A stretch of DNA of 64,000 nucleotides from contig NC_011138.3 of the NCBI RefSeq assembly GCF_000020585.3, forward strand, positions 1,965,136 to 2,029,135. Reading direction: 5' to 3'. This stretch comes from Alteromonas mediterranea DE. GTDB taxonomy: Bacteria; Pseudomonadota; Gammaproteobacteria; Enterobacterales; Alteromonadaceae. The notes under the pieces were generated by a model. That model was not told the origin of the DNA and did not search any database. It worked only from the letters and a program-made list of their open reading frames with translations. Below, in pieces: positions 1 to 64,000 of the stretch; the first letter of the stretch is position 1; each line of letters opens with the position of its first letter. The position numbers and the translations under genes were made by a program.

Positions 1-476
1 AAGGTAAATGGGCAGTTTTCGTATTTTACCCAGCTGATTTCACATTCGTATGCCCAACTGAGCTTGGTGACATCGCTGACAAATACGAAGAGCTTCAGTC
101 TCGTGGCGTAGAAGTTTTCTCAGTATCTACTGACACTCACTTCACACACAAAGCATGGCACGATTCTTCAGACACGATCAACAAGATCAAGTTTGCAATG
201 ATTGGCGACCCAACAGGTGAAATCACTCGCAACTTCGATTGTATGCGTGAAACTATGGGCCTTGCTGACCGTGCAACATTTGTTGTTGACCCAGAGGGTA
301 TCGTCCAAGCAATGGAAATCACGTCTGAAGGTATCGGCCGTGATGCAGACGACCTAGTACGTAAGGTTAAAGCTGCTCAGTACGTAGCAAATAACCCAGG
401 CGAAGTTTGCCCAGCTAAATGGAAAGAAGGTGAAGAAACACTAGCACCTTCTCTAGACCTAGTAGGTAAAATCTAA
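1..476 (+). CDS. ahpC: Peroxiredoxin AhpC, 3' part (5' end outside window)
   Basis: Alkyl hydroperoxide reductase small subunit, a typical 2-Cys peroxiredoxin that reduces H2O2 and organic peroxides in the cytoplasm and is re-reduced by AhpF. The reading frame is already open at base 3. The peroxidatic Cys lies in FVCPTE (codon 51-53) and the resolving Cys in GEVCPAKW (codon 408-410), so both catalytic cysteines are present. The C-terminus ([11 protein letters not shown]) is that of a full-length AhpC. Only about 30 N-terminal residues are missing. ahpF follows 176 bases downstream on the same strand, the usual order. OxyR control is likely from the family, but the promoter is outside the window. 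Confidence 0.96.
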
Positions 477-501
477 GCGTCTTGCTTAGAGGCCGATAAT
501 G

Positions 502-565
502 CCGTTGGCGTTAGCTAACGGTAAGCATTGGCAACGTTTATATAGGGAGCGGGTCTCCGCTCCCT
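502..565 (+). other. Two inverted repeats between ahpC and ahpF
   Basis: The ahpC-ahpF gap holds two possible RNA hairpins. One is CCGTT...AACGG (502-506 with 517-521). The stronger one is AGGGAGCG, a 6-base loop, then CGCTCCCT (544-551 with 558-565). No T-run follows either, so they are not clear terminators. A stabilising or attenuating role that keeps ahpC mRNA above ahpF mRNA is plausible but inferred. Confidence 0.45.
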
Positions 566-652
566 GATGTTAATTCCCAATTTCCGCTTATGTAGTTGAC
601 CTCAGAAGAAGGTTGGCGGGGATCGGCGTGTCGAAAATAAGGCAGAATAACC

Positions 653-2242
653 GTGTTAACTAAAGAAATTTTACAAGCATTGAAGTCTTATGCTGAAACA
701 ATGCAAAAAAACGTAACCTTTGTCGTACAGACCGGTGAACATAGCAAGCGCGACGAGCTTGTGAAGTTTCTGTCCGACATTGCATCAGTAAGCGAAAAAC
801 TTAATGTTGAAGAGCGCGACACTAATGGTGAACTCCGCAGCGCTATCAGCTTCCTATTAGAAGCTGACGGTGAAGATACGGGTATCCGTTTCTCAGGCAT
901 TCCCGGTGGTCACGAATTCAACTCTTTAGTCCTTGCCATGCTGCACGCAGCAGGCACAGAACTGAAGCTAGATGACAGCGTTAAAGCGATGGTAAAAGCT
1001 ATCAATGAACCGCTTAACTTCGAAGTGTTCATTAGCCTTAGCTGTCACAACTGCCCAGAGGTCGTTCAGGCGTTAAACCAATTTGCATTGGTTAATCCAA
1101 ATATTAAAGCTGAAATGATTGATGGCGGTTTATATCAAAACTTAATTCAAGAGCGCGACATTCAAGGTGTACCAAGTGTGTATCTAAATGGCGAGCTATT
1201 CGCAAACGGTAAAGTTGACGCTTCTGTGCTTATCAACAAACTTATCGAACGCGACCCAAGCCTTAAAGAAGCGAATAAAGGCGACGCGTTACCGCTGCAA
1301 GATGTGACGGTAATTGGCGGTGGCCCAGCTGGCGTAGCATCAGCTATCTACAGCGCTCGTAAAGGTTTGAAAGTAGCAATTGTTGCAGAAACATTTGGCG
1401 GGCAGGTTAAAGATACGATGGGCATTGAAAACCTAATCTCTGTGCCTAAAACCACAGGCCCTGAACTTGTTGGCAACTTGATGGAGCACGTACGTGACTA
1501 CGACATTACACTTAAAGAGCATGTTCGTGTAGATAGCATCGAAAAAGGCAACATCAAAACGATTACGTTGTCTTCTGGCGAGCAAATCCGTACGCGTACG
1601 GTAATTGTCGCTACTGGTGCCCGTTGGAGAGAGCTGGGCGTACCAGGTGAAAGAGAAAACGTAGGGAATGGCGTAGCATATTGCCCACACTGTGACGGCC
1701 CATTCTTTAAAGGCAAAGACGTGGCGGTAATTGGTGGTGGTAACTCGGGTATTGAGGCTGCACTAGACCTAGCAGGTATAGTGAAATCGGTAACGGTATT
1801 TGAATTCATGCCAGAGCTTAAAGCCGATCAGGTATTAATAGACCAAGCTGAAAAGCGCGACAATATCACTATTATTAAAAATGCAGCGACCCGTCAGATC
1901 ACTGCAGAAAATGGCAAAGTGAATGCGATTGAGTACCAAGACCGTAGTACTAACGAGATTCATACCCGCGAACTAGCAGGTGTATTTGTTCAAATTGGTC
2001 TTGTTCCAAACAGCCAGTTCATGAAAGATACGGTTGAAATGACACAATACGGCGAGATTGTGGTAGACAACAAGTGTCATACATCTGAGCCTGGTATATT
2101 TGCAGCGGGCGATGTAACAACTGTTCCGTATAAGCAAATTGTTATTTCAATGGGCGAGGGCGCTAAAGCCTCATTGGCAGCGTTCGAGTATTTACTAAGC
2201 CACGAAGTCGTTGAATCAGAAGATGAAAGCGAAGCAGCTTAA
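653..2242 (+). CDS. ahpF: Alkyl hydroperoxide reductase subunit F
   Basis: NADH-dependent flavoprotein disulfide reductase that recycles AhpC. The 529 residues match the family length. An N-terminal pair of thioredoxin-like folds carries the redox motif CHNC (C131/C134). The FAD-binding GGGPAG motif follows near residue 222. The NADH domain holds the second dithiol CPHC (C344/C347) and the GGGNSG nucleotide motif. A C-terminal [10 protein letters not shown] segment binds FAD. The start is GTG, with an AAGG ribosome-binding sequence about 10 bases upstream. The gene is probably co-transcribed with ahpC and ends at a strong terminator. Confidence 0.97.
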
Positions 2243-2270
2243 TTAGCGGCGCTTCCTTTACCTACCAATC

Positions 2271-2307
2271 AAAAAGCCGAACTGACCATGTTAGTTCGGC
2301 TTTTTTG
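2271..2307 (+). terminator. Rho-independent terminator after ahpF
   Basis: The stem AAAAAGCCGAACT pairs with AGTTCGGCTTTTT across a short loop and runs into TTTTTTG. It lies 29 bases after the ahpF stop and points in the ahpF direction. Confidence 0.9.
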
Positions 2308-2345
2308 TTTTCCTTTTCTAAGTCATCAAATGTATCGTCCTAAAT

Positions 2346-2364
2346 AGTAATGATAGTAGTTTTC
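2346..2364 (+). promoter_or_regulatory. Candidate Fur box upstream of the PepSY operon
   Basis: A 19-base stretch beginning AGTAATGATAGT matches the Fur consensus GATAATGATAATCATTATC at 13 of 19 positions by eye. It lies about 95 bases before the membrane-protein gene that leads the PepSY operon. PepSY transmembrane reductases of the PiuB/FoxB type are commonly iron-regulated, so position and match agree. Not tested. Confidence 0.4.
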
Positions 2365-2459
2365 ATTTAACTGTCAATTTGTTAAATTAGCACCGTTAAA
2401 GTAGAAAGAAGTAGAGCGCTCAGCAGTTTTATCCTTCTTTTAGAAACGCGCATTTATGC

Positions 2460-3107
2460 GTGCTCGGGTGCTTTACCACAAATAAAAAACCTACAAAACA
2501 TCAAAAGGCACTTTCATCGCTAACGATAGTATTAGCGTTGCCTTTTATGTTCTTACTTCAAGGAATAGTTATGCTTTCAGTTGCAGCAAGTGGTCTGTCA
2601 CTTGCGGCCTTAGCGGCAGTTTATAAAAGTTGGCGTGGGCAGGCGTCTACTTATTTATACGTGGGGCTTGCTGTTTGGTTGGCTTCATCCGTGTGCTGGT
2701 CTTATGCTCAAGGGTGGGAGTTCGGTGTGCTATACGCGCTGTGTATTCCCGCGTTGTTAGTGTGGCCTTTTATCGCGTTAAATCAAACCCAATTACCAAA
2801 GCCAAAGAATAACCCCCAGCCGAGAAGCGTCGATTTTTCTCGCAAAACTCTGCTAGGTAATACGGCGAACTACGTGGTGATATTGGTTGTTTTGTTAGCG
2901 GTTAGCGTATTTCTAACCCTTGGTATATGCGCGCTACTTCCTTTTTCAATAGCAGGGCAACTCGCCACAGGCACTGTGTTCTTGCCGGTATTGTGGGGGA
3001 TGATTGTTTATCACTACCTCGCCACCGTTCACAAATTTAAAGTGGTGGGTGCTTACACCGTTCTTGCGGGTCTATGCGTGCCTGTACTTACCTTTATGCC
3101 GATGTAG
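2460..3107 (+). CDS. Integral membrane protein, first gene of PepSY operon
   Basis: A 215-residue protein of no family I recognise. It is very hydrophobic, with about five to six predicted membrane spans (near residues 20-50, 60-80, 85-102, 130-160, 165-185 and 195-212) and a polar loop around residues 105-128. The GTG start at 2460 has no convincing ribosome-binding site, so the true start could be an internal ATG near residue 29 or 38. The stop codon abuts the PepSY gene with no gap, so the two are almost certainly one transcription unit. A role in membrane assembly or electron transfer with the PepSY protein is inference only. Confidence 0.7.
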   Translation: MLGCFTTNKKPTKHQKALSSLTIVLALPFMFLLQGIVMLSVAASGLSLAALAAVYKSWRGQASTYLYVGLAVWLASSVCWSYAQGWEFGVLYALCIPALLVWPFIALNQTQLPKPKNNPQPRSVDFSRKTLLGNTANYVVILVVLLAVSVFLTLGICALLPFSIAGQLATGTVFLPVLWGMIVYHYLATVHKFKVVGAYTVLAGLCVPVLTFMPM

Positions 3108-3116
3108 GTGAAAATA

Positions 3117-4610
3117 ATGGATAAAATAACCAAACAAAATGCATTAAATGCACATACGTGGGTAGGCGTGTTTCTGAGCGTACTTCTTTTTCTTGTGTGT
3201 TTGTCGGGAACCATTGCTGTATTTCATTTCGAGTTTGAGCGATGGGAGCAGCCGCACATTACCGAAATGGAAAATGTGTCGCCAGAAGTCGTTGAAAAAG
3301 CCATGGATAGCTTTTTGTCGCGGCACACCGAAGAATCTCATCACCTCTTCGTGGTGTTCCCTACATCAGATATTCCGCGACTGGTTGTTGAAAATGATCA
3401 TGTTGCTTACTTCGCCGACAATGAAGGCAACTTGATTGAAAAGGAAAGCGTATCTTTTACTCAAATGCTGGTGGATTTACACCTTTATTTAAATTTACCA
3501 CACAGTTGGGGGATGATTTTAGTCAGTGCGCTAGGTGCAGTTATTTGTACGCTTGTCATCACAGGGATTATTGCTCATAAACGTATCACTAAAGATGCAT
3601 TTAAGCTAAGACGCGGGGGTAATGGTCAGCAAGCCCAAATAGACCTGCATAATCGCTTTGGCCTTTGGGCATCGCCATTTCATTTAGTTATCGGTATTAC
3701 CGGCACCTACTTTGGGCTGGCGGGCATTATTCTTATTGTCATTGCTACGCTTAATTATGGGGGGGACAGAGATGCCGTAGTGGATCAAATATTCACACCA
3801 GACCCGGTCTTAGTGCCTCAAGAAGGCAAACCGGCTATCGGCAAAGCATTTGCTCAAATGGAAACCTTGGCCCCTGAGAAATCCCCTATCTTTTTAACCG
3901 TACATGAAGTGGGTGAGCCTGAGCAATTTATAGAAATCTACGCGAAGGCCCCTAATCGAATGATTTACGCTGAAGGCTACCGCTTTGATACCGCGGGTAA
4001 TTATATAGGCGTTGCGGGTTATGAAAACGGAGAATGGGGTAAGCAGCTATTGTGGTCAATGTACCGACTACATTTTGGTGACTTCGCTGGACTGGTCAGT
4101 AAATGGCTTTACTTCGTCTTGGGTGTAATGCTAACGATGTTATGCGTATCGGGCATGGAGATTTGGCTGTCTAAAAAAGCACATCCACCGCTGGCTAGTC
4201 GCCTTTGGTACGCAACGGTTTGGGGAAGTGTAAGCGCATTAGCATTTACTGCCATTGCAGATATGTTTTTCACGGGGTCTTTAGTAGCGGTGTTTTGGTG
4301 TTTAATGCTATTAAATACTGGGGTAACGGTGGCGGTTAAGTCGTTAACTAAGCCTATGTGGCTATTGATATCGGGGCTTAGCGTACTCATGCTGCTTGTT
4401 GCTTACGTGGCGGTGCATGGTAGTGCAACATTTACTATTGCTTCGTTACAGCTGAATATTCCCATGGCGGTTTACGTCATCTGGAGCGTATACCGTGCCC
4501 GCACATTAATAAAACGTGCTAGCACTGAACAAGCAAAGGTGAAAAAAGACAAAACTGGCAGCGCGGGGCAGGCTAGTCAAGGCAATAGCGCAGAGGGTGC
4601 GAGTGCTTAA
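3117..4610 (+). CDS. PepSY-associated transmembrane protein (PiuB/FoxB-like ferrisiderophore reductase)
   Basis: Inner-membrane PepSY_TM protein of 497 residues. This family includes siderophore reductases that release iron from ferrisiderophores at the inner membrane. The N-terminal span follows NAHTWVGVFLS. Two PepSY-type periplasmic regions alternate with further spans. Conserved histidines occur in LHLYLNLPHSWG, LHNRFGLW and YRLHFGD, likely haem ligands. A C-terminal three-span bundle ends in a polar Lys/Gln-rich tail. ATG at 3117 is preferred because AGGTG sits 6 bases before it; a GTG nine bases earlier touches the previous stop codon. Likely iron-regulated, given the Fur-like site ahead of the operon. 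Confidence 0.85.
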   Translation: MDKITKQNALNAHTWVGVFLSVLLFLVCLSGTIAVFHFEFERWEQPHITEMENVSPEVVEKAMDSFLSRHTEESHHLFVVFPTSDIPRLVVENDHVAYFADNEGNLIEKESVSFTQMLVDLHLYLNLPHSWGMILVSALGAVICTLVITGIIAHKRITKDAFKLRRGGNGQQAQIDLHNRFGLWASPFHLVIGITGTYFGLAGIILIVIATLNYGGDRDAVVDQIFTPDPVLVPQEGKPAIGKAFAQMETLAPEKSPIFLTVHEVGEPEQFIEIYAKAPNRMIYAEGYRFDTAGNYIGVAGYENGEWGKQLLWSMYRLHFGDFAGLVSKWLYFVLGVMLTMLCVSGMEIWLSKKAHPPLASRLWYATVWGSVSALAFTAIADMFFTGSLVAVFWCLMLLNTGVTVAVKSLTKPMWLLISGLSVLMLLVAYVAVHGSATFTIASLQLNIPMAVYVIWSVYRARTLIKRASTEQAKVKKDKTGSAGQASQGNSAEGASA

Positions 4611-4664
4611 GTAGCGTTAACGTTAACCGCGCAGTTAGCGTCTGCCCGTGAGAACGCGTAGGCG

Positions 4665-4856
4665 CTAATTGCGCTTTTTTCTTTTCCATGTTCCACCGTA
4701 GAGATAATCCGCGCTACTTGCTGCCTGTTCTTGGCATGTTTTACACACTATACGCCAGTTACCACTCTCGTTTGTTTGAATTCTAAATTGTACGTCTGCT
4801 TCTTTACTGCATATATCGCAAGGCTTTGGTGGTCTAATTCTGTCTTTTTTGCCCAT
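4665..4856 (-). CDS. Small CxxC...CxxC zinc-ribbon-like protein
   Basis: A basic 63-residue protein with two Cys pairs, CDIC near residue 14 and CKTC near residue 38, spaced as in a small zinc ribbon. Basic residues flank both ends (MGKKDR..., ...WKRKKRN), suggesting nucleic-acid or ribosome contact. GGAAAGA lies 5 bases before ATG and acts as ribosome-binding site. It stands alone, convergent with the PepSY gene. I recognise no named family. Function unknown; zinc binding is inferred from the cysteine pattern. Confidence 0.7.
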   Translation of the reverse strand: MGKKDRIRPPKPCDICSKEADVQFRIQTNESGNWRIVCKTCQEQAASSADYLYGGTWKRKKRN

Positions 4857-4933
4857 TCATTCTTTCCATGATGCTGAGAATTAGGTAATTATTTTAATCT
4901 ATCATGGTTCTATTTAGTGCGTGGATTATTCCT

Positions 4934-5512
4934 CTAAATAATCTTCGCGATTGTAACTGCGGCCGATGAACCTACGCGTACTAAGCGCCCCCACAGTTTC
5001 ATAGGCAGCGTGACTTTCGTTGCGATTTGAGATTGTGCCTCGTCTCTGTGATGCTGTTCGTCCATCTGACACCGTTTGAACCGGTTAATGACGTTTGATG
5101 GCGGGTTCGGTTGCATTACTAATTTGCTACATTGCTTTTCGTAATGGGTGTCGACAAATTTCTCTACACTGTAAATCGTATAGAAAAACCAATTTTTACC
5201 TAATAAGCGAGGAACAAAACCTGTAATAAAACCAGCCGCTACCCATAGGGGCAGAATAAAGCTTCCTCTGAAAAGCGGCATTTCCGTTTCAAAAAGATTC
5301 AGGTGTTGCTTTTCAGTTTTTAGATGCTCTTGAATGAAGACCTTGGTAGCCCCTGTCGAGCGCATAATATTAAAAAAGCTTAGGATGAATTCGGCAAATA
5401 TCGCGCCTCGGTATATCCAAACCGCACCGGTTTCACCAGCATGGCTTGCCCGTAACTCTCTGTCTATCTGCTTTGCATACGAAGCTTCAAGTGTTTTTGA
5501 ATAAAATGACAT
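4934..5512 (-). CDS. coq7: Coq7-family di-iron hydroxylase (ubiquinone biosynthesis)
   Basis: Demethoxyubiquinone hydroxylase of the Coq7/Clk-1 family, a carboxylate-bridged di-iron enzyme that adds the last ring hydroxyl of ubiquinone. The two repeated ligand helices are visible: RASHAGETGAVWIYRG with Glu, EHLKTEKQHL (ExxH), EKFVDTHYEKQ and DEQHHRDEA (ExxH). Length (192) fits the family. The segment between the halves is hydrophobic, consistent with peripheral membrane attachment. ATG is preceded by AAAGGTG. E. coli uses the flavoprotein UbiF for this step; many other gammaproteobacteria use Coq7. Confidence 0.9.
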   Translation of the reverse strand: MSFYSKTLEASYAKQIDRELRASHAGETGAVWIYRGAIFAEFILSFFNIMRSTGATKVFIQEHLKTEKQHLNLFETEMPLFRGSFILPLWVAAGFITGFVPRLLGKNWFFYTIYSVEKFVDTHYEKQCSKLVMQPNPPSNVINRFKRCQMDEQHHRDEAQSQIATKVTLPMKLWGRLVRVGSSAAVTIAKII

Positions 5513-5744
5513 GATGCACCTTTACAGCATTTTATTATGAAACGCGCGAAACCTGTTTATAGATGTCACTTTACGAATTTGTAATGCGCAAAAAGCATTG
5601 TCATATTAACCCCTTAAAAAACAGCTATTGAGTAATAGTTCATTATTCAAAAACGAAAGGGGCGTGTTGAAAGTTTGCTTGCTATTGTGGGGAAAACCTA
5701 AGCGCAAGCTAAATAGAAAGCGTATTAATATGGGGAGAGTGCTA

Positions 5745-6818
5745 ATGAAAGTGGCTTGGTTGATCGGTGTGTTAATTGCCCTTTACCTACTGTTATGGCC
5801 TGTACCCATAGCGCCAGTTTCATGGCAATCACCTGCCAATAATGGGTTTGAAGGTGAATTCGCCGAAAACACGCGGCTTTCCGATTTAACCCTTATTGAT
5901 CTGGGCGACGACTATGGGCCAGAGGACTTTGCGTTAAACCATGAAGGAACCTTGGCGACATCGAGCCATTCAGGTGCCATTCTGTTAAAGAAAAAAGGCG
6001 AGCGTACCTTTTCTCCCTGGGTAAATACGGGCGGTCGCCCCCTAGGCATTGAGTACGATAGTAAAGGAAACCTTCTAATCGCCGATGCTCACCTTGGGTT
6101 ACTTAAGATAGATACTGCTGGCGTACTCTCTGTGCTGGTTGATAGCGTAAACAGCACCCCTGTCGTTTATGCAGATGATGTGGATATCGCAGAAAATGGC
6201 AAGGTGTACTTTACCGACGCGACCACCAAGTTTTCAGCCAAAGCGTTTGGTGGCACCCTAAATGCAAGTTTGCTTGAAATTTTAGAGCACAGAGGGAATG
6301 GTAGGCTAATCGAATACACCCCTTCAACGGGTAAAAGCAAGGTCATTATGGATGGTTTAGTCTTTGCTAATGGAGTAGCGGTTAGCCATGACCAAGCGTC
6401 AGTTTTAGTTAATGAAACGGGAAACTACCGGGTGCTACGCTATTGGCTAGGTGGGCCAAGGTCCGGTCAGGTTGATATCGTCATTGATAACTTGCCCGGC
6501 TTTCCCGATAACATAAGTGCGGCAAGAAACGGTGGCTATTACGTGGGGCTGGCATCACCGCGTTCAAGCGCCGTTGATAAACTCGCCGATAGTCCTTTTT
6601 TACGGAAAATAGTGCAACGACTTCCTAAGCTTCTTCGCCCACAGGGGCAAGCATACGGCCATCTAATAAAAATAAGTGAACGCGGAGAAATAGAGCTAAG
6701 CTTGCAAGACCCAACAGGCGCATTTCCTTTCACAACGGGCGCAATTGAAACCGATGAAGAGCTGTACATTAGTAGCTTAACAGCCACTGCTGTGGGCGTG
6801 TTAGGTCTAAAAGAGTAG
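5745..6818 (+). CDS. SMP-30/strictosidine-synthase-like beta-propeller protein
   Basis: A 357-residue membrane-anchored protein with a six-bladed propeller of the SMP-30/gluconolactonase/strictosidine synthase type, related to APMAP-like esterases. An N-terminal hydrophobic anchor (AWLIGVLIALYLLLWP) is followed by propeller motifs such as GRPLGIEYDSKGNLLIADA, YADDVDIAENGKVYFTDAT, VFANGVAVSHD and NLPGFPDNISAARNGGYYVG, the last matching the GxPDNI signature. ATG at 5745 is chosen because GGGGAG lies 7 bases upstream; the frame is open back to a TTG at 5628. Lactonase or esterase activity is possible, but the substrate is unknown. Confidence 0.82.
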   Translation: MKVAWLIGVLIALYLLLWPVPIAPVSWQSPANNGFEGEFAENTRLSDLTLIDLGDDYGPEDFALNHEGTLATSSHSGAILLKKKGERTFSPWVNTGGRPLGIEYDSKGNLLIADAHLGLLKIDTAGVLSVLVDSVNSTPVVYADDVDIAENGKVYFTDATTKFSAKAFGGTLNASLLEILEHRGNGRLIEYTPSTGKSKVIMDGLVFANGVAVSHDQASVLVNETGNYRVLRYWLGGPRSGQVDIVIDNLPGFPDNISAARNGGYYVGLASPRSSAVDKLADSPFLRKIVQRLPKLLRPQGQAYGHLIKISERGEIELSLQDPTGAFPFTTGAIETDEELYISSLTATAVGVLGLKE

Positions 6819-7124
6819 TGCGAACGCGCCATGAGTATAGCGCCTATACACTGTAAACATGCGTTGTAGGTTTAATAAAACCAAGGCAAAAGGGCGTTAG
6901 CTACGATGATGCAGGCATAGTTCGTTATTGAATACGTAAATGAATACGTTATTGGGCCGAGCAGCAACCCCTACCTACATTTTACATTTAGAAACATTTT
7001 AAACATTTGTTAAGTAGTTACCCTTTCTAGGTTGTGTCAATATCGTCTATGCTAAAAAAAATGCGTGTAGTACTGTTTTACTATTTTAGGTTAGCCGTAT
7101 TTAAAAAAGGACATTTTTCTGAAC
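6819..7124. other. Intergenic region, promoter only
   Basis: About 300 bases, AT-rich towards the 3' end. No convincing coding frame, repeat or RNA was seen. It probably holds the promoter for the downstream S41 peptidase gene. Confidence 0.5.
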
Positions 7125-8792
7125 ATGAAAGCGTATACGTATTCTTCGGTGGCATTGGCGGTAATGGTTACTCTTCTTGGTGGCTGTGGTGGCGGGGGAG
7201 GCTCGTCTAATAATCCTCCTGTGGCCACTACGCCGACGACGCCTGTCACGAGTGAGCCAGAGTGGGAAGCGGGCGTTTACGAGCCGCAATCCCAATTTAT
7301 TGCGAAATGCGAAACCCCTCGAAGCGGCATTGACCCATTTACAGGAAGCGCTTACCCCGATACGCAAGGCACAGCAATGGATGAAAAGTTATGGCTGCGC
7401 TCTTGGACTAACGATACTTACCTTTGGTATGACGAAGTAGACGATAACGACCCGGAAAATTTTTCGGTTTTAGCCTATTTCGATCAGCTAAAAACCACCG
7501 AACTTACACCAAGCGGTACGCCAAAAGACAACTTTCATTTTTCGCAAGATACAGCAGAATACAACGAATTATCTCAGTCGGGTATATCGTCGGGTTACGG
7601 GTTTGATTGGGAATTCGGGTCAACTACAGTACCTAGACAGCTAACCGTTCGTTTCACCGAGCCCGGGTCGCCCGCCGCTTTGGCAGAAGTGCCGCGAGGG
7701 GCCAAAGTGTTAAGCATCAACGGCGTTGATTTTGTTAATGATAATACCCAGCAAGGCGTGGATGCTATTAATGCCGCTCTGTTTCCGGATGACGCGGGCA
7801 CGACAGCCAATTTTGAATTCGAGTTGGTTGATGGCACCACAACCTCGGTGGAAATCACCTCGGGTGATATAAGCGTAACGCCTGTTCAAAATGTTAAAGT
7901 ACTAGAGACCGAAAGAGGAAAGGTAGGGTACTTCCAATTCAATACCTTTATCGTTACTGCGCAAGAAGGCTTAATTAATGCCTTCGATACTTTCGTGGAG
8001 CAAAACGTAACAGAGTTAGTTATGGACTTGCGCTATAACGGAGGGGGGCGTTTGGCGTTAGCGTCACAGCTTTCTTATATGGTGGCTGGGCCTAATCAAA
8101 CTAACGATGCCATTTTTGAAACCTTGCGATTTAATGACAAAAACCCATCGACCAACCCTGTTACAGGGGAAACTATCCGTCCTACACCATTTTACAGCAC
8201 AGAAATTGATTACGATGCAGGTTTACTTACCGATACGCTATTGCCTAGCTTGTCGCTAACGCGAGTGTACGTTATTGCAACCGATGCAACCTGCTCAGCA
8301 AGTGAAGCGGTGATGAATGCGCTTCGCGGTATCGACGTTGAAGTGGTACAAATTGGCTCGACAACTTGCGGTAAGCCCTATGGTTTCTATCCTACCGATA
8401 ATTGTGGCGAGACGTATTTCACTATTCAATTTCAGGGGATAAATAATAAAGGTTTTGGCGACTACGCCGACGGCTTTATGCCCACCACCACACCAAACTT
8501 CGACTTTGAGTTGCCGGGGTGTGAAGTGGAAGATGACTTTACCGCAAGTTTAGGTGACCCAGATGAAGGAATGCTGTCTGCTACGTTACAGTATGCCGCT
8601 ACGGGGTCATGCCCAGAGGTGGTTGCTTCAAGCGCTGTTGCCAATATCGAGGCGTTAGGCTTTAATCAAAGCGAGAGCCAAAGCGCGCAGGCAGGACAAA
8701 AGCTTATTGCCATCGATAAGCCACAAACACGCAAAGAGACGTTTGTTTTACACAATAAAATAAATCAACCAGTTATAAAGGAACGCGAGTGA
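7125..8792 (+). CDS. S41-family peptidase lipoprotein (PDZ plus tail-specific protease domain)
   Basis: Secreted serine protease related to C-terminal processing proteases. An N-terminal signal ends in the lipobox LLGGC, followed by a poly-Gly linker and a Thr/Pro-rich spacer, so it is a membrane-anchored lipoprotein. A PDZ-like region lies at about residues 165-265 (PGSPAALAEVPRGAKVLSINGV). The catalytic core contains MDLRYNGGG, Ser393 in TCSASEAVMNAL and Lys417 in TTCGKPYG. The 24-residue Ser-Lys spacing matches the CtpA-type Ser/Lys dyad. Several cysteines in the C-terminal half suggest disulfides. It is translationally coupled to a small lipoprotein gene. Confidence 0.88.
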   Translation: MKAYTYSSVALAVMVTLLGGCGGGGGSSNNPPVATTPTTPVTSEPEWEAGVYEPQSQFIAKCETPRSGIDPFTGSAYPDTQGTAMDEKLWLRSWTNDTYLWYDEVDDNDPENFSVLAYFDQLKTTELTPSGTPKDNFHFSQDTAEYNELSQSGISSGYGFDWEFGSTTVPRQLTVRFTEPGSPAALAEVPRGAKVLSINGVDFVNDNTQQGVDAINAALFPDDAGTTANFEFELVDGTTTSVEITSGDISVTPVQNVKVLETERGKVGYFQFNTFIVTAQEGLINAFDTFVEQNVTELVMDLRYNGGGRLALASQLSYMVAGPNQTNDAIFETLRFNDKNPSTNPVTGETIRPTPFYSTEIDYDAGLLTDTLLPSLSLTRVYVIATDATCSASEAVMNALRGIDVEVVQIGSTTCGKPYGFYPTDNCGETYFTIQFQGINNKGFGDYADGFMPTTTPNFDFELPGCEVEDDFTASLGDPDEGMLSATLQYAATGSCPEVVASSAVANIEALGFNQSESQSAQAGQKLIAIDKPQTRKETFVLHNKINQPVIKERE

Positions 8793-9196
8793 TGCCGTTT
8801 TTTGTAAATAAAAGGGTGATGGTGGCGACAGCTCTATTCACATCCCTTGCGCTAACAAGTGGTTGTGCAGCAACCCAAGGCGATGATATGCAAGAGGCCC
8901 GAGCGACGTCTATCACGGCCAGTCAAAAACAGGCTATCGAAAACACCATTAGCGAGTGGTTTGGCGGCGTTAAGATTACCGTTGCCGATGACGTGTTTAG
9001 CCAGTCTTCGAAGGTGACTATTGAGCGAAAAGCGCAGATGGATAGCAGAGGTCTGCCCATTGATGGCAGGCACAATAACCCGATATTTAGCTTTACGCTT
9101 TTAACCAATGGTAAACAGTGCTTATTACGCAACGAGCAAACCGGTGAGCTAGCCACCTTAGATAATGTTGCGTGTGAGGCTGCACCCAAAGTCTAA
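8792..9196 (+). CDS. Small lipoprotein coupled to the S41 peptidase
   Basis: A 134-residue lipoprotein: signal VATALFTSLALTSGC with Cys as lipobox residue, then a polar alpha/beta domain. I recognise no family. The start ATG shares one base with the peptidase stop (TGATG) and is preceded by AAGGAA at 8 bases; a GTG three bases earlier is less likely. The two products are therefore made together, and this one may be a partner, inhibitor or substrate of the protease (inference). The terminal part has a lone pair of cysteines (KQCLL..., NVACE) that could form a disulfide. Confidence 0.75.
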   Translation: MPFFVNKRVMVATALFTSLALTSGCAATQGDDMQEARATSITASQKQAIENTISEWFGGVKITVADDVFSQSSKVTIERKAQMDSRGLPIDGRHNNPIFSFTLLTNGKQCLLRNEQTGELATLDNVACEAAPKV

Positions 9197-9220
9197 CCCA
9201 AGTTTGCTTTATAAATGCAA

Positions 9221-9256
9221 AACGCCCAGCGTTGACTAACGCTGGGCGCTTTTTTA
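9221..9256. terminator. Bidirectional terminator between lipoprotein gene and ygiQ
   Basis: CGCCCAGCGTT pairs with AACGCTGGGCG around a 4-base loop, with AAAA before and TTTTTT after. It lies between two convergent genes and probably serves both. Confidence 0.85.
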
Positions 9257-9269
9257 GCTGCGTTGTTTA

Positions 9270-11645
9270 CTAGCGCTTTTGCATGCTTGGCTGCTTTTGA
9301 GTGCGATTACGCTTATTGCCCGTACCGCTATTTGCCTTGCTAGTATTAGCACGATTTCTATTGTCACTGTGGCCGTTACGACTTTCAGGTCCGCCGCTGC
9401 CAGTCTCCTGTTTGCGTGAGCCTTGCTGCTTATTGCTGCCGTTATTTCGGCTGTTTTTATTGCCTACATTACGGTCTGAGCTTTTCCCTTTCCCGTTTTT
9501 GCCTTGAAACGAGGGGGGAAGCCCGGTGTGTTTGGTTAGCGCGCGTTCGCCCCGACGGCCTTTTTGCGCTTTTTGACGCTTCTCATCTGCCGTTTCTGGT
9601 GGAACGAGGTGCTGAGGACCGCGACCAATTAAATCTTCGCGCCCCATACGCTTAAGCGCTTCACGGATTTGCGCAAAATTTTTCGGGTCATGATAACGCA
9701 ACATCGCTTTGTGCAGTCTGCGGTGAATTTCACCTTTAGCAGATGGTACGTCTTCACTGTCTTTGGTTACTTTGCGCAGTGAATTCACTTCGGTGTGGTA
9801 CATGGTAGTTGCCGTGGCCATTGGCGACGGATAGAAGTTTTGCACCTGATCGAGTTTAAATTTGTTTTCTTTAAGCCAAATCGCAAGACTTAACATGTCT
9901 TCGTCAGTGGTCCCCGGGTGCGACGCAATGAAGTACGGGATCAGATACTGCTTTTTACCTGCTTCCTGTGAATACTTATCAAAAAGCTCTTTAAAGCGGT
10001 AGTAGCTGCCCATGCCCGGTTTCATCATTTTAGATAACGGGCCGTCTTCGGTGTGTTCTGGAGCTATCTTCAAATAGCCTCCTACGTGGTGAAGGGCAAG
10101 TTCTTTCACGTATTCTGGGTCTTCTACCGCTAAGTCGTAACGTACGCCCGAAGCAATCAGGATTTTCTTAATGCCTGGCAATTCGCGAGCACGACGATAT
10201 AAGTCGATAGTTGGCTTGTGATCGGTGTCCATGTGCGCACAAATGCTGGGGTAAACACACGAAGGTCGACGACAGGTTGCTTCTGCTTTAGGGCTCTTAC
10301 AACGAAGGCGATACATGTTCGCCGTTGGACCGCCTAAGTCTGATATAACGCCAGTGAAACCGGGTACCGTGTCGCGAATTTGTTCAATTTCGCGAATGAT
10401 GGAGTCTTCAGAACGACTTTGAATAATGCGCCCTTCGTGTTCGGTAATAGAGCAGAACGTGCAGCCGCCGTAACACCCGCGCATAATGTTAATGCTGAAG
10501 CGAATCATGTCGTAAGCGGGAATTTTAGCATCGCCATACACTGGGTGCGGAACACGCTGATAGGGTAGGTCAAACACCGCATCCATTTCTTCGGTTTCAA
10601 GAGGCATCGCCGGCGGGTTAATCCAGATGTGTCTATCAGCATGGCGCTGCATTAAAGCGCGGGCACAGCCGGGATTGGTTTCTTGGTGCAAAATACGCGA
10701 GGTGTGCGCATATAACACCTTGTTGTCTTTAACTGTCTCAAAAGCAGGCAGCTTAACGTACACCTTCTCCCAAGGCTTACGCTTTTCTTTTTCTTTCTGC
10801 GGCGGCTGAATTACAATAGGCGCAGCTTCTGGCGCTTCGCTACTTTTGGTGTCTTTGTCTTGTGAATCGCATTCAGGCTCCATTTGATAGGGGCTTGATA
10901 TTGGGTCTATCTTGCCAGGCCTATCTAATGAGGTAGAGTCCACGCCTTGCCACTCTGGCAGTGCTTCTTTAACGATAATGGCAGTGCCACGAATGTCGCG
11001 CAAATCGGCAATATCTTCGCCTGCCGCTAAGCGGTGAGTGACTTCAACAAGCGGGCGCTCAGCGTTACCGAAAAACAGCATGTCAGCTTTAGAGTCGAAT
11101 AATACCGAACGGCGTACTTTTTCGCTCCAATAGTCGTAATGAGCAATACGGCGCAAACTCGCTTCAATGCCACCTACAATAACCGGAACACCTTTAAAGG
11201 CCTCGCGGCAGCGCTGCGAGTAAACGGTAACAGCGCGATCGGGGCGCTTACCACCTACATTGCCAGGCGTGTAGGCATCGTCGTGGCGAAGTTTTTTATC
11301 CGATGTGTAGCGGTTAATCATGGAGTCCATATTGCCGGCGGTAACACCAAAATACAGGTTTGGCTTACCTAACTTCATGAAGTCGTCTTTGCTCTTCCAA
11401 TCGGGCTGAGAAATAATGCCTACTCTGAACCCGTGGGCCTCAAGTACACGACCAATAACCGCCATGCCGAAACTAGGGTGATCGACATAGGCATCACCGG
11501 TTACCAAAATAACGTCACAGCTGTCCCAACCAAGGGCATCCATCTCTTCCTTAGACATAGGTAAGAATGGCGCAGTACCCAAACAGTGTGGCCAATATTT
11601 AGGGTAAGAAAACAGGCCGCGGTCGGCCTTAATGGTGGCTTGCAT
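9270..11645 (-). CDS. ygiQ: YgiQ-family radical SAM protein (UPF0313)
   Basis: Cytosolic radical S-adenosylmethionine protein of unknown reaction. An N-terminal cobalamin-binding-like region ([28 protein letters not shown]) precedes the radical SAM core with cluster motif CYGGCTFCS (CxxxCxxC). Further conserved Cys follow in [24 protein letters not shown] (positions quoted as pattern: C-x7-C-x3-C-x4-C region). The C-terminal 70 residues are low-complexity and rich in Asn, Gly, Arg and Lys, typical of this family in marine bacteria. The 791-residue start at ATG 11645 gives the conserved [15 protein letters not shown] beginning; the frame is open 47 codons further upstream but that part is not family-like. 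Confidence 0.93.
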
Positions 11646-11962
11646 AGTAATCACATCTAGAAAAAACAGAGAGTTGCTGAAGCGCAATTGAATTGCGACA
11701 CAGAATAATGGCGTAATTATAGCAGTCTTGGGACAGGTACGGTATAGCACTGTCATTAAATAAAAGTGCTTTGTATACTTGTACAAAATTGCAATGTTGC
11801 AGCACGGCGATTATTGCTTGGGGTTTCGTATGTGCGTACCTCAATTTTATGTAATGCCAGACTAGGTAAGAGCGCTAGTTGCCGCTTCTTGAAGTGAACC
11901 CGTTGCTTAGGCTTTCACGAGCAAAAACCTTTTTAAATAAAACTAAGAGACATTTTTATAAC

Positions 11963-12427
11963 ATGGCATATTGGCTATTTAAAACCGAACCCGATGCATT
12001 CTCTATTGATGATTTGGCAAACCGTCCTGAGCAAACTGAACCATGGGATGGCGTAAGAAACTACCAAGCCCGTAACTTTTTACGTGATGGCGTAAAGCTA
12101 GGCGATAAGGTGTTTATTTATCACTCCAGCTGCAAACTAGTTGGTATTGCAGGCGTTGCAGAAGTGGTGAAAGACGGGTACCCAGACACCACACAGTTTA
12201 ACCCTGAGTCAAAATACTACGATCCTAAATCCAGCGAAGAAAACCCGCGTTGGTTTCGTGTGGATGTGAAGTTTGTAGAAAAGTTTTCCAGCGTACTGCC
12301 ACTTTCTGTGATTAAAAGTATGGAAGGTATTACTGAGCTACCTTTAGTTAAAAAAGGCGGAAGGTTATCAATAATGCCGGTACAAGAGGGCGAGTGGCAG
12401 CAGCTGTACGCTGCTGCGAAAGGCTAA
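11963..12427 (+). CDS. EVE-domain protein
   Basis: A single EVE domain (PUA-like fold, about 154 residues), a family thought to read modified bases in RNA or DNA. Signature stretches are MAYWLFKTEPDAFSIDDL, WDGVRNYQARNFLRD, GDKVFIYHSSCK and the aromatic cage neighbourhood around residues 80-95. ATG at 11963 starts the conserved motif; upstream codons in the same frame are not conserved-looking. Ends near an inverted repeat shared with the convergent DoxX-like gene. Molecular target unknown. Confidence 0.88.
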   Translation: MAYWLFKTEPDAFSIDDLANRPEQTEPWDGVRNYQARNFLRDGVKLGDKVFIYHSSCKLVGIAGVAEVVKDGYPDTTQFNPESKYYDPKSSEENPRWFRVDVKFVEKFSSVLPLSVIKSMEGITELPLVKKGGRLSIMPVQEGEWQQLYAAAKG

Positions 12428-12455
12428 AAAGCCCGGTTCAACGCTTTGAGATACA

Positions 12456-12483
12456 TCGTGGCAAGGGCAACTTGCCAACACGA
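12456..12483. repeat. Nested inverted repeat between convergent genes
   Basis: TCGTGGCAAG, a 5-base loop, CTTGCC, then CACGA: two nested stems. There is no T-run on either side, so intrinsic termination is doubtful. It sits between the EVE-domain gene and the DoxX-like gene. Confidence 0.4.
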
Positions 12484-12512
12484 TAATGCGCAGTTGCCCT
12501 AACTAATGCTTA

Positions 12513-12923
12513 CTATTTGCCAAAGGCAAGTTTAGTGTCAGCATCGCGCAACAGGAAAAGTGCAAAGCACGCGCCCCACATAGGCCATGCGGCAAAAAAC
12601 AGTAAGTGATTAAAGGCATCTAAATACTGCGGGAAAGAAGAAAGGGTAGACCCGCCGTGAAGAATGAAAATAAGACCATAGGTGTACTTTTTAGCTAGCC
12701 CTGCTACAAAGGCTAAAACTAAGGCTAGTTGCAATGCACCCATTACGTAGACAGCCATTTCAGGCACGCCGCCAATGCCATAAAATTTTTCAAAAATGGC
12801 CATGCCGTGTGCGGGGTTAACAAATTTGTCTAGGGTCCAAACAAACATAACGATAAAAATAGTGACGCGAAGAGAAAGTAACGACCATTCCAGTCGCTTT
12901 TGAATATTGGTGTTGTTTTGCAT
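12513..12923 (-). CDS. DoxX-like four-helix membrane protein
   Basis: A 136-residue inner-membrane protein with four predicted spans (about residues 17-35, 58-77, 82-100, 105-124) and the DoxX-like beginning of a helix followed by a DKFVNP loop. Members of this broad family are small quinone- or redox-associated membrane proteins, mostly uncharacterised. A TetR-type palindrome lies 37 bases upstream of its ATG, so it may be repressed by a TetR protein encoded elsewhere. Function not determinable from sequence. Confidence 0.72.
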   Translation of the reverse strand: MQNNTNIQKRLEWSLLSLRVTIFIVMFVWTLDKFVNPAHGMAIFEKFYGIGGVPEMAVYVMGALQLALVLAFVAGLAKKYTYGLIFILHGGSTLSSFPQYLDAFNHLLFFAAWPMWGACFALFLLRDADTKLAFGK

Positions 12924-12959
12924 AAATGCTCCAAAGATATAATAAGTGAAAGCATACTA

Positions 12960-12971
12960 GAACGACCGTTC
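12960..12971. promoter_or_regulatory. TetR-type palindrome GAACG-N2-CGTTC
   Basis: A perfect inverted repeat GAACGACCGTTC lies in the divergent region between the DoxX-like gene and the TonB receptor, inside an AT-rich promoter stretch. Many TetR-family operators have the form GAACG-N2-CGTTC. A second copy occurs upstream of another small membrane protein gene at 55084-55095. Confidence 0.5.
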
Positions 12972-13089
12972 AAAACAAAAATTTCAATTAATTTTGTTTT
13001 ATTTGATATTTATTAAAAATTAAATGTACTGAAATTTTTTCTTATGCGTATCGGTCTTGTCGAACAAGAAATATAAAACGGACTCGTTA

Positions 13090-15429
13090 ATGAAAAAGAT
13101 AACCGGCCTTGCCGTTAGCACACTCACACTTGCAATAAGTCAATCTCTGTTTGCCCAAGACGTGGCAGACATAGAAGTCGTTGAAGTTAAAGGGAACCAA
13201 CAGAGCCTGCGTACGCTAAATCCAGGTGATAACACGTTAAAAGGTATATTTGGTGACAGTTTAACGGCAGCACAAACGCCACGTGCTGTTACATCGCTTT
13301 CGGCCGAGGCCATTGAAGCACTGAATATTAACGACTTACACGATATTGTGAAAGCGGCGCCTAATGCCTATGCATCCAGCGGATTTGGTACGCCAAGCCT
13401 TCCAAGCATACGAGGGCAGTTAGGTGAACTCTTTCAAGACGGCGTGCGTCGTCAGGCCGGTAATAATGGTTTTGGGTTGCCATTGTCATTTAATAGCGTA
13501 GAGCAAATTGACGTAGTGAAAGGGCCATCGCCGGTGCTGTTTGGAAGTACACAGCGCAATGGCGGCTTTGTTAACTTGCAAACCAAGGTTGCGCCTACTA
13601 GTCAAAGTAGCGGTAAAGTTACCCTTCGCGCCGGGCGCTGGGATCAGTATTCAGCTCAAGTAGACTACGGCACGGCGATAGAAGAAGGTAAAAGCGGTAT
13701 TCGCTTCAGTGCGGAATATTTAGATCACGGCAGCTTTTATGACTTTGCCGAGCGTGAAAGTACCAACTTGTTCGTGGCCTACCGCTATACCCCAAGCAAT
13801 GCATTAACGTGGGATATCAGTGCGGAATATTACGATACAGATTATCCAGATAACGCAGGCATCAACCGTCCAACTCAAGACCTTATCGATAATGGGGTTT
13901 ATATTACAGGGCAAGGCACTCAGCCAAATGGCAGCACAGTAGCTGGTGCAGGGGCTATTATTTCACCTACGGGTGAAGTAGTTATTCCTCGAAGCCGTGT
14001 ATTTACCAACCCAGATGACATTAACGGTGCTGAAACTACGGTTATCCGAAGTAACGTAGAATACAAACTGGCCGATAACGCGACCCTTCGCAACATTACG
14101 TATTATCAGTACTTAGAGCGCGAAGAGATTGCGCAAAATAGCTTTGTGGAAATTATTGACGGTGCCGATACGTTTGAAAACCGCACTGAACTTGATTACC
14201 AGTGGAGCGATAGCCAACTTACTACCATAGGCTTGGCGCTTCGCTATAACGACGTGCTGGGCTACAGCCAATTTACCACCGAAGCTGACAACCCTATTGA
14301 TTTAACTGGCCCGATTTCAAACCGAGTTATACCGCTTACCGATGCACAAAAAGCCCGTTTGGTTGAATTACGCCCAGGCGTATTTGTGTCGCCTGGGGCG
14401 CAATATGACCTCGATGGCGATGGTAACGGCGATTTTAACCTGTCAGACACCACTGATTCTACATCGTGGCAAACTGGGTTGGCGCTACAGCAACGCTCTA
14501 CATGGACAGACAAGTTCTCAACCATTGCTGGCGTTAGAGTAGATTATTACGATGTTGAAGCCCGCGACCCTCTAGCGCCTGAGGGAGTAACGGCAGCGTC
14601 TGATACCTATAGCGATACCTTAACTAGCTATCAGTTAAGCGCAGTTTACAAACTCACCGGTGACATCAACGTATATGCTGCGTTTTCCGAAAACGATGCT
14701 ACGTCAAACAGTATGGCGGGGGGCACAGTATTGGGCGGTAATAATGAAATTAACCCGCTTAATTTTGCTACCGAAAATACCTTGTACGAAGCAGGGGTAA
14801 AATACGCGCCAAACAGCCAATGGTATGCTGAAGCGGCAGTGTTTGAGCAAACCCGTAGCTTACGCAATCGCGATGGCAGCAATAGCGGGGTTAAGACCAG
14901 CGGCTTTGAACTGCAAATGTTCTATCAAGGCAATGATATATGGGTAAATGCTGCTTACAGCTACTTAGACGCTCGCTTCGATGACTCTGCAGCGTTTCAA
15001 GGCACGGCTCAGGTGATAGACGCGTTTGATAACAGTCGCTCAGATATTATTGAGGGGACGGGAGTGGGATCGCCGACGTTTGCCGCGTTTCCTGCATCAA
15101 ATACTCGCGTACAAGGTATTCCGCCTCAAATCGCGTCTATTAATGCCGGCTGGCAAATTACCGACAGTTTCCAAGTGGGTGCCAGCGCGCTTTACACCAA
15201 ATCTTTCCCGTTAGACTTTTTACAAACCGTGCATATTCGCGACCAATATACGGTTGATTTAAACGCCGACTATCAGGTTACCGATGCGCTTCGCGTTCGC
15301 CTAGATGTAATGAACATCACCGACGAAGAAAACTGGCAGCCACTTTTTGAAGGCGGGTATTTTGGTGCGACTCTAGTCATGCCAAACGTGCCTCGTCACG
15401 CTCAAATTACCATGCAATACGCGTTCTAA
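13090..15429 (+). CDS. TonB-dependent outer-membrane receptor, head of the ynj-like operon
   Basis: A 779-residue outer-membrane transporter: signal peptide MKKITGLAVSTLTLAISQ...FAQ, TonB-box-like IEVVEVKG, plug domain with PSIRGQLGELFQDGVRR and VEQIDVVKGPSPVLFGS, then a 22-strand barrel ending in an aromatic residue (ITMQYAF). The plug resembles siderophore receptors, but the ligand cannot be read from sequence. ATG at 13090 opens a proper signal peptide; a TTG 33 bases earlier would add a hydrophilic tail. The stop lies 16 bases before the next gene, so it probably imports the compound handled by the downstream ABC importer. Confidence 0.9.
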   Translation: MKKITGLAVSTLTLAISQSLFAQDVADIEVVEVKGNQQSLRTLNPGDNTLKGIFGDSLTAAQTPRAVTSLSAEAIEALNINDLHDIVKAAPNAYASSGFGTPSLPSIRGQLGELFQDGVRRQAGNNGFGLPLSFNSVEQIDVVKGPSPVLFGSTQRNGGFVNLQTKVAPTSQSSGKVTLRAGRWDQYSAQVDYGTAIEEGKSGIRFSAEYLDHGSFYDFAERESTNLFVAYRYTPSNALTWDISAEYYDTDYPDNAGINRPTQDLIDNGVYITGQGTQPNGSTVAGAGAIISPTGEVVIPRSRVFTNPDDINGAETTVIRSNVEYKLADNATLRNITYYQYLEREEIAQNSFVEIIDGADTFENRTELDYQWSDSQLTTIGLALRYNDVLGYSQFTTEADNPIDLTGPISNRVIPLTDAQKARLVELRPGVFVSPGAQYDLDGDGNGDFNLSDTTDSTSWQTGLALQQRSTWTDKFSTIAGVRVDYYDVEARDPLAPEGVTAASDTYSDTLTSYQLSAVYKLTGDINVYAAFSENDATSNSMAGGTVLGGNNEINPLNFATENTLYEAGVKYAPNSQWYAEAAVFEQTRSLRNRDGSNSGVKTSGFELQMFYQGNDIWVNAAYSYLDARFDDSAAFQGTAQVIDAFDNSRSDIIEGTGVGSPTFAAFPASNTRVQGIPPQIASINAGWQITDSFQVGASALYTKSFPLDFLQTVHIRDQYTVDLNADYQVTDALRVRLDVMNITDEENWQPLFEGGYFGATLVMPNVPRHAQITMQYAF

Positions 15430-15445
15430 GCGCTAAGGATTATTG

Positions 15446-17599
15446 ATGTTTAAAAAGATAGCGCTACTAGGGGTTATTGCAGCCGCCATTTTTAGTTTTT
15501 TTTATTTTGATTTAAATAGCTATTTAACCCTCGAGGGAATGAAAGGTTCCCTCGATACGTTCAAAAGCCAAATTGCAGACAATCCGGTTTTAAGTATTGG
15601 GGTGTTCTTTGCTATTTATGTCGCAGTAACCGCACTTTCACTGCCAGGTGCAGCTATTCTAACTTTGGCCGCGGGTGCGCTTTTTGGTCTTGTACAAGGT
15701 TTAGTTATTGTGTCGTTTGCTTCCAGCGTAGGGGCTACGCTGGCGTTTTTAGTATCCCGTTTTATCCTGCGTGACACCGTACGCAATAAATTTAAAGAGA
15801 AGCTAAAGAAAATAGATGAAGGCGTTGAGAAGCAGGGGGCATTTTACTTGTTCACTTTGCGCTTAGTGCCCGTATTCCCCTTCTTTTTAATAAACTTATT
15901 AATGGGCTTAACCTCCCTAAAGACCTGGACATTTTACTGGGTAAGCCAGATAGGCATGCTTGCCGGCACCGCTGTTTATGTAAACGCAGGTACGCAACTG
16001 GCCCAAATTGACAGCCTGTCAGGCATCGTATCGCCTGGACTTATCTTTTCGTTTGTATTGCTAGGTATCTTCCCGTGGATAGCTAAAGGTATAGTGGCGC
16101 TTGTTAATCGTCGCCGTGTTTACAAAGGCTACAACAAACCAAAGAAATTTGACCGTAACCTAGTGGTTATCGGTGCCGGTGCAGGTGGATTGGTTACCAG
16201 TTATATTGCGGCAGCGGTGAAAGCGAAAGTAACGCTGGTAGAGGCTGGGGAAATGGGGGGCGATTGTCTTAACTATGGCTGCGTACCCAGTAAAGCCATT
16301 ATAAAAACCGCTAAAGTGGCGAACCAAATGCGTCATGCCGATAACTATGGTTTGGAGCCAGTATCGCCTGCGATGTCCTTTAAAAAAGTGATGGCACGTG
16401 TACACGAAATAATTGCGGCTATTGCGCCTAATGACAGTGTAGAGCGTTACACCAGCTTAGGTGTTGATGTAGTGAAAGGCTATGCAAAGATCATCGATCC
16501 CTGGACAGTAGAGATTAAAAAGAATGATGGCGGCACCCAAACGCTAACCACGAAAACCATTGTTGTTGCTACCGGTGCTGCGCCTTTTGTTCCTGACCTG
16601 CCGGGTATTGAACAAAGTGGTTATGTTACGTCTGACACCTTATGGTCTAAATTTGCTGACCTTGAAGAATCGCCAAAACGGTTAATCGTGTTGGGTGGTG
16701 GGCCTATTGGCTGTGAGCTGGCGCAGGCCTTTTCTCGCCTGGGTAGTAAGGTTACGCAAGTTGAACGTGCACCACGGCTAATGGGTAAAGAAGACGCTGA
16801 TGTTGCTGAATATGCAGAATCTGTACTTCGTGAAAGCGGGGTAAATGTTCTGACATCCCATGATGCCCTTCGTTTTGAGCGACAAAACGGTGAAAAGGTG
16901 TTGGTGGTGGCGAAAGAGGGGGTTGAAAGCACCATCGCTTATGATGAGGTAATTATCGCGGTGGGCCGTAAGGCCCGTTTAAACGGGTTTGGTCTTGAAG
17001 ACTTGGGAATTAAGTTTGACAGAACTATCGACACTGACGAATACCTGCAAACGCTGATGCCAAATATCTTTGCAGCAGGTGATGTGGTAGGACCGTATCA
17101 GTTTACTCACGTGGCCGCACATCAGGCATGGTACGCGGCGGTTAATGCACTTTTCGGCACATTTAAGAAGTTTAAAGTGGACTATCGCGTTATTCCTTGG
17201 ACAACCTTTATCGACCCAGAAGTGGCAAGGGTAGGTCTCAGTGAGCGAGATGCTGCAGAACAAGATATTGATGTGGAAGTAACTCGCTACGAATTTGCCG
17301 AACTCGATCGAGCCGTGGCCGAGAGTGCGCGTAAGGGTTTCATTAAGGTGCTTACGCCGCCAGGTAAGGACAAAATACTGGGCGTTACTATTGTTTCTGA
17401 GCACGCTGGTGATTTGCTTGCTGAGTTTGTTATTGCCATGAAACACGACCTAGGGTTAAACAAAATACTAGGCACTATCCACGCCTATCCAACTTGGGCT
17501 GAAGGCGCAAAGTACGCAGCGGGGAATTGGAAGCGGGCTAATGCACCTGAAAAACTTTTAGGCTTTGTTGAGAAATTCCACACATGGCGCAGAGGGTAA
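15446..17599 (+). CDS. TVP38/DedA-like membrane domain fused to mercuric-reductase-like flavoprotein
   Basis: A 717-residue two-part protein. Residues about 1-225 are a TVP38/TMEM64 (VTT) membrane domain with signature LSLPGAAILTLAAGALFG and several spans. Residues 235 to the end are a class I pyridine nucleotide-disulfide oxidoreductase: FAD motif GAGAGG, redox dithiol CLNYGC (C274/C279), NAD(P) motif GGGPIGCE, FAD motif FAAGDV and the C-terminal HAYPTWAE base pair. It lacks the extra N-terminal HMA domain and the C-terminal Cys pair that MerA uses to bind mercury, so mercury is unlikely as substrate. ATG is preceded by AAGGAT at 5 bases. E. coli carries separate TVP38 proteins (YdjX, YdjZ) next to ynjBCD. 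Confidence 0.9.
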   Translation: MFKKIALLGVIAAAIFSFFYFDLNSYLTLEGMKGSLDTFKSQIADNPVLSIGVFFAIYVAVTALSLPGAAILTLAAGALFGLVQGLVIVSFASSVGATLAFLVSRFILRDTVRNKFKEKLKKIDEGVEKQGAFYLFTLRLVPVFPFFLINLLMGLTSLKTWTFYWVSQIGMLAGTAVYVNAGTQLAQIDSLSGIVSPGLIFSFVLLGIFPWIAKGIVALVNRRRVYKGYNKPKKFDRNLVVIGAGAGGLVTSYIAAAVKAKVTLVEAGEMGGDCLNYGCVPSKAIIKTAKVANQMRHADNYGLEPVSPAMSFKKVMARVHEIIAAIAPNDSVERYTSLGVDVVKGYAKIIDPWTVEIKKNDGGTQTLTTKTIVVATGAAPFVPDLPGIEQSGYVTSDTLWSKFADLEESPKRLIVLGGGPIGCELAQAFSRLGSKVTQVERAPRLMGKEDADVAEYAESVLRESGVNVLTSHDALRFERQNGEKVLVVAKEGVESTIAYDEVIIAVGRKARLNGFGLEDLGIKFDRTIDTDEYLQTLMPNIFAAGDVVGPYQFTHVAAHQAWYAAVNALFGTFKKFKVDYRVIPWTTFIDPEVARVGLSERDAAEQDIDVEVTRYEFAELDRAVAESARKGFIKVLTPPGKDKILGVTIVSEHAGDLLAEFVIAMKHDLGLNKILGTIHAYPTWAEGAKYAAGNWKRANAPEKLLGFVEKFHTWRRG

Positions 17600-17604
17600 T
17601 AGAG

Positions 17605-18510
17605 GTGAAAACTACTCTAACCACTTTTATGCGTAAAATCGCCCTATTGTTACAAGGTATTACAGTGTCACGTGGTATTTCAGCATCGCGTAGAATTGCA
17701 GCAGGCAGCATAGTGCTGTTTGCTGCAAGCGTAAGTTTTTACGCTAGCGCTGAAGAAGGTTTGCATAGCACGTTCGATAATTTGTTAAGTAAGTATGTGA
17801 CGCCGATTTCCAACGGCGCAAGTACACAGGTAAATTACGATGGGTTTAAAAAAGAGCAAACAAAGCTTAACGAGTATTTAGCGCGCTTATCTAAGGTAGA
17901 GCAAAGTAAATTTGATTCGTGGGATAAGGATAAACAGCTCGCTTTTCTTATTAACGCTTACAACGCCTATACCATTGCGCTTATTTTAACTGAGTATCCT
18001 GATATAGCGTCGATACGGGATTTAGGAAGTTTCTTTTCTTCGCCTTGGAAAAAAGAAATAGCGCCGCTGCTTGGTGAAACTCGCACGTTAGATGAAATTG
18101 AACACGAACTTATTCGCGGCACAAACCAAACCACAAAAACTTATAATGAGCCTCGCATTCATTTTGCGGTGAATTGCGCCAGCGTAGGTTGCCCGGCGCT
18201 ACGTGAAGAAGCATACACAGGGAATAAACTAGATGAACAGTTAGAGGCGCAAACAAAACGATTTTTGTCTGACAGCGCTCGTAACAAAATGAGTGGCGAC
18301 ACACTCTATTTGTCTAAAATATTCGACTGGTACAGTGAGGACTTTGAAGGTAAATACGGCGAGTGGCGCGACACGTCAACGCTCAACGAGTTTATCTTGC
18401 TGTATAAAGACGCAATGCGGTTAACTGAAGCGCAAGTTTCAGTGTTAAAAAATAACACTGCTGATATTGAATACCTTAATTATGATTGGGCGCTTAATGT
18501 TGCACAGTAG
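17605..18510 (+). CDS. Secreted DUF547 protein
   Basis: An exported protein of about 301 residues with a DUF547 domain. A hydrophobic signal/anchor (AAGSIVLFAASVSFYASA) leads into the domain, whose marks are LAFLINAYNAYTIALI, SPWKKE, TLDEIEHELIR and the conserved FAVNCASVGCPAL with two cysteines, probable catalytic or structural residues. The biochemical role of DUF547 is not established. GTG at 17605 is chosen because AGAGGG precedes it; an ATG at 17584 inside the upstream gene and an ATG at 17629 are alternatives. DUF547 next to TVP38 and mercuric-reductase-like genes is a recurring association, suggesting a shared pathway. Confidence 0.85.
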   Translation: MKTTLTTFMRKIALLLQGITVSRGISASRRIAAGSIVLFAASVSFYASAEEGLHSTFDNLLSKYVTPISNGASTQVNYDGFKKEQTKLNEYLARLSKVEQSKFDSWDKDKQLAFLINAYNAYTIALILTEYPDIASIRDLGSFFSSPWKKEIAPLLGETRTLDEIEHELIRGTNQTTKTYNEPRIHFAVNCASVGCPALREEAYTGNKLDEQLEAQTKRFLSDSARNKMSGDTLYLSKIFDWYSEDFEGKYGEWRDTSTLNEFILLYKDAMRLTEAQVSVLKNNTADIEYLNYDWALNVAQ

Positions 18511-18604
18511 CGTTAACAGTAGTGCCCTGAATGGCTCCCAATTGAGTACAGGGGGGCAGGCCGAGCTGCAGTTTCGTACAAATAGCCCGTTGTTCTTTTC
18601 CACT

Positions 18605-19822
18605 ATGCAGGTATTCCTTTTTACCTGCATAGTCATTTTGTCTGTGCTTGTTGTAGCTCAACCTGCAATGGGCAACACCAACGATGAAACACCCTCAGAA
18701 AACTCACCTCTTGTTCGATTTCATGCCTGGGGTGGTAGCGCCCAGGTTAATGGCTACCTTCAGTGGGTGGCACTTCAAGTTAAAACCCGCTTTAACATAG
18801 AGCTTCAACACGTGAAGCTAGCTGACACCAGTGATGCAGTGTCTCGTGTACTGGCAGAAAAAGCAGCGGGTAATCATAACAATGGCAGTGTGGATCTTAT
18901 ATGGATAAACGGCGAGAACTTCGCTGCAATGAAAAAGCACGGATTACTGAGTGCCTCGTGGGTAAGTGAACTTAATAATTTCAGTCTCACTAATCCTGAG
19001 GAAAACTCCGCTATGACCACAGACTTTGGTGAGCCCACTTTAGGCATGGAAGCACCTTGGGGGAAAGCGTCTATGGTGTTTTACTATCGTAGTGAACACA
19101 TGAAGTCGCTAGGGCTTATGGCGCCGAAAACCACTGAACAGCTTCTACGATTTAGCCAAAAAGCCCCGGGTAGATTCACTTACCCTGTACCTAGCGACTA
19201 TTTGGGCATCAGCTTTATTAAATATGCTGCGCTGGCGCTAAACAAAGACAAACACAGCGTGTTTTATCAACCGGTAAGTGAGGCATCGCTAAAAACTGTT
19301 TTGCCCCCTTTATGGAAGTACCTGGATGCGCTACACCCTACCATGTGGCAGCAAGGCGATCATATGCTAAGACACGCCTCTCAGCTCCAGCGATTGGTGG
19401 GGGCGGGCGAGCTTTCATTGGCTTTTTCTTTTACCGCATCGGAAATCCCCTCTGCGGTCACACGCTTCGATTTACCTGAAGATGTGCGCACTTACGCTAT
19501 GCAAGACGGAAGCTTAGCAAACGTGCACTTTGTAGGGTTAACCTATAACTCGGGAAGCAAAGCGGCGGCGAAAACCGTTGTGAATTTCTTGATTTCACCC
19601 CAAGCACAAGCCAAGAAGCAGGAAATAACCGTATGGGGCGATGACACCGTGCTCGATATGACGACCCTCACTAATGCCCAACAAGCATTATTTAAAAAAG
19701 AGGCAGTGCATCCATCGGCACTCGATAAATCGAAGCCGACCGCTCTATTGGCCGAGCCTCATGCAAGCTGGACCGACGCGCTGCGTGATGCATGGTACGA
19801 ACGTTACGGAGCGCGTTACTAA
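18605..19822 (+). CDS. ynjB: YnjB-like ABC transporter substrate-binding protein
   Basis: Periplasmic solute-binding protein of the YnjB type, about 405 residues. The signal peptide is FLFTCIVILSVLVVAQPAMG. Mature motifs include FHAWGGSAQVNGYLQW, VDLIWINGENFAAMK, APWGKASMVFYYRSE and LVGAGELSLAFSFTASE, matching E. coli YnjB. The start is uncertain: ATG at 18605 gives a good signal peptide but has no ribosome-binding site, and the frame is open back to 18467 inside the DUF547 gene. Its stop overlaps the permease start by one base. The ligand of the YnjBCD system is unknown. Confidence 0.88.
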   Translation: MQVFLFTCIVILSVLVVAQPAMGNTNDETPSENSPLVRFHAWGGSAQVNGYLQWVALQVKTRFNIELQHVKLADTSDAVSRVLAEKAAGNHNNGSVDLIWINGENFAAMKKHGLLSASWVSELNNFSLTNPEENSAMTTDFGEPTLGMEAPWGKASMVFYYRSEHMKSLGLMAPKTTEQLLRFSQKAPGRFTYPVPSDYLGISFIKYAALALNKDKHSVFYQPVSEASLKTVLPPLWKYLDALHPTMWQQGDHMLRHASQLQRLVGAGELSLAFSFTASEIPSAVTRFDLPEDVRTYAMQDGSLANVHFVGLTYNSGSKAAAKTVVNFLISPQAQAKKQEITVWGDDTVLDMTTLTNAQQALFKKEAVHPSALDKSKPTALLAEPHASWTDALRDAWYERYGARY

Positions 19823-21567
19823 TGTTCGCGCAATTTACGCGCATTATGCGCTGGTGTTTACTGCTATTGCTTTGCATACCCGTATTAGCAGGGCTTGTGG
19901 GCGTAATTTTTCCTGCGTTAGGTTATTTCCCTGCCATAGGCGCGAACAGCTTTTCACTAGACGTTTTTAGAACGCTATTTGCTCTTGATGATATTTGGCA
20001 CATGGTGTGGCTTTCGCTTTTCACCGGGGTGGGGTCAACATTGCTGGCGATGGCTGGCGCGTTTTTATTATTAGCTACCTTTTATCAGTCTTCGTGGCTT
20101 GAAAAAGTGCAAGGGTTGCTTAGCCCGTTTCTGGTGTTTCCTCATGCGGCAGCGGCCATTGCTTTATTGTTCGTATTAAGTCCTTCAGGTATTTTTGCTC
20201 GTTTCATGGTGCTAGGCGGTAATGACGGCCCCCATATAGCAGGCAGCAGCTTTTTCCCTTATGATGAGTTCGGCTTTAGCGTACTGTTGGCGTTAAGCCT
20301 TAAAGAGTTGCCATTTATTATTTTAATGGCCCTTAGTGTGATGTCTCAGCCGCTAATAAAAAAGAAACTGTTGGGCTACGTAAACGTGGGGTCTTCCCTT
20401 GGTTATTCACCCACAGCAAGCTTTTTCAAACTTGTAGCACCAAGTATATTTACGCAAATCAAGCTGCCCATACTTGCGGTGTTGGTGTTCGCCACCTCAA
20501 ACGTTGAAATTCCGCTTATACTTGGCTCCAATAACCCGAGTACCCTAGCCGTTGCCATTATGCATTGGTTTAATCATATTGATTTGTTCATGCGCTTACT
20601 GGCCAGCGGTGCAGCGGTGCTTCAGGTGGCTGTGAGTGGGGTAGCGTTACTCTTATTTTTCGCCGTTGAACATTTTTTTATGTACTTAGGCAAACAGAGC
20701 CTGATGAAAGGCCGCAGGCACGGTGCCGATGCCCTAGTTCGAGGCATTGGATACGGCATTGTTTCACTCTACGTGATATTGATAAGCACAGTGATCTACG
20801 CGGTTGTAATGTATTCAATAGCAAAACATTGGTCTTTTCCTGCGCTGCTGCCTGAAGGGGTTACTTTCTTACACTGGGGCACCGCGTTAGAGGCACTGGC
20901 AACACCGCTTGTAAATAGCCTATTACTTGGCATGTTAGTGAGCACATCGGCAATGTTACTGGTACTCTTTACGCTAGAAAGTGAACAGCTAAAGCCGGCG
21001 GCTAGACATGCCAACAGCGCGTTTTCAATATCGCTTTTTTTACCACTATTAGTGCCCGGAGTGGCATTTTTATACGGGTTAGTGTGGTTCCAGCAGCTTG
21101 TTTTGCAAAACGCCGTATGGTTTCACACCTACATTGCGCACATGGTGTATGTTGTTCCCTATGTGTTTTTGTCTATGGCGGTAGCCTATCGCAAGTTCGA
21201 CAATCGCTATGCCATGGTTGCGCAGAGTTTAGGGAAAACGCCGTGGCAGGTGTTCTATCGCATTAAGCTACCTCTAATGCTTAACGCTATATTGGTGGCG
21301 TGGGCATTAGGGCTAGCTATAAGTTTTAGTCAATATTTACCCACCTTGTTAGCTTCGGGGGGCACCATTGCGACTATCACGACGGAAGCTGTCGCCTCGG
21401 TATCGGGTAGCAGTACACGCTTAACCGCCGTATACGTTATTATTCAGGGGGCAATGCCTTTGATTGGCTTTGTGATTGCGTGGTATTTACCTGGCGTTTT
21501 AATGAAAAACCGCGGCGCTAGTATCAAAGAAAAAAACAAACGTAGAGCAGTATTACATGGCACTTAG
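19822..21567 (+). CDS. ynjC: YnjC-like ABC transporter permease (fused double permease)
   Basis: Inner-membrane permease of 581 residues with about 12 spans, formed from two binding-protein-dependent permease halves in one chain. EAA-type loops are visible in both halves: one near residue 190 (VGSSLGYSPTASFFKLVAPS) and one near residue 480 (AQSLGKTPWQVFYRIKLP). These dock onto the ATPase. ATG overlaps the ynjB stop (TAATG), and the end overlaps the ATPase gene by 11 bases, so the three components are translationally coupled. Family relatives import inorganic ions or thiamine-like compounds, but no substrate is fixed for YnjC. Confidence 0.9.
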   Translation: MFAQFTRIMRWCLLLLLCIPVLAGLVGVIFPALGYFPAIGANSFSLDVFRTLFALDDIWHMVWLSLFTGVGSTLLAMAGAFLLLATFYQSSWLEKVQGLLSPFLVFPHAAAAIALLFVLSPSGIFARFMVLGGNDGPHIAGSSFFPYDEFGFSVLLALSLKELPFIILMALSVMSQPLIKKKLLGYVNVGSSLGYSPTASFFKLVAPSIFTQIKLPILAVLVFATSNVEIPLILGSNNPSTLAVAIMHWFNHIDLFMRLLASGAAVLQVAVSGVALLLFFAVEHFFMYLGKQSLMKGRRHGADALVRGIGYGIVSLYVILISTVIYAVVMYSIAKHWSFPALLPEGVTFLHWGTALEALATPLVNSLLLGMLVSTSAMLLVLFTLESEQLKPAARHANSAFSISLFLPLLVPGVAFLYGLVWFQQLVLQNAVWFHTYIAHMVYVVPYVFLSMAVAYRKFDNRYAMVAQSLGKTPWQVFYRIKLPLMLNAILVAWALGLAISFSQYLPTLLASGGTIATITTEAVASVSGSSTRLTAVYVIIQGAMPLIGFVIAWYLPGVLMKNRGASIKEKNKRRAVLHGT

Positions 21568-22195
21568 TTTAGAAAAACTGGTTATCTCTCGTGCAGACAA
21601 TGTGCTGTTGAACGTAAACGCATGCGTAGAAAAAGGGCAAGTTTTAACAGTGATGGGGCCAAGTGGAGCGGGCAAGTCTACCTTGCTGCAAGCCATTGCC
21701 GGGCAACTTTATGAGCCATTTAGTGTTAGCGGCATTATTAAAATCGACAATAACGTGATTAACCGTAAACCCGCCCATTTGCGTAAAGTGGGCATGATGT
21801 TTCAAGACGCCTTGTTGTTTGAACATATGACGGTAGCTGAAAACATAGCGTTTGCCATGCCAAAAACTAGCCACAGTAATCCGCACGCTAGGATGGAGGC
21901 CATTAACACCATGTTGAGCGCTGTCGAATTAGAGAGCATGGGGCAGCGTGGTGTAAATACGCTTTCAGGCGGGCAGCAGTCAAGAGTGTCGTTATTAAGA
22001 ACGCTAGCTTCGGCGCCGGATGTGGTTTTGCTAGACGAGCCCTTTAGTAAGCTTGACCTTGCGCTTCGTGGGCAAATTCGAAGCTGGACATTCGAGCAGC
22101 TTAAAGCGCACAATATTCCCGCCGTGCTGGTTACCCACGACAAAGAAGACGCCATTGCTGCTGGCGGCCAAATAATTGAGTTATCGCCATGTTAG
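21557..22195 (+). CDS. ynjD: YnjD-like ABC transporter ATPase
   Basis: Cytoplasmic ATP-binding subunit of 212 residues that powers the YnjB-YnjC importer. Walker A GPSGAGKST (about residues 33-41), Q-loop MMFQDALLF, signature LSGGQQSR, Walker B VVLLDEPF and H-loop VLVTHDKEDA are all intact. The start lies within the last codons of the permease gene and the stop lies within the start of the phosphatidyltransferase gene, so all four genes from ynjB onward are packed without gaps. Confidence 0.93.
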   Translation: MALSLEKLVISRADNVLLNVNACVEKGQVLTVMGPSGAGKSTLLQAIAGQLYEPFSVSGIIKIDNNVINRKPAHLRKVGMMFQDALLFEHMTVAENIAFAMPKTSHSNPHARMEAINTMLSAVELESMGQRGVNTLSGGQQSRVSLLRTLASAPDVVLLDEPFSKLDLALRGQIRSWTFEQLKAHNIPAVLVTHDKEDAIAAGGQIIELSPC

Positions 22196-22845
22196 ATGCA
22201 AAAATTACCCCGTTTATAAAGCCACTATTAAAACCCCTGATTAGCTTTCTTGATCAACAGGGCGTTGCGCCGAACCACGTGACCCTTGCCGGGTTTGTCC
22301 TTGGCTTACTGGCTGTTCCCTTTATTATTCTTAACTGGTGGTGGGGGGCGCTTTGCTGCATCATTTTCAATCGCGTTTTGGATGGTATAGACGGCGAGCT
22401 AGCCCGCTACCAGAAAAGTAGTAGTAGCGCGGGTGGATATTTGGATATCTGCTTAGACTTTCTATTTTACGCGTCGATACCTTTGGCGTTTGGCATCGCA
22501 GACCCTATCAACTGGGGTATCCCTGCTATGGTGTTATTAGCCACGTTTATTGGTACAGGAAGTAGTTTTTTAGCTTTTGCTATCGCCGCAGAAAAGTTTC
22601 AGATAGCCAGGCCTCAGTTTGCCAATAAAAGCTTTTATTACATGCAAGGGCTAACCGAGGGAACTGAAACTATTTTAGTGTTTTTGGCATTTTGCATCTG
22701 GCCGCAATATTTCGCTGAAATGGCTTATATTTTTGCAGCAGCCTGTGCGGTTACTGTGGTGACGCGTATTGCAGGAGGGTTCAGCACCCTCGATAAGGTA
22801 GAGCGCAGCGTAAAGGCTAAAAACGCTCGCGAGCATCAAGCTTAA
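22189..22845 (+). CDS. ynjF: YnjF-like CDP-alcohol phosphatidyltransferase
   Basis: Inner-membrane enzyme of 218 residues and about six spans, moving a phosphatidyl or similar group from a CDP-alcohol to an acceptor alcohol. The family signature D-G-x2-A-R-x8-G-x3-D-x3-D is present as VLDGIDGELARYQ followed by GGYLDICLDF, with the spacing slightly shifted by IDGE. It overlaps the ATPase gene by 7 bases. E. coli has ynjF in the same gene group, though there ynjE lies between ynjD and ynjF; ynjE is absent here. The physiological acceptor is unknown. Confidence 0.9.
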   Translation: MLDAKITPFIKPLLKPLISFLDQQGVAPNHVTLAGFVLGLLAVPFIILNWWWGALCCIIFNRVLDGIDGELARYQKSSSSAGGYLDICLDFLFYASIPLAFGIADPINWGIPAMVLLATFIGTGSSFLAFAIAAEKFQIARPQFANKSFYYMQGLTEGTETILVFLAFCIWPQYFAEMAYIFAAACAVTVVTRIAGGFSTLDKVERSVKAKNAREHQA

Positions 22846-22984
22846 TAAATATAAACTGCGTGTAACCGTGAACTTTGTGTTATGGCCGCTTAAACACCTT
22901 TTTATAATGGCAATGTGTGAAGGGTTAGAACGCGTATTGTTGAAAAAGTATTATGATAGAGTTTTATGACAAAGAGAGTATACG

Positions 22985-23836
22985 TTGGATAATACATCAG
23001 CTATTCGCTTAAGCATGTTTCTTGGCATATTCATGTGCATGGCGCTGCTAGAAGCGCGTTATCCAGCGCGTAAAGCGGTGCTCGATAGAAAAACACGCTG
23101 GGTGGGTAACTTGTCTATGGTCGTGTTGGGCGCATTGATATCTCGGGTACTGTTGCCCGCCACTTTAGTCGGTGTGTCGGTGTGGGCGCAGCAAGAAGAC
23201 TTTGGGCTTTTTAATGTAATGTTAGGCTATGCGCAAAGCGGGTCATCGTTAATAGGAATAAGTGATGATGTAGAAAGCAGCGGCGTCGTATTCGCCGGCA
23301 TAGTGACTTTAAGTGTAATACTGCTAGATATGATCATCTATTGGCAGCATAGGCTGTTTCATACCGTACCTCTATTATGGCGTTTTCACAAAATGCATCA
23401 TGCTGATAGTCATGTGGATACCACCACAGGCCTTCGCTTTCATCCCGTTGAAATTGCTATCAGCCTAGGCGTAAAGGCCGCTGCTGTGGCACTGTTAGGC
23501 ATACCTGCTGTTGCTATTGTTATCTTTGAAGTGGCACTTAATGGCTTTGCGCTGTTTAATCATGCCAATATACGACTATCGCAAAAGTGGGATGACAGAG
23601 TGGGGCGGGTCTTAATAACGCAACGCCTTCACCGTATTCACCATAGCCAGGCCAAAGCAGAGTCAAATTCAAACTATGGGTTCAGCGTGTCGTGGTGGGA
23701 TCGCTTGTTTAATAGTTTTACTCCACGGGCACAATACAGCGATGAAACGTTACCTATTGGGCAAAAAGACGTACCTGCAGTAAAAGGAAATGCGTCTATT
23801 AGGGCATTGCTAATACAGCCATTTAAAAATAAGTAG
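22985..23836 (+). CDS. Sterol desaturase/fatty acid hydroxylase-family membrane protein
   Basis: An integral-membrane non-haem di-iron protein of 283 residues. Histidine clusters of the family are visible: HRLFHTVPLLWRFHKMHH (HxxxH and HxxHH), then HPVEIAI, NHANI, and HRIHHSQ (HxxHH). These bind two irons for hydroxylation or desaturation of a lipid chain. Start is probably TTG at 22985 with AAGAGAG about 7 bases upstream; the first ATG in frame is ten codons later. It follows the ynj-like operon by 139 bases on the same strand and may have its own promoter. Substrate unknown. Confidence 0.85.
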   Translation: MDNTSAIRLSMFLGIFMCMALLEARYPARKAVLDRKTRWVGNLSMVVLGALISRVLLPATLVGVSVWAQQEDFGLFNVMLGYAQSGSSLIGISDDVESSGVVFAGIVTLSVILLDMIIYWQHRLFHTVPLLWRFHKMHHADSHVDTTTGLRFHPVEIAISLGVKAAAVALLGIPAVAIVIFEVALNGFALFNHANIRLSQKWDDRVGRVLITQRLHRIHHSQAKAESNSNYGFSVSWWDRLFNSFTPRAQYSDETLPIGQKDVPAVKGNASIRALLIQPFKNK

Positions 23837-23903
23837 GGCGTTAACCACCTTACAATATTCATCTTTAGCGTTATCGCATAAGCCTGAGTTGCTTGCAGTC
23901 AGC

Positions 23904-24140
23904 TTAGCTACATCCAAGTTGTAAAGAAAGGCCACCAAGTTTGCCTTCTACACTGCTTTCACTTTCTACTGGCAATATGGGCATGATATCAAGACCAGTG
24001 CGGGCCTCTACCTCGTCAACGGTTACCTCAGTGAAGCAGTAGTCATCGCGGCGGGACGCATTCTGCTGCATGATGAACGCAGATGCTTCGACCAGGCCAT
24101 TTACTTCTCTAACAACAACTTCAAAGTAACCTTGAATAAA
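23904..24140 (-). pseudogene. C-terminal remnant of a NUC1-type DNA/RNA endonuclease
   Basis: A frame without a start codon reads GYFEVVVREVNGLVEASA, then FIMQQNASRRDDYCFTEVT and VDEVEARTGLDIMPILP before its stop. This is the tail of DNA/RNA non-specific endonucleases (Endonuclease G/NUC1), where an AFIM segment and a DEVE-x-TG-x-D-x-LP ending are characteristic. The frame is blocked by TAA about 7 codons before GYF, and no catalytic DRGH region is found upstream, where the ExoD gene begins. It is therefore a truncated relic of about 75 codons. Homology is from memory of the family and not confirmed by search. Confidence 0.65.
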
Positions 24141-24196
24141 ACAAAGAGCTTAATGTTAAAAAGTGAATAGTAGCCGTGTAGTCGTGCGCTAGAGCG

Positions 24197-24772
24197 CTAC
24201 ATCATGCCAATAGCTTTAAATACCAGATAACCTGTACCTAGCTGGAGTAAAATGCCAAGGGACAGAAACACGCCGTCACGGTTCGCCATGCCTAGCGCTG
24301 TTATGCAAAGTGCAAAAGCGGGCAAAGCGACAGCGAAAGGAAGTGCTTCAAGGGGGATCATACCAAGGGCTGCAATAGCACAGTATCCCGCAATGATATT
24401 TTTAGCGGGGGTGTGAGAGAGAAAAGTCATGCGGGGCTTAAGTAGCTTTTCGGTCTTTTGGGCGTAGGGTTTTGCTTTATCAATTGCGCTTTCTAGCTTA
24501 TCAGAGCTTACTTCTTTCTCTTTTAGTACTTTGGGGAGCCATGGGCTTTTTCGCCCAACAGCCACTTGTATACAGATAAAAAATAACGTTAAGCCGCACA
24601 GGGTTGGTACGCCCGGTATAGCCCCTGTGGGAAGCAAAGCAATAAGAGCAGGCATTAAGAGGAGTGGGCCAAAGCCTCTATCTTCAAAGCGCTCCACTAC
24701 TTTGCCTAATGACGTCTTTTCGCTTTGTTCATCATACATCTCATCTAATAATTCAACGATTGAATCGCTCAT
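24197..24772 (-). CDS. ExoD-family membrane protein (exopolysaccharide synthesis)
   Basis: A 191-residue inner-membrane protein of the ExoD family, first linked to exopolysaccharide production and alkali tolerance in rhizobia. A conserved N-terminal cytoplasmic segment (GKVVERFEDRGFGPLLLMPALIALLPTGAIPGVP) is recognisable by its FGPLLL and GAIPGVP parts. Four predicted spans follow (about residues 35-68, 125-145, 150-165, 168-188). It stands alone here with no polysaccharide cluster nearby. Function in this organism is unproven. Confidence 0.85.
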   Translation of the reverse strand: MSDSIVELLDEMYDEQSEKTSLGKVVERFEDRGFGPLLLMPALIALLPTGAIPGVPTLCGLTLFFICIQVAVGRKSPWLPKVLKEKEVSSDKLESAIDKAKPYAQKTEKLLKPRMTFLSHTPAKNIIAGYCAIAALGMIPLEALPFAVALPAFALCITALGMANRDGVFLSLGILLQLGTGYLVFKAIGMM

Positions 24773-24871
24773 GATTAATGCTTCGTTCCCGTTTGAAATT
24801 CCTTATCCCTTTTTGAATACGCTGTCATCTTAAATAAGTTTAATAAACCAATAGGCGAAATTTTTTATGAA

Positions 24872-25628
24872 ATGCGTGAGGCCAAGGAAATCGGCATATT
24901 AAGTGCTACATTTAAAGAGTATCGAATGTCGAGAACTGTTTCGAATAAAAAAGAAGCCCTTTCAATTTTGCGTCAAATGCCATCGAGTATTTTGTTTAAA
25001 AGTACTGATAGCAATAAGGTATACGCGAGCGAATACTTTGAAAAAGATTTTGGAATAATCGAGCCAAGTGGTATTACAAGCAGCTCTCTTACGTTTTACG
25101 ACCCGTACTCAAAGAAAGAGATGCTTGGTCGTGCTGACCCTTTTCTTCTTGTAGAGTCTGGGGAACAGCTTGCCAAGCAGTGCCGGCTTCAGACTCAATC
25201 ACGTACGATGAATTGCTATATTGAAGGGGGAATGGTTTAACGATTGTTACGGTCACGTGGCGGGGGACGCTGTACTTAAAAGCGTTGCCGAAACCTTGTC
25301 AAATAGCTGTTTAGGAAGTGACGATTTAATTGCAAGGTATGGAGGAGAAGAGTTCGCAGTCATCCTTCCAGGTACAACTTCTGATTCACTTGCGACAATA
25401 GCCGCGAGAATACTTCGAAACGTAACCTATTTATCGATAGCACATGAAAAATCTCAATGTTCAAAAACGCTCACCGTGAGTATTGGTATGGTTTGCCTTG
25501 ATTGGAGCGAAACCGAGCCTGAATCTATGCGAGGGGAGACCAAACTAAGCGCGACCTCCTTTCTTGAAAAAGCAGATGCGGCGCTATATCGGGCTAAGAA
25601 CGCCGGCAGGAACTGCGCTAAATTTTAG
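24872..25628 (+). pseudogene. Broken diguanylate cyclase (GGDEF) gene
   Basis: Two overlapping frames make one decayed gene. The first (24872-25240, 122 codons) gives an N-terminal region of no recognised family. The second (25221-25628) resumes in another frame inside a GGDEF domain: FNDCYGHVAGD, then the active-site loop as RYGGEEFAVILPG and a C-terminal AALYRAKNAGRN. The expected D-x-LTG-x-x-NRR start of the domain and the metal-binding LLxDIDxFK segment, about 45 residues, are missing between them. Internal deletion plus frameshift is the simplest reading. A c-di-GMP synthase is unlikely to be made. Confidence 0.75.
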
Positions 25629-25736
25629 CCTTCGAGGCACTCAATGAAGCATTCAGTAAGGTTAACAAACCTTAAGCACTCACCCTCCAATATGAGTTTT
25701 CTTTATCAGCGCGTTAAGTTACACCACTTTAAATAG

Positions 25737-25784
25737 TCACATGTTATTTTGTGATTAAAAGTAATCACATTTTAATATGTGATT
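25737..25784. promoter_or_regulatory. Double palindromic operator upstream of SatD-like regulator
   Basis: Two copies of the palindrome TCACA-N8-TGTGA occur 28 bases apart (25737-25754 and 25765-25782). The second extends to a perfect AATCACAT-N6-ATGTGATT (25763-25784). Half-sites alternate so that the inner pair also forms GTGATT-N6-AATCAC. CRP sites have the opposite order (TGTGA-N6-TCACA), so this is not a CRP box. The sites lie about 90-130 bases before a gene with a C-terminal HTH, which suggests autoregulation. Confidence 0.6.
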
Positions 25785-25869
25785 GTTTTTGTATTTTATG
25801 GGTTGTTGTGTATAGTAAAGCGTTAGACCCATTGAAAAATGATGGTGACATTAAGAACGGGAGCCGCTC

Positions 25870-26628
25870 ATGGTACAGTCAGGTAAGCACACTAAATCGG
25901 GAAGTAGTGACACACGTCAAGACGCTGCTAAGCGGTTAAATGACGTGCAGCTGAACGATAAAAGTGACCACAAAGCAGGTGTGCTTACTGGCGATATATC
26001 CCAGTCTCAATCATTTTCTGATGACGATTTTACTTCTATTCTAGCCACCCTCAAGGCGCTACTCTCAAAATACGCTGACCAATACAGCGGAGACTTTGAT
26101 GTTTACAGAGGGGACGCGTTTCAGTTAGTCGTTAAGCAGCCTGAGCACATTATGCTGATTGCTATTGGGCTACGGCTAGCGCTAAAAGCCCTAAACCCGA
26201 GCGTAGATGTTCGAATTAGTGCTGCCGTGGGGGACGCACAGTTTCGCGCAAAAGAGGTGAAAACGGGAACGGGGGAAGCCTTTGTGTTGTCAGGCAGAGG
26301 GCTTGACGATATTAAGCCTTACCACCTCGCTTTTCATACGAGCCATCAAGCGCTTGAAAACAGTACACAGTTAATCACGCGTTTCGCTGATGCTCACCTT
26401 ACAGGGCTAACGCCTACCCAATCTCAAACCTTATTGGCCTATATCGAAGCGTCAGACAAAAGCCATGAAAACGTGGCTGCCATATTGAATAAAAATAGAA
26501 GCAATGTGAGTAGAATTCTAAATGCCAGTAATTACAAACTGGTAGCAGAATACCTAAGCTACATGGAGCAGGAAATTAACGTGTGGAAACTTGGCCACCG
26601 GCCATTGAGTAACGCGCCTGTAAAATAA
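25870..26628 (+). CDS. SatD-like protein with C-terminal helix-turn-helix
   Basis: A 252-residue cytoplasmic protein. After a polar N-terminus of about 35 residues, a SatD-like domain begins at GVLTGDISQSQSF and continues with YSGDFDVYRGDAFQLVV. The GDI and GDxFQ elements are those of the SatD family and are reminiscent of the cyclase/GGDEF fold. Residues about 195-240 (ENVAAILNKNRSNVSRILN) look like a helix-turn-helix. ATG is preceded by ACGGGAG at 8 bases. The next gene is a DUF3307 membrane protein on the same strand, and SatD/DUF3307 pairing is known in other bacteria. Nucleotide sensing with DNA binding is an inference. Confidence 0.72.
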   Translation: MVQSGKHTKSGSSDTRQDAAKRLNDVQLNDKSDHKAGVLTGDISQSQSFSDDDFTSILATLKALLSKYADQYSGDFDVYRGDAFQLVVKQPEHIMLIAIGLRLALKALNPSVDVRISAAVGDAQFRAKEVKTGTGEAFVLSGRGLDDIKPYHLAFHTSHQALENSTQLITRFADAHLTGLTPTQSQTLLAYIEASDKSHENVAAILNKNRSNVSRILNASNYKLVAEYLSYMEQEINVWKLGHRPLSNAPVK

Positions 26629-26691
26629 TAACGCGGTCATTACGCCTTGGGTGTAAACATATTAAAAGCGAGCTTGTGAAAGGAGCGAGAA

Positions 26692-27534
26692 ATGCTAGCT
26701 GATAACCTAGATACCAGCATGGTGACGACTATAGAGCAGCCCGAATTGCTGGTGGGGCTATTATTGGCACATATCCTTGCTGACTTTTATTTTCAGCCCT
26801 TTGCATGGGTAAAGCAAAGAAATGAACGCCATGCTTTAGCGTTACCTCTATACATACACACCCTTATACACGGCGTTTTTGCTGGAGCTGTACTGCTACT
26901 GTTATCTGAAAATATAAGCTTAACCACAATAGGTGTTGGCGCTATTATTATCGCGGTATCACATTTTAAAATTGATGTTATCAAATCGTATTGTGTGCAA
27001 AGCACGACAGCGTTTGTTATTGACCAAATAGCGCATGTGGTCGTTCTTTTAGGCGTATTTTTATACGCTACCGATCAGTGGCAGTATGTTCTTAGTGCGT
27101 TAAGGCAGCTTAGCGCTGGCGACTTGGTGATAACGTTGGCGTATCTGGCTGTACTTAAACCCAGCTCCATCGTTATTAAACAGCTGTTATCGCCGTGGAG
27201 TAGTGAAGTATTATCGAGCAACACACAAACCACTCACCCCAACGACCCGCCAACCATTAGCACCGAAGCGCAGCAAACCCTGTCTTTAGCTGGGCAGCGC
27301 ATAGGGTATCTAGAAAGGGTATTAATGCTGACTTTTGTATTATTAAACCAGTTTTCCGCAATTGGATTCCTTATTGCTGCGAAATCTATTTTCCGCTTTG
27401 GCGATCTCACTAAACACCAAGACAGAAAGCTCACTGAATACGTGCTGCTAGGCACCTTTACTAGCGTAGCAATGACCCTTGTTATAGGTTTACTATGCGC
27501 TGCCGCATTAGGGCGATTACCCATTAAACCCTGA
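26692..27534 (+). CDS. DUF3307 integral membrane protein
   Basis: A 280-residue inner-membrane protein. The N-terminal half is a DUF3307 domain with its conserved beginning LLLAHILADFYFQP and a His-containing helix (YIHTLIHGVFAG, SHFKIDVIKSYC). The second half has further spans and a polar loop (about residues 165-205). AAGGAG lies 6 bases before ATG. It follows the SatD-like gene by 63 bases and is probably co-transcribed. The biochemical role of DUF3307 is unknown. Confidence 0.8.
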   Translation: MLADNLDTSMVTTIEQPELLVGLLLAHILADFYFQPFAWVKQRNERHALALPLYIHTLIHGVFAGAVLLLLSENISLTTIGVGAIIIAVSHFKIDVIKSYCVQSTTAFVIDQIAHVVVLLGVFLYATDQWQYVLSALRQLSAGDLVITLAYLAVLKPSSIVIKQLLSPWSSEVLSSNTQTTHPNDPPTISTEAQQTLSLAGQRIGYLERVLMLTFVLLNQFSAIGFLIAAKSIFRFGDLTKHQDRKLTEYVLLGTFTSVAMTLVIGLLCAAALGRLPIKP

Positions 27535-27613
27535 AAAGCATTAATTCGTTTATAAAAGCTATGTTACGAACCATGCTGTTTGATGAATCGAATAATGGGT
27601 ATTTCAAACGCTA

Positions 27614-28072
27614 TTATCTACTCACTAAGTCGTTAACCTGGTACTTAGACGACGCTCTAACGTAAACAATAGTCTCATCGTCGCTTATATTGCGAAGGCG
27701 GTGCTTAGCCGGTGTAGAAGACGCAACATAGCTGCCTGCGTTAAGCGTTCGCGCATTGGATTTATTCTCGTCTATGTAACTCAAACTACCTTGAATAACT
27801 ACGGCTTTAAACTCATCACCGCTGGATGTTATCGAACCTTCAATGCCTTTGTTAAAGCGCACCAGCATACCGGTGGCGGTGTCTTTTGTTCTATCTCCCC
27901 ACAAATCAGCTGCGCCAGGGCTTTTATCGCCTCGAGCAGGGTTTAAATAACCCCAGTTAATATCTTCTGCCGTAGTTACTTTTGTTTCAGCCTGCACGCT
28001 GGGCGCAATGTAAACACTTGCGCTAACCAGTAGCGAAGCTATCGTTAATTTAGCGAGTTTCAGGTGTTTCAT
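27614..28072 (-). CDS. Secreted cupin-like DUF4437 protein
   Basis: An exported protein of 152 residues. The signal peptide LTIASLLVSASVYIAPSVQA is followed by a small cupin-type beta-barrel: WGYLNPARGDKSPGAADLWGDR, GMLVRFNKG, EFKAVVIQGSLSYID, LNAGSYVASSTPAKHRL. Few His ligands are present (one in AKHRL), so metal binding is unclear. GGAGATTGT before ATG provides the ribosome-binding site. It is divergent from a broken LysR gene that may once have controlled it. Confidence 0.8.
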   Translation of the reverse strand: MKHLKLAKLTIASLLVSASVYIAPSVQAETKVTTAEDINWGYLNPARGDKSPGAADLWGDRTKDTATGMLVRFNKGIEGSITSSGDEFKAVVIQGSLSYIDENKSNARTLNAGSYVASSTPAKHRLRNISDDETIVYVRASSKYQVNDLVSR

Positions 28073-28228
28073 ACAATCTCCAATTCGTTGGTTGTCGGCG
28101 TCGCTTATTTGATAGTTTCAGTTTATTCGTTAGAAAAAGGATAATAAACGACCAAACGCGCGAAAGACTGTCCCGAAAACAAGGATAGTAAAAATGATAC
28201 ACACTAATTCAGAGCGCTCGAGTAAAGT

Positions 28229-28914
28229 ATGAAAACAGAAGACTTACAGGTTTTTATAAAAGTCGCAGAAGTAAATTCTATTACCCTTGCGGCCAAGAAG
28301 CTTGATTTAAGTTCATCTGCAACAAGCGTGGCCATTAAGCGAATTGAAGAGCAACTTGGTGTAGAGCTGATGTTGCGCTTCGCGCTATGACAAAGGAAGC
28401 GGTAAAAGAGTCGCAGATGTATGGGTTTAAAGTGTGTAACATTCCCCATGTTATTTGTGCGTCACCGCATTATTTAAGCGAAAACAAAGCGCCTGAGGAA
28501 TTAAGTGACCTTGCCCATCATAATACGCTGCTTTATAAGTTATATGACCAAACGCACAATGCATGGGAGCTGACTAAAAACGGCGAAAAATTTCGAGTAA
28601 AAGTGCAAAGTAATCGCGCAGTAAACGATGGGGATATTGTTAGAAGGTGGTGTGTTGACGGGGCAGGTATTGCAAAAAAATCTGCTATTGATGTGGCCGA
28701 AGATTTGTTAAACGGAAAACTTAAGCGCGTGTTAACGCAGTATACGGTTCCGCTAACAGAAATGTGGCTAATGCTTCCCAGCCGCCATTTAATTACTCCA
28801 GCCGTCAGATTAGTTAGAGATGAATTGAAATTAGTTATAGAAGCGCGTCGGCAAAAACTAATTGAGAAAGGCTTACTTACTGAAAATGAATGGCCGAGTT
28901 TGAATAGCCTTTGA
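28229..28914 (+). pseudogene. Broken LysR-family regulator gene
   Basis: Two frames make one decayed gene. The first (28229-28390, 53 codons) encodes a LysR helix-turn-helix: MKTEDLQVFIKVAEVNS, AAKKLDLSSSATSVAIKRIE, EQLGVELM. It ends at TGA. An overlapping frame (28387-28914) then gives the distal half of the substrate-binding domain (CNIPHVICASPHYL, GDIVRRWCVDGAGIAKKS, MWLMLPSRHLITPAVRL). About 100 residues (linker helix and first half of the sensor domain) are absent, so an internal deletion with frameshift has occurred. The C-terminal piece has a possible ATG but would lack DNA binding. Confidence 0.85.
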
Positions 28915-29167
28915 TACCAGCTTAACTACACCCGAAACACTAAAATAGTGCTAAGTGGCTAAAATTCATACTTTTTGTGCTATTTCTAGATTGAATTTGA
29001 AGGCCGAATATTTTCTAATAGTGCTTGCAAAGGAATGCGACACATAAGTCTTATAATGCACAGTGCGGGATAGCGCTGCCACAGTATCACTTCGTCTACC
29101 TTCCTTTGTTTTCATAAAAAAGCTTCAGCACGAAATATTCTGCCCGAAGCGCAATAAGAGAAAAAAC

Positions 29168-30394
29168 ATGAAAGCAAAACTATTAGTTCCATCTTTAATT
29201 GCCGCCGCCCTTATCAGTGCTTGTGGAAGCACACCTCCCACACCTGAAGAGCGAGCGATGGCAAATCAAATGCAAAAAGCATTTCTCGCTAAGCTACAAG
29301 GCATGACAGTTCCAGCTGCTGCGCAGCAACAAGCCGCACCCGCCGCTAAACCGGAAGTATTGCTTAGTGCAGCCGAACTCGCTGAACAAAAGCAAAAAGT
29401 TGATGCAACAGGCGGCCCTGCTATTTTCTATCGCAAAAAAGATGGCATCATGATCGATGGGCAGATGTTTAACGATTTCGAAGGGCAAGTAGCGAACTTT
29501 GGTGGCAACCGATTTACTGGTGAATTTACCTACGCGGTTGAGAACTTCGACGGGTCTTTTACCCTTAAGTATCACAAAGCACATTCCTCGGAAGCGCCTA
29601 TCAAGATTGGTACGGTGTGGAAGCGCGGTGGTCAATTTGAAGTGCGAACAGTAACTGGCAAAAAAGCGACGGGCAATAGTGTTATACCTACGTCAGATGG
29701 ATTTATTGTAGGGCGTTCTGGTTCAGCTTTCCGTTACTTTATTGATGGGGATAGCGTTAAAAACATCACTCTGTTAGATAACTACCACATTGCCGAGCAT
29801 CAAAAAGGCGACGCAGCATCTACCGGTTTTATCCTGCTAGAAAAAGACCCTCGTGATGAAAACGACAAAGTAGGAGGGTTGTTAAACTCGTTTAAAGAGT
29901 TAGGCAATACCTTTGGGCTTAATAAGTTCGATGATTATGTACTTGTAAGCATCGATGGCTATACCACGGTACCTATGGACGTGGGCTTAGGCGGTAAAAA
30001 CATCGCAGAACACTCTAACTGTAAACGTCAAAATGCAGTGATGAATAAGTGTGAAAACGTTGAATTTAAAGAGTCACTTTATACTAAGTTAGGTTTGCCA
30101 AACTACAGTCATTATTATTGGTCAATCGACTGGGTTCAAACTCAGTCAGGTCCAATGGCAATTTACAGAACCTCGACCAAAGTTAAAATCGTAGATATCA
30201 ACAACAAGCAAGTTCACACCGTGTTTTCACGTACACTAGGCGTTAACGACTTTGTTGTGATTGAAAATGCTGACGGAACAACCGGTATCCGAGCTCGCCT
30301 AGGCTTTAGTAAAGAAGAAGTAAAAGATATTGAGTCGTTCATCAGAAACAATACCACTGATATAGAGCCTATGCAGACCCTTCAATCGTCGTAG
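29168..30394 (+). CDS. Lipoprotein of unknown function
   Basis: A 408-residue lipoprotein: signal KAKLLVPSLIAAALISAC with lipobox ISAC, then an Ala/Gln/Pro-rich linker (residues about 40-70) and a large beta-rich domain of no family I recognise. Motifs that could help a search are FNDFEGQVANFGGNRFTGEF, GEFTYAVENFDGSFTL and VGRSGSAFRYFIDGD. ATG at 29168 starts the signal peptide; the frame is open 35 codons earlier without meaning. AAGAGA precedes it. It has its own terminator and stands between unrelated genes, so it looks monocistronic. Confidence 0.78.
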   Translation: MKAKLLVPSLIAAALISACGSTPPTPEERAMANQMQKAFLAKLQGMTVPAAAQQQAAPAAKPEVLLSAAELAEQKQKVDATGGPAIFYRKKDGIMIDGQMFNDFEGQVANFGGNRFTGEFTYAVENFDGSFTLKYHKAHSSEAPIKIGTVWKRGGQFEVRTVTGKKATGNSVIPTSDGFIVGRSGSAFRYFIDGDSVKNITLLDNYHIAEHQKGDAASTGFILLEKDPRDENDKVGGLLNSFKELGNTFGLNKFDDYVLVSIDGYTTVPMDVGLGGKNIAEHSNCKRQNAVMNKCENVEFKESLYTKLGLPNYSHYYWSIDWVQTQSGPMAIYRTSTKVKIVDINNKQVHTVFSRTLGVNDFVVIENADGTTGIRARLGFSKEEVKDIESFIRNNTTDIEPMQTLQSS

Positions 30395-30422
30395 TATTAG
30401 CTTGATTTAGTTTTAACGCGAG

Positions 30423-30454
30423 AGAGGCTTACTGTTAGTAAGCCTCTTTTTTTT
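30423..30454 (+). terminator. Terminator after the lipoprotein gene
   Basis: AGAGGCTTAC pairs perfectly with GTAAGCCTCT around a TGTTA loop and is followed by an uninterrupted T-run. Confidence 0.92.
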
Positions 30455-30480
30455 ACCCGTTTTTACAGCCTAGTTCTTCA

Positions 30481-31791
30481 TTAGTTTTCCTTGTTGCTTT
30501 CGCCTAACGTTCTCATGTTTGGTGTAAATTGTGGCAGTGCTTCAAAGCTCTCCTGAGAAAATTCAGGGTCTTTGAAAAGGTGGTAATAATAAAATTTTCG
30601 TAGCGCCTTATGAAAAACGCGTACATCATTTTCATAGCTCACCATCGCGCTTACGTTAGTATCAGCAGCGCTTGATAATAAACGCTGCGTAAGCAAGGAA
30701 GGAGAAAGCAAGGCTACGTAGCTTGCAATGGTGTCTTTTTGAAGCGTGGCAGTCTGATAAGCTTTCGACAAGTCACTGGCAGTTTGATCGCCCACCTGTT
30801 GGAACGCGTAGTACCATTTCCAGTTAAACGAGCTATCTCTTTCAGGGTCAAATATTGTGTAATCGGCCCACTGCGGATGAGTGGCTATGAATGCGCGCCA
30901 CGTCTCTTCAACGGGCTTATCCCAGGCACTATTTACCGCTTCACGTTGGGTAAGCACAATATCGCCACCTTCAGGTGTTTCTACCACCGCATTAATTACC
31001 GTGTGTGCGGTCACGGGCACAATAACAGTGGTAACAAGCCAGACGCCTAGCATAATAGAGGCAAGATGCGTTGCACTGAAACTTGCAAAACGCTTTGCGG
31101 CGCCAATTACAAGAACAATGGCACTCCATATTGCAATGTTACCTATTACTATCGCGCAAACGGTTAAAATAGAGGGCAAAGATGCACCATTAATTAACCC
31201 GAACACAACAAACGGAATAAGCGTAACTAGGGCTAAAGGAACTAAGGTGACTATAACTCTTGCCGTCCATATCGCATGGGCGTTGCGTGCGGTTACATTA
31301 AGTAAATCAAAGCGGCGAGCTTCCCGCTCTTTTGCTTTTAAATCGTAGAGCAGCAATATGATAAATAATGGCAGCAATACACTGGTCACAAAGGCAAAAT
31401 CAAAACGCCCTAAAAACGCCAGTTCTGGGTTATCTGCATCGGTTTCATAAATTTGCCCTTCTAATGCAAGCATGCGTATACGGTGCTTCCAAGGAAATAC
31501 ATCTCTTTCGCCTACGGCAGCAAAAGCCAGCGGGGAAGGGGGTGAATACGTTAAGTGAAACGTATAGTACGCAGCACTACCGTAATTCGACTGATGGGCG
31601 AGCGCGCTATCTCTCTCGGCTTGGTCTTTCTCTAACAGTCGTTCAATGGTGGCCTGTTGTTCCTGCATTTCTGCGAAGCCTGTCCACAATGACACCACAC
31701 TTAAAAAGAAAACGACTAATAACGTAAGTTTTATTTGGCGGTGGCCGAAAATAAAACCCGCTTCACGTTTAAGATCGGTAAAACGCATCAT
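30481..31791 (-). CDS. ABC-2-type permease with DUF3526-like architecture (second permease)
   Basis: A 436-residue inner-membrane permease, last gene of a three-gene ABC operon. A first span lies near residues 20-40, followed by an extracytoplasmic region rich in charged residues (EKDQAERDSALAHQ) and a bundle of about five spans (residues 130-270). The final region is a long periplasmic/cytoplasmic domain. The layout is that of DUF3526/NosY-like permeases, which work in pairs with one ATPase. The start overlaps the preceding permease gene by 4 bases. Substrate unknown; export is more likely than import because no binding protein is encoded. Confidence 0.82.
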   Translation of the reverse strand: MMRFTDLKREAGFIFGHRQIKLTLLVVFFLSVVSLWTGFAEMQEQQATIERLLEKDQAERDSALAHQSNYGSAAYYTFHLTYSPPSPLAFAAVGERDVFPWKHRIRMLALEGQIYETDADNPELAFLGRFDFAFVTSVLLPLFIILLLYDLKAKEREARRFDLLNVTARNAHAIWTARVIVTLVPLALVTLIPFVVFGLINGASLPSILTVCAIVIGNIAIWSAIVLVIGAAKRFASFSATHLASIMLGVWLVTTVIVPVTAHTVINAVVETPEGGDIVLTQREAVNSAWDKPVEETWRAFIATHPQWADYTIFDPERDSSFNWKWYYAFQQVGDQTASDLSKAYQTATLQKDTIASYVALLSPSLLTQRLLSSAADTNVSAMVSYENDVRVFHKALRKFYYYHLFKDPEFSQESFEALPQFTPNMRTLGESNKEN

Positions 31792-33230
31792 GGGTTTAAC
31801 CTCCTAACAGCCGCTTTTAAAAGCAAGGCGGTAATGCACACCCAAAACAGGAGTTGTAGGAAATAAACAAGCGCATGTGAAATGCGTGTATTTGCTGCCT
31901 CGGGCGTAAAGTTAAACTCTGATAACAACGCCCAGTTGTCTGCACCTACAACTGCTTTATCAGCGGCTTCTTCGCTTGCGTTGCGCTCCATATCCAGCTT
32001 GTAATCCAGCTTTTCAACATGCACTTTATTTAGCCCTTGAACAAACTCTAAACGCAGGGCCTCTGCTTCTCTTAAAAAGCGATGATGGGTTTCAAGGCTG
32101 GTACCCGCTAATATTGTAGAGATTGCGCGAACGGCGACGGTAGGGGATAGCCAACCAAACTGACGTGCGATATGTGCTTGTTCTAACTCTTCACCCATTC
32201 TGTTTTCGGCGAATTCATCAAGTACTTTTGCCTGTCGGCCTTCAGAAAATTGGGCAACAACTCCGCGGAAATTAACAGGAAGGTCGTCCACGGAATCTAC
32301 ATTGTATTTTGCTAATAAATCTTCTTTTAGCTTTTTAAATGCAGGGTCGTTAACGTCGTGACCGTCGCCCAAACTACGAAGCTTTTCTTCTACTTTAAAG
32401 TCCGCTTCAAGTTTGCCCATAGAGGGGGCTGCATTCGTTGCGACGCTGCTGCCTAAGCGAGGAAGTAACACACATGCGAACATCCAAATAACAATAAGCG
32501 CGGTGAAGCTAACGCTACTTTTCTCAAATAACGCTGAACACGCAGTTACAACGGTAGCCCATAGCAAGAAGTAAACGGCGTAACTTAAGCAAAATAGCAG
32601 CACCACAAGCGGGCTTTCGCTTGAAAAAGCGACATATAAGCAGGCTAGAAGCAGAGGGAGTAAGAACAAACCGCTAGCTGCAATTAGCGCTAATAGCTTA
32701 CCTAAGATTAGCTGCCAGCGAGTCGTACCTTGTGACAACAACAACGTAAGTGTTCCGGCCTCGCGCTCTCGCGATACACTGCCGTAACCAATAAGAATAA
32801 TAAACAGTGGTGCAAGCACTAACGCAAGAAAGCTAGGGGTTAAGCTACTAAAACGCGTAAGCCCAGCCGATTGCCGCTGCTGTGCAAACATGGCGCTATT
32901 TTGCCGATGGCCTTCTAGGAAAATAGCGTTACCTGTGTAGGTGTCGACGCCAGGCTCGATTACGCTTAATGGCGTAGGGGCACGAAAAACGTAATGACCG
33001 TAATGCACCATGCGGTGAGGGTGCTTATCAGGCTGCGCTTTAAAGCGCGCTTCTGCTTCAGTTTGAAGGTGCTCTCTAGCGTGAGCGGCCTCTTCAATAT
33101 GAAATGCATTTACGACTAGGGCTGCAAGGGTCAGTATGGCCCCTAACAACAGTACCGTAGCGGCGACTTTTGTGCGCAGCCAATAGCGCCACTGATCTGC
33201 ACAAATGGTTTTTGCTACACTAAATATCAT
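31788..33230 (-). CDS. ABC-2-type permease with DUF3526-like architecture (first permease)
   Basis: A 480-residue inner-membrane permease with the same plan as its neighbour: one N-terminal span, an extracytoplasmic domain, a span bundle around residues 130-265 with the cytoplasmic motif SREREAGTLTLLLSQGTTRW (typical of ABC-2 permeases, where it contacts the ATPase), and a large soluble region near residues 270-430. The start overlaps the ATPase gene by 4 bases. Together the two permeases would form a heterodimeric channel with the ATPase encoded first. Confidence 0.85.
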   Translation of the reverse strand: MIFSVAKTICADQWRYWLRTKVAATVLLLGAILTLAALVVNAFHIEEAAHAREHLQTEAEARFKAQPDKHPHRMVHYGHYVFRAPTPLSVIEPGVDTYTGNAIFLEGHRQNSAMFAQQRQSAGLTRFSSLTPSFLALVLAPLFIILIGYGSVSREREAGTLTLLLSQGTTRWQLILGKLLALIAASGLFLLPLLLACLYVAFSSESPLVVLLFCLSYAVYFLLWATVVTACSALFEKSSVSFTALIVIWMFACVLLPRLGSSVATNAAPSMGKLEADFKVEEKLRSLGDGHDVNDPAFKKLKEDLLAKYNVDSVDDLPVNFRGVVAQFSEGRQAKVLDEFAENRMGEELEQAHIARQFGWLSPTVAVRAISTILAGTSLETHHRFLREAEALRLEFVQGLNKVHVEKLDYKLDMERNASEEAADKAVVGADNWALLSEFNFTPEAANTRISHALVYFLQLLFWVCITALLLKAAVRRLNP

Positions 33231-33949
33231 GCTTTGCGCCCTGCAAATGCTGCGTGTACGGCTTCAGTATCAATGGGCATATCGCCAATGCGCTCGAAAG
33301 AACCAGTTAGTTTACCGTTGCTTAAAAGCACAATGCGGTGAGCGACTTGGCAAGCGCCGTATACGTCATGAGTAACCATAAAAATGGTAGCGCCGTTGGC
33401 CGCTAGCTCAGACACCAACGCATTAAACTCGTCAATAGCGGCAGGGTCTAACCCTGATGTAGGCTCATCTAAAAACAGCACGGGTGCATTGCGCAATAGG
33501 GCAAGCGCAATCGCGGTTTTCTGGCGCATACCTTTCGAGTAGTTCGATAACGCCTTATTCCATGAATCTTCTTGAAGAGCTACTTTGCGAAGTGCTGCAA
33601 AAATGTCTTCGTCTGATTTTTCTACACCAGCTACCGAAAGAAAGTAGCGGATATTTTCCAAGCCTGAAAGATGACCATAAAGAGTGACCGATTCTGGCAA
33701 GTAAGCGACAGATTTTTGAACATCGTTAGGGTGAGTAGTGGCGTTATGCCCTAACACAGTAGCGCTACCGCGAGATGCTTTCATCAAACCTAAAAAGGTT
33801 TTAAGTGTAGTAGATTTACCGGCACCATTTCCGCCTAAAAGCGCGAAAACTTCGCCCTTACCAACGTTGAAGTTTAGATTATCTAAAAGCGTGCGGTTTT
33901 CAACGCGCACGGTCAACGCATCTGCGCATATTACTGAATTTGTTTGCAT
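33227..33949 (-). CDS. ABC transporter ATPase (NosF/CcmA-like)
   Basis: A 240-residue ATP-binding subunit for the two downstream permeases. Walker A GGNGAGKST, Q-loop AYLPESVTLYG, signature NYSKGMRQK (a degenerate LSGGQ as is usual in this exporter subfamily), Walker B VLFLDEPTSGLDP and H-loop MVTHDVYGA are intact. ATG at 33949 is the right start: the frame continues 52 codons upstream but there it runs into a promoter-like AT-rich stretch. Its closest recognisable relatives are ATPases of ABC-2 exporters. Confidence 0.92.
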   Translation of the reverse strand: MQTNSVICADALTVRVENRTLLDNLNFNVGKGEVFALLGGNGAGKSTTLKTFLGLMKASRGSATVLGHNATTHPNDVQKSVAYLPESVTLYGHLSGLENIRYFLSVAGVEKSDEDIFAALRKVALQEDSWNKALSNYSKGMRQKTAIALALLRNAPVLFLDEPTSGLDPAAIDEFNALVSELAANGATIFMVTHDVYGACQVAHRIVLLSNGKLTGSFERIGDMPIDTEAVHAAFAGRKA

Positions 33950-34086
33950 TATTTGGAAAAGCCATACCTTAAACTTGTGTTGTAATGTTATATTATTACC
34001 ATAAGTATGGGAATAGCTTTTATTTAGGTAGTGTGTGTTTTGTTTTAATTCGAAACAATTTACAAATTTCGGAAGCTGAAACGAAC

Positions 34087-34110
34087 AAGGCTTGCCGAGT
34101 GGCAAGCCTT
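34087..34110 (-). terminator. Terminator-like hairpin after tmRNA
   Basis: A perfect 10-base stem (AAGGCTTGCC with GGCAAGCCTT, 4-base loop) starts 7 bases beyond the mature 3' end of tmRNA on the minus strand. The following minus-strand sequence is only moderately T-rich. Confidence 0.75.
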
Positions 34111-34116
34111 TGAAAG

Positions 34117-34476
34117 TGGTGGAGCTGGCGGGATTTGAACCCGCGTCCAGAAAATGTCTACCTTTGGTACTACATGCTTAGTTTGTCATTTATTTAACTG
34201 CTTGGAACTCCGACAAACAGGATTTCCTTGCAGCTGGCCTGATACTATTTCGCGGTTCACCCTCAGACAAGGTTCCCTCGCTATCCTACTTGGATGACCT
34301 TCCGAATCCCCGCTAGCAGGAAAAGACTAGGGTGGAAGGGCCTATACCGGTTATTAAGCGGCTAGTGCGTAAGTTTCGTCGTTTGCGACTATTTAAATGC
34401 GGCTTTTTTAAGAGGCCAACCGCTCCTCTGCATGCACCTCCGGCTTCCTAGATCCTGTCGAATCCTAATCAGCCCC
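34117..34476 (-). ncRNA. ssrA: tmRNA (transfer-messenger RNA)
   Basis: A one-piece tmRNA of 360 nt. The 5' end GGGGCTGATTAGGATTCGAC and the 3' end GGTTCGAATCCCGCCAGCTCC with encoded ACCA form a tRNA-Ala-like half whose 7-pair acceptor stem includes the G-U pair needed for alanyl-tRNA synthetase (visible as GGGGCUG with CAGCUCC). The tag frame reads GCA AAC GAC GAA ACT TAC GCA CTA GCC GCT TAA, i.e. ANDETYALAA, one residue from the E. coli tag. It rescues stalled ribosomes with SmpB, which is encoded about 1.7 kb away on the same strand. Confidence 0.98.
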
Positions 34477-34861
34477 GAGTGTGATTTTCAATAATAACAC
34501 AAATGTCTCAGTGTTAAACGGTTTCTTTTTAAAATTGCTATAAATTTTAAGGGTTTGGCTATATTTCAAACAAAAAATATATCTAGCAATTCAACCGCTT
34601 ACCGCCTCAAATTAAACGCAAGTTCGCGACTAGTGTTCACTTGGCTTACTATCGAATTGCTTTATATATAGGGGCGATGGCGTATTTTTCAAGGGGTGCA
34701 GTATGCAAACTGTATAAAAGGCAGGTGTGTAAGCTACAAGTTGTGCACTTGCTGTCGAAACTTTTAGCAAATTATTTAGGGCAAAAGTGCGTGTGCAAGG
34801 ATGCAATTAGCGCTAATAACCATTAAAGTACGTGAGCATAAACAAAAGGCTAGTAGTGTAA
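34477..34861. other. Intergenic region upstream of ssrA and the flavin oxidoreductase gene
   Basis: About 385 AT-rich bases between divergent units. It must hold the tmRNA promoter (minus strand) and that of the flavin oxidoreductase gene. A 61-codon open frame here (34641-34826) has no ribosome-binding site and no protein-like composition. Nothing else was recognised. Confidence 0.5.
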
Positions 34862-36085
34862 ATGTCTTCAGAATCCATATTGTATTCCCCCTATAATTTG
34901 CCATGCGGCGTAACGGTGCGTAACCGTCTTGTTAAAGCCGCTATGGAAGAAAACATGTCGAGTATGGGTAATTTACCCGGCGAGTCGCTCTACGCTTTGT
35001 ATCGATATTGGGCTCACGGCAATTTGGGTATGGTGATCACTGGGAATGTGATGGTCGATAAGGCGGCGATGACAGGGCCGGGTGGCGTTGCACTTGAAAG
35101 CGAAACCGAACTTGCGCCATTTGAAAAGTGGGCAAAGATTATTAAGTCGAACGGCGCGCTTGCCGTAATGCAAATTAATCACCCAGGCCGGCAGGTATTT
35201 AAAGCGATGAAGGGAAAAGCGATAGCTCCTTCAGCGGTTCCGCTTGATATGGGTAAGCATTCGAAGCTCTTTGCTCAACCTCGCGAAATGACTTGCCAAG
35301 ATATCCACGACGTGTGCAAACGCTTTGTACAAACCGCTAAGCAGGCCGAAAAAGCAGGGTTTGACGGTGTGGAAATTCACGCTGCTCACGGTTATTTACT
35401 TACTCAGTTTTTATCTCCGCTAACCAATCAGCGTCAAGACGAGTGGGGCGGTTCTATAATCAATCGCGCTCGTTTATTAATAAATATCGTCAGCCAAGTA
35501 CGTGCAGTGTGTGCCAAAGATTTCATTGTAATGGTTAAGCTTAATTCTGCTGATTTTCAGAAGAACGGTTTTTCTTTTGATGATGCGTGTGAGGTGGTTA
35601 ATCGCCTTGAAGCGCTTGGAGTGGATGTGGTTGAACTTTCTGGTGGTAGCTACGAAGCGCCAGCGATGCAAGGTCAAACCCGCGACGATACTACATTGGC
35701 ACGAGAAGCCTATTTTCTTGAATTTGCGCATGCACTGGAAAGTAAAACCGACATTCCACTTATGACCACAGGTGGTATTAAGCGCGCTGAAGTTGCCGAG
35801 CGGGTAATTCAGCAAGGCTGCGAACTGGTAGGTTTAGCCAGTGCGCTCGCCATTACGCCTGATCTTGCAAAGAAATGGCAACAGGAATGGAGTTATTCAG
35901 GCATTATTCCCCATTGCGCTTGGAAAGATAAATCCCTTGCCAGTCTTGCCAATATGGCTATGGTGCGAAGACAGTTAAGGCGTTTAGGAAATAATTTAAC
36001 AACGCTAAGAAACCCTTCTCCGCTGTGGAGCCTTATTCTAGATATGTTGCACCGCAAGAAAATGACAAAGCGAGATGTGAATTAA
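34862..36085 (+). CDS. NADH:flavin oxidoreductase (old yellow enzyme-like)
   Basis: FMN-dependent TIM-barrel oxidoreductase of 407 residues, of the OYE/2,4-dienoyl-CoA reductase N-domain group. Visible motifs are LYSPYNLPCGVTVRNRLV-like start (seen as SPYNLPCGVTVRNR), MQINHPGRQ, the family signature HAAHGYLLTQFLSP, NQRQDEWGGS, and the FMN-phosphate loop MTTGGIKRAE. The C-terminal Fe-S and second FAD domain of 2,4-dienoyl-CoA reductase is absent. It sits alone between ssrA and smpB, both on the other strand. Likely reduces electrophilic enones or similar; substrate not known. Confidence 0.9.
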   Translation: MSSESILYSPYNLPCGVTVRNRLVKAAMEENMSSMGNLPGESLYALYRYWAHGNLGMVITGNVMVDKAAMTGPGGVALESETELAPFEKWAKIIKSNGALAVMQINHPGRQVFKAMKGKAIAPSAVPLDMGKHSKLFAQPREMTCQDIHDVCKRFVQTAKQAEKAGFDGVEIHAAHGYLLTQFLSPLTNQRQDEWGGSIINRARLLINIVSQVRAVCAKDFIVMVKLNSADFQKNGFSFDDACEVVNRLEALGVDVVELSGGSYEAPAMQGQTRDDTTLAREAYFLEFAHALESKTDIPLMTTGGIKRAEVAERVIQQGCELVGLASALAITPDLAKKWQQEWSYSGIIPHCAWKDKSLASLANMAMVRRQLRRLGNNLTTLRNPSPLWSLILDMLHRKKMTKRDVN

Positions 36086-36174
36086 TGCAACTTAAAGGCA
36101 CACTCGGCTGTTAGTTGATTCGCTCCGCCAAAAAGAAAACCAAGGGCTTAGTGATTTATTTGCTACAGCGAATA

Positions 36175-36200
36175 GAAAAACACAGCGTTAAACGCTGTGT
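36175..36200 (-). terminator. Terminator overlapping the end of smpB
   Basis: On the minus strand ACACAGCGTT pairs with AACGCTGTGT and is followed by TTTTTC. The stem contains the last codons and stop of smpB. Confidence 0.8.
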
Positions 36201-36667
36201 TTCATCATCCGTTCTTTTTGGCGCTGCCAGTCTTTGTCTTTTAAGGTGTCGCGCTTATCGTGGGCGTGCTTACCTTTAGCTAAGTGAATTTCTAGCTTTA
36301 CCCAACATTTCTTCCAATACATGGAAGTAGCGACAATAGAGTAACCCTGGCGGTCTCGAGCACCCATTAAGCGATCTATTTCACGTTTCTTTAGCAGCAG
36401 TTTGCGGGCGCGCTCTGGTGCAGCAACCACGTGGGTTGAGGCCTGATTCAACGGACTAATTCTACAGCCCACTAAATACGCTTCGGCGTTTTGAATAATA
36501 ATGTACGCGTCAGTGATATTAACTTTACCTGCGCGAATACTTTTAATTTCCCACCCCTGAAGCTCCAGACCTGCTTCGAACTTGTCTTCTAGAAAATAGT
36601 CGTGACGCGCCTTTTTATTTTGCGCGATATTTCCAGAGGTGTTTTTGTTGGCTTTGTTCTTTTTCAT
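36188..36667 (-). CDS. smpB: SsrA-binding protein SmpB
   Basis: RNA-binding partner of tmRNA in ribosome rescue, 159 residues, usual length. The oligonucleotide-binding barrel is recognisable in [27 protein letters not shown] (core HDYFLED and GWEIKSIR), VNITDAYI, and the basic tail [17 protein letters not shown] that folds into the mRNA channel. The tail ends KERMMKHSV. Gene lies 1.7 kb from ssrA with one unrelated gene on the other strand between, and is divergent from ratA-rnfH, the usual neighbour arrangement in gammaproteobacteria. Confidence 0.97.
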
Positions 36668-36812
36668 ACTCGCTATTATACTGATTGTTCGGGGGAATGT
36701 CTTTAGTTGTCATTAATAACTCATATGGGGGCATTTGGTTCAAAACCGAATACAAGCGAAGCAATTTTTCTGTGATACAATGCGGCCAATAGTTTTAATA
36801 GTAGTGGAATCA

Positions 36813-37244
36813 ATGCCAAGTATTCATAGAAGCGCGCTGGTAGCACATAGCGCAGAAGCCATGTTTAACTTAGTAAACGATGTAGCTTCTTACCCTGAGT
36901 TTTTACCAGGTTGTACCGATAGCAAAATTCTCGACACATCTACGCAAAGCATGAAGGCTTCTTTATTAGTGGCCAAGGCAGGTATAAAACAGTGGTTTAC
37001 TACCCACAACGTGTTAGAGCCAGGCAAGAGCATTCAGATGCAACTTATCGATGGGCCGTTTCGCTCACTAACAGGTGGATGGACGTTCTCTGCGCTTTCT
37101 GAAGAGGCCTGCAAAATTGAACTTAATTTAGAGTTCGAATTCAGCAATAAGTTGGCTGAAATGGCGTTTGGAAAAGTGTTTAATAGCTTAGCCACAAGTA
37201 TGGTTACTGCGTTCACTGAGCGTGCTAGGAGCGTTTACGCATGA
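36813..37244 (+). CDS. ratA: RatA/Coq10-family START-domain protein
   Basis: A 143-residue START/Coq10-like lipid-binding protein. In E. coli it has been described both as the ribosome-association toxin RatA (PasT) and as a ubiquinone-linked protein. Motifs: [59 protein letters not shown] at 36813 begins the conserved part; the frame is open 26 codons further upstream. It overlaps rnfH by 4 bases (ATGA). Divergent from smpB, as in E. coli. Confidence 0.93.
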
Positions 37245-37588
37245 GCAATAAACTCATTAATATTGAAGTTGCCTATGCATTGCCCACCAAGCAAGCCATT
37301 GTAGAAGTGGCTATTCACGAAAACGCGACGGTTGAAGAGGGGATTGCTGCTTCAAACATTACCGAGCAGTTTCCAGAAATTGATTTAAAGGCCGCTAAAG
37401 TTGGCATTTGGAGTCGCGTGGTTAAGCTTCGCGATACCCTGTCAGACGGCGATCGTATTGAAATTTATAGACCCCTTATTGCCGACCCGAAAGAGATACG
37501 CAAGCGCAGGGCTGAAAAAGCAAAGGAAGAGGGCAGGGCTGATAAGGTAACGGGCGGGAAAGTAAACCCGCTTAAGGCGAAGTCTTAA
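37241..37588 (+). CDS. rnfH: RnfH-family ubiquitin-like protein
   Basis: A 115-residue beta-grasp protein of the RnfH family (PasI in some E. coli work), paired with ratA. The conserved beginning [20 protein letters not shown] and the ending segment [21 protein letters not shown] are diagnostic. The C-terminus adds a Lys-rich tail of about 20 residues. ATG overlaps the ratA stop (ATGA), so the two are translationally coupled. Biochemical role is not settled. Confidence 0.94.
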
Positions 37589-37614
37589 TTGCTTTCTAAT
37601 TAACAACAGAAATA

Positions 37615-37644
37615 AAAATGGCCTTCAAATTGAAGGCCATTTTG
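37615..37644. terminator. Bidirectional terminator between rnfH and marR
   Basis: AAAATGGCCTTCA pairs with TGAAGGCCATTTT, giving an A-run and T-run on both sides, between two convergent genes. Confidence 0.88.
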
Positions 37645-37660
37645 TTAAGAAGAATACTAT

Positions 37661-38137
37661 TTAGCTTTTTTCTGAAATGCTGCCTAGTTCCAAGAAAGGT
37701 GAGGCGTCGATGTCTTCTGCATCCATCATGCTAGCGATACGCTGAACGGTTGCTACCATTTGGCTTTGTTCCCATTCTTTTAGCTGAGAAAAGCGCTCAA
37801 CGAAATGCTCTTGTAACGGACGAGGTGCATCCACTACCGCTTCCTTACCGCGTTCGGTTAAGAAAACGCCGACCTTTCTTTTGTCTTGCGTACTTCTAAT
37901 GCGAGTCGCTAAGTCCCGTGATTCTAGCCTATCCAGAATATTGGTAATGGTTGCAGGGCTTAAGTTAATATTCTCTGCAATTTCGCGCACCATAATACCA
38001 GGGCGCTCTTCGATGTTCTGCATAACCAATAGCTGCGGGCCTGTTAGCCCCACGTGTTTGCTTAGCTGCTTGCTGCGTAGGTCTACAGCGCGAATTACGC
38101 GCCGTAGTGCCACTAATAGTTCTTCTTCTTTTCGCAT
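37661..38137 (-). CDS. MarR-family transcriptional regulator
   Basis: A 158-residue winged-helix repressor. The MarR core is clear: LTGPQLLVMQNIEERPGIMV, REIAENINLSPATITNILDRLE (recognition helix), SRDLATRIRSTQDKRKVGVFLTERG (wing with the D-x-R-x3-V pattern), and C-terminal dimer helices. It follows the BCCT transporter gene by 32 bases on the same strand and is probably co-transcribed with it, so it may sense an osmolyte or its breakdown product (inference). No adjacent palindrome was identified with confidence. Confidence 0.9.
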   Translation of the reverse strand: MRKEEELLVALRRVIRAVDLRSKQLSKHVGLTGPQLLVMQNIEERPGIMVREIAENINLSPATITNILDRLESRDLATRIRSTQDKRKVGVFLTERGKEAVVDAPRPLQEHFVERFSQLKEWEQSQMVATVQRIASMMDAEDIDASPFLELGSISEKS

Positions 38138-38169
38138 GTTACTTCCAACAAATGCGCAACCCTTTAGGG

Positions 38170-40140
38170 TTACTTAAGCAAATGAATAAAATGTTGGTGT
38201 TTATGATAGTGATCGATCACGTCATTAATAACCGAAATTTTCGACCAGCCCATAATGTCATAGTTTTGACCACCTTCACTTAGGTGTACTTCGGCGCGAT
38301 AGTACGTGGCCTTTTCGTTTTCGTCCAGTCTTGGTGTGTCAGTTGGACCAAATTCAGGCTGTTCTGTCGACGTTGGATACACCGCATAAACGAATTCCGG
38401 GTCTCCTCCTAATTCCACTGTTAAGGTAAGAGCTTCCTCGGTATCCTCAATTCTTACATCGAATTGCTGTTCTTTAAACTCTTCACCAACTTCAGTCATG
38501 GCAGGTTTAACCACCTTGTTGATGTAGCGTCTTACCGCTTTCTCATCTGGGAAGGTAACAATGTTTTCTAATCGTTCTTTCCAGTTTTTGTCAGAGTCAC
38601 TATGCTGTGGCGAGCCTGCCAGCACCATTAAGCTTTCTCGCTTATAAGATTCTATACGCAGTGCTTTCAATAGCCCGGATATGGCAATAAGCAAGACAAT
38701 AGCAAATGGCAGTGCAGCGGCAATAGTCATGGTTTGAAGTGCACCTAATCCGCCAGCATATAGAAGTATAGAACTCACAATACCTACACCAACTGCCCAG
38801 TAAACACGTTGCCATAGTGGGGTGTTGTTTTCACCGTGTGAACACAGCATGTCGACTACCATTGCGCCTGAATCACACGAGGTTACAAAGAATATAATCA
38901 CCATAAGTACGGCGATAAAGCTCAGTACTGAAGAAAAAGGAAACTGTTCTAAAAATACAAATAGTGCGACGGAGGTATCGTCGTTAACCATTTGAGCAAG
39001 TACATCTTTTCCTTGTACCAAAACTTGGTCGATAGCACCGTTACCGAATATGGTCATCCAAAATAGGGTAAACGCTGAAGGGATAAGTAGTACACCGATA
39101 ACGAATTCGCGAATAGTACGGCCGAATGAAATACGCGCTATAAACAGGCCTACGAAAGGCGCCCATGCTAACCACCAGCCCCAGTAAAAGATGGTCCAGC
39201 CACCAATCCAGTCAGTTTTCTCATAGGTGTATAAGTTAAAAGTGTTTCTCACAATGTCAGACAGGTATGCGCCAGTATTTTGCATAAAGGCCTGTAGCAA
39301 AAATACCGTTGGACCTAAAAACAACACGATTAACAGTAGGATAATAGCCAGCACCATGTTGGTTTCTGAAAGGCGACGAATACCTTTGTCCAGTCCAGTG
39401 GTAACTGAAATTACTGCTAAGCCAACCACACCGGCCATAATGGCAATTTGAACGCCTGTATTAGAAGGCAAACCAAACAAATAGTTAAAGCCAGCATTAA
39501 CTTGCGATGCGCCAAAACCAAGAGACGTTGAAATACCAAATACCGTCGAAGTAACGGCAAATATATCAACCACATGGCCTGGCCAACCGTAAATCCGGTC
39601 GCCGATAAGTGGGTACAGCGCAGAACGAAGCGTTAGAGGTAAGTTCTGTCGGTAGGCAAAGTAGCCGAGTATAAGCGCTACCACTGCATAAATAGCCCAA
39701 GCGTGAATACCCCAATGGAAAAAGGTGGTTTTCATGGCTTCTCGTACGGCGTCTATACTTTCTGCCTGTGCAGTGGGCGGGGCCATAAAGTGCATTAATG
39801 GTTCAGCTACACCAAAGAACATGAGTCCGATACCCATACCTGCAGCAAACAGCATACTAAGCCAAGTGCCAAAGCTAAATTCTGGCGTAGCGTGGTCAGG
39901 GCCCAGTTTAATTTCCCCGTAGCGAGACATCCCTAAATACACTACTGCGAGAACAATAATCGTAACCGTTAATACGTAAAACCAACTACCGTTAGATACG
40001 ATTACATCCTGCAATTTTTGGAAGATACTGTCTGCTAGTTCAGGCGTACCAGCAGCGAAAATCAGTAAACAGATTATTAAGGCAGACGATGTTAAAAACA
40101 CCGGCTTGTTGAGTGGAGATTTATTTTCTGTCTCAGTCAC
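38170..40140 (-). CDS. BCCT-family transporter (BetT-like betaine/choline/carnitine carrier)
   Basis: Inner-membrane sodium- or proton-coupled carrier of 656 residues with 12 spans. Family motifs are GMGIGLMFFGVAEPLMHF, the Trp-rich signature WTIFYWGWWLAWAPFVG followed by FIARISFGRTI, and SCDSGAMVVDML. A C-terminal hydrophilic domain of about 130 residues (from ERLENIVTFPDEK) marks it as BetT-type, where this domain senses osmotic stress. The GTG at 40140 is preferred, with AAGGAA 8 bases upstream; the frame opens six codons earlier with another GTG. Likely osmoprotectant uptake; exact substrate is not readable. Confidence 0.92.
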   Translation of the reverse strand: MTETENKSPLNKPVFLTSSALIICLLIFAAGTPELADSIFQKLQDVIVSNGSWFYVLTVTIIVLAVVYLGMSRYGEIKLGPDHATPEFSFGTWLSMLFAAGMGIGLMFFGVAEPLMHFMAPPTAQAESIDAVREAMKTTFFHWGIHAWAIYAVVALILGYFAYRQNLPLTLRSALYPLIGDRIYGWPGHVVDIFAVTSTVFGISTSLGFGASQVNAGFNYLFGLPSNTGVQIAIMAGVVGLAVISVTTGLDKGIRRLSETNMVLAIILLLIVLFLGPTVFLLQAFMQNTGAYLSDIVRNTFNLYTYEKTDWIGGWTIFYWGWWLAWAPFVGLFIARISFGRTIREFVIGVLLIPSAFTLFWMTIFGNGAIDQVLVQGKDVLAQMVNDDTSVALFVFLEQFPFSSVLSFIAVLMVIIFFVTSCDSGAMVVDMLCSHGENNTPLWQRVYWAVGVGIVSSILLYAGGLGALQTMTIAAALPFAIVLLIAISGLLKALRIESYKRESLMVLAGSPQHSDSDKNWKERLENIVTFPDEKAVRRYINKVVKPAMTEVGEEFKEQQFDVRIEDTEEALTLTVELGGDPEFVYAVYPTSTEQPEFGPTDTPRLDENEKATYYRAEVHLSEGGQNYDIMGWSKISVINDVIDHYHKHQHFIHLLK

Positions 40141-40463
40141 GCAGTAATTTCCTTTCACCTTTGTTTGAATTTAGGTTAATACGTTGAAATATACAGCATG
40201 GAGCACTTTTTATAAACATCAGATGAAATAATTCGATTTGTATGCATTTGTACTGCACTTATCCATCAAACTTAATTTTGGGTGAAGAAAATGCCTTGTT
40301 AATTAGACTTTGGGTTATGTTTTCGCAACTTTAGGTTAATTATTAATCGTTAGAGTAGAAATTAAAATTAGTTGGTGTATTGTAATATATGATCTTTTTG
40401 ATATGTGTATTAACTAAACACAATCCGAAGAAATAAGAAAACAACTGAAGGAAACACACACAA
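40141..40463. other. AT-rich divergent promoter region
   Basis: About 320 very AT-rich bases between the BCCT gene and the TonB receptor gene. They probably carry both promoters. No clear operator, terminator or coding frame was identified. Confidence 0.5.
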
Positions 40464-43175
40464 ATGCGAAAAACTCAGCTTAGCTGTGCAATTGTCGCTG
40501 CACTGGCATCCACCTCTCTGGCGGCGCAGGATACGGGCGCGCCCGCTAAACTTGAAACCATTGAAGTTACCGCCACAAAACGAAGTGAATCAATTCAAGA
40601 CGTACCTGTTGCGGTTTCTGCACTTGACGGAAAAGCGCTAGAAAATCTTGGTATTGATAACTTCCAAGACTACGTAGAGTTTTTACCTAACGTTGTATTC
40701 CAGGGGACGGGCCCAGGCCAAAACGAAATTTACATTCGCGGCGCTGCTACCACCCAATCAAGTATTACCCTTTCATCGGTTCAAGCGCTTCAGCCGTCTG
40801 TCGCTTTCTATCTTGATGAAATGCCTGTTTCCATGGCCGGTCGAAACTTAGATATTTTCGCTACCGATGTAGAGCGTGTAGAAGTACTCCCCGGGCCACA
40901 AGGTACGTTATTCGGCGCCAGCTCACAGGCAGGTACTGTTCGACTTATTACCAATAAACCCGACCATTCTGGTTTCGCCGCTGGTTTTGATACCAGTATT
41001 TCCACCACCAAAGGCGGAGATATGAGCAATACGGTTGAAGCGTACTTTAACGTTACGCCAACCGACAACTTAGCCCTTCGTGTTGCTGCGTATAACGAAA
41101 GCCAAGGTGGTTGGATAGACAATATCGAAAACGATCCTAACAACGGTGGCTACATTGGAAGTGCCGTGGTTATCGACCGTATATCAGGTGGTGCGCTTCA
41201 GGCTCAAGGTATAGACCCAGCCGATATGGATGCACGTCGTGAAATTAACGGCTTTAATCGAAGCGAAGCTGCGGTAGTAACGCCAAGAAACAGTGAGCAT
41301 GTAGAAGATAACTTTAACGATGCGGTTTATTCAGGTGCGCGTTTCGGCTTGTCTTACATTATCAATGAAGATTGGGATTTGTTGGTTCAGCACACCGAGC
41401 AAACGCTCGACACCGAAGGTGTATTTGCATACGACCCAACGGTAGAGGGTGAAAGCTCTGCAATTCGCTTTCAAAGCGATGAAAATTCTGATGAATTCGG
41501 TTTAACAACGTGGACGCTGAACGGCCGCCTTGAAAAACTCGATGTGGTTTACACCGGCGGTTACTTAGATCGCGAAATTGACACCCTTACCGACTACACG
41601 GGTTACACAAACGGTGGTTTGTTTTCGGCATATTACGTGTGTACGCATTATGAAACACCAGATAATCCAGATGACGCACGTTGTCTTGACCCAAGCAAGT
41701 ATTACAAAGAAGACACCACAAGCACTCGTTTAACCCACGAGCTTCGCTTCAGCACAACCATGGATACACCATGGCAGTTAACCGCAGGTGTGTTCTACGA
41801 TGAACAAGAAGTGGGTTCAGTAGGTCAGTTCAAAATTGCTAGCCCCGAGATTTTCGAGAACTTAGCAAGTTCGTGGAACGCGCTTGCAGGCGATCGCGGT
41901 ATTAACAGCGACGGCGGTCCTTTCTCGCCAGAAATCAGTTTTGTTAACGACGTTACCCATACTATTGAGCAAATCGCAGTATTTGGTCAATTGGGTTATG
42001 AAATTACCGACACAGTAACGGCTACCGTTGGTGCTCGCTGGTATCAGATTGATGATATTTACCGTGGTGCAACGTCTACCCGTGACGTAACAAGTCGTTT
42101 AGAAGCCTATGGTCAAGGCGTTTTGGACCCAGCAGTTTACGATGACCTAGGCCTTGACGGTCAAGGTGTTGTAGACGCAATTCAAGACGGTTCTTTAGAT
42201 ATTGGCTTGTTGGGTGACGACGGTGTGTTAACCGTAGACGACACTATCTTTAAATTTGGTCTAGATTGGAAAGTAAACGAAAACGTATTGTTATTCGCAA
42301 ACTATTCAGAAGGTTTCCGACCACCGGTAACCAACCGTTTAGGTGGTGACGCAGCAGCGAATAACACGGGCGCGTTTGCAGATTTCCGCGTGCCGGTTTA
42401 TTCAACCACAGATACCCTTGATAACTATGAAATTGGCCTTAAAGGTGATTTCTTAGACGGTATCTTGCGTGTCAACGCAACCGGTTATTACTCAGAAATT
42501 TCAGACTTGCAGACCTCTCGCTTCGACCCTACCAACATCAGCTTCTTGGTATTTACCGATAACGTAGGAGATGCAGAAGTTAAAGGTATTGATGCAGATA
42601 TAACGTGGTTGGCCTCTGATAACCTTATTATTAACGCAGCGTTCAGCGTGTTAGATACTGAACTAGTCAGTATCAACTCTGAACTTGAAGGCATTGCAGC
42701 AGGGGTTGGGAGCAAATTACCGTACTCTGCAGATTTCTCTGGAAACATTAGTGCTCGTTACTTCTTTGAGCTAGATGGCGGTAAAGAAGGTTTCGTTAAT
42801 GCATCACTTACGTACACTGGCGATCGCCTTGCTGGCATGGTCATGAATGCCTACGCCATGGAAGATGCCACGCGCTTGATTTACGGTACAGGTTCTGGAT
42901 TGAAGATTGAAGACGAAGGTGAAGTGTTTAACGGTGCGACCTACCCAGGCGCAGACGGTGAAACCATTCGCGGTGGTCGTTATATCCAAGAAAGTTACGT
43001 AATTGGTAACGTTTCAGTGGGTATGTCGTATGAAAGCTGGAAAGTTGAAGCGTTTATCGACAATGTTTTCGACAAGTCGGCTATCTTAAATATCGATACC
43101 CAGCAGTACACGCCTAAAGTCGTGACGAATCGTCCACGTACTATCGGCTTACGCTTCTCTTACGATTATTATTAA
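40464..43175 (+). CDS. TonB-dependent outer-membrane receptor
   Basis: A 903-residue outer-membrane transporter. A signal peptide (CAIVAALASTSLAAQ) is followed by the TonB box ETIEVTATKR, the plug (SIQDVPVAVSALDG, NEIYIRGAATTQSS, VERVEVLPGPQGTLFGASS, AGTVRLITNKP) and a large barrel ending in an aromatic residue (FSYDYY). The subclass resembles receptors of sphingomonads and Alteromonadales that are not siderophore-specific. AAGGAAA precedes ATG. The TPR-sulfotransferase gene follows, a pairing often seen for this subclass. Ligand unknown. Confidence 0.92.
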   Translation: MRKTQLSCAIVAALASTSLAAQDTGAPAKLETIEVTATKRSESIQDVPVAVSALDGKALENLGIDNFQDYVEFLPNVVFQGTGPGQNEIYIRGAATTQSSITLSSVQALQPSVAFYLDEMPVSMAGRNLDIFATDVERVEVLPGPQGTLFGASSQAGTVRLITNKPDHSGFAAGFDTSISTTKGGDMSNTVEAYFNVTPTDNLALRVAAYNESQGGWIDNIENDPNNGGYIGSAVVIDRISGGALQAQGIDPADMDARREINGFNRSEAAVVTPRNSEHVEDNFNDAVYSGARFGLSYIINEDWDLLVQHTEQTLDTEGVFAYDPTVEGESSAIRFQSDENSDEFGLTTWTLNGRLEKLDVVYTGGYLDREIDTLTDYTGYTNGGLFSAYYVCTHYETPDNPDDARCLDPSKYYKEDTTSTRLTHELRFSTTMDTPWQLTAGVFYDEQEVGSVGQFKIASPEIFENLASSWNALAGDRGINSDGGPFSPEISFVNDVTHTIEQIAVFGQLGYEITDTVTATVGARWYQIDDIYRGATSTRDVTSRLEAYGQGVLDPAVYDDLGLDGQGVVDAIQDGSLDIGLLGDDGVLTVDDTIFKFGLDWKVNENVLLFANYSEGFRPPVTNRLGGDAAANNTGAFADFRVPVYSTTDTLDNYEIGLKGDFLDGILRVNATGYYSEISDLQTSRFDPTNISFLVFTDNVGDAEVKGIDADITWLASDNLIINAAFSVLDTELVSINSELEGIAAGVGSKLPYSADFSGNISARYFFELDGGKEGFVNASLTYTGDRLAGMVMNAYAMEDATRLIYGTGSGLKIEDEGEVFNGATYPGADGETIRGGRYIQESYVIGNVSVGMSYESWKVEAFIDNVFDKSAILNIDTQQYTPKVVTNRPRTIGLRFSYDYY

Positions 43176-43222
43176 TAGTAAGCTATGATTAATAGTATAA
43201 ATTAATCATGTAAAAGCGTTTA

Positions 43223-43250
43223 AACGGCAGACTTTACGTCTGCCGTTTTC
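43223..43250 (+). terminator. Terminator after the TonB receptor gene
   Basis: AACGGCAGAC pairs perfectly with GTCTGCCGTT around TTTAC; a short T-run follows. It separates the receptor from the TPR-sulfotransferase gene, which then needs its own promoter or read-through. Confidence 0.82.
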
Positions 43251-43339
43251 ATTACTAATGCTTGAAGAATTAGGTACTATTAATTTCATCGAATTAACAG
43301 CACTGCAAACAGGCGCTACTAAGAATTATAACGAAGGCT

Positions 43340-45298
43340 ATGACACCAGAAGATATCCAACATGAAATACGCGCTATTAAACAAGCGCTGCAACGCGCTC
43401 AATTCTTATTAGCCAATGAACGCGTTGATCACCTATTGTCCACGTCGCTTAGCGAGCAGCAACGCTTAGAAGTCCATTATCTTGCAGCGGTTACACATAG
43501 AATGGCAAAGCAATATGATGAGGCCTTTCGTCATATCGACGTACTGCTTTCACTTTCTCCTGATTACGGCAGGGCGTATCAAGAGCTTGCTTATTGTCAT
43601 GAAGCGAAGGGTAACGGTAAAGAAGCGTCGAGCGCGTTTTTTAAAGCAACGCATTTTAATCCCGCGCTGATCAGCAGTTGGAAAAAACTGCTGTCAATTT
43701 ATCAACGTCACAATGATGTCACTGCGGTACAAATGGCAACCAAGCAAATAGCGCACTTGCAGTCGCTACCAGCGCCTGTATTAGGGGCTTACGACCTTAT
43801 GTACGAAAAGCAGTTCGCTGCTGCAGAGCAGGTATGCCGGCAGTTTCTGACCAAGCACAAGCATCACCCCGAAGCAATGATGCTACTTGCTGAAATAGGC
43901 ATGCAACTCAAGGTTTATAGCGACGCTGAGTTTCTTTTAGAAAGCTGTGTTGAGCTTTATCCAGATAATGAAAAAGCAGCCTTAGCCTATCAAAATGTGC
44001 TGTCTAAGTTAGGCAAGTTTCCAGAGGCGGTACAAGTGGCCCGCCAAAGGTTAGAGCATAACCCCACTAGCTTTAGTATAAAAACCAGCTTGGCCCATGC
44101 GCTTGTTGGTGTAGGGCAATTAGATGAGGCCATTACTGTTTACCGTGATGTACTTGCAGAAAACCCGGATAGACCCAAAGTGTGGGTATCGCTTGGCCAT
44201 GCGTTAAAAGCAAAAGGGGATACGCCTGATGCGGTTAGTGCGTACGAAAAGGCCATAGACTATGCCAGTGACTACGGCGACGCCTATTGGAGCCTCGCAA
44301 ACACGAAAACCTATAAGTTTAGTGACGCACTACTTGCGCAAATGTCTGAACAGCTAAACAGCAATGCTATAAAGTTAGAAGATAAAATACATGTGTGCTT
44401 TGCACTAGGTAAAGGGCTTGAAGACCGGGGAGAGGCTAGCAAAGCCTTCAATTATTACCAGCAAGGTAACAGCTTAAAGCGCAGCACCCTTCAATTTGAT
44501 ATTGCAAGGACAGAGGAAGCGCTAAACGCACAGCAGCGCGCTTTCTCAAGTGAAGACTTTAATAAAGTAGAAGGTTGCCAAGCGCCTGACCCTATCTTTA
44601 TTGTCGGCTTGCCGCGTGCAGGCTCAACGTTATTGGAGCAAATTCTCGCGTCACACTCAAAAGTCGATGGCACCATGGAGCTTCACGATATATTGGGCAT
44701 TGCTTCATCGTTAAGTCATCAAAAGACGCCTTATCCATTGAACGTTAATGCGTTAGATGGAGAAACGCTTGAAAAGCTTGGCGCGCGTTATATCGAGCAA
44801 ACTCGTGCTTACCGACAAGGCGCGCCATTGTTCATCGATAAAATGCCCAATAACTTTATTCATATTGGCCTAATTAAGAAGATACTGCCTAACGCTAAAA
44901 TTATCGATGCGCGAAGAAATCCTATGGACTGCTGCTTTAGCGGCTTTAAGCAGCTATTCGGTGAGGGGCAGGAATTTAGTTACTCGCTTTCCGATATTGG
45001 GCGCTATTACAAAGCTTATGAAAAGCTTATGGATCACTGGCACGCGGTGCTGCCGGGGGAGATTCTTACCGTACAGCACGAAGAGGTATTAGACGATTTA
45101 GAAGGCCAAGTCAGACGTATCTTAGATTTTTGTGGGTTAGACTTTGAAGAAGCGTGTTTAGCATTTCACCAAACCAAGCGGGTTATTAAAACGCCGAGTT
45201 CTGAACAGGTTCGCCAACCTATCTACAAAACAGGAATGGGGCAGTGGAAACCTTTTGAGGTATATTTGTCGGCGCTTAAAGAGGCGTTGGGTAAATAA
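43340..45298 (+). CDS. TPR-repeat sulfotransferase-family protein
   Basis: A 652-residue protein in two parts. Residues about 1-380 are tetratricopeptide repeats (for example AVQVARQRLEHNPTSF, AITVYRDVLAENPDRP, AVSAYEKAIDYASDYGDAYW). Residues about 410-650 form a sulfotransferase domain with the PAPS 5'-phosphosulfate loop VGLPRAGSTLLEQILASH and the 3'-phosphate segment DARRNPMDCCFSGFKQLF. The family also includes tyrosyl-protein sulfotransferase-like enzymes. It follows a TonB receptor gene on the same strand. Whether it sulfates a cell component or merely binds PAPS is unknown. Confidence 0.9.
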   Translation: MTPEDIQHEIRAIKQALQRAQFLLANERVDHLLSTSLSEQQRLEVHYLAAVTHRMAKQYDEAFRHIDVLLSLSPDYGRAYQELAYCHEAKGNGKEASSAFFKATHFNPALISSWKKLLSIYQRHNDVTAVQMATKQIAHLQSLPAPVLGAYDLMYEKQFAAAEQVCRQFLTKHKHHPEAMMLLAEIGMQLKVYSDAEFLLESCVELYPDNEKAALAYQNVLSKLGKFPEAVQVARQRLEHNPTSFSIKTSLAHALVGVGQLDEAITVYRDVLAENPDRPKVWVSLGHALKAKGDTPDAVSAYEKAIDYASDYGDAYWSLANTKTYKFSDALLAQMSEQLNSNAIKLEDKIHVCFALGKGLEDRGEASKAFNYYQQGNSLKRSTLQFDIARTEEALNAQQRAFSSEDFNKVEGCQAPDPIFIVGLPRAGSTLLEQILASHSKVDGTMELHDILGIASSLSHQKTPYPLNVNALDGETLEKLGARYIEQTRAYRQGAPLFIDKMPNNFIHIGLIKKILPNAKIIDARRNPMDCCFSGFKQLFGEGQEFSYSLSDIGRYYKAYEKLMDHWHAVLPGEILTVQHEEVLDDLEGQVRRILDFCGLDFEEACLAFHQTKRVIKTPSSEQVRQPIYKTGMGQWKPFEVYLSALKEALGK

Positions 45299-45338
45299 CT
45301 TACAATAGAGTGAATGACCCGCAAATCATTGAATAAAG

Positions 45339-45372
45339 GGGCCTGGTTAATCTTAACCAGGCCCTTTTTTTA
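45339..45372 (+). terminator. Terminator after the sulfotransferase gene
   Basis: GGGCCTGGTTAA pairs with TTAACCAGGCCC and leads directly into TTTTTTT. Confidence 0.93.
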
Positions 45373-45567
45373 TCCAAAGCTTATATCTAGCGCTTTTATC
45401 TACAGTATTCGCTAGCAACGCAGGGCTTCAATGGCTAAGAAGTACACGAGAGCTAAAATATAGCCAAATTTTAAAAATAGTTAATAAACCCATAATCTAA
45501 TCCTTAACCCCTTACGTTTAAATCCTTAGAAGCGTTTTTACCTTACAGAAAGGAGTTAATACGGGGT

Positions 45568-45780
45568 ATGAAAAATCAACACGACAAATCAGACAGTAAG
45601 AAAACGCCCAAAGGTGAGACAAAAGAGGAATCAGGTCACACCAACCAGGTTTCAGAGTCGGAAGCGGAAGCGGCAAGCCCGTACGCTTCGTCAGTAGCCG
45701 GGGAAGAAGACCCAGGCGTTGCACTAGAAGAGTGGGTTAAGAGTAACGGACCGTCTAAATCTAAAGCAGATAAGCCATAG
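45568..45780 (+). CDS. Small acidic disordered protein
   Basis: A 70-residue, strongly hydrophilic frame rich in Glu, Ser, Lys and Ala (EESGHTNQVSESEAEAASP), with no predicted fold except a short amphipathic stretch DPGVALEEWVKSNG. An AAGGAG lies 12 bases before ATG, a little far. No family recognised. It could be a real small protein, since composition is protein-like and the gap would otherwise be empty, but support is limited. Confidence 0.45.
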   Translation: MKNQHDKSDSKKTPKGETKEESGHTNQVSESEAEAASPYASSVAGEEDPGVALEEWVKSNGPSKSKADKP

Positions 45781-45802
45781 TGGATAAGCCAATAAGTGAC
45801 GT

Positions 45803-45846
45803 GTCTCACCAAATCCTAAGAAGAACTTGGTGAGACGAGCTGTTTA
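45803..45846. repeat. Inverted repeat between convergent genes
   Basis: GTCTCACCAA and TTGGTGAGAC form a perfect 10-base stem with a 24-base loop, just after the small acidic ORF and before the end of ppsR. No T-run, so its role in termination is uncertain. Confidence 0.5.
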
Positions 45847-45854
45847 GGGTTGGC

Positions 45855-46667
45855 TTAGTATTTGCGACGTTTAAGCCCTGTTTCCGCCAAGATCTTCGCT
45901 GAAATCTCTTCTATGGAGTACTTGGTACTATTTAAGAATGGAATTTTTTCCTTTCTGTATAAGTTTTCAACTTCCCTCAACTCCATCCTACATTGTTGAA
46001 TAGACGCATATTTACTGTTTGCTCTTCGCTCTGAGCGTATTTGGTGTAGACGGTCGGCGGCGATGGTTAAACCAAACAGCTTGTGTTTATAGCGTCGAAG
46101 GGTAGGAGGAAGCTTTAACATGTCGCCCATGTCTTCTTCAGTAAACGGGTAATTAGCTGCTTTGATTCCATACTGAAGTGCTAAATACAGGCTTGTTGGT
46201 GTTTTTCCAGAGCGGGAAACACCGGTAAGAATGATATCTGCCTCATCGTAGTCTTTTAAGTTCGAGCCATCATCATTGGCCAATGCATAGTTTACGGCTT
46301 CAATTCTAATGTCGTAAGTGGTTTCGTGGATACTGTGAGTGCGGTGTTTTTCTGGTTTTGATGGAACACCTAATACTTTTTCGAGCGGAGCAACGAACTG
46401 ATCGAGGAAATTGTAATTAATGCCCACCGATTTCGAAATAATCTTGCGAACATCTACATTCACAATTGTATAAAAAACGAGCGGCCGCTCTCCGGTGTCT
46501 TGAAAACTTTCAGAAATTTGCTGCAACACTTTGTGAGCTTGTTCCTCAGTTTCAACGAAAGGAATGGTGTTGTGATTAAACGAAACGGGGAACAGAGAAA
46601 GCAGGGCGTGGCCAAAGACCTCTGCAGTGATGGCAGTACCATCTGAAATATAAAAAGCTGTACGCAC
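45855..46667 (-). CDS. ppsR: PEP synthase regulatory protein (kinase/pyrophosphorylase)
   Basis: Bifunctional regulator of 270 residues that inactivates PEP synthase by ADP-dependent phosphorylation and reactivates it by phosphate-dependent dephosphorylation. Marks of the DUF299 family are the start AFYISDGTAITAEVFGHALLS, the P-loop GVSRSGKTPTSLYLA, and ANYPFTEEDM. It is divergent from its target gene ppsA, the normal arrangement. Overlapping palindromes lie 20-44 bases upstream of its start and may control it. Confidence 0.96.
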   Translation of the reverse strand: MRTAFYISDGTAITAEVFGHALLSLFPVSFNHNTIPFVETEEQAHKVLQQISESFQDTGERPLVFYTIVNVDVRKIISKSVGINYNFLDQFVAPLEKVLGVPSKPEKHRTHSIHETTYDIRIEAVNYALANDDGSNLKDYDEADIILTGVSRSGKTPTSLYLALQYGIKAANYPFTEEDMGDMLKLPPTLRRYKHKLFGLTIAADRLHQIRSERRANSKYASIQQCRMELREVENLYRKEKIPFLNSTKYSIEEISAKILAETGLKRRKY

Positions 46668-46686
46668 AACATATCCTTAACATTGG

Positions 46687-46711
46687 TGTAATTTTATTAC
46701 AAAAGTAATAA
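46687..46711. promoter_or_regulatory. Overlapping palindromes upstream of ppsR
   Basis: TGTAAT-N3-ATTACA (46687-46701) overlaps TTATTAC-N4-GTAATAA (46695-46711) just before the ppsR start on the minus strand. Such overlapping inverted repeats suggest an operator in the ppsR/ppsA divergent promoter. A related palindrome, TGTAATATTACA, lies downstream of ppsA at 49574-49585. The regulator is unknown. Confidence 0.4.
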
Positions 46712-46939
46712 AGGGTTTACATTCTGAATTTCCCCATTCTAAGATGATTTCGTCGAAAAGCTACACGGTTCTTGTGAATGATGGCAATTATCAACAGGTT
46801 TGCTGTCAAACGTAATGGACGGCGTTATGGGTGATAACACCCACACCTCGACAACAATTTGATTTGTTTCAGGCGATAATAAGCACAAACCTGGAACTTA
46901 CCTCATACCCTACACATAAAAAAGCTGGAGGCTTGGGCT

Positions 46940-49312
46940 GTGCAAGAATACGTACTTTGGTATCAAGAACTGGGCATGCATGATGTGGGTCGCGTAGGCG
47001 GCAAAAATGCATCATTAGGCGAGATGATTTCAAACCTGGCTAACGCCGGTGTGCAGGTGCCGGGTGGTTTTGCTACCACCGCCGAAGCATTTAACGAATT
47101 TCTAGAGCAAAGTGGCCTAGAAGCTAGGATCCATGAAGTTTTAGATTCATTAGACGTAGATGACGTGAATGCCCTTGCTGAAGCGGGCAAGAATATTCGT
47201 CAGTGGATTATCGACACGCCATTTCAAGGCAAGTTAGAAGAAGAAATCAAAACGGCATTTGTTACCCTCCAAGGGGATGCGGGTGAAGAGGCGTCATTCG
47301 CGGTGCGCTCTTCAGCCACGGCAGAAGATATGCCTGATGCGTCATTTGCCGGTCAGCAAGAAACTTTCCTAAATGTTAAAGGTTACGAGTCGGTTCTTGT
47401 GGCGATTAAACACGTGTTTGCGTCACTGTTTAACGACCGAGCGATTTCTTATCGCGTACACCAAGGTTACGACCACAAAGGTGTGGCGCTGTCTGCGGGT
47501 ATTCAGCGCATGGTGCGCAGTGATATCGCTTCATCAGGCGTTATGTTTACTATCGATACAGAGTCTGGTTTTGAAGACGTTGTATTTATTACCAGTTCAT
47601 TCGGTTTAGGTGAAATGGTGGTGCAGGGCGCAGTAAACCCTGATGAGTTCTACGTGCACAAACCTACGTTAGACAAAGGGCTTCCCGCCATCGTACGTCG
47701 TAACCTAGGTAGCAAGCTTACCAAGATGATTTACTCAGACGACGAAGCACACGGCAAACAAGTGTCCATCGTTGATATTGATGCTGCTGATAGCAAAACG
47801 TTCTCGCTTAACGACGATGAAGTGATGGAACTAGCAAAGCAAGCGCAAATCATTGAAAAGCATTACCAACGCCCTATGGATATCGAATGGGCGAAAGACG
47901 GCGTAGACGGTAAGCTTTATATCGTTCAGGCACGCCCAGAAACCGTGCGCAGCCGAGAAGACTCACAAAGCATTGAGCGCTTCCAACTAAAAGGCCAAAG
48001 CAATATCGTTGTTGAAGGCCGCGCAATTGGTCATAAAATTGGTGCTGGTGTAGCTAAAGTGCTCGACTCAATTGAAGAGATGGACAAAATTCAAGCCGGC
48101 GACGTACTGGTGACTGACATGACAGACCCTGATTGGGAACCTATCATGAAGAAGGCGTCTGCCATTGTTACCAATCGTGGTGGACGTACCTGTCACGCGG
48201 CTATTATTGCTCGCGAGCTTGGTATTCCTGCGGTAGTCGGTTGCGGTAACGCTACTGACAGTATAAAAAACGGTGACAAGATTACCGTTTCTTGTGCAGA
48301 GGGCGATACGGGTTATATTTACGGTGACGAGCTTGAGTTTGACGTAGTCACTTCGCGTATAGACGCTATGCCAGATTTACCGTTAAAGGTAATGATGAAC
48401 GTAGGTAACCCAGATCGCGCGTTCGACTTCGCTCGTCTTCCAAATGCAGGCGTAGGCCTTGCGCGTCTTGAATTTATTATCAACCGCATGATTGGCGTTC
48501 ACCCGAAAGCATTGCTTAATTTCGACAGTCAGCCTGAAGAGCTGAAAGAAGAAATTAGCGACATGATTGCAGGCTACGCGTCGCCAACGGAATACTACAT
48601 TGAGAAGCTAGTGGAAGGTATTTCAACCATTGGTGCGGCGTTCTCACCTGAAAAAGTTATCGTTCGTATGTCAGATTTTAAATCTAACGAATACTTTAAC
48701 TTAGTTGGCGGTTACCAATACGAGCCAGACGAAGAGAACCCTATGCTAGGTTTCCGTGGCGCTAGCCGTTACATATCTGAAGACTTCCGCGACTGCTTCG
48801 CCCTTGAATGTGAAGCCATAAAGCGCGTACGCAATGATATGGGCCTTACTAACGTAGAAATTATGATTCCGTTTGTGCGTACGTTAGATGAAGGGCGTCA
48901 GGTTATCGAATTGCTTGAAGAGCAAGGCTTGAAGAAAGGCGAAAACGGCCTTCGCGTTATTATGATGTGTGAGCTTCCTTCCAATGCGTTACTTGCTGAC
49001 AAGTTCCTCAATATTTTCGACGGTTTTTCTATAGGCTCTAATGACTTAACCCAGCTTACATTAGGGTTAGACCGAGACAGTGGCGTGATTGCCCACCTAT
49101 TCGATGAGCGAGATGAAGCGGTTAAAGCACTGCTTTCAATGGCAATTCAAGCTGCGAAGAAGCGTGGTAAATACGTGGGTATTTGTGGCCAAGGGCCGTC
49201 TGACCATGAAGATTTCGCAGCTTGGTTGGTAGAAGAAGGTATCGATTCGGTATCGCTTAACCCCGATACTGTGGTTGAGACATGGCTATACCTTGCTGAA
49301 AAGCACGGCTAA
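46940..49312 (+). CDS. ppsA: Phosphoenolpyruvate synthase
   Basis: ATP-dependent conversion of pyruvate to PEP, AMP and phosphate, the entry to gluconeogenesis. Full length (790 residues). Order of parts: N-terminal ATP-grasp ([32 protein letters not shown] region seen as [17 protein letters not shown]), phosphohistidine swivel domain with the catalytic His in [15 protein letters not shown], and a C-terminal PEP/pyruvate TIM barrel ending with the Cys loop GICGQGPSD. Start is GTG with GGAG 9 bases upstream. Post-translational control by the divergently encoded PpsR. Confidence 0.97.
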
Positions 49313-49400
49313 ACCAATAGGTCTAATCCCAGACTAAGTGGGCAACGATCTAACTTAGACACAATGCGAACGCGAGGGTTAAAAGAGACCTTTCGATTAA

Positions 49401-49437
49401 TGCCAGTCAGTTAAGCTGACTGGCATTTTTCTTTTTT
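49401..49437 (+). terminator. Terminator after ppsA
   Basis: TGCCAGTCAG pairs with CTGACTGGCA around TTAAG, followed by TTTTTCTTTTTT. Confidence 0.92.
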
Positions 49438-49573
49438 GTTTCCCGCTTACATCAAGCGGAGTAGCGGTTTAAAACAGATCTGTGCCAGCAGTATATTCCT
49501 TAAAAAAACGATGGTTATTTAGGAAAAATATGGGTTTTTAGCCGCTAATAGCATGACTTTGTGTAATTAAAAA

Positions 49574-49585
49574 TGTAATATTACA
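49574..49585. promoter_or_regulatory. Perfect palindrome TGTAATATTACA
   Basis: A 12-base perfect palindrome, extended on both sides by ACTTTG...CAAAGT with one extra base in the left arm (about 49555-49588). It lies about 55 bases before a small ORF and could be its operator. Confidence 0.35.
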
Positions 49586-49637
49586 AAGTGGCTTTCACAT
49601 CAAATTTCAGATTAATAACTAACTTGGTTGAACTCTT

Positions 49638-49787
49638 ATGGCACATAATGACAGCACGGTTTCAGTAAATACTTCCGAAGAAAATGTTATGCAATCAGGC
49701 TCTGTGGCAGAGCAGCTGGCGCAAGCCCAAAAAGAAATTAACGAACTAAAAATGCAATTAATGTGGATGGAACGCAACTACGAATAA
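49638..49787 (+). CDS. Small coiled-coil protein (49 residues)
   Basis: ATG GCA CAT AAT opens a 49-codon frame. The first 22 residues are polar and Ser/Thr-rich; the rest (AEQLAQAQKEINELKMQL, then MWMERNYE) has the leucine heptad pattern of a short coiled coil. No known family recognised. No clear Shine-Dalgarno sequence precedes it, but the amino-acid pattern, especially the regular a/d hydrophobic positions, is protein-like. Confidence 0.55.
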   Translation: MAHNDSTVSVNTSEENVMQSGSVAEQLAQAQKEINELKMQLMWMERNYE

Positions 49788-50002
49788 GTGTTGTGTCGCA
49801 TAGAGCTAGAATTGAAACGGTAGTTTACTTTCAAAAATGATTGAGATTTATGAAAGTTTACACGTGGGCTTTCATAAAGGCTTTTATAGCGTAATCTACA
49901 ACATGCGTGGCGCATTTAGCTAAAAGCTTATTGCTACTAGCGCTGAGCATTATCGCATTTATATGCTATCGTGATTAGTATAAGAACGCGGTGAGAGAGA
50001 GA

Positions 50003-50224
50003 ATGGCGTATCAATTCAAGTTTTTTGCACAGCCGGTAATTAGTAATATAAGAACCTTCTGTGAAGCAGCGCTAGTTGAATTCACAATTGGCTTGATTTG
50101 CGCAGTATTTGCGTATGCAAGCTATGGTATTTTTATTCATCTTTTTGTAGCGTGCGTCATCATATCTGTTGCTTGTTTTTGCCTTAGTATTTACAACCTT
50201 TATAGTCTTCTCTCGCACCCATAG
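50003..50224 (+). CDS. Small two-span membrane protein
   Basis: A 73-residue frame with two likely membrane segments (about residues 28-45 and 48-68) and a short polar N-terminus. GAGAGAG stands just before ATG; a GTG 12 bases earlier is an alternative. No family recognised. It ends about 40 bases before the inverted repeat of the insertion sequence. Could be a genuine small gene or a remnant; moderate support only. Confidence 0.45.
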   Translation: MAYQFKFFAQPVISNIRTFCEAALVEFTIGLICAVFAYASYGIFIHLFVACVIISVACFCLSIYNLYSLLSHP

Positions 50225-50262
50225 CAGCTTTTCGCAGTGTGACCTTAAGTTAGCTAGATAAT

Positions 50263-50273
50263 TGGACTCCCCC
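50263..50273 (+). repeat. Left subterminal inverted repeat of the IS
   Basis: TGGACTCCCCC, exact inverted copy of 51576-51586. An imperfect hairpin (CCCAACTCA/TGAGCTGGG) follows immediately inside. Confidence 0.8.
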
Positions 50274-50332
50274 AACTCAGTGAGCTGGGTTAATATTTTA
50301 GTTCTCACACAAAAAATATTATGGAGTCCAAC

Positions 50333-51370
50333 ATGCACAATATAATCACAGGTGTTGATTTAGCGAAAGAAGAAATTCAGGTTTGCGTTTGTAAACGCAA
50401 CAAGGTGCAGTCTAATCAGGCGATGACACCGATAGAATTTGGTTCTTGGCTAGCGTCGTCAAAACCAATGACAATTGTTTTTGAAGCATGTAGTACATCA
50501 AACTACTGGAAGCAAAAAGCGTTGGAATATGGGCATGATGCTCGATTAATTTCAGCAAAATTGGTTGCTAGTGTTAGGCAAAATCAGAAAACAGATAAAA
50601 ACGACGCCTTAGCGGTTGCGCAAGCTGCTCAACTCACCGATGTTTCGTTTATTAACGGCAAATCAAAAGAGCAGCAAGAGCTACAAACCTTGGTTCGTCT
50701 GCGAGAGTTGGCCGTTAAGCATAAAGTCGCAATGCAGCAACAAATTAAATCTTTATTGCTAGAGTTTAATATCCGAATCTCGCCTAGTCAGGGAGGGTTA
50801 AGTGGCGTTGTTGAAGGCGTACTGGAAGATGCTGAAAATGGCTTTTCCATGGTTTTTAGGCAAGCTCTCAGTACTAGCTGGCAACAACTCCAGCGTGGTA
50901 TTGAGTCGATAAAGCAGTACGATTTATATTTAGAAAAAGCAGCAAACGGCCACGAAATATGTAAATCGCTACAGGCCCTAGAAGGTGTAGGTCCGTTAAA
51001 CGCTGTGAATCTTTATATGGCACTGGGCTGTGGAGAGATGGGGCAATTTGAAAAAGGTCGCGATGCATCTGCCTGTATTGGTTTAACGCCTATTCAACAT
51101 TCGTCGGGCGGTAAAGTAAAATTGGGCTCGGTGGGCAAGTACGTTAAAAATAATATGCTACGAAGTTGCTTAGTTAGCGGTGCAATGTCAGCAGTTAATC
51201 AGGCGATGAGACGACCAGCAAAAACCAAAAAAGAGATGTGGATCCAGCAGATGGTTGAACGCAGAGGTAAGCGCTGTACAGCGGTCGCGCTAGCAAATAA
51301 AACAGTAAGAACGGCATTCGCGATGCTTACAAATGGCACAGAATACAAAGCAGAACTACTCGCTGCTTAA
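50333..51370 (+). CDS. IS110-family transposase (DEDD recombinase)
   Basis: RNA-guided DEDD/serine recombinase of 345 residues. The RuvC-like N-terminal domain carries the acidic tetrad as D9 (GVDLAKE), E51 (VFEAC), D88 and D91 (KTDKNDALAVA). A coiled-coil linker lies near residues 110-200. The C-terminal Tnp domain has LEGVGPLNAVNLYMALG and IGLTPIQHSSGGKVKLG, holding the expected catalytic Ser. ATG at 50333 has GGAG 5 bases upstream; an ATG 12 bases earlier overlaps that site. No frameshift, so the element is probably active. Confidence 0.95.
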   Translation: MHNIITGVDLAKEEIQVCVCKRNKVQSNQAMTPIEFGSWLASSKPMTIVFEACSTSNYWKQKALEYGHDARLISAKLVASVRQNQKTDKNDALAVAQAAQLTDVSFINGKSKEQQELQTLVRLRELAVKHKVAMQQQIKSLLLEFNIRISPSQGGLSGVVEGVLEDAENGFSMVFRQALSTSWQQLQRGIESIKQYDLYLEKAANGHEICKSLQALEGVGPLNAVNLYMALGCGEMGQFEKGRDASACIGLTPIQHSSGGKVKLGSVGKYVKNNMLRSCLVSGAMSAVNQAMRRPAKTKKEMWIQQMVERRGKRCTAVALANKTVRTAFAMLTNGTEYKAELLAA

Positions 51371-51575
51371 TAGAGGTTTTGCCCAACAACAAAAATGCTC
51401 AAAAAAGATGAAAATCAGCTTGTTTAGTCAGTGCTTCGCTCAGAGCTTCGAGCTCGTTATCGAGATTTGACAACAAGTTCGCGTAAATATCATAGAGCCT
51501 GGGATAGCTTCCCTATTAGAGCTCGTACATAAGCACGCATTTATTCTTTAACTGGCTAATACTGTTGTTGACAAA
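51371..51575 (+). ncRNA. Putative bridge-RNA region of the IS (right non-coding end)
   Basis: About 205 bases between the transposase stop and the right inverted repeat contain no ORF but several possible hairpins: GAGCT-TCG-AGCTC (51443-51455), a longer stem closed by GAGC/GCTC (about 51495-51523) with an inner GGGA/TCCC, and others. In IS1111-group elements the bridge RNA that pairs with target and donor DNA comes from this region. Transcript ends and binding loops cannot be set by eye. Confidence 0.5.
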
Positions 51576-51586
51576 GGGGGAGTCCA
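51576..51586 (-). repeat. Right subterminal inverted repeat of the IS
   Basis: GGGGGAGTCCA, exact inverted copy of 50263-50273. Confidence 0.8.
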
Positions 51587-51646
51587 CATAAGCGGAGCCA
51601 AGGCACAATAGCAAGGGAAAATTAGCTATTAAACGTAGGCAGTTAT

Positions 51647-51682
51647 AAAAAAGGGTAATCACTTCAGTGATTACCCTTTTTT
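51647..51682. terminator. Bidirectional terminator after the molybdenum hydroxylase operon
   Basis: A perfect 17-base stem, AAAAAAGGGTAATCACT with its complement, and a 2-base central gap. It has A/T runs on both sides. It lies about 50 bases beyond the stop of the minus-strand large-subunit gene and just outside the IS. Confidence 0.92.
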
Positions 51683-51732
51683 CTGTCTGCATCAATACCG
51701 AAATAAATTTTATTTGCGGTAATGGTAAGTTT

Positions 51733-53994
51733 CTAAGCTTTAAGTTGGTCACCTATAGGTACCTGTCGAATACGCTTACCGCAAGCAGCGAAAATGGCAT
51801 TACATAGCGCAGGCGCGTATACCGGCGTTGCCGGTTCACCCACACCTGCTGGAGGTGCGTCGCTTTCAATTACCTCAACTTCTACCTCTAGCGGCGAGTC
51901 GCTCATTCGCGGCACACGGTAGTTATGGAAGTTACTTTGCTGTACGCGGCCTTTATCAAACGTGATACCGTCGCTAATGGCCGTGGTGATACCAAATACA
52001 GAACCACCCTGGGTTTGGTTTTTAACGGTATCAGTATTTACTACCGTTCCTGCATCAATAGCCACCCAAGATTTGATCACGTTTAAGTCGCCTTTGTCAG
52101 AGACTTCTACTTCCACCACTGTGGCAACATAAGTTAGAAAGCTTCGGTGCGCTGCAATGCCTAAACCTCGTCCTTTTGGCATTTCCCGGCCCCAGTCAGC
52201 CATGTCAGACACTTTCTCTATCACGTTTTTGAGGCGAGACGTATCAAGTGGGTATACCGATTTGTCGCCCCAGTAATTGTTGTACTCGGCTTTTTGCTCG
52301 GTAACATCTAAAATTCTGTCAGGACCGATAACTTCCAGTAAGTAATCTTTTGTATCTTTCCCCGCTTTGTACGCTGCTTCATTGATAAATGATTGCACTG
52401 CAAAAGCGTGAAAGATGTTCGATACCGAGCGCATCCAACCAATTCGCGCTTTAGCCGGTGCTTCACCACGCTCTAACTTCATGTTTGGTGTCAGGATTGG
52501 GTTATCAGTAAAGCCCAAATCTAACTCAAAACTGAAGGGGGCGTTGGCACCTTCTTGAAAGGTCGAAGCAATAGGCGAGAACGCGGTTCTATGCAGGTAC
52601 GCGTCAATCTTACCGTTTTCGTCAAGCGCCGCTTCAACGTGTTGGGCTGATACCGCGTGGTAAAAACCGTGCTGAATATCGTCTTCACGGGTCCACTGTA
52701 CGCGAATTGGTTTGCCCGTTTTCATTGAAAGGTAAGCGGCTTCAGCGGAAAAGTCAGGCTTAGATTTACGGCCAAATGCCCCGCCTAGCATGGTCACGTG
52801 AACATTGATTTTCTCTTTGTCCATGCCAACCATAGCGCCAACGGTTTCCATATCAGCTTGTGGATTTTGTGTTGCAGCCCATATATCTACGCGATCTTTG
52901 TAATACATTGCCGTTGCACATGGTGGCTCCATAGGGGCCTGTGCAAGATGTGGAACGTAATAATCGGCAATGAGCTTGTCGCTGGCGTTTTCTAAAACGC
53001 TTAGCGCATCGCCTTTCTCCCTAACAAGGGTTTGCGGTGCGTTTACTGTACTAAGCAACTGCGCTTTAAAACTTTCTGAGTTATAGTCGCCGTTAGCACC
53101 GTCATCCCATTCTACATCAAGGGCTTTTCGCCCCTGCCAAGCGGCCCACGTATTGTTAGCAATAATGGCAATACCGCCTTTGGGTTGAAATTGCGGTGCG
53201 CCTTTAGGTGCAGGAATTTCGATGATATCTACAACACCGGAAACCGCTTTTGCTTTACTGACATCAAAGCTTTTCACTTTACCGCCCACCACTGGAGGAC
53301 GCTCGATAATAGCAACCAGTGCCTTGGGCTCACGCACATCGGCGGCAAATGTTGCCTTACCGGTTACAATGTCCTGAAGGTCAATATGCGCCATGCCTGT
53401 ATTGATGTAACGCCATTCTTTTCTTTCTTTAAGCTGAAGCTTGTCTGCTTCTGGCGGCGTAATGGTTAATGCGTCGTCGATAAGGTCTTTATAAGCGATA
53501 GACTTGCCAGAGTTATGGCTAACCATGTGTTGTTCGGCAACACAGCTACTAGGCTCAACCCCCCAACGCTTGGCTGCGGCGTGTTGCATCATGTAGCGTA
53601 CGCTTGCGCCCATCTCGCGAAGGCGCTGCATGTTGAAACGAATGCTGCGTGAACCGTCTGTGTTTTGGTCGCCGTATTTAGGGTCGCCCTTACCCTGAAT
53701 AACAATCACTTTATCCCATGCCGCTTCCATTTCATCCGCAACAATTTGCGCAATAGCGGTGCGGATCTGCTGGCCCATTTCACTGCGGTGGCAGGTTACT
53801 TCAACCATGCCGTCAGGGCGCAGTGCAATGAATAAGTTTGCGCGCTTTGCATTTTCTGCTGGCTTAGCCAAAACGCCAGCCATAGCACGTGGCGCACTGC
53901 CCATAAAATATGTGCCTAACACCAAGGCACCTGCGGCAGCGGTAGACTTCAAGAAACTGCGGCGGTTCATGTCGAAGTATCTATTTTCGCTCAT
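51733..53994 (-). CDS. Molybdopterin-binding large subunit of a xanthine dehydrogenase-family hydroxylase
   Basis: Periplasmic molybdenum hydroxylase large subunit, 753 residues, of the isoquinoline 1-oxidoreductase/aldehyde oxidase type. The Tat signal is [19 protein letters not shown]. Molybdopterin-binding stretches include the glycine-rich [18 protein letters not shown] and [13 protein letters not shown], and the conserved [19 protein letters not shown] near the end, whose Glu is the catalytic base. It overlaps the 2Fe-2S subunit gene by 4 bases. No FAD subunit is encoded, so electrons probably pass to a cytochrome. Substrate unknown. Confidence 0.92.
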
Positions 53995-54497
53995 GCTTCT
54001 TCTCCCTCGGTTGCTGGGTCGAAGTAATTCACACCAGCGGTGGCGCTGATGGATTTAGAAGCAGACTTTATTGCTTTGTGAATACGAGGGTAGGTGCCAC
54101 ACCGGCAAATGTTGCCTGACATGTTCTGTACAATCTCTTCGTCGCTAGGCGTTGGGTTCGTTGAGAGTAAGCTAGCTGCCTGCATAATCTGTCCACATTG
54201 ACAAAAACCGCACTGAGGCACTTTATGTTCAACCCAGGCTTTTTGAACCGGATGGTCGCCGTTTTCGCTTAAGCCTTCAATCGTAGTGATCTTTTTACCC
54301 TGAACCGCCGAAACCGGCAGAACACAGGAGCGTTGCGCCATACCATCAATATGAACGGTACATGCGCCGCATTGCGCCATACCACAGCCAAATTTAGGCC
54401 CTGTAAGATTTAATTCATCACGAAGGTACCACAACACTGGGGTTGAAGGATCACCTGCAAATTCGTGTTTGTTACCATTTACGGTAAACGTGATCAT
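53991..54497 (-). CDS. 2Fe-2S small subunit of the molybdenum hydroxylase
   Basis: A 168-residue protein with two [2Fe-2S] clusters that passes electrons from the molybdenum site. The plant-ferredoxin-type cluster is [16 protein letters not shown] plus a later Cys (RSCVLP). The second cluster is [12 protein letters not shown] and [11 protein letters not shown]. Length matches IorA-type subunits. It has no Tat signal and is probably exported as a complex with the Tat-carrying large subunit. First gene of a two-gene operon (ATGA overlap). Confidence 0.95.
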
Positions 54498-54861
54498 GGT
54501 CTTGTCTCCATAGGTAAACGATAGATATACGCTAGCCCAATATTAATAGGGCCTCTCACCCAAGCGGCATACTGTGCAATAAGCGCATTACACGTGTTAT
54601 ATCTATACGGTTCCGTTGCCTGATAATGCGAACTATCCAAGACGCTGCGCATACTAGGATATTTGCCACTGTTTTTATTATTAAAGGCTTCGCTATTTAT
54701 AATTAAGATTACGTTAACACGCATTATACGAATACGCATATACATAAGTTTAACTGCTAGCAGGCTGCGACTAAATGGTGTCAGAGGTTATGGAAAAATG
54801 CGAAAGAAGCAGCCCGTTGAATAGGGGTAAGACTGGTTTACGAAAAGTAAGAGATTCGAAT
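54498..54861. other. Intergenic region, no gene recognised
   Basis: About 360 bases upstream of the molybdenum hydroxylase operon. An 83-codon minus-strand frame that overlaps the small-subunit gene (to 54745) has no ribosome-binding site and reads like random sequence. No riboswitch-like structure was identified. Confidence 0.5.
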
Positions 54862-55077
54862 TTAACGAAGTCTTCTCATTAGCAAGAAGCGATCGATTTT
54901 TCGCGCCCCCGTGGTCATGGTTTTTTGACTGTATTTTAGCCAGCCTCTAGCGCGGGGCCAGTCATAGCTTAACAGCATTAGCCCACCGACAACGAGTAAG
55001 ATTGAGCCAGGAAGAAGCGTTAGAACGATCCCGCCAATAAACAAGATAGCCCCTAATGTAAGTCTAACTATTCGCAT
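54862..55077 (-). CDS. PGPGW-type small transmembrane protein
   Basis: A 71-residue membrane protein with two close spans (residues about 6-22 and 25-38) around LLPGSILLVVGGLMLL, then WPRARGWLKYSQK and a basic C-terminus. This is the layout of the PGPGW family of small membrane proteins, with the proline-glycine motif reduced to LPGS. Function unknown. A TetR-type palindrome overlaps the region immediately before its ATG. Confidence 0.7.
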   Translation of the reverse strand: MRIVRLTLGAILFIGGIVLTLLPGSILLVVGGLMLLSYDWPRARGWLKYSQKTMTTGARKIDRFLLMRRLR

Positions 55078-55083
55078 GAAAGT

Positions 55084-55095
55084 GAACGCTCGTTC
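55084..55095. promoter_or_regulatory. TetR-type palindrome GAACG-N2-CGTTC, second copy
   Basis: GAACGCTCGTTC, 6 bases upstream of the ATG of the PGPGW-like gene, where a bound repressor would block transcription or translation start. The same palindrome with another centre is found at 12960-12971. Confidence 0.45.
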
Positions 55096-55395
55096 TTAAA
55101 TGCAAGAACAACAGTGTGAGTGAAATTGGCGTATTTGCCAATAAAATAATTGTAAATGTTTGTATGGTGCCGTTGTTACATCACGTTGCGTACAGCAGCG
55201 CAGTGAGCTATTGATGAATAAGTAGCCACTTGATATGAAAAGCGAAGATAACCGCTTAATTACGGTGGATCGCTACCCAGAAATAAAGTACAAAGAAAGA
55301 CATGCAAGGGCATTAGAAGCTTGCGTAATGCCTATGAGAAAAAGCGCTTCGCATATTTGTGCAGGCGATTTATAACGATAAGAAAGAGAGCAGTT

Positions 55396-55812
55396 ATGGC
55401 AGAACAACAAGAAAACCAACCAGTCAGCGAAGAACAGCGCGCAGAATGGGTAAGAGAACAGTTTCAGAAAGCCAATAAGTTTCTCGCAGAAAATGGCGTA
55501 CTGTTTGACTCAGTCACAACAGAAGAAAGTCGCTATTTAATGCCTTACCTTGCGGTGTGGAAGATAAGAGCAATGGACGGCAAACAATACTGGGTAATTA
55601 GCGGAGATTTACCTACCGATTACACGTCAGTCGACAATGCTGCAGATGCGAAAGATGTGCTGCGTCATTTCGCTATGCATTGGCAGTTAAAAGCTGAGAA
55701 TTTGATTAATGCAGAAGGGGCAGACGATAGTCAAAAAGCGTTTGGCGCATTACTCATTAACCGCGCTGAAAGCTTGTTCGCTATGCAAAATACACCCGAT
55801 TTGTGGGCTTAA
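55396..55812 (+). CDS. DUF4826 family protein
   Basis: A 138-residue soluble protein with an acidic Gln/Glu-rich N-terminus, then QRAEWVREQFQKANKFLAE, RYLMPYLAVWKIRAMDGK, YWVISGDLPTDYTSVDNA and LRHFAMHWQLKAENL, recognised as DUF4826. Function unknown. ATG at 55396 has AAAGAGAG in front; the frame is open 25 codons upstream. Convergent with the acetyltransferase gene. Confidence 0.82.
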   Translation: MAEQQENQPVSEEQRAEWVREQFQKANKFLAENGVLFDSVTTEESRYLMPYLAVWKIRAMDGKQYWVISGDLPTDYTSVDNAADAKDVLRHFAMHWQLKAENLINAEGADDSQKAFGALLINRAESLFAMQNTPDLWA

Positions 55813-55828
55813 TAACGTTTTACTCGCC

Positions 55829-56287
55829 TTAATGCAATTGGGTTACGTCTGGCAGAGGGAATCGCTCTGCCGGGCATTTTAAACGCTGTCGAGGCACCCC
55901 AGCATCCATAAATACCTGACCATCAGGAATAAAACCAAGAGACTTGTGGTAAGAGACACTTTCTAAGTTACACACTACCTTGATAATGGGAAGGTTGTTT
56001 TGCTTTGCAGCTTTCAACAACGCTTTAAATAGCACGCGGTATACGTGTAAAGTTCGGTAAGAGCGCTTAACGGCTATGCGGCCAAGTTCCCCTTTTGTTG
56101 TTAGGCGCCCGGTAGCGATGGGGTCGTTATTAGCATCAACAATTAACACGTGACACGCTGAACTGTCGTGTTCATCGAATTCACTGGCCTGGGGAACGCG
56201 CCATTCCAAAACGAATACGTGTTCCCTTAGTGCTTTTAGTCGATGTTTATCCTTCTCCCAATCGACGTTCTTTACGGTAAACGTCAT
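55829..56287 (-). CDS. GNAT-family N-acetyltransferase
   Basis: A 152-residue acetyl-CoA-dependent acetyltransferase. The ACHVLIVDANNDPIATGRL strand, the acetyl-CoA loop region GELGRIAVKRSYRTLHVYRVL (the R/Q-x-x-G-x-G/A motif is atypical here), and VCNLESVSYHKSLGF with the C-terminal general acid Tyr are visible. It follows roxA by 9 bases and is probably co-transcribed with it. Substrate unknown. Confidence 0.85.
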   Translation of the reverse strand: MTFTVKNVDWEKDKHRLKALREHVFVLEWRVPQASEFDEHDSSACHVLIVDANNDPIATGRLTTKGELGRIAVKRSYRTLHVYRVLFKALLKAAKQNNLPIIKVVCNLESVSYHKSLGFIPDGQVFMDAGVPRQRLKCPAERFPLPDVTQLH

Positions 56288-56296
56288 ACGTGACTG

Positions 56297-57463
56297 TTAT
56301 CCCTCGAACCATTCCCAGTAACCATTATTGATAAGTGTAGTTAAGGTTTCTAAAAATGTAAAAGACGGTGCATCCTGACAACATGTTGCGTTCAAAATTG
56401 ACCCTGATGCCAGCACTTCAAACCATTCTTGGTCATTTTTAGCGAAAGTAAATTGGCTACCGTTTACATAGAGCGCACGAGGTAGGCCTCGCTTACCGTC
56501 GCAAAGTAACGCTCTAACCCCAGGGGCAGGTGCAAAGCTCATACCCGCGGCTAGGTCGTTTGAAACCTGCTCTAGGTTAACTTCGTTATCTAACGGGTAC
56601 TCTGGAATACCTTGTTCGCTCATCGCTTCTAATAGAGCAAGGGTAAAATCTTCACCGTTAATTGCGTCAATGAGCTGTTGTTTGAGGGCTGCGATATCGC
56701 TTGTGCTCACCAACGCCGGGTTATTTTGGTGTGTACGCCCAATATCAGTAAAACGATAGTTGTGCGCGCCTTTATCTAGCATCATCGCTAAACTCTCTGC
56801 TAGCTGAAGGTTGTCCGGAGCGCGATAGCCTACTGAGTAGGTCAAACTATCTTCCACTGTTTCGCCGTCGTGAGGCCAACCTGGCGGCACGTAGATCACA
56901 TCGCCGGGTTCGACTACAACGTCAATAACTGGGGTAAAACGTTCAATCTGTCGAAGTTTAGGGTGAGGAAAGACCTCTTTATAATCACCAGGTTGACCGA
57001 CACGCCAACGACGCTTTCCTTTTCCCTGAACAAGAAATACATCGTACTGGTCGATGTGGGCACCAACCCCAGCGCCGTTCGTTGCAAAGCTCACCATTAA
57101 ATCGTCTAAACGCCAGTGAGGAACGAATGAAAAGGGCGATAAAATGGGCGCAACATCTGGCACGTACTTGTCTACACCTTGAACCAACAGTGTCCACTTG
57201 CCCTGACAGGCATGGTCAAAGTCAGTAATGGGCCCTTGTTCAACATGCCAGTTTCCCTGTACGTTGCTGATCACTCTTGCATCCACCTCAGATTCCTGTG
57301 CGAGCCCGGCAAGGTCGTTTTCATCGATAGGGTCGTCAAAATCTGTGAAAAATTGCTTAATAACCACCGGCTTTTGCTGCCAATAGTGCTTAAGGAAAGT
57401 ATCGGCATCAAACCCTTTTCCGGTTTGTGCATCAATAAAGTACGAAGTGTCGTTGGTGCGCAT
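56297..57463 (-). CDS. roxA: Ribosomal oxygenase RoxA (50S L16 arginine hydroxylase)
   Basis: Fe(II)/2-oxoglutarate JmjC oxygenase of 388 residues, orthologous to E. coli YcfD, which hydroxylates an arginine of ribosomal protein L16. The iron ligands are H136 and D138 (GAHIDQYDVF) and H198 (PPGWPHDGE); the spacing is the same as in the E. coli protein (H125, D127, H187). The C-terminal winged-helix region is present. Gene lies near purB-hflD-mnmA-rluE-icd, as in E. coli, without phoPQ between. Confidence 0.94.
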   Translation of the reverse strand: MRTNDTSYFIDAQTGKGFDADTFLKHYWQQKPVVIKQFFTDFDDPIDENDLAGLAQESEVDARVISNVQGNWHVEQGPITDFDHACQGKWTLLVQGVDKYVPDVAPILSPFSFVPHWRLDDLMVSFATNGAGVGAHIDQYDVFLVQGKGKRRWRVGQPGDYKEVFPHPKLRQIERFTPVIDVVVEPGDVIYVPPGWPHDGETVEDSLTYSVGYRAPDNLQLAESLAMMLDKGAHNYRFTDIGRTHQNNPALVSTSDIAALKQQLIDAINGEDFTLALLEAMSEQGIPEYPLDNEVNLEQVSNDLAAGMSFAPAPGVRALLCDGKRGLPRALYVNGSQFTFAKNDQEWFEVLASGSILNATCCQDAPSFTFLETLTTLINNGYWEWFEG

Positions 57464-57635
57464 GGCGTCTCATTATTTTAGTGTCAGTGTACAGTTTAAC
57501 GCGAAAAGCGCTAAACATTGCTATTGCCGGCATTATCAAATATTGGTGAACGTATTACCACCTTACACCTTAAAACGGCGCGTATGGTGTGAAAAAATTA
57601 CGCGCGAGGTCTGGTGTGAAAAATCGTGCGATTGA

Positions 57636-58331
57636 TTAACAAATATGCGCAAGAATACCTTCGGCTTTAGTTTTTAAGTACTTTGGGTAAAGCAATAGGT
57701 GGTTGCCATGGAGTAGCGGCCTATTGTGTTCAGGACTTATTAATAATGAGCCGCTTCTATCACACATTGCAATTGTGTTTGGCGCCGTAAACTGCTCTAA
57801 CATGGCTGCACGGTTAACGGTCGCTCCCCAAATATCGAAATTTCCAAAGCGGCGAGATGATCGCCCTGCAATGACGGAACCTGTCGCTATACCTACACGT
57901 AAATAACATGAAGAAGATACCAAAAGTGGATGGCTATTCACTTCGTCTCTGGCTTTACACGCAAAGTGAAATGCCGCGGAAACAGCATCGCGAACAGACC
58001 GGCAAAGTGATTCTTTGAGTGAAGCGCGCTGATGAATATTCGTGTTAAAGCTGCTAGGAAGAATGTGCTTCGGATGAGCCGAAAACCCAACGGCGATATA
58101 TTGATCGCCATTAGTTTTTAGTGGGGTTAATTGATGTAGGCGGGCAAACTCGTCGAACTTTTCAAATAGGCCTTCAATAACTCCCATACATGTCATATCG
58201 CCATAGTCAGCGGCGAACTGCTGAAAGCCAGAAAGATCGGCAAAAATCACAACCGTATTTTCTACACGCTGTTTGGTAACCCAATTGTTTGTGGGTGGTA
58301 ACGGTATATCGATAGGTTTGTGCAACGCCAT
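57636..58331 (-). CDS. Class III adenylate/guanylate cyclase-like protein, altered active site
   Basis: A single cyclase homology domain of about 231 residues. Both metal-binding aspartates are present: in VVIFADLSGF and in KTNGDQYIAVGF, where the Lys that reads the purine is also kept. The Asp in NFDIWGATVNRAAML and the Asn of the VN motif are kept, but the Arg normally found in the V-N-x-A-A-R motif is replaced by Met. Loss of this transition-state Arg could lower or abolish activity. ATG at 58331 is chosen because AGGGCG precedes it; an ATG at 58376 lies inside the purB terminator. Confidence 0.78.
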   Translation of the reverse strand: MALHKPIDIPLPPTNNWVTKQRVENTVVIFADLSGFQQFAADYGDMTCMGVIEGLFEKFDEFARLHQLTPLKTNGDQYIAVGFSAHPKHILPSSFNTNIHQRASLKESLCRSVRDAVSAAFHFACKARDEVNSHPLLVSSSCYLRVGIATGSVIAGRSSRRFGNFDIWGATVNRAAMLEQFTAPNTIAMCDRSGSLLISPEHNRPLLHGNHLLLYPKYLKTKAEGILAHIC

Positions 58332-58373
58332 TCGCTCGCCCTGTATTGTTCGATTGGGTATTTTATTTACTGG

Positions 58374-58409
58374 CATAAAAAAACGCGGTGTTTTACGACC
58401 GCGTTTTAG
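58374..58409 (-). terminator. Terminator after purB
   Basis: On the minus strand AAAACGCGGT pairs with ACCGCGTTTT and is followed by TTTTTT. It lies 22 bases after the purB stop and overlaps the 5' side of the cyclase-like gene. Confidence 0.9.
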
Positions 58410-58430
58410 TGTAATGGAAAAGCGTTATGC

Positions 58431-60437
<2,007 letters not shown>

Positions 60438-60438
<1 letters not shown>

Positions 60439-61565
60439 CAGCGAATATAACTCTCAATAATACCGCCACCAAGGCATACTTCATCAATATAAAATACCGC
60501 AGATTGCCCCGGCGTTACCGCCTTTTGTGGCTCATCAAACATCACTTCAATGGTGTCGTCTTGAGTCGGCGTTATTGTACAAGGGATATCGGCCTGACGA
60601 TAACGGGTTTTAACTACAGCGCGCATAGGCTCTGTAATCGTTTTTCTATCTACCCAGTGCAGCTGTTTTGCTACCAAGCCTTTAGAGTAAAGGCGAGGGT
60701 GGTCGGCACCTTGGCCCACAATAAGCACGTTGCGAGCAACATCTTTATCAACTACATACCAAGGGTCGTCACCGTATTTCGCCAAACCACCAATGTGTAG
60801 CCCTTTACGCTGACCTAGTGTGTGGTACATCAAGCCTTCGTGCTGGCCAATTTCTTCACCCTCTGCGGTTTCAATAACCCCAGGTTGAGCGGGAAGGTAC
60901 CGCGCTAGAAAATCTTTAAACTTGCGCTCGCCGATAAAACAAATCCCTGTAGAGTCTTTCTTATCATGGGTGATAAGACCTTGCTCTTCAGCAATTTTGC
61001 GAACTAATGGCTTTTCGATATCGCCAACCGGGAAAAGGGTTTTAGCAACGTGCTCTTCGCCAAGCGTGTAAAGAAAATAACTTTGGTCTTTGTTGTTATC
61101 TAAACCGCGAAGCATCTGCCATTTGCCGTCTACCTCTCTGCGGCGCACGTAGTGACCGGTAGCAATGTAGTCAGCGCCAAGGTCTTCGGCTGCAAATTCT
61201 AGAAACGCTTTAAACTTGATTTCTTTGTTACACATGATGTCTGGGTTTGGCGTACGGCCGGCTTTGTATTCCTCTAAGAAATACTCAAACACGTTATCCC
61301 AGTATTCAGCAGCAAAATTAATAGTGTGTAGCTCAATACCTAGTTTATCAGCTACCGCCTGCGCATCTTTTAAATCTTCCGCTGCAGCGCAGTATTCATC
61401 GTTGTCATCCTCTTCCCAGTTTTTCATGAAAAGGCCTTCAACCTGGTAACCCTGTTGTTGAAGCAGGTAGGCTGAAACAGAAGAATCGACTCCGCCGGAC
61501 ATGCCGACGATTACTTTTTTGCTGGCGTTAGATTCAATATCACTCACTATGGATTGCACACTCAT
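60438..61565 (-). CDS. mnmA: tRNA-specific 2-thiouridylase MnmA
   Basis: Enzyme of 375 residues that makes the 2-thio group of wobble uridine 34 in tRNA Glu, Gln and Lys. The PP-loop ATPase motif is [16 protein letters not shown]. The first catalytic Cys lies in [11 protein letters not shown], the second in [15 protein letters not shown]-terminal beta-barrel binds tRNA. First gene of mnmA-hflD-purB. Confidence 0.97.
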
Positions 61566-61950
61566 TTGATTAATAAAAAAGAAGCCTTATTTGCTAATGG
61601 GGTCATGCATTAACATACTTATGAATTTGCCAATACAGTTACTTATTTGGTGGGCTATTCCACCAAGCTGCTATGTGAGCTTTAACGTAAGTTACCAAGA
61701 ACAAATAGGCCTGTTTTCGAGGTCGCGGATTTTATCAGATTCCGATCGGTAATTCACACTTAATCCTTATCTGATTAAGTAATTAAATTTGTACGTGGAC
61801 ATGCTTGGTTCTTAACGCATAAATGTTTCTATGCGTAAATAAGCACCACAAGGTACAGCTATGCCTATCGGTTGATATATTTCCAGCTTCTCGGTGCCAC
61901 ATTAGTGTGGTCGACAAAAGTGAATTCAAGTATTGGGCTAGGTTTAGTCA
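61566..61950. other. Intergenic region where nudJ lies in E. coli
   Basis: About 385 AT-rich bases between rluE and mnmA. In E. coli nudJ occupies this place; no Nudix motif (GX5EX7REUXEEXGU) can be read in any frame here. The region probably carries only the mnmA promoter. No terminator for rluE was recognised. Confidence 0.6.
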
Positions 61951-62493
61951 TCAAAAACTCACGTACTTGCCATTTTCAATGCCATCTATGGTCCAGTTGC
62001 CAACTCTATACCTAATAAGGCGAAGGGTAGGGAAACCTACGTGCGCTGTCATACGTCTTACTTGTCTGTTTCTGCCTTCTGTAATGGTAATCGACACCCA
62101 GCTAGTTGGAATAGATTGTCTGAAACGCACAGGCGGGTTTCTTGGCCATACGTCAGGCTCCTTCATCGCTTTTACTTTAGCTGGGCGAGTCATGCCGTCT
62201 TTTAATTCAACACCATCGCGTAGCGCCTGCATGGCTTTTTCGTCCATTACACCTTCAACCTGTACCCAATAGGTTTTGCTGGTCTTGGCTTTGGGGTTTG
62301 CCAGTTTGTGTTGAAGCTTACCATCATTAGTGAGTACTAAGAGGCCTTCAGAATCTCGGTCTAGGCGACCTGCAGCGTAAACATCGGGAATATCAATATA
62401 ATCTTTTAGCGTCTCTCTACCGTCCGCGTCGGTAAATTGAGAAAGAACTTGAAAGGGCTTATTAAACAGCACCACTTTGGCGTTTGAAGACAT
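61951..62493 (-). CDS. rluE: 23S rRNA pseudouridine synthase RluE
   Basis: RsuA-family pseudouridine synthase of 180 residues that modifies U2457 in 23S rRNA. The catalytic Asp lies in [20 protein letters not shown] (core AGRLDRDS). Further motifs are KTYWVQVEG, and the C-terminal [11 protein letters not shown] with [10 protein letters not shown]. No S4 domain at the N-terminus, as expected for RluE. Divergent from icd, as in E. coli. Confidence 0.95.
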
Positions 62494-63004
62494 GTTACTT
62501 CCGCTTGTTGATTGTCGAGATTTCGGTGGGGATTTTACTTCAAATCAAATTAACGCGCTTGAGAAAATTCAGCACAAATAGACGTTTCTGCACAGTAGTT
62601 TGTCGATAAATTCGGTGATCTTATGTGCTAAGACAATGGTATGACTTGTAACTCAAACTTTCGACCCTATACTAATGGTCGCTCCCATTTTTATAAGAGA
62701 GCGCATCTGCATAATTATTGGACAGTTTTAGCAGTGACAAGCGGGCTTGCTTGTACATCAGACCTTGCCGCTTTGCGTAACTATTAAGTTAAGCGTATGG
62801 CAACGAGGGGCTTATTGCTAACATAGGGAATTGAATAATATGCAGGGAAGAAAACAGCAAGTGACCTAATGCTTAATAAAAGCAAAAGGTGGAAAACATC
62901 AAATACGTATCGCATTGACTGTGGGCGCAATACAAATATTGCGGGTTAGTGCGACCTAATGGACTAAAGACGACAGTACCCTGTCGAGAAAATTGAGGTA
63001 TATA
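62494..63004. other. Long divergent promoter region between rluE and icd
   Basis: About 510 bases without a plausible gene. A small hairpin (ACAAGC, 6-base loop, GCTTGT, 62737-62754) is the only structure noted. GAGG 6-7 bases before ATG is the icd ribosome-binding site. The length leaves room for multiple promoters controlling icd. Confidence 0.5.
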
Positions 63005-64000
63005 ATGACCAAGTCTAAGATCATCTACACGAAGACTGATGAAGCGCCAATGCTGGCGACTTACTCACTTCTTCCAATTATCCAGAAGTTTGCTGCGGCT
63101 GCAGATATCGACGTTGAGCTAAGCGATATTTCACTTGCTGCACGTGTTTTGGCAAATTTCCCTGAGTATCTTTCTGAAGAACAAAAAGTGCCAGACGCGC
63201 TAGCTGAACTGGGTGAGATGACCCAAGACCCGAACGCTAACATCATCAAGCTTCCAAACATCAGTGCCTCAATTCCACAGCTTCGTGCAACTATCAAAGA
63301 ATTAAACGCAAAAGGCTTTAATGTACCAGCGTTCCCTGATTCACCAAAAACTGCTGAAGAAGAAGACATTCGCGAACGTTACGGTAAGGTGCTAGGTAGT
63401 GCAGTAAACCCTGTATTACGTGAAGGTAACTCAGATCGCCGTGCCCCAACTGCAGTTAAAAATTATGCACGCAAGCACCCGCATTCAATGGGTGAGTGGT
63501 CTCAAGCATCACGTTCTCACGTAGCCCACATGCGCGGTGGCGATTTCTACTCTGGTGAGAAATCAATGACGGTTGAGAAAGACGGTCACGTAAGTATCGA
63601 ATTTACGGGTAAAGATGGTAGTAAGAAAACCCTTAAACCGCGTGTGGACTTGCTAGCTGGCGAAGTTATCGACGGCATGTTTATGAGCAAGAAAGCGCTG
63701 TGTGAATTCTTCGAAGAGCAAATTGAAGATGCGAAAAACACGGGCGTTCTTTTCTCACTACACGTAAAAGCGACCATGATGAAGGTGTCTCACCCAATCG
63801 TATTCGGTCACTGTGTAAAAGTATTTTACAAAGATCTATTCAACAAATGGGGTGACCTGTTTGAAGAGCTAGGTGTTAACCCTAACAACGGTCTTGGTAG
63901 CGTTTACGACAAAATTGCAAGTCTACCAGAAAGCCAGCGCTCAGAAATTCAAAAAGATATCAACGCATGTTATGCCGACCGCCCTCCAATGGCGATGGTG
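63005..64000 (+). CDS. icd: Monomeric NADP-dependent isocitrate dehydrogenase, 5' part (continues beyond window)
   Basis: TCA-cycle enzyme of the monomeric (about 740-residue) type, here the first 332 codons. Recognised from KIIYTKTDEAPMLATYSLLP, the isocitrate-binding PNISASIPQLRATIKEL, PVLREGNSDRRAPTAVKNYA, KKHPHSMGEWS-like (seen as RKHPHSMGEWS) and the ATMMKVSHPIVFGH segment. This class shares no simple homology with the homodimeric Icd of E. coli yet stands in the same place next to rluE. ATG at 63005 is preceded by GAGG. Reaches the window edge without stop. Confidence 0.96.
   Translation, partial: MTKSKIIYTKTDEAPMLATYSLLPIIQKFAAAADIDVELSDISLAARVLANFPEYLSEEQKVPDALAELGEMTQDPNANIIKLPNISASIPQLRATIKELNAKGFNVPAFPDSPKTAEEEDIRERYGKVLGSAVNPVLREGNSDRRAPTAVKNYARKHPHSMGEWSQASRSHVAHMRGGDFYSGEKSMTVEKDGHVSIEFTGKDGSKKTLKPRVDLLAGEVIDGMFMSKKALCEFFEEQIEDAKNTGVLFSLHVKATMMKVSHPIVFGHCVKVFYKDLFNKWGDLFEELGVNPNNGLGSVYDKIASLPESQRSEIQKDINACYADRPPMAMV

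Follow-up and report, generated by a model that had tools for sequence, protein, structure and literature searches.

A recurring Alteromonas gene cluster with a TonB-dependent receptor, a VTT-flavoprotein fusion and the YnjBCD importer, and its neighbourhood tie to arsenosugar genes

Results and discussion

A set of seven genes in Alteromonas mediterranea DE, joining an outer-membrane receptor, a VTT-flavoprotein fusion, a DUF547 protein, the YnjBCD importer and YnjF, is more than a chance assembly because it recurs in other genomes, and its action as a single module is well supported. The gene-neighbourhood tie of this module to arsenosugar genes is new here, as is a Halomonadaceae operon found in this analysis. 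Tentatively, the module is best read as one of two branches of a membrane system: this one would import, and the other makes arsenosugars.

Gene content of the locus

The window (the whole stretch analysed, 64,000 nucleotides) was read from its ORFs. As a preliminary description had claimed, seven co-directional genes lie on the + strand in the order listed here. The list also holds an eighth gene and a divergent one.

13090..15429, + strand: TonB-dependent outer-membrane receptor, 779 aa (Pfam Plug and TonB_dep_Rec_b-barrel above cut-off)
15443..17599, + strand: VTT (DedA/TVP38-type) membrane domain fused to a class I pyridine nucleotide-disulfide oxidoreductase (Pfam VTT_dom, Pyr_redox_2, Pyr_redox_dim)
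17584..18510, + strand: DUF547 protein, likely exported (Pfam DUF547, 99.1 bits)
18599..19822 (ATG 18605), + strand: YnjB solute-binding protein (NF008633, 434.1 bits, cut-off 203)
19792..21567, + strand: YnjC permease (29% identity to E. coli YnjC; hydropathy scan)
21557..22195, + strand: YnjD ATPase (ABC_tran, 111 bits)
22189..22845, + strand: YnjF CDP-alcohol phosphatidyltransferase (CDP-OH_P_transf, 47.8 bits, cut-off 22)
22985..23836, + strand: FA_hydroxylase-family membrane protein, eighth gene (Pfam, 100.9 bits; co-conserved)
12513..12923, - strand: small membrane protein, weakly DoxX-like, divergent, possible accessory (DoxX, 19.8 bits, below the cut-off of 23.6)

The receptor starts at ATG 13090 in an ORF open from 13057. 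The gap to the fusion is 16 bases (13 from TTG), and that between the DUF547 gene and ynjB is 88 bases (94 from ATG). The four overlapping pairs described earlier were confirmed: fusion/DUF547 (-16 bases), YnjB/YnjC (-31), YnjC/YnjD (-11) and YnjD/YnjF (-7). All seven genes are real; the co-conserved FA_hydroxylase gene, on the same strand 139 bases downstream of ynjF, had been overlooked.

In E. coli K-12 the row is ydjX-ydjY-ydjZ-ynjA-B-C-D-ynjE, with ynjF on the opposite strand. The two loci share homologues of YnjB, YnjC, YnjD and YnjF (38%, 29%, 44% and 51% identity) and a VTT protein, which lies upstream in E. coli. The E. coli stretch, however, has no match to the receptor, flavoprotein, DUF547 protein or hydroxylase and has its own AhpD-like YnjA, ferredoxin-type YdjY and sulfurtransferase YnjE. 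The earlier comparison with E. coli was right that receptor and flavoprotein are absent there, but it did not mention the opposite strand of ynjF. Its term "undescribed" stands: the literature searched gave no paper on the operon.

Genome samples and counts

The 45 fusion genomes are those with a nearly full-length match of at least 50% identity, kept from 80 genomes with a match; left out were the fragment in G133, a second copy carried by G391, the fusions of G237, G325 and G327 at 37%, and flavoprotein-only rows (G denotes genomes, L loci). Among the 62 fusions in the motif counts a single G365 gene appears both as L112 and as L153, and the fusion tree has 61 rows, L112 being omitted. Outside both are L150 (G232, in-frame TGA), L171 and L173 with their broken frames, the 37% fusions L166 and L167, and L073, whose VTT domain and flavoprotein are separate ORFs. 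The 42 ynjB genomes include two weak matches (G008 and G097). The 80 named ynjB loci are the best 80 of 599 stretches in order of similarity to a Halomonas-type query, so that proportions among them are biased. Listed coordinates were used to count DUF547 and ynjF in the vicinity of the fusion.

The VTT-flavoprotein fusion

The VTT domain scores 88.1 bits against a Pfam cut-off of 33.9, which places it in the DedA/VTT family. The redox CX4C pair of the window fusion is GGDCLNYGCVPSK, and CX4C is present in 61 of 62 fusions. In lipoamide dehydrogenase and glutathione reductase the catalytic His lies in an HPT motif. At this position 60 of the 62 fusions have Tyr and none has His; aligned with lipoamide dehydrogenase 1ebd, the window fusion reads HAYPTWAE where 1ebd has HAHPTLGE. 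The fusion thus keeps the CX4C pair of lipoamide dehydrogenase and glutathione reductase but has Tyr for their catalytic His; its FAD half, at 389, comes near the lipoamide dehydrogenase cut-off of 409.

MerA shares the class I flavoprotein family, the CX4C pair and, by alignment to 5x1y, the Tyr at the catalytic-His position. MerA also has a C-terminal vicinal Cys pair. The fusions differ here: the last 60 residues hold no Cys in 61 of 62 (window included) and a single Cys in one. The window fusion also scores 372.5, below the TIGR02053 cut-off of 454.45 for MerA, and, unlike MerA, is joined to a VTT membrane domain. In the tree of fusions, the window member falls in a 25-member clade with ArsS/ArsM-linked fusions (support 88/87, moderate). 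According to the available part of a DedA survey (PMC10127716), COG0398 DedA proteins are fused most often to PF07992/PF02852. These are the partner domains seen here; that part connects such fusions with lipoamide and glutathione and gives no tested function and no such operon.

Link to arsenosugar genes

Among ArsM, ArsS, TIGR04282 and TIGR04283, the available part of PMC12159101 reports a test for ArsS alone (citing Cheng 2021); the arsenosugar naming of the two glycosyltransferases is NCBIfam's label. The preliminary description had overlooked the link to these genes.

ArsS is found in 23 of the 45 sampled fusion genomes, and in 11 of these the two genes are no more than 10 kb apart (binomial p ~1e-18, with an assumed chance of 0.0067 each and genomes taken as independent). 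For ynjB the corresponding counts are 14 of 45 and 10 of 14. No fusion genome has both: ArsS occurs in 0 of 14 with ynjB versus 23 of 31 without it (p 1.9e-6; p 1.5e-4 when counted by genus), and lineage may be partly behind this exclusion. Co-occurrence of fusion and ArsS at the genome level is weak (23/45 vs 89/254, p 0.046). Both ArsS and ynjB are missing from eight of the 45, and no labelled neighbour is seen at 12 of the 62 fusion loci.

Several gene orders illustrate the link. ArsS, fusion and TIGR04283 follow each other directly in G191 and G232. G223 has the order fusion-DUF547-ArsS-ArsM, and BLAST gives fusion-DUF547-TIGR04282-like-ArsM-like for G248. Among the best 80 of 599 ynjB matches, Halomonas, Vreelandella and Chromohalobacter have ynjBCD-TIGR04283-TIGR04282-fusion in one run. 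Both transferases are also near ynjB in L201, L216 and L224. The Halomonadaceae operon resembles the window cluster in that the fusion shares a run with ynjBCD but differs in its two glycosyltransferases, and its locus has no receptor, DUF547 or hydroxylase match. Arsenosugar biosynthesis clusters likewise adjoin the fusion and DUF547, and the window fusion shares a clade with some of theirs; the window genome, by contrast, has importer and receptor instead of the four synthesis genes. Specifically, the window genome (G000) has no ArsS or TIGR04283 over cut-off and no TIGR04282 match, and a search with a single ArsM-like query (E 1e-15) gave no ArsM-like protein there. ArsM-like proteins and TIGR04282 are found in none of the eight window-type genomes, and ArsS and TIGR04283 over cut-off in none of the six of these eight searched. 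Relatives of arsB or arsC were found in none of the 180 loci read, and an arsR-like gene in three.

The same single module could instead handle a thiol or sulfur compound; the fusion would then be a membrane thiol-redox enzyme of several pathways, arsenosugar synthesis one of them. This explanation is possible and comes next in probability. In E. coli-type loci ynjBCD has AhpD-like and rhodanese genes as neighbours, L085 combines an AhpD-like protein with the fusion and ynjBC, and CX4C is invariant in DUF547; the near-cut-off lipoamide dehydrogenase score and the lipoamide and glutathione connection in the survey point the same way. Against it are the Tyr that replaces the His acid-base in nearly all fusions and, outside the enteric type, the recurrence of ArsS, ArsM-like proteins and both transferases as neighbours.

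Importer, receptor and recurrence of the set

YnjB exceeds the NF008633 cut-off and related permease and ATPase genes adjoin it, as expected of a YnjBCD importer; a crude hydropathy scan gives YnjC 16 hydrophobic segments. The fold of the predicted YnjB structure (pLDDT 91.4) ties with many ligand classes and singles out none of them. The receptor's sole PDB sequence match at E <=0.001 is 1xkw, the Fe(III)-pyochelin receptor (E 8.2e-11, residues 58-254). Its siderophore-receptor score of 125.2 bits is below the TIGR01783 cut-off of 223.5. Import of an ordinary nutrient (in the class of phosphosugars, glycosides, 2-aminoethylphosphonate, thiamine or polyamines), coupled to a lipid or redox side branch, would make the arsenosugar neighbours coincidental. 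This is unlikely: the co-localisations of ArsS and ynjB with the fusion are far above chance, no TPP or other riboswitch exceeds Rfam gathering scores in the window, and upstream of the receptor no Fur-box is better than background.

The set is present in all three other sampled genomes of the genus (G031, G382 and G106, beside G000), in one of four other sampled genera of the family (G090) and in three of four sampled genomes of one genus in another family (G011, G076 and G094). Both ynjB and the fusion are absent from G006, G052 and G072 of the same family. In another order of the same class (G290; L102) the set is complete with its gene order changed, receptor, hydroxylase and DoxX-like gene included. 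The receptor was detected in six of 52 genomes searched, in each case inside this cluster (window genome included). A chance run of envelope genes on a shared transcript would fit the loci with ynjB alone (L053, L054, L060), with ynjBCD by rplI/rpsF/dnaB (L055-L057, L086) or with fusion and DUF547 but no ynjB (L100, L101), yet it is quite improbable beside a receptor confined to the cluster and a reordered but complete set in L102. The earlier proposal of a single pathway is partly supported: the neighbourhood, whose absence from related genomes would have counted against it, is conserved in relatives and in another order. Passage of one compound through both membranes, with redox or lipid chemistry as the next step, is what the gene set would suggest.

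DUF547, YnjF and accessory proteins

The motif H-X4-C-X4-C-P is found in all 36 DUF547 proteins read, window included. The window protein has one N-terminal hydrophobic segment and is likely exported; its predicted structure (pLDDT 84.7) gave no clear match in a fold search. In 21 of the 45 fusion genomes DUF547 and the fusion are at most 2 kb apart. CDP-alcohol phosphatidyltransferases carry the motif D-x2-DG-x2-AR...G-x3-D-x3-D, which is intact in the window YnjF (residues 65-90). In G128 and G200, ynjF is at the fusion locus without ynjB. The hydroxylase gene is kept in seven of eight other complete loci read (absent in G090), and all eight hydroxylase proteins, window included, have three histidine boxes. 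It resembles OlsE but, at 83.5, falls far short of the OlsE cut-off of 475. Homologues of the DoxX-like gene adjoin the cluster in L047, L048, L119 and L102.

Proposed mechanism

Under the favoured reading, an import branch of the arsenosugar-related system, the receptor would bring an organic, perhaps arsenosugar-like, compound through the outer membrane. YnjB would bind it, and YnjC/YnjD would pump it through the inner membrane. DUF547 may bind or prepare the compound, or a thiol form of it, outside the inner membrane. At the inner membrane the fusion would carry out a reduction with NAD(P)H, FAD and the CX4C pair; its MerA-like site without a His base may suit a metalloid-thiol or oxo-arsenical over an ordinary disulfide. 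YnjF could then join the imported alcohol to CDP-diacylglycerol, with the hydroxylase and VTT domain perhaps finishing and moving the lipid. Since these searches detected neither ArsM nor ArsS nor either glycosyltransferase in the window genome, it would import the compound, not make it. A narrower version is doubtful: dedicated uptake and membrane incorporation of arsenosugars or a closely related organoarsenical, with the MerA-like flavoprotein working on the arsenical and YnjF forming an arsenosugar phospholipid, in place of ArsM/ArsS synthesis where others make arsenosugars.

The ynj genes are found even in E. coli K-12, yet in the literature searched no function was found for YnjBCD, YnjF, DUF547 or the VTT-flavoprotein fusion. 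The neighbourhood tie to ArsS, reported as tested in arsenosugar synthesis, provides a concrete hypothesis for all of them and the first testable substrate idea for the long-unexplained YnjBCD transporter. Should the proposed substrate prove mistaken, the flavoprotein active-site change and the ynjB/ArsS exclusion would still keep the module testable with few ligands and knock-outs. If the idea is true, it would add an uptake side to organoarsenical cycling, suggest an enzyme for arsenosugar phospholipids and give YnjBCD its first assigned substrate class.

Organization of the gene run

The preliminary description reported a seven-gene operon at 13090-22845, and this observation stands: the seven genes are found there on the + strand and four of them overlap. 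The intergenic gaps range from -31 to +88 bases, or up to 94 if ynjB starts at ATG 18605.

Genes of the run and its flanks (domains of the seven genes from Pfam/NCBIfam)
12513-12923, divergent: small membrane gene, weakly DoxX-like, below the Pfam cut-off
13090-15429, +: TonB receptor, plug and barrel domains
15443-17599, +: fusion of a VTT domain with Pyr_redox_2 and a dimerisation domain
third gene, +: DUF547 protein
fourth gene, +: YnjB-type binding protein (NF008633, 434 bits against a cut-off of 203)
fifth gene, +: ABC permease related to YnjC (weak Pfam match, 20.6 bits, below the cut-off of 26.4)
sixth gene, +: ABC ATPase (YnjD)
seventh gene, +: CDP-alcohol phosphatidyltransferase (YnjF)
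22985-23836, +: FA_hydroxylase protein, an eighth gene downstream of the seven

YnjB, YnjC, YnjD, and YnjF of E. coli K-12 are 38%, 29%, 44%, and 51% identical to the window proteins. The E. coli gene order is ydjX-ydjY-ydjZ-ynjA-ynjB-ynjC-ynjD-ynjE, and ynjF is on the other strand.

The DoxX-like and receptor genes are divergent, and the promoter region that separates them contains a palindrome, GAACGACCGTTC, at about 12960-12975. Its site is also palindromic in G031, a genome of the same genus, and not in the other four genomes aligned; it is a possible repressor site. A 12-bp perfect inverted repeat (18602-18633) spans the ynjB ATG and is probably due to chance, because its base pairing is disrupted in L047, the nearest relative.

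Conservation of the module

Among 119 genomes of the order, ynjB is found in 42 and DUF547 in 33 (E 0.001). The run fusion-DUF547-ynjBCDF exists in the window genome, all three other sampled genomes of the genus (G031, G106, and G382), G090 of the same family, and G011, G076, and G094 of another family. Elsewhere in the family, G006, G052, and G072, each from a different further genus, gave no match for ynjB or the fusion. In G110, a congener of G011, the fusion and ynjBCDF are present and DUF547, the receptor, and the hydroxylase are missing. The hydroxylase gene is present in seven of the eight other complete loci and missing in G090. In G290 (L102), which belongs to the same class and a different order, the genes on one strand are hydroxylase, DoxX-like, fusion, DUF547, receptor, ynjB, ynjC, ynjD, and ynjF. 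Retention of the same parts in a new order argues for a functional bond more strongly than inheritance as a block would.

Searches of a phylum sample of 299 genomes matched the fusion in 80 (E 1e-100), DUF547 in 59 (E 1e-15), and ynjB in 31 (E 1e-20). The 45 of these 80 with a nearly full-length fusion at 50% identity or more are the fusion genomes below; with seven further genomes seen with related genes they form a set of 52. The receptor is found in six of the 52 (E 1e-60 or better), including the window genome, and lies inside the cluster in all six. ynjF is found in 21 of the 52, at the fusion locus in 15 as counted from coordinates, two of which (G128 and G200) have no ynjB in the genome. 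Separated parts also exist: ynjBCD occurs by itself next to rplI/rpsF/dnaB, ynjB can stand alone, and some loci have the fusion and DUF547 with no ynjB.

Three congeneric genomes carry a fusion-DUF547-ynjBCDF-hydroxylase cassette flanked by the genes for the two ribonucleotide reductase chains, large on one side and small on the other, with every gene on the same strand (L050 3752-15861, annotated by Pfam; L051 4007-16200 and L052 4499-16479, by similarity). In G023 (L073 15227-17352), the VTT and flavoprotein parts are two adjacent ORFs. In another genome of the window genome's genus, about 3.5 kb separate the receptor from an ArsR-family-like gene (L119 18706-18954), which may be unrelated to the cluster.

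Active site of the flavoprotein

In disulfide reductases, the histidine of the HPT motif is the acid-base, and MerA carries a C-terminal Cys pair. When aligned with MerA (5x1y), the fusion shares the CX4C pair and a Tyr at the HPT-histidine position. Lipoamide dehydrogenase (1ebd) also shares CX4C, but has the histidine where the fusion has Tyr. Of 62 fusions, a set in which one gene occurs twice, 61 have CX4C, 60 have Tyr, and none has His; of the two without Tyr, one has Asn and one is masked at that position. With Tyr in place of His and lacking the C-terminal Cys pair of MerA, the fusion differs from ordinary disulfide reductases and is not established as a MerA either. We can reasonably infer that a metalloid-thiolate or an oxo-arsenical may be its substrate. 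The window protein belongs, in a tree of 61 fusions, to a 25-member clade whose support of 88/87 is under the starred level; the ArsS/ArsM-linked fusions of L109, L151, and L163 are members too.

Association with arsenosugar genes

Genes repeatedly found near the fusion encode ArsS (TIGR04167), an ArsM-like methyltransferase, and two glycosyltransferases, TIGR04282 and TIGR04283. According to PMC12159101, Cheng et al. 2021 reported that ArsS acts as a catalyst in oxo-arsenosugar synthesis. The ArsM-like proteins of L116 and L163 score 181 and 160 bits, below the arsenite methyltransferase cut-off of 263, and that of L151 scores 352, above it. ArsS and TIGR04283 flank the fusion directly in G191 and G232. 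Longer runs are fusion, DUF547, ArsS, and ArsM in G223 and, by BLAST, fusion, DUF3047-like, TIGR04283, TIGR04282-like, ArsS, and ArsM-like in G365. No labelled neighbour is found at 12 of the 62 fusion loci read. A different radical SAM gene (about 320 aa), not ArsS, comes after the fusion in L118, L127, and L162, which belong to a single genus of another order.

ArsS is over cut-off in 112 of the 299 genomes, and its co-occurrence with the fusion is weak (23/45 vs. 89/254, p 0.046). That of ynjB is stronger (14/45 vs. 17/254, p 1.8e-5). ArsS lies within 10 kb of the fusion in 11 of the 23 fusion genomes that carry it, and ynjB in 10 of its 14, including the window genome; eight of the 45 have neither. 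The case for an arsenosugar link rests on the closeness of the genes, not on mere co-occurrence in genomes.

ynjB beside the glycosyltransferases

Five of the 31 ynjB genomes also have TIGR04283 over cut-off, at about 2.4 kb (G164), 3.2 kb (G199), 10 kb (G343), and about 23 kb (G131) from ynjB, or on a different contig (G374). A scan with one genome per species gave 599 matched stretches. Among the best 80, a set of named ynjB loci ranked by likeness to a Halomonas-type query and therefore biased in their proportions, TIGR04283 and TIGR04282 are each found in 17 (BLAST threshold), a readable fusion in 12, ynjF in 18, and ArsS or ArsM in none within the locus stretch. The halomonad operon is ynjB-ynjC-ynjD-TIGR04283-TIGR04282-fusion (L168-L170, L172, L174, L176, L183, L184, and L190), and neither ArsS nor ArsM is at the locus. 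L171, L173, and L175 resemble it, with broken frames in the first two and no ynjD match in L175. L201 (Arenibaculum), L216 (Defluviimonas), and L224 (Caenispirillum) likewise have ynjB and both transferases close together; five of these six transferases are above the NCBIfam cut-off and the sixth, its start clipped in the analysis, scores 179 vs. 182.

Seven more of these 80 named loci, from Yoonia, Octadecabacter, and other Rhodobacteraceae records, have ynjBCD with ynjF and a hydantoinase/oxoprolinase-type gene, so labelled from its homologue in L138 (L203, L215, L223, L227, L232, L239, and L242).

Synthesis or import

Note that ArsS is found in none of the 14 fusion genomes with ynjB vs. 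23 of the 31 without (Fisher p 1.9e-6). The exclusion is also seen by genus (0/10 vs. 14/18, p 1.5e-4) and inside the class (0/14 vs. 8/12, p 3.2e-4), and ArsS is absent from all 31 ynjB genomes among the 299. Neither ArsS nor TIGR04283 scores above cut-off in the window genome; none of the eight window-type genomes has TIGR04282, or an ArsM-like gene with one query at E 1e-15.

The operon may instead be a thiol/sulfur module, which is possible though doubtful. In the passages covered, the DedA survey PMC10127716 lists flavoprotein domains as those most often fused to COG0398 DedA proteins, reports no tested function for the fusion and points to lipoamide and glutathione, which favours this alternative. 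An ordinary nutrient importer is unlikely. Titles and abstract openings of the open-access literature yielded no paper on the function of ynjB/ynjC/ynjD or ydjX-ynjE, and no functional paper for DUF547, DUF547 with TVP38, TVP38 with mercuric reductase, arsenosugar with Alteromonas, or ydjX with arsen. That the genes share no common pathway is quite improbable; the single module proposed in the preliminary description is well supported by the run kept in relatives, the reordered set in G290, and the receptor in the cluster in six of six genomes.

The protein families are known, and their combination and context are not described in the literature searched. We tentatively favour an organoarsenical system of which the operon is an import-type branch. 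The exclusion between ynjB and ArsS, in counts that still include lineage effects, is as expected if the transporter replaces the biosynthetic route.
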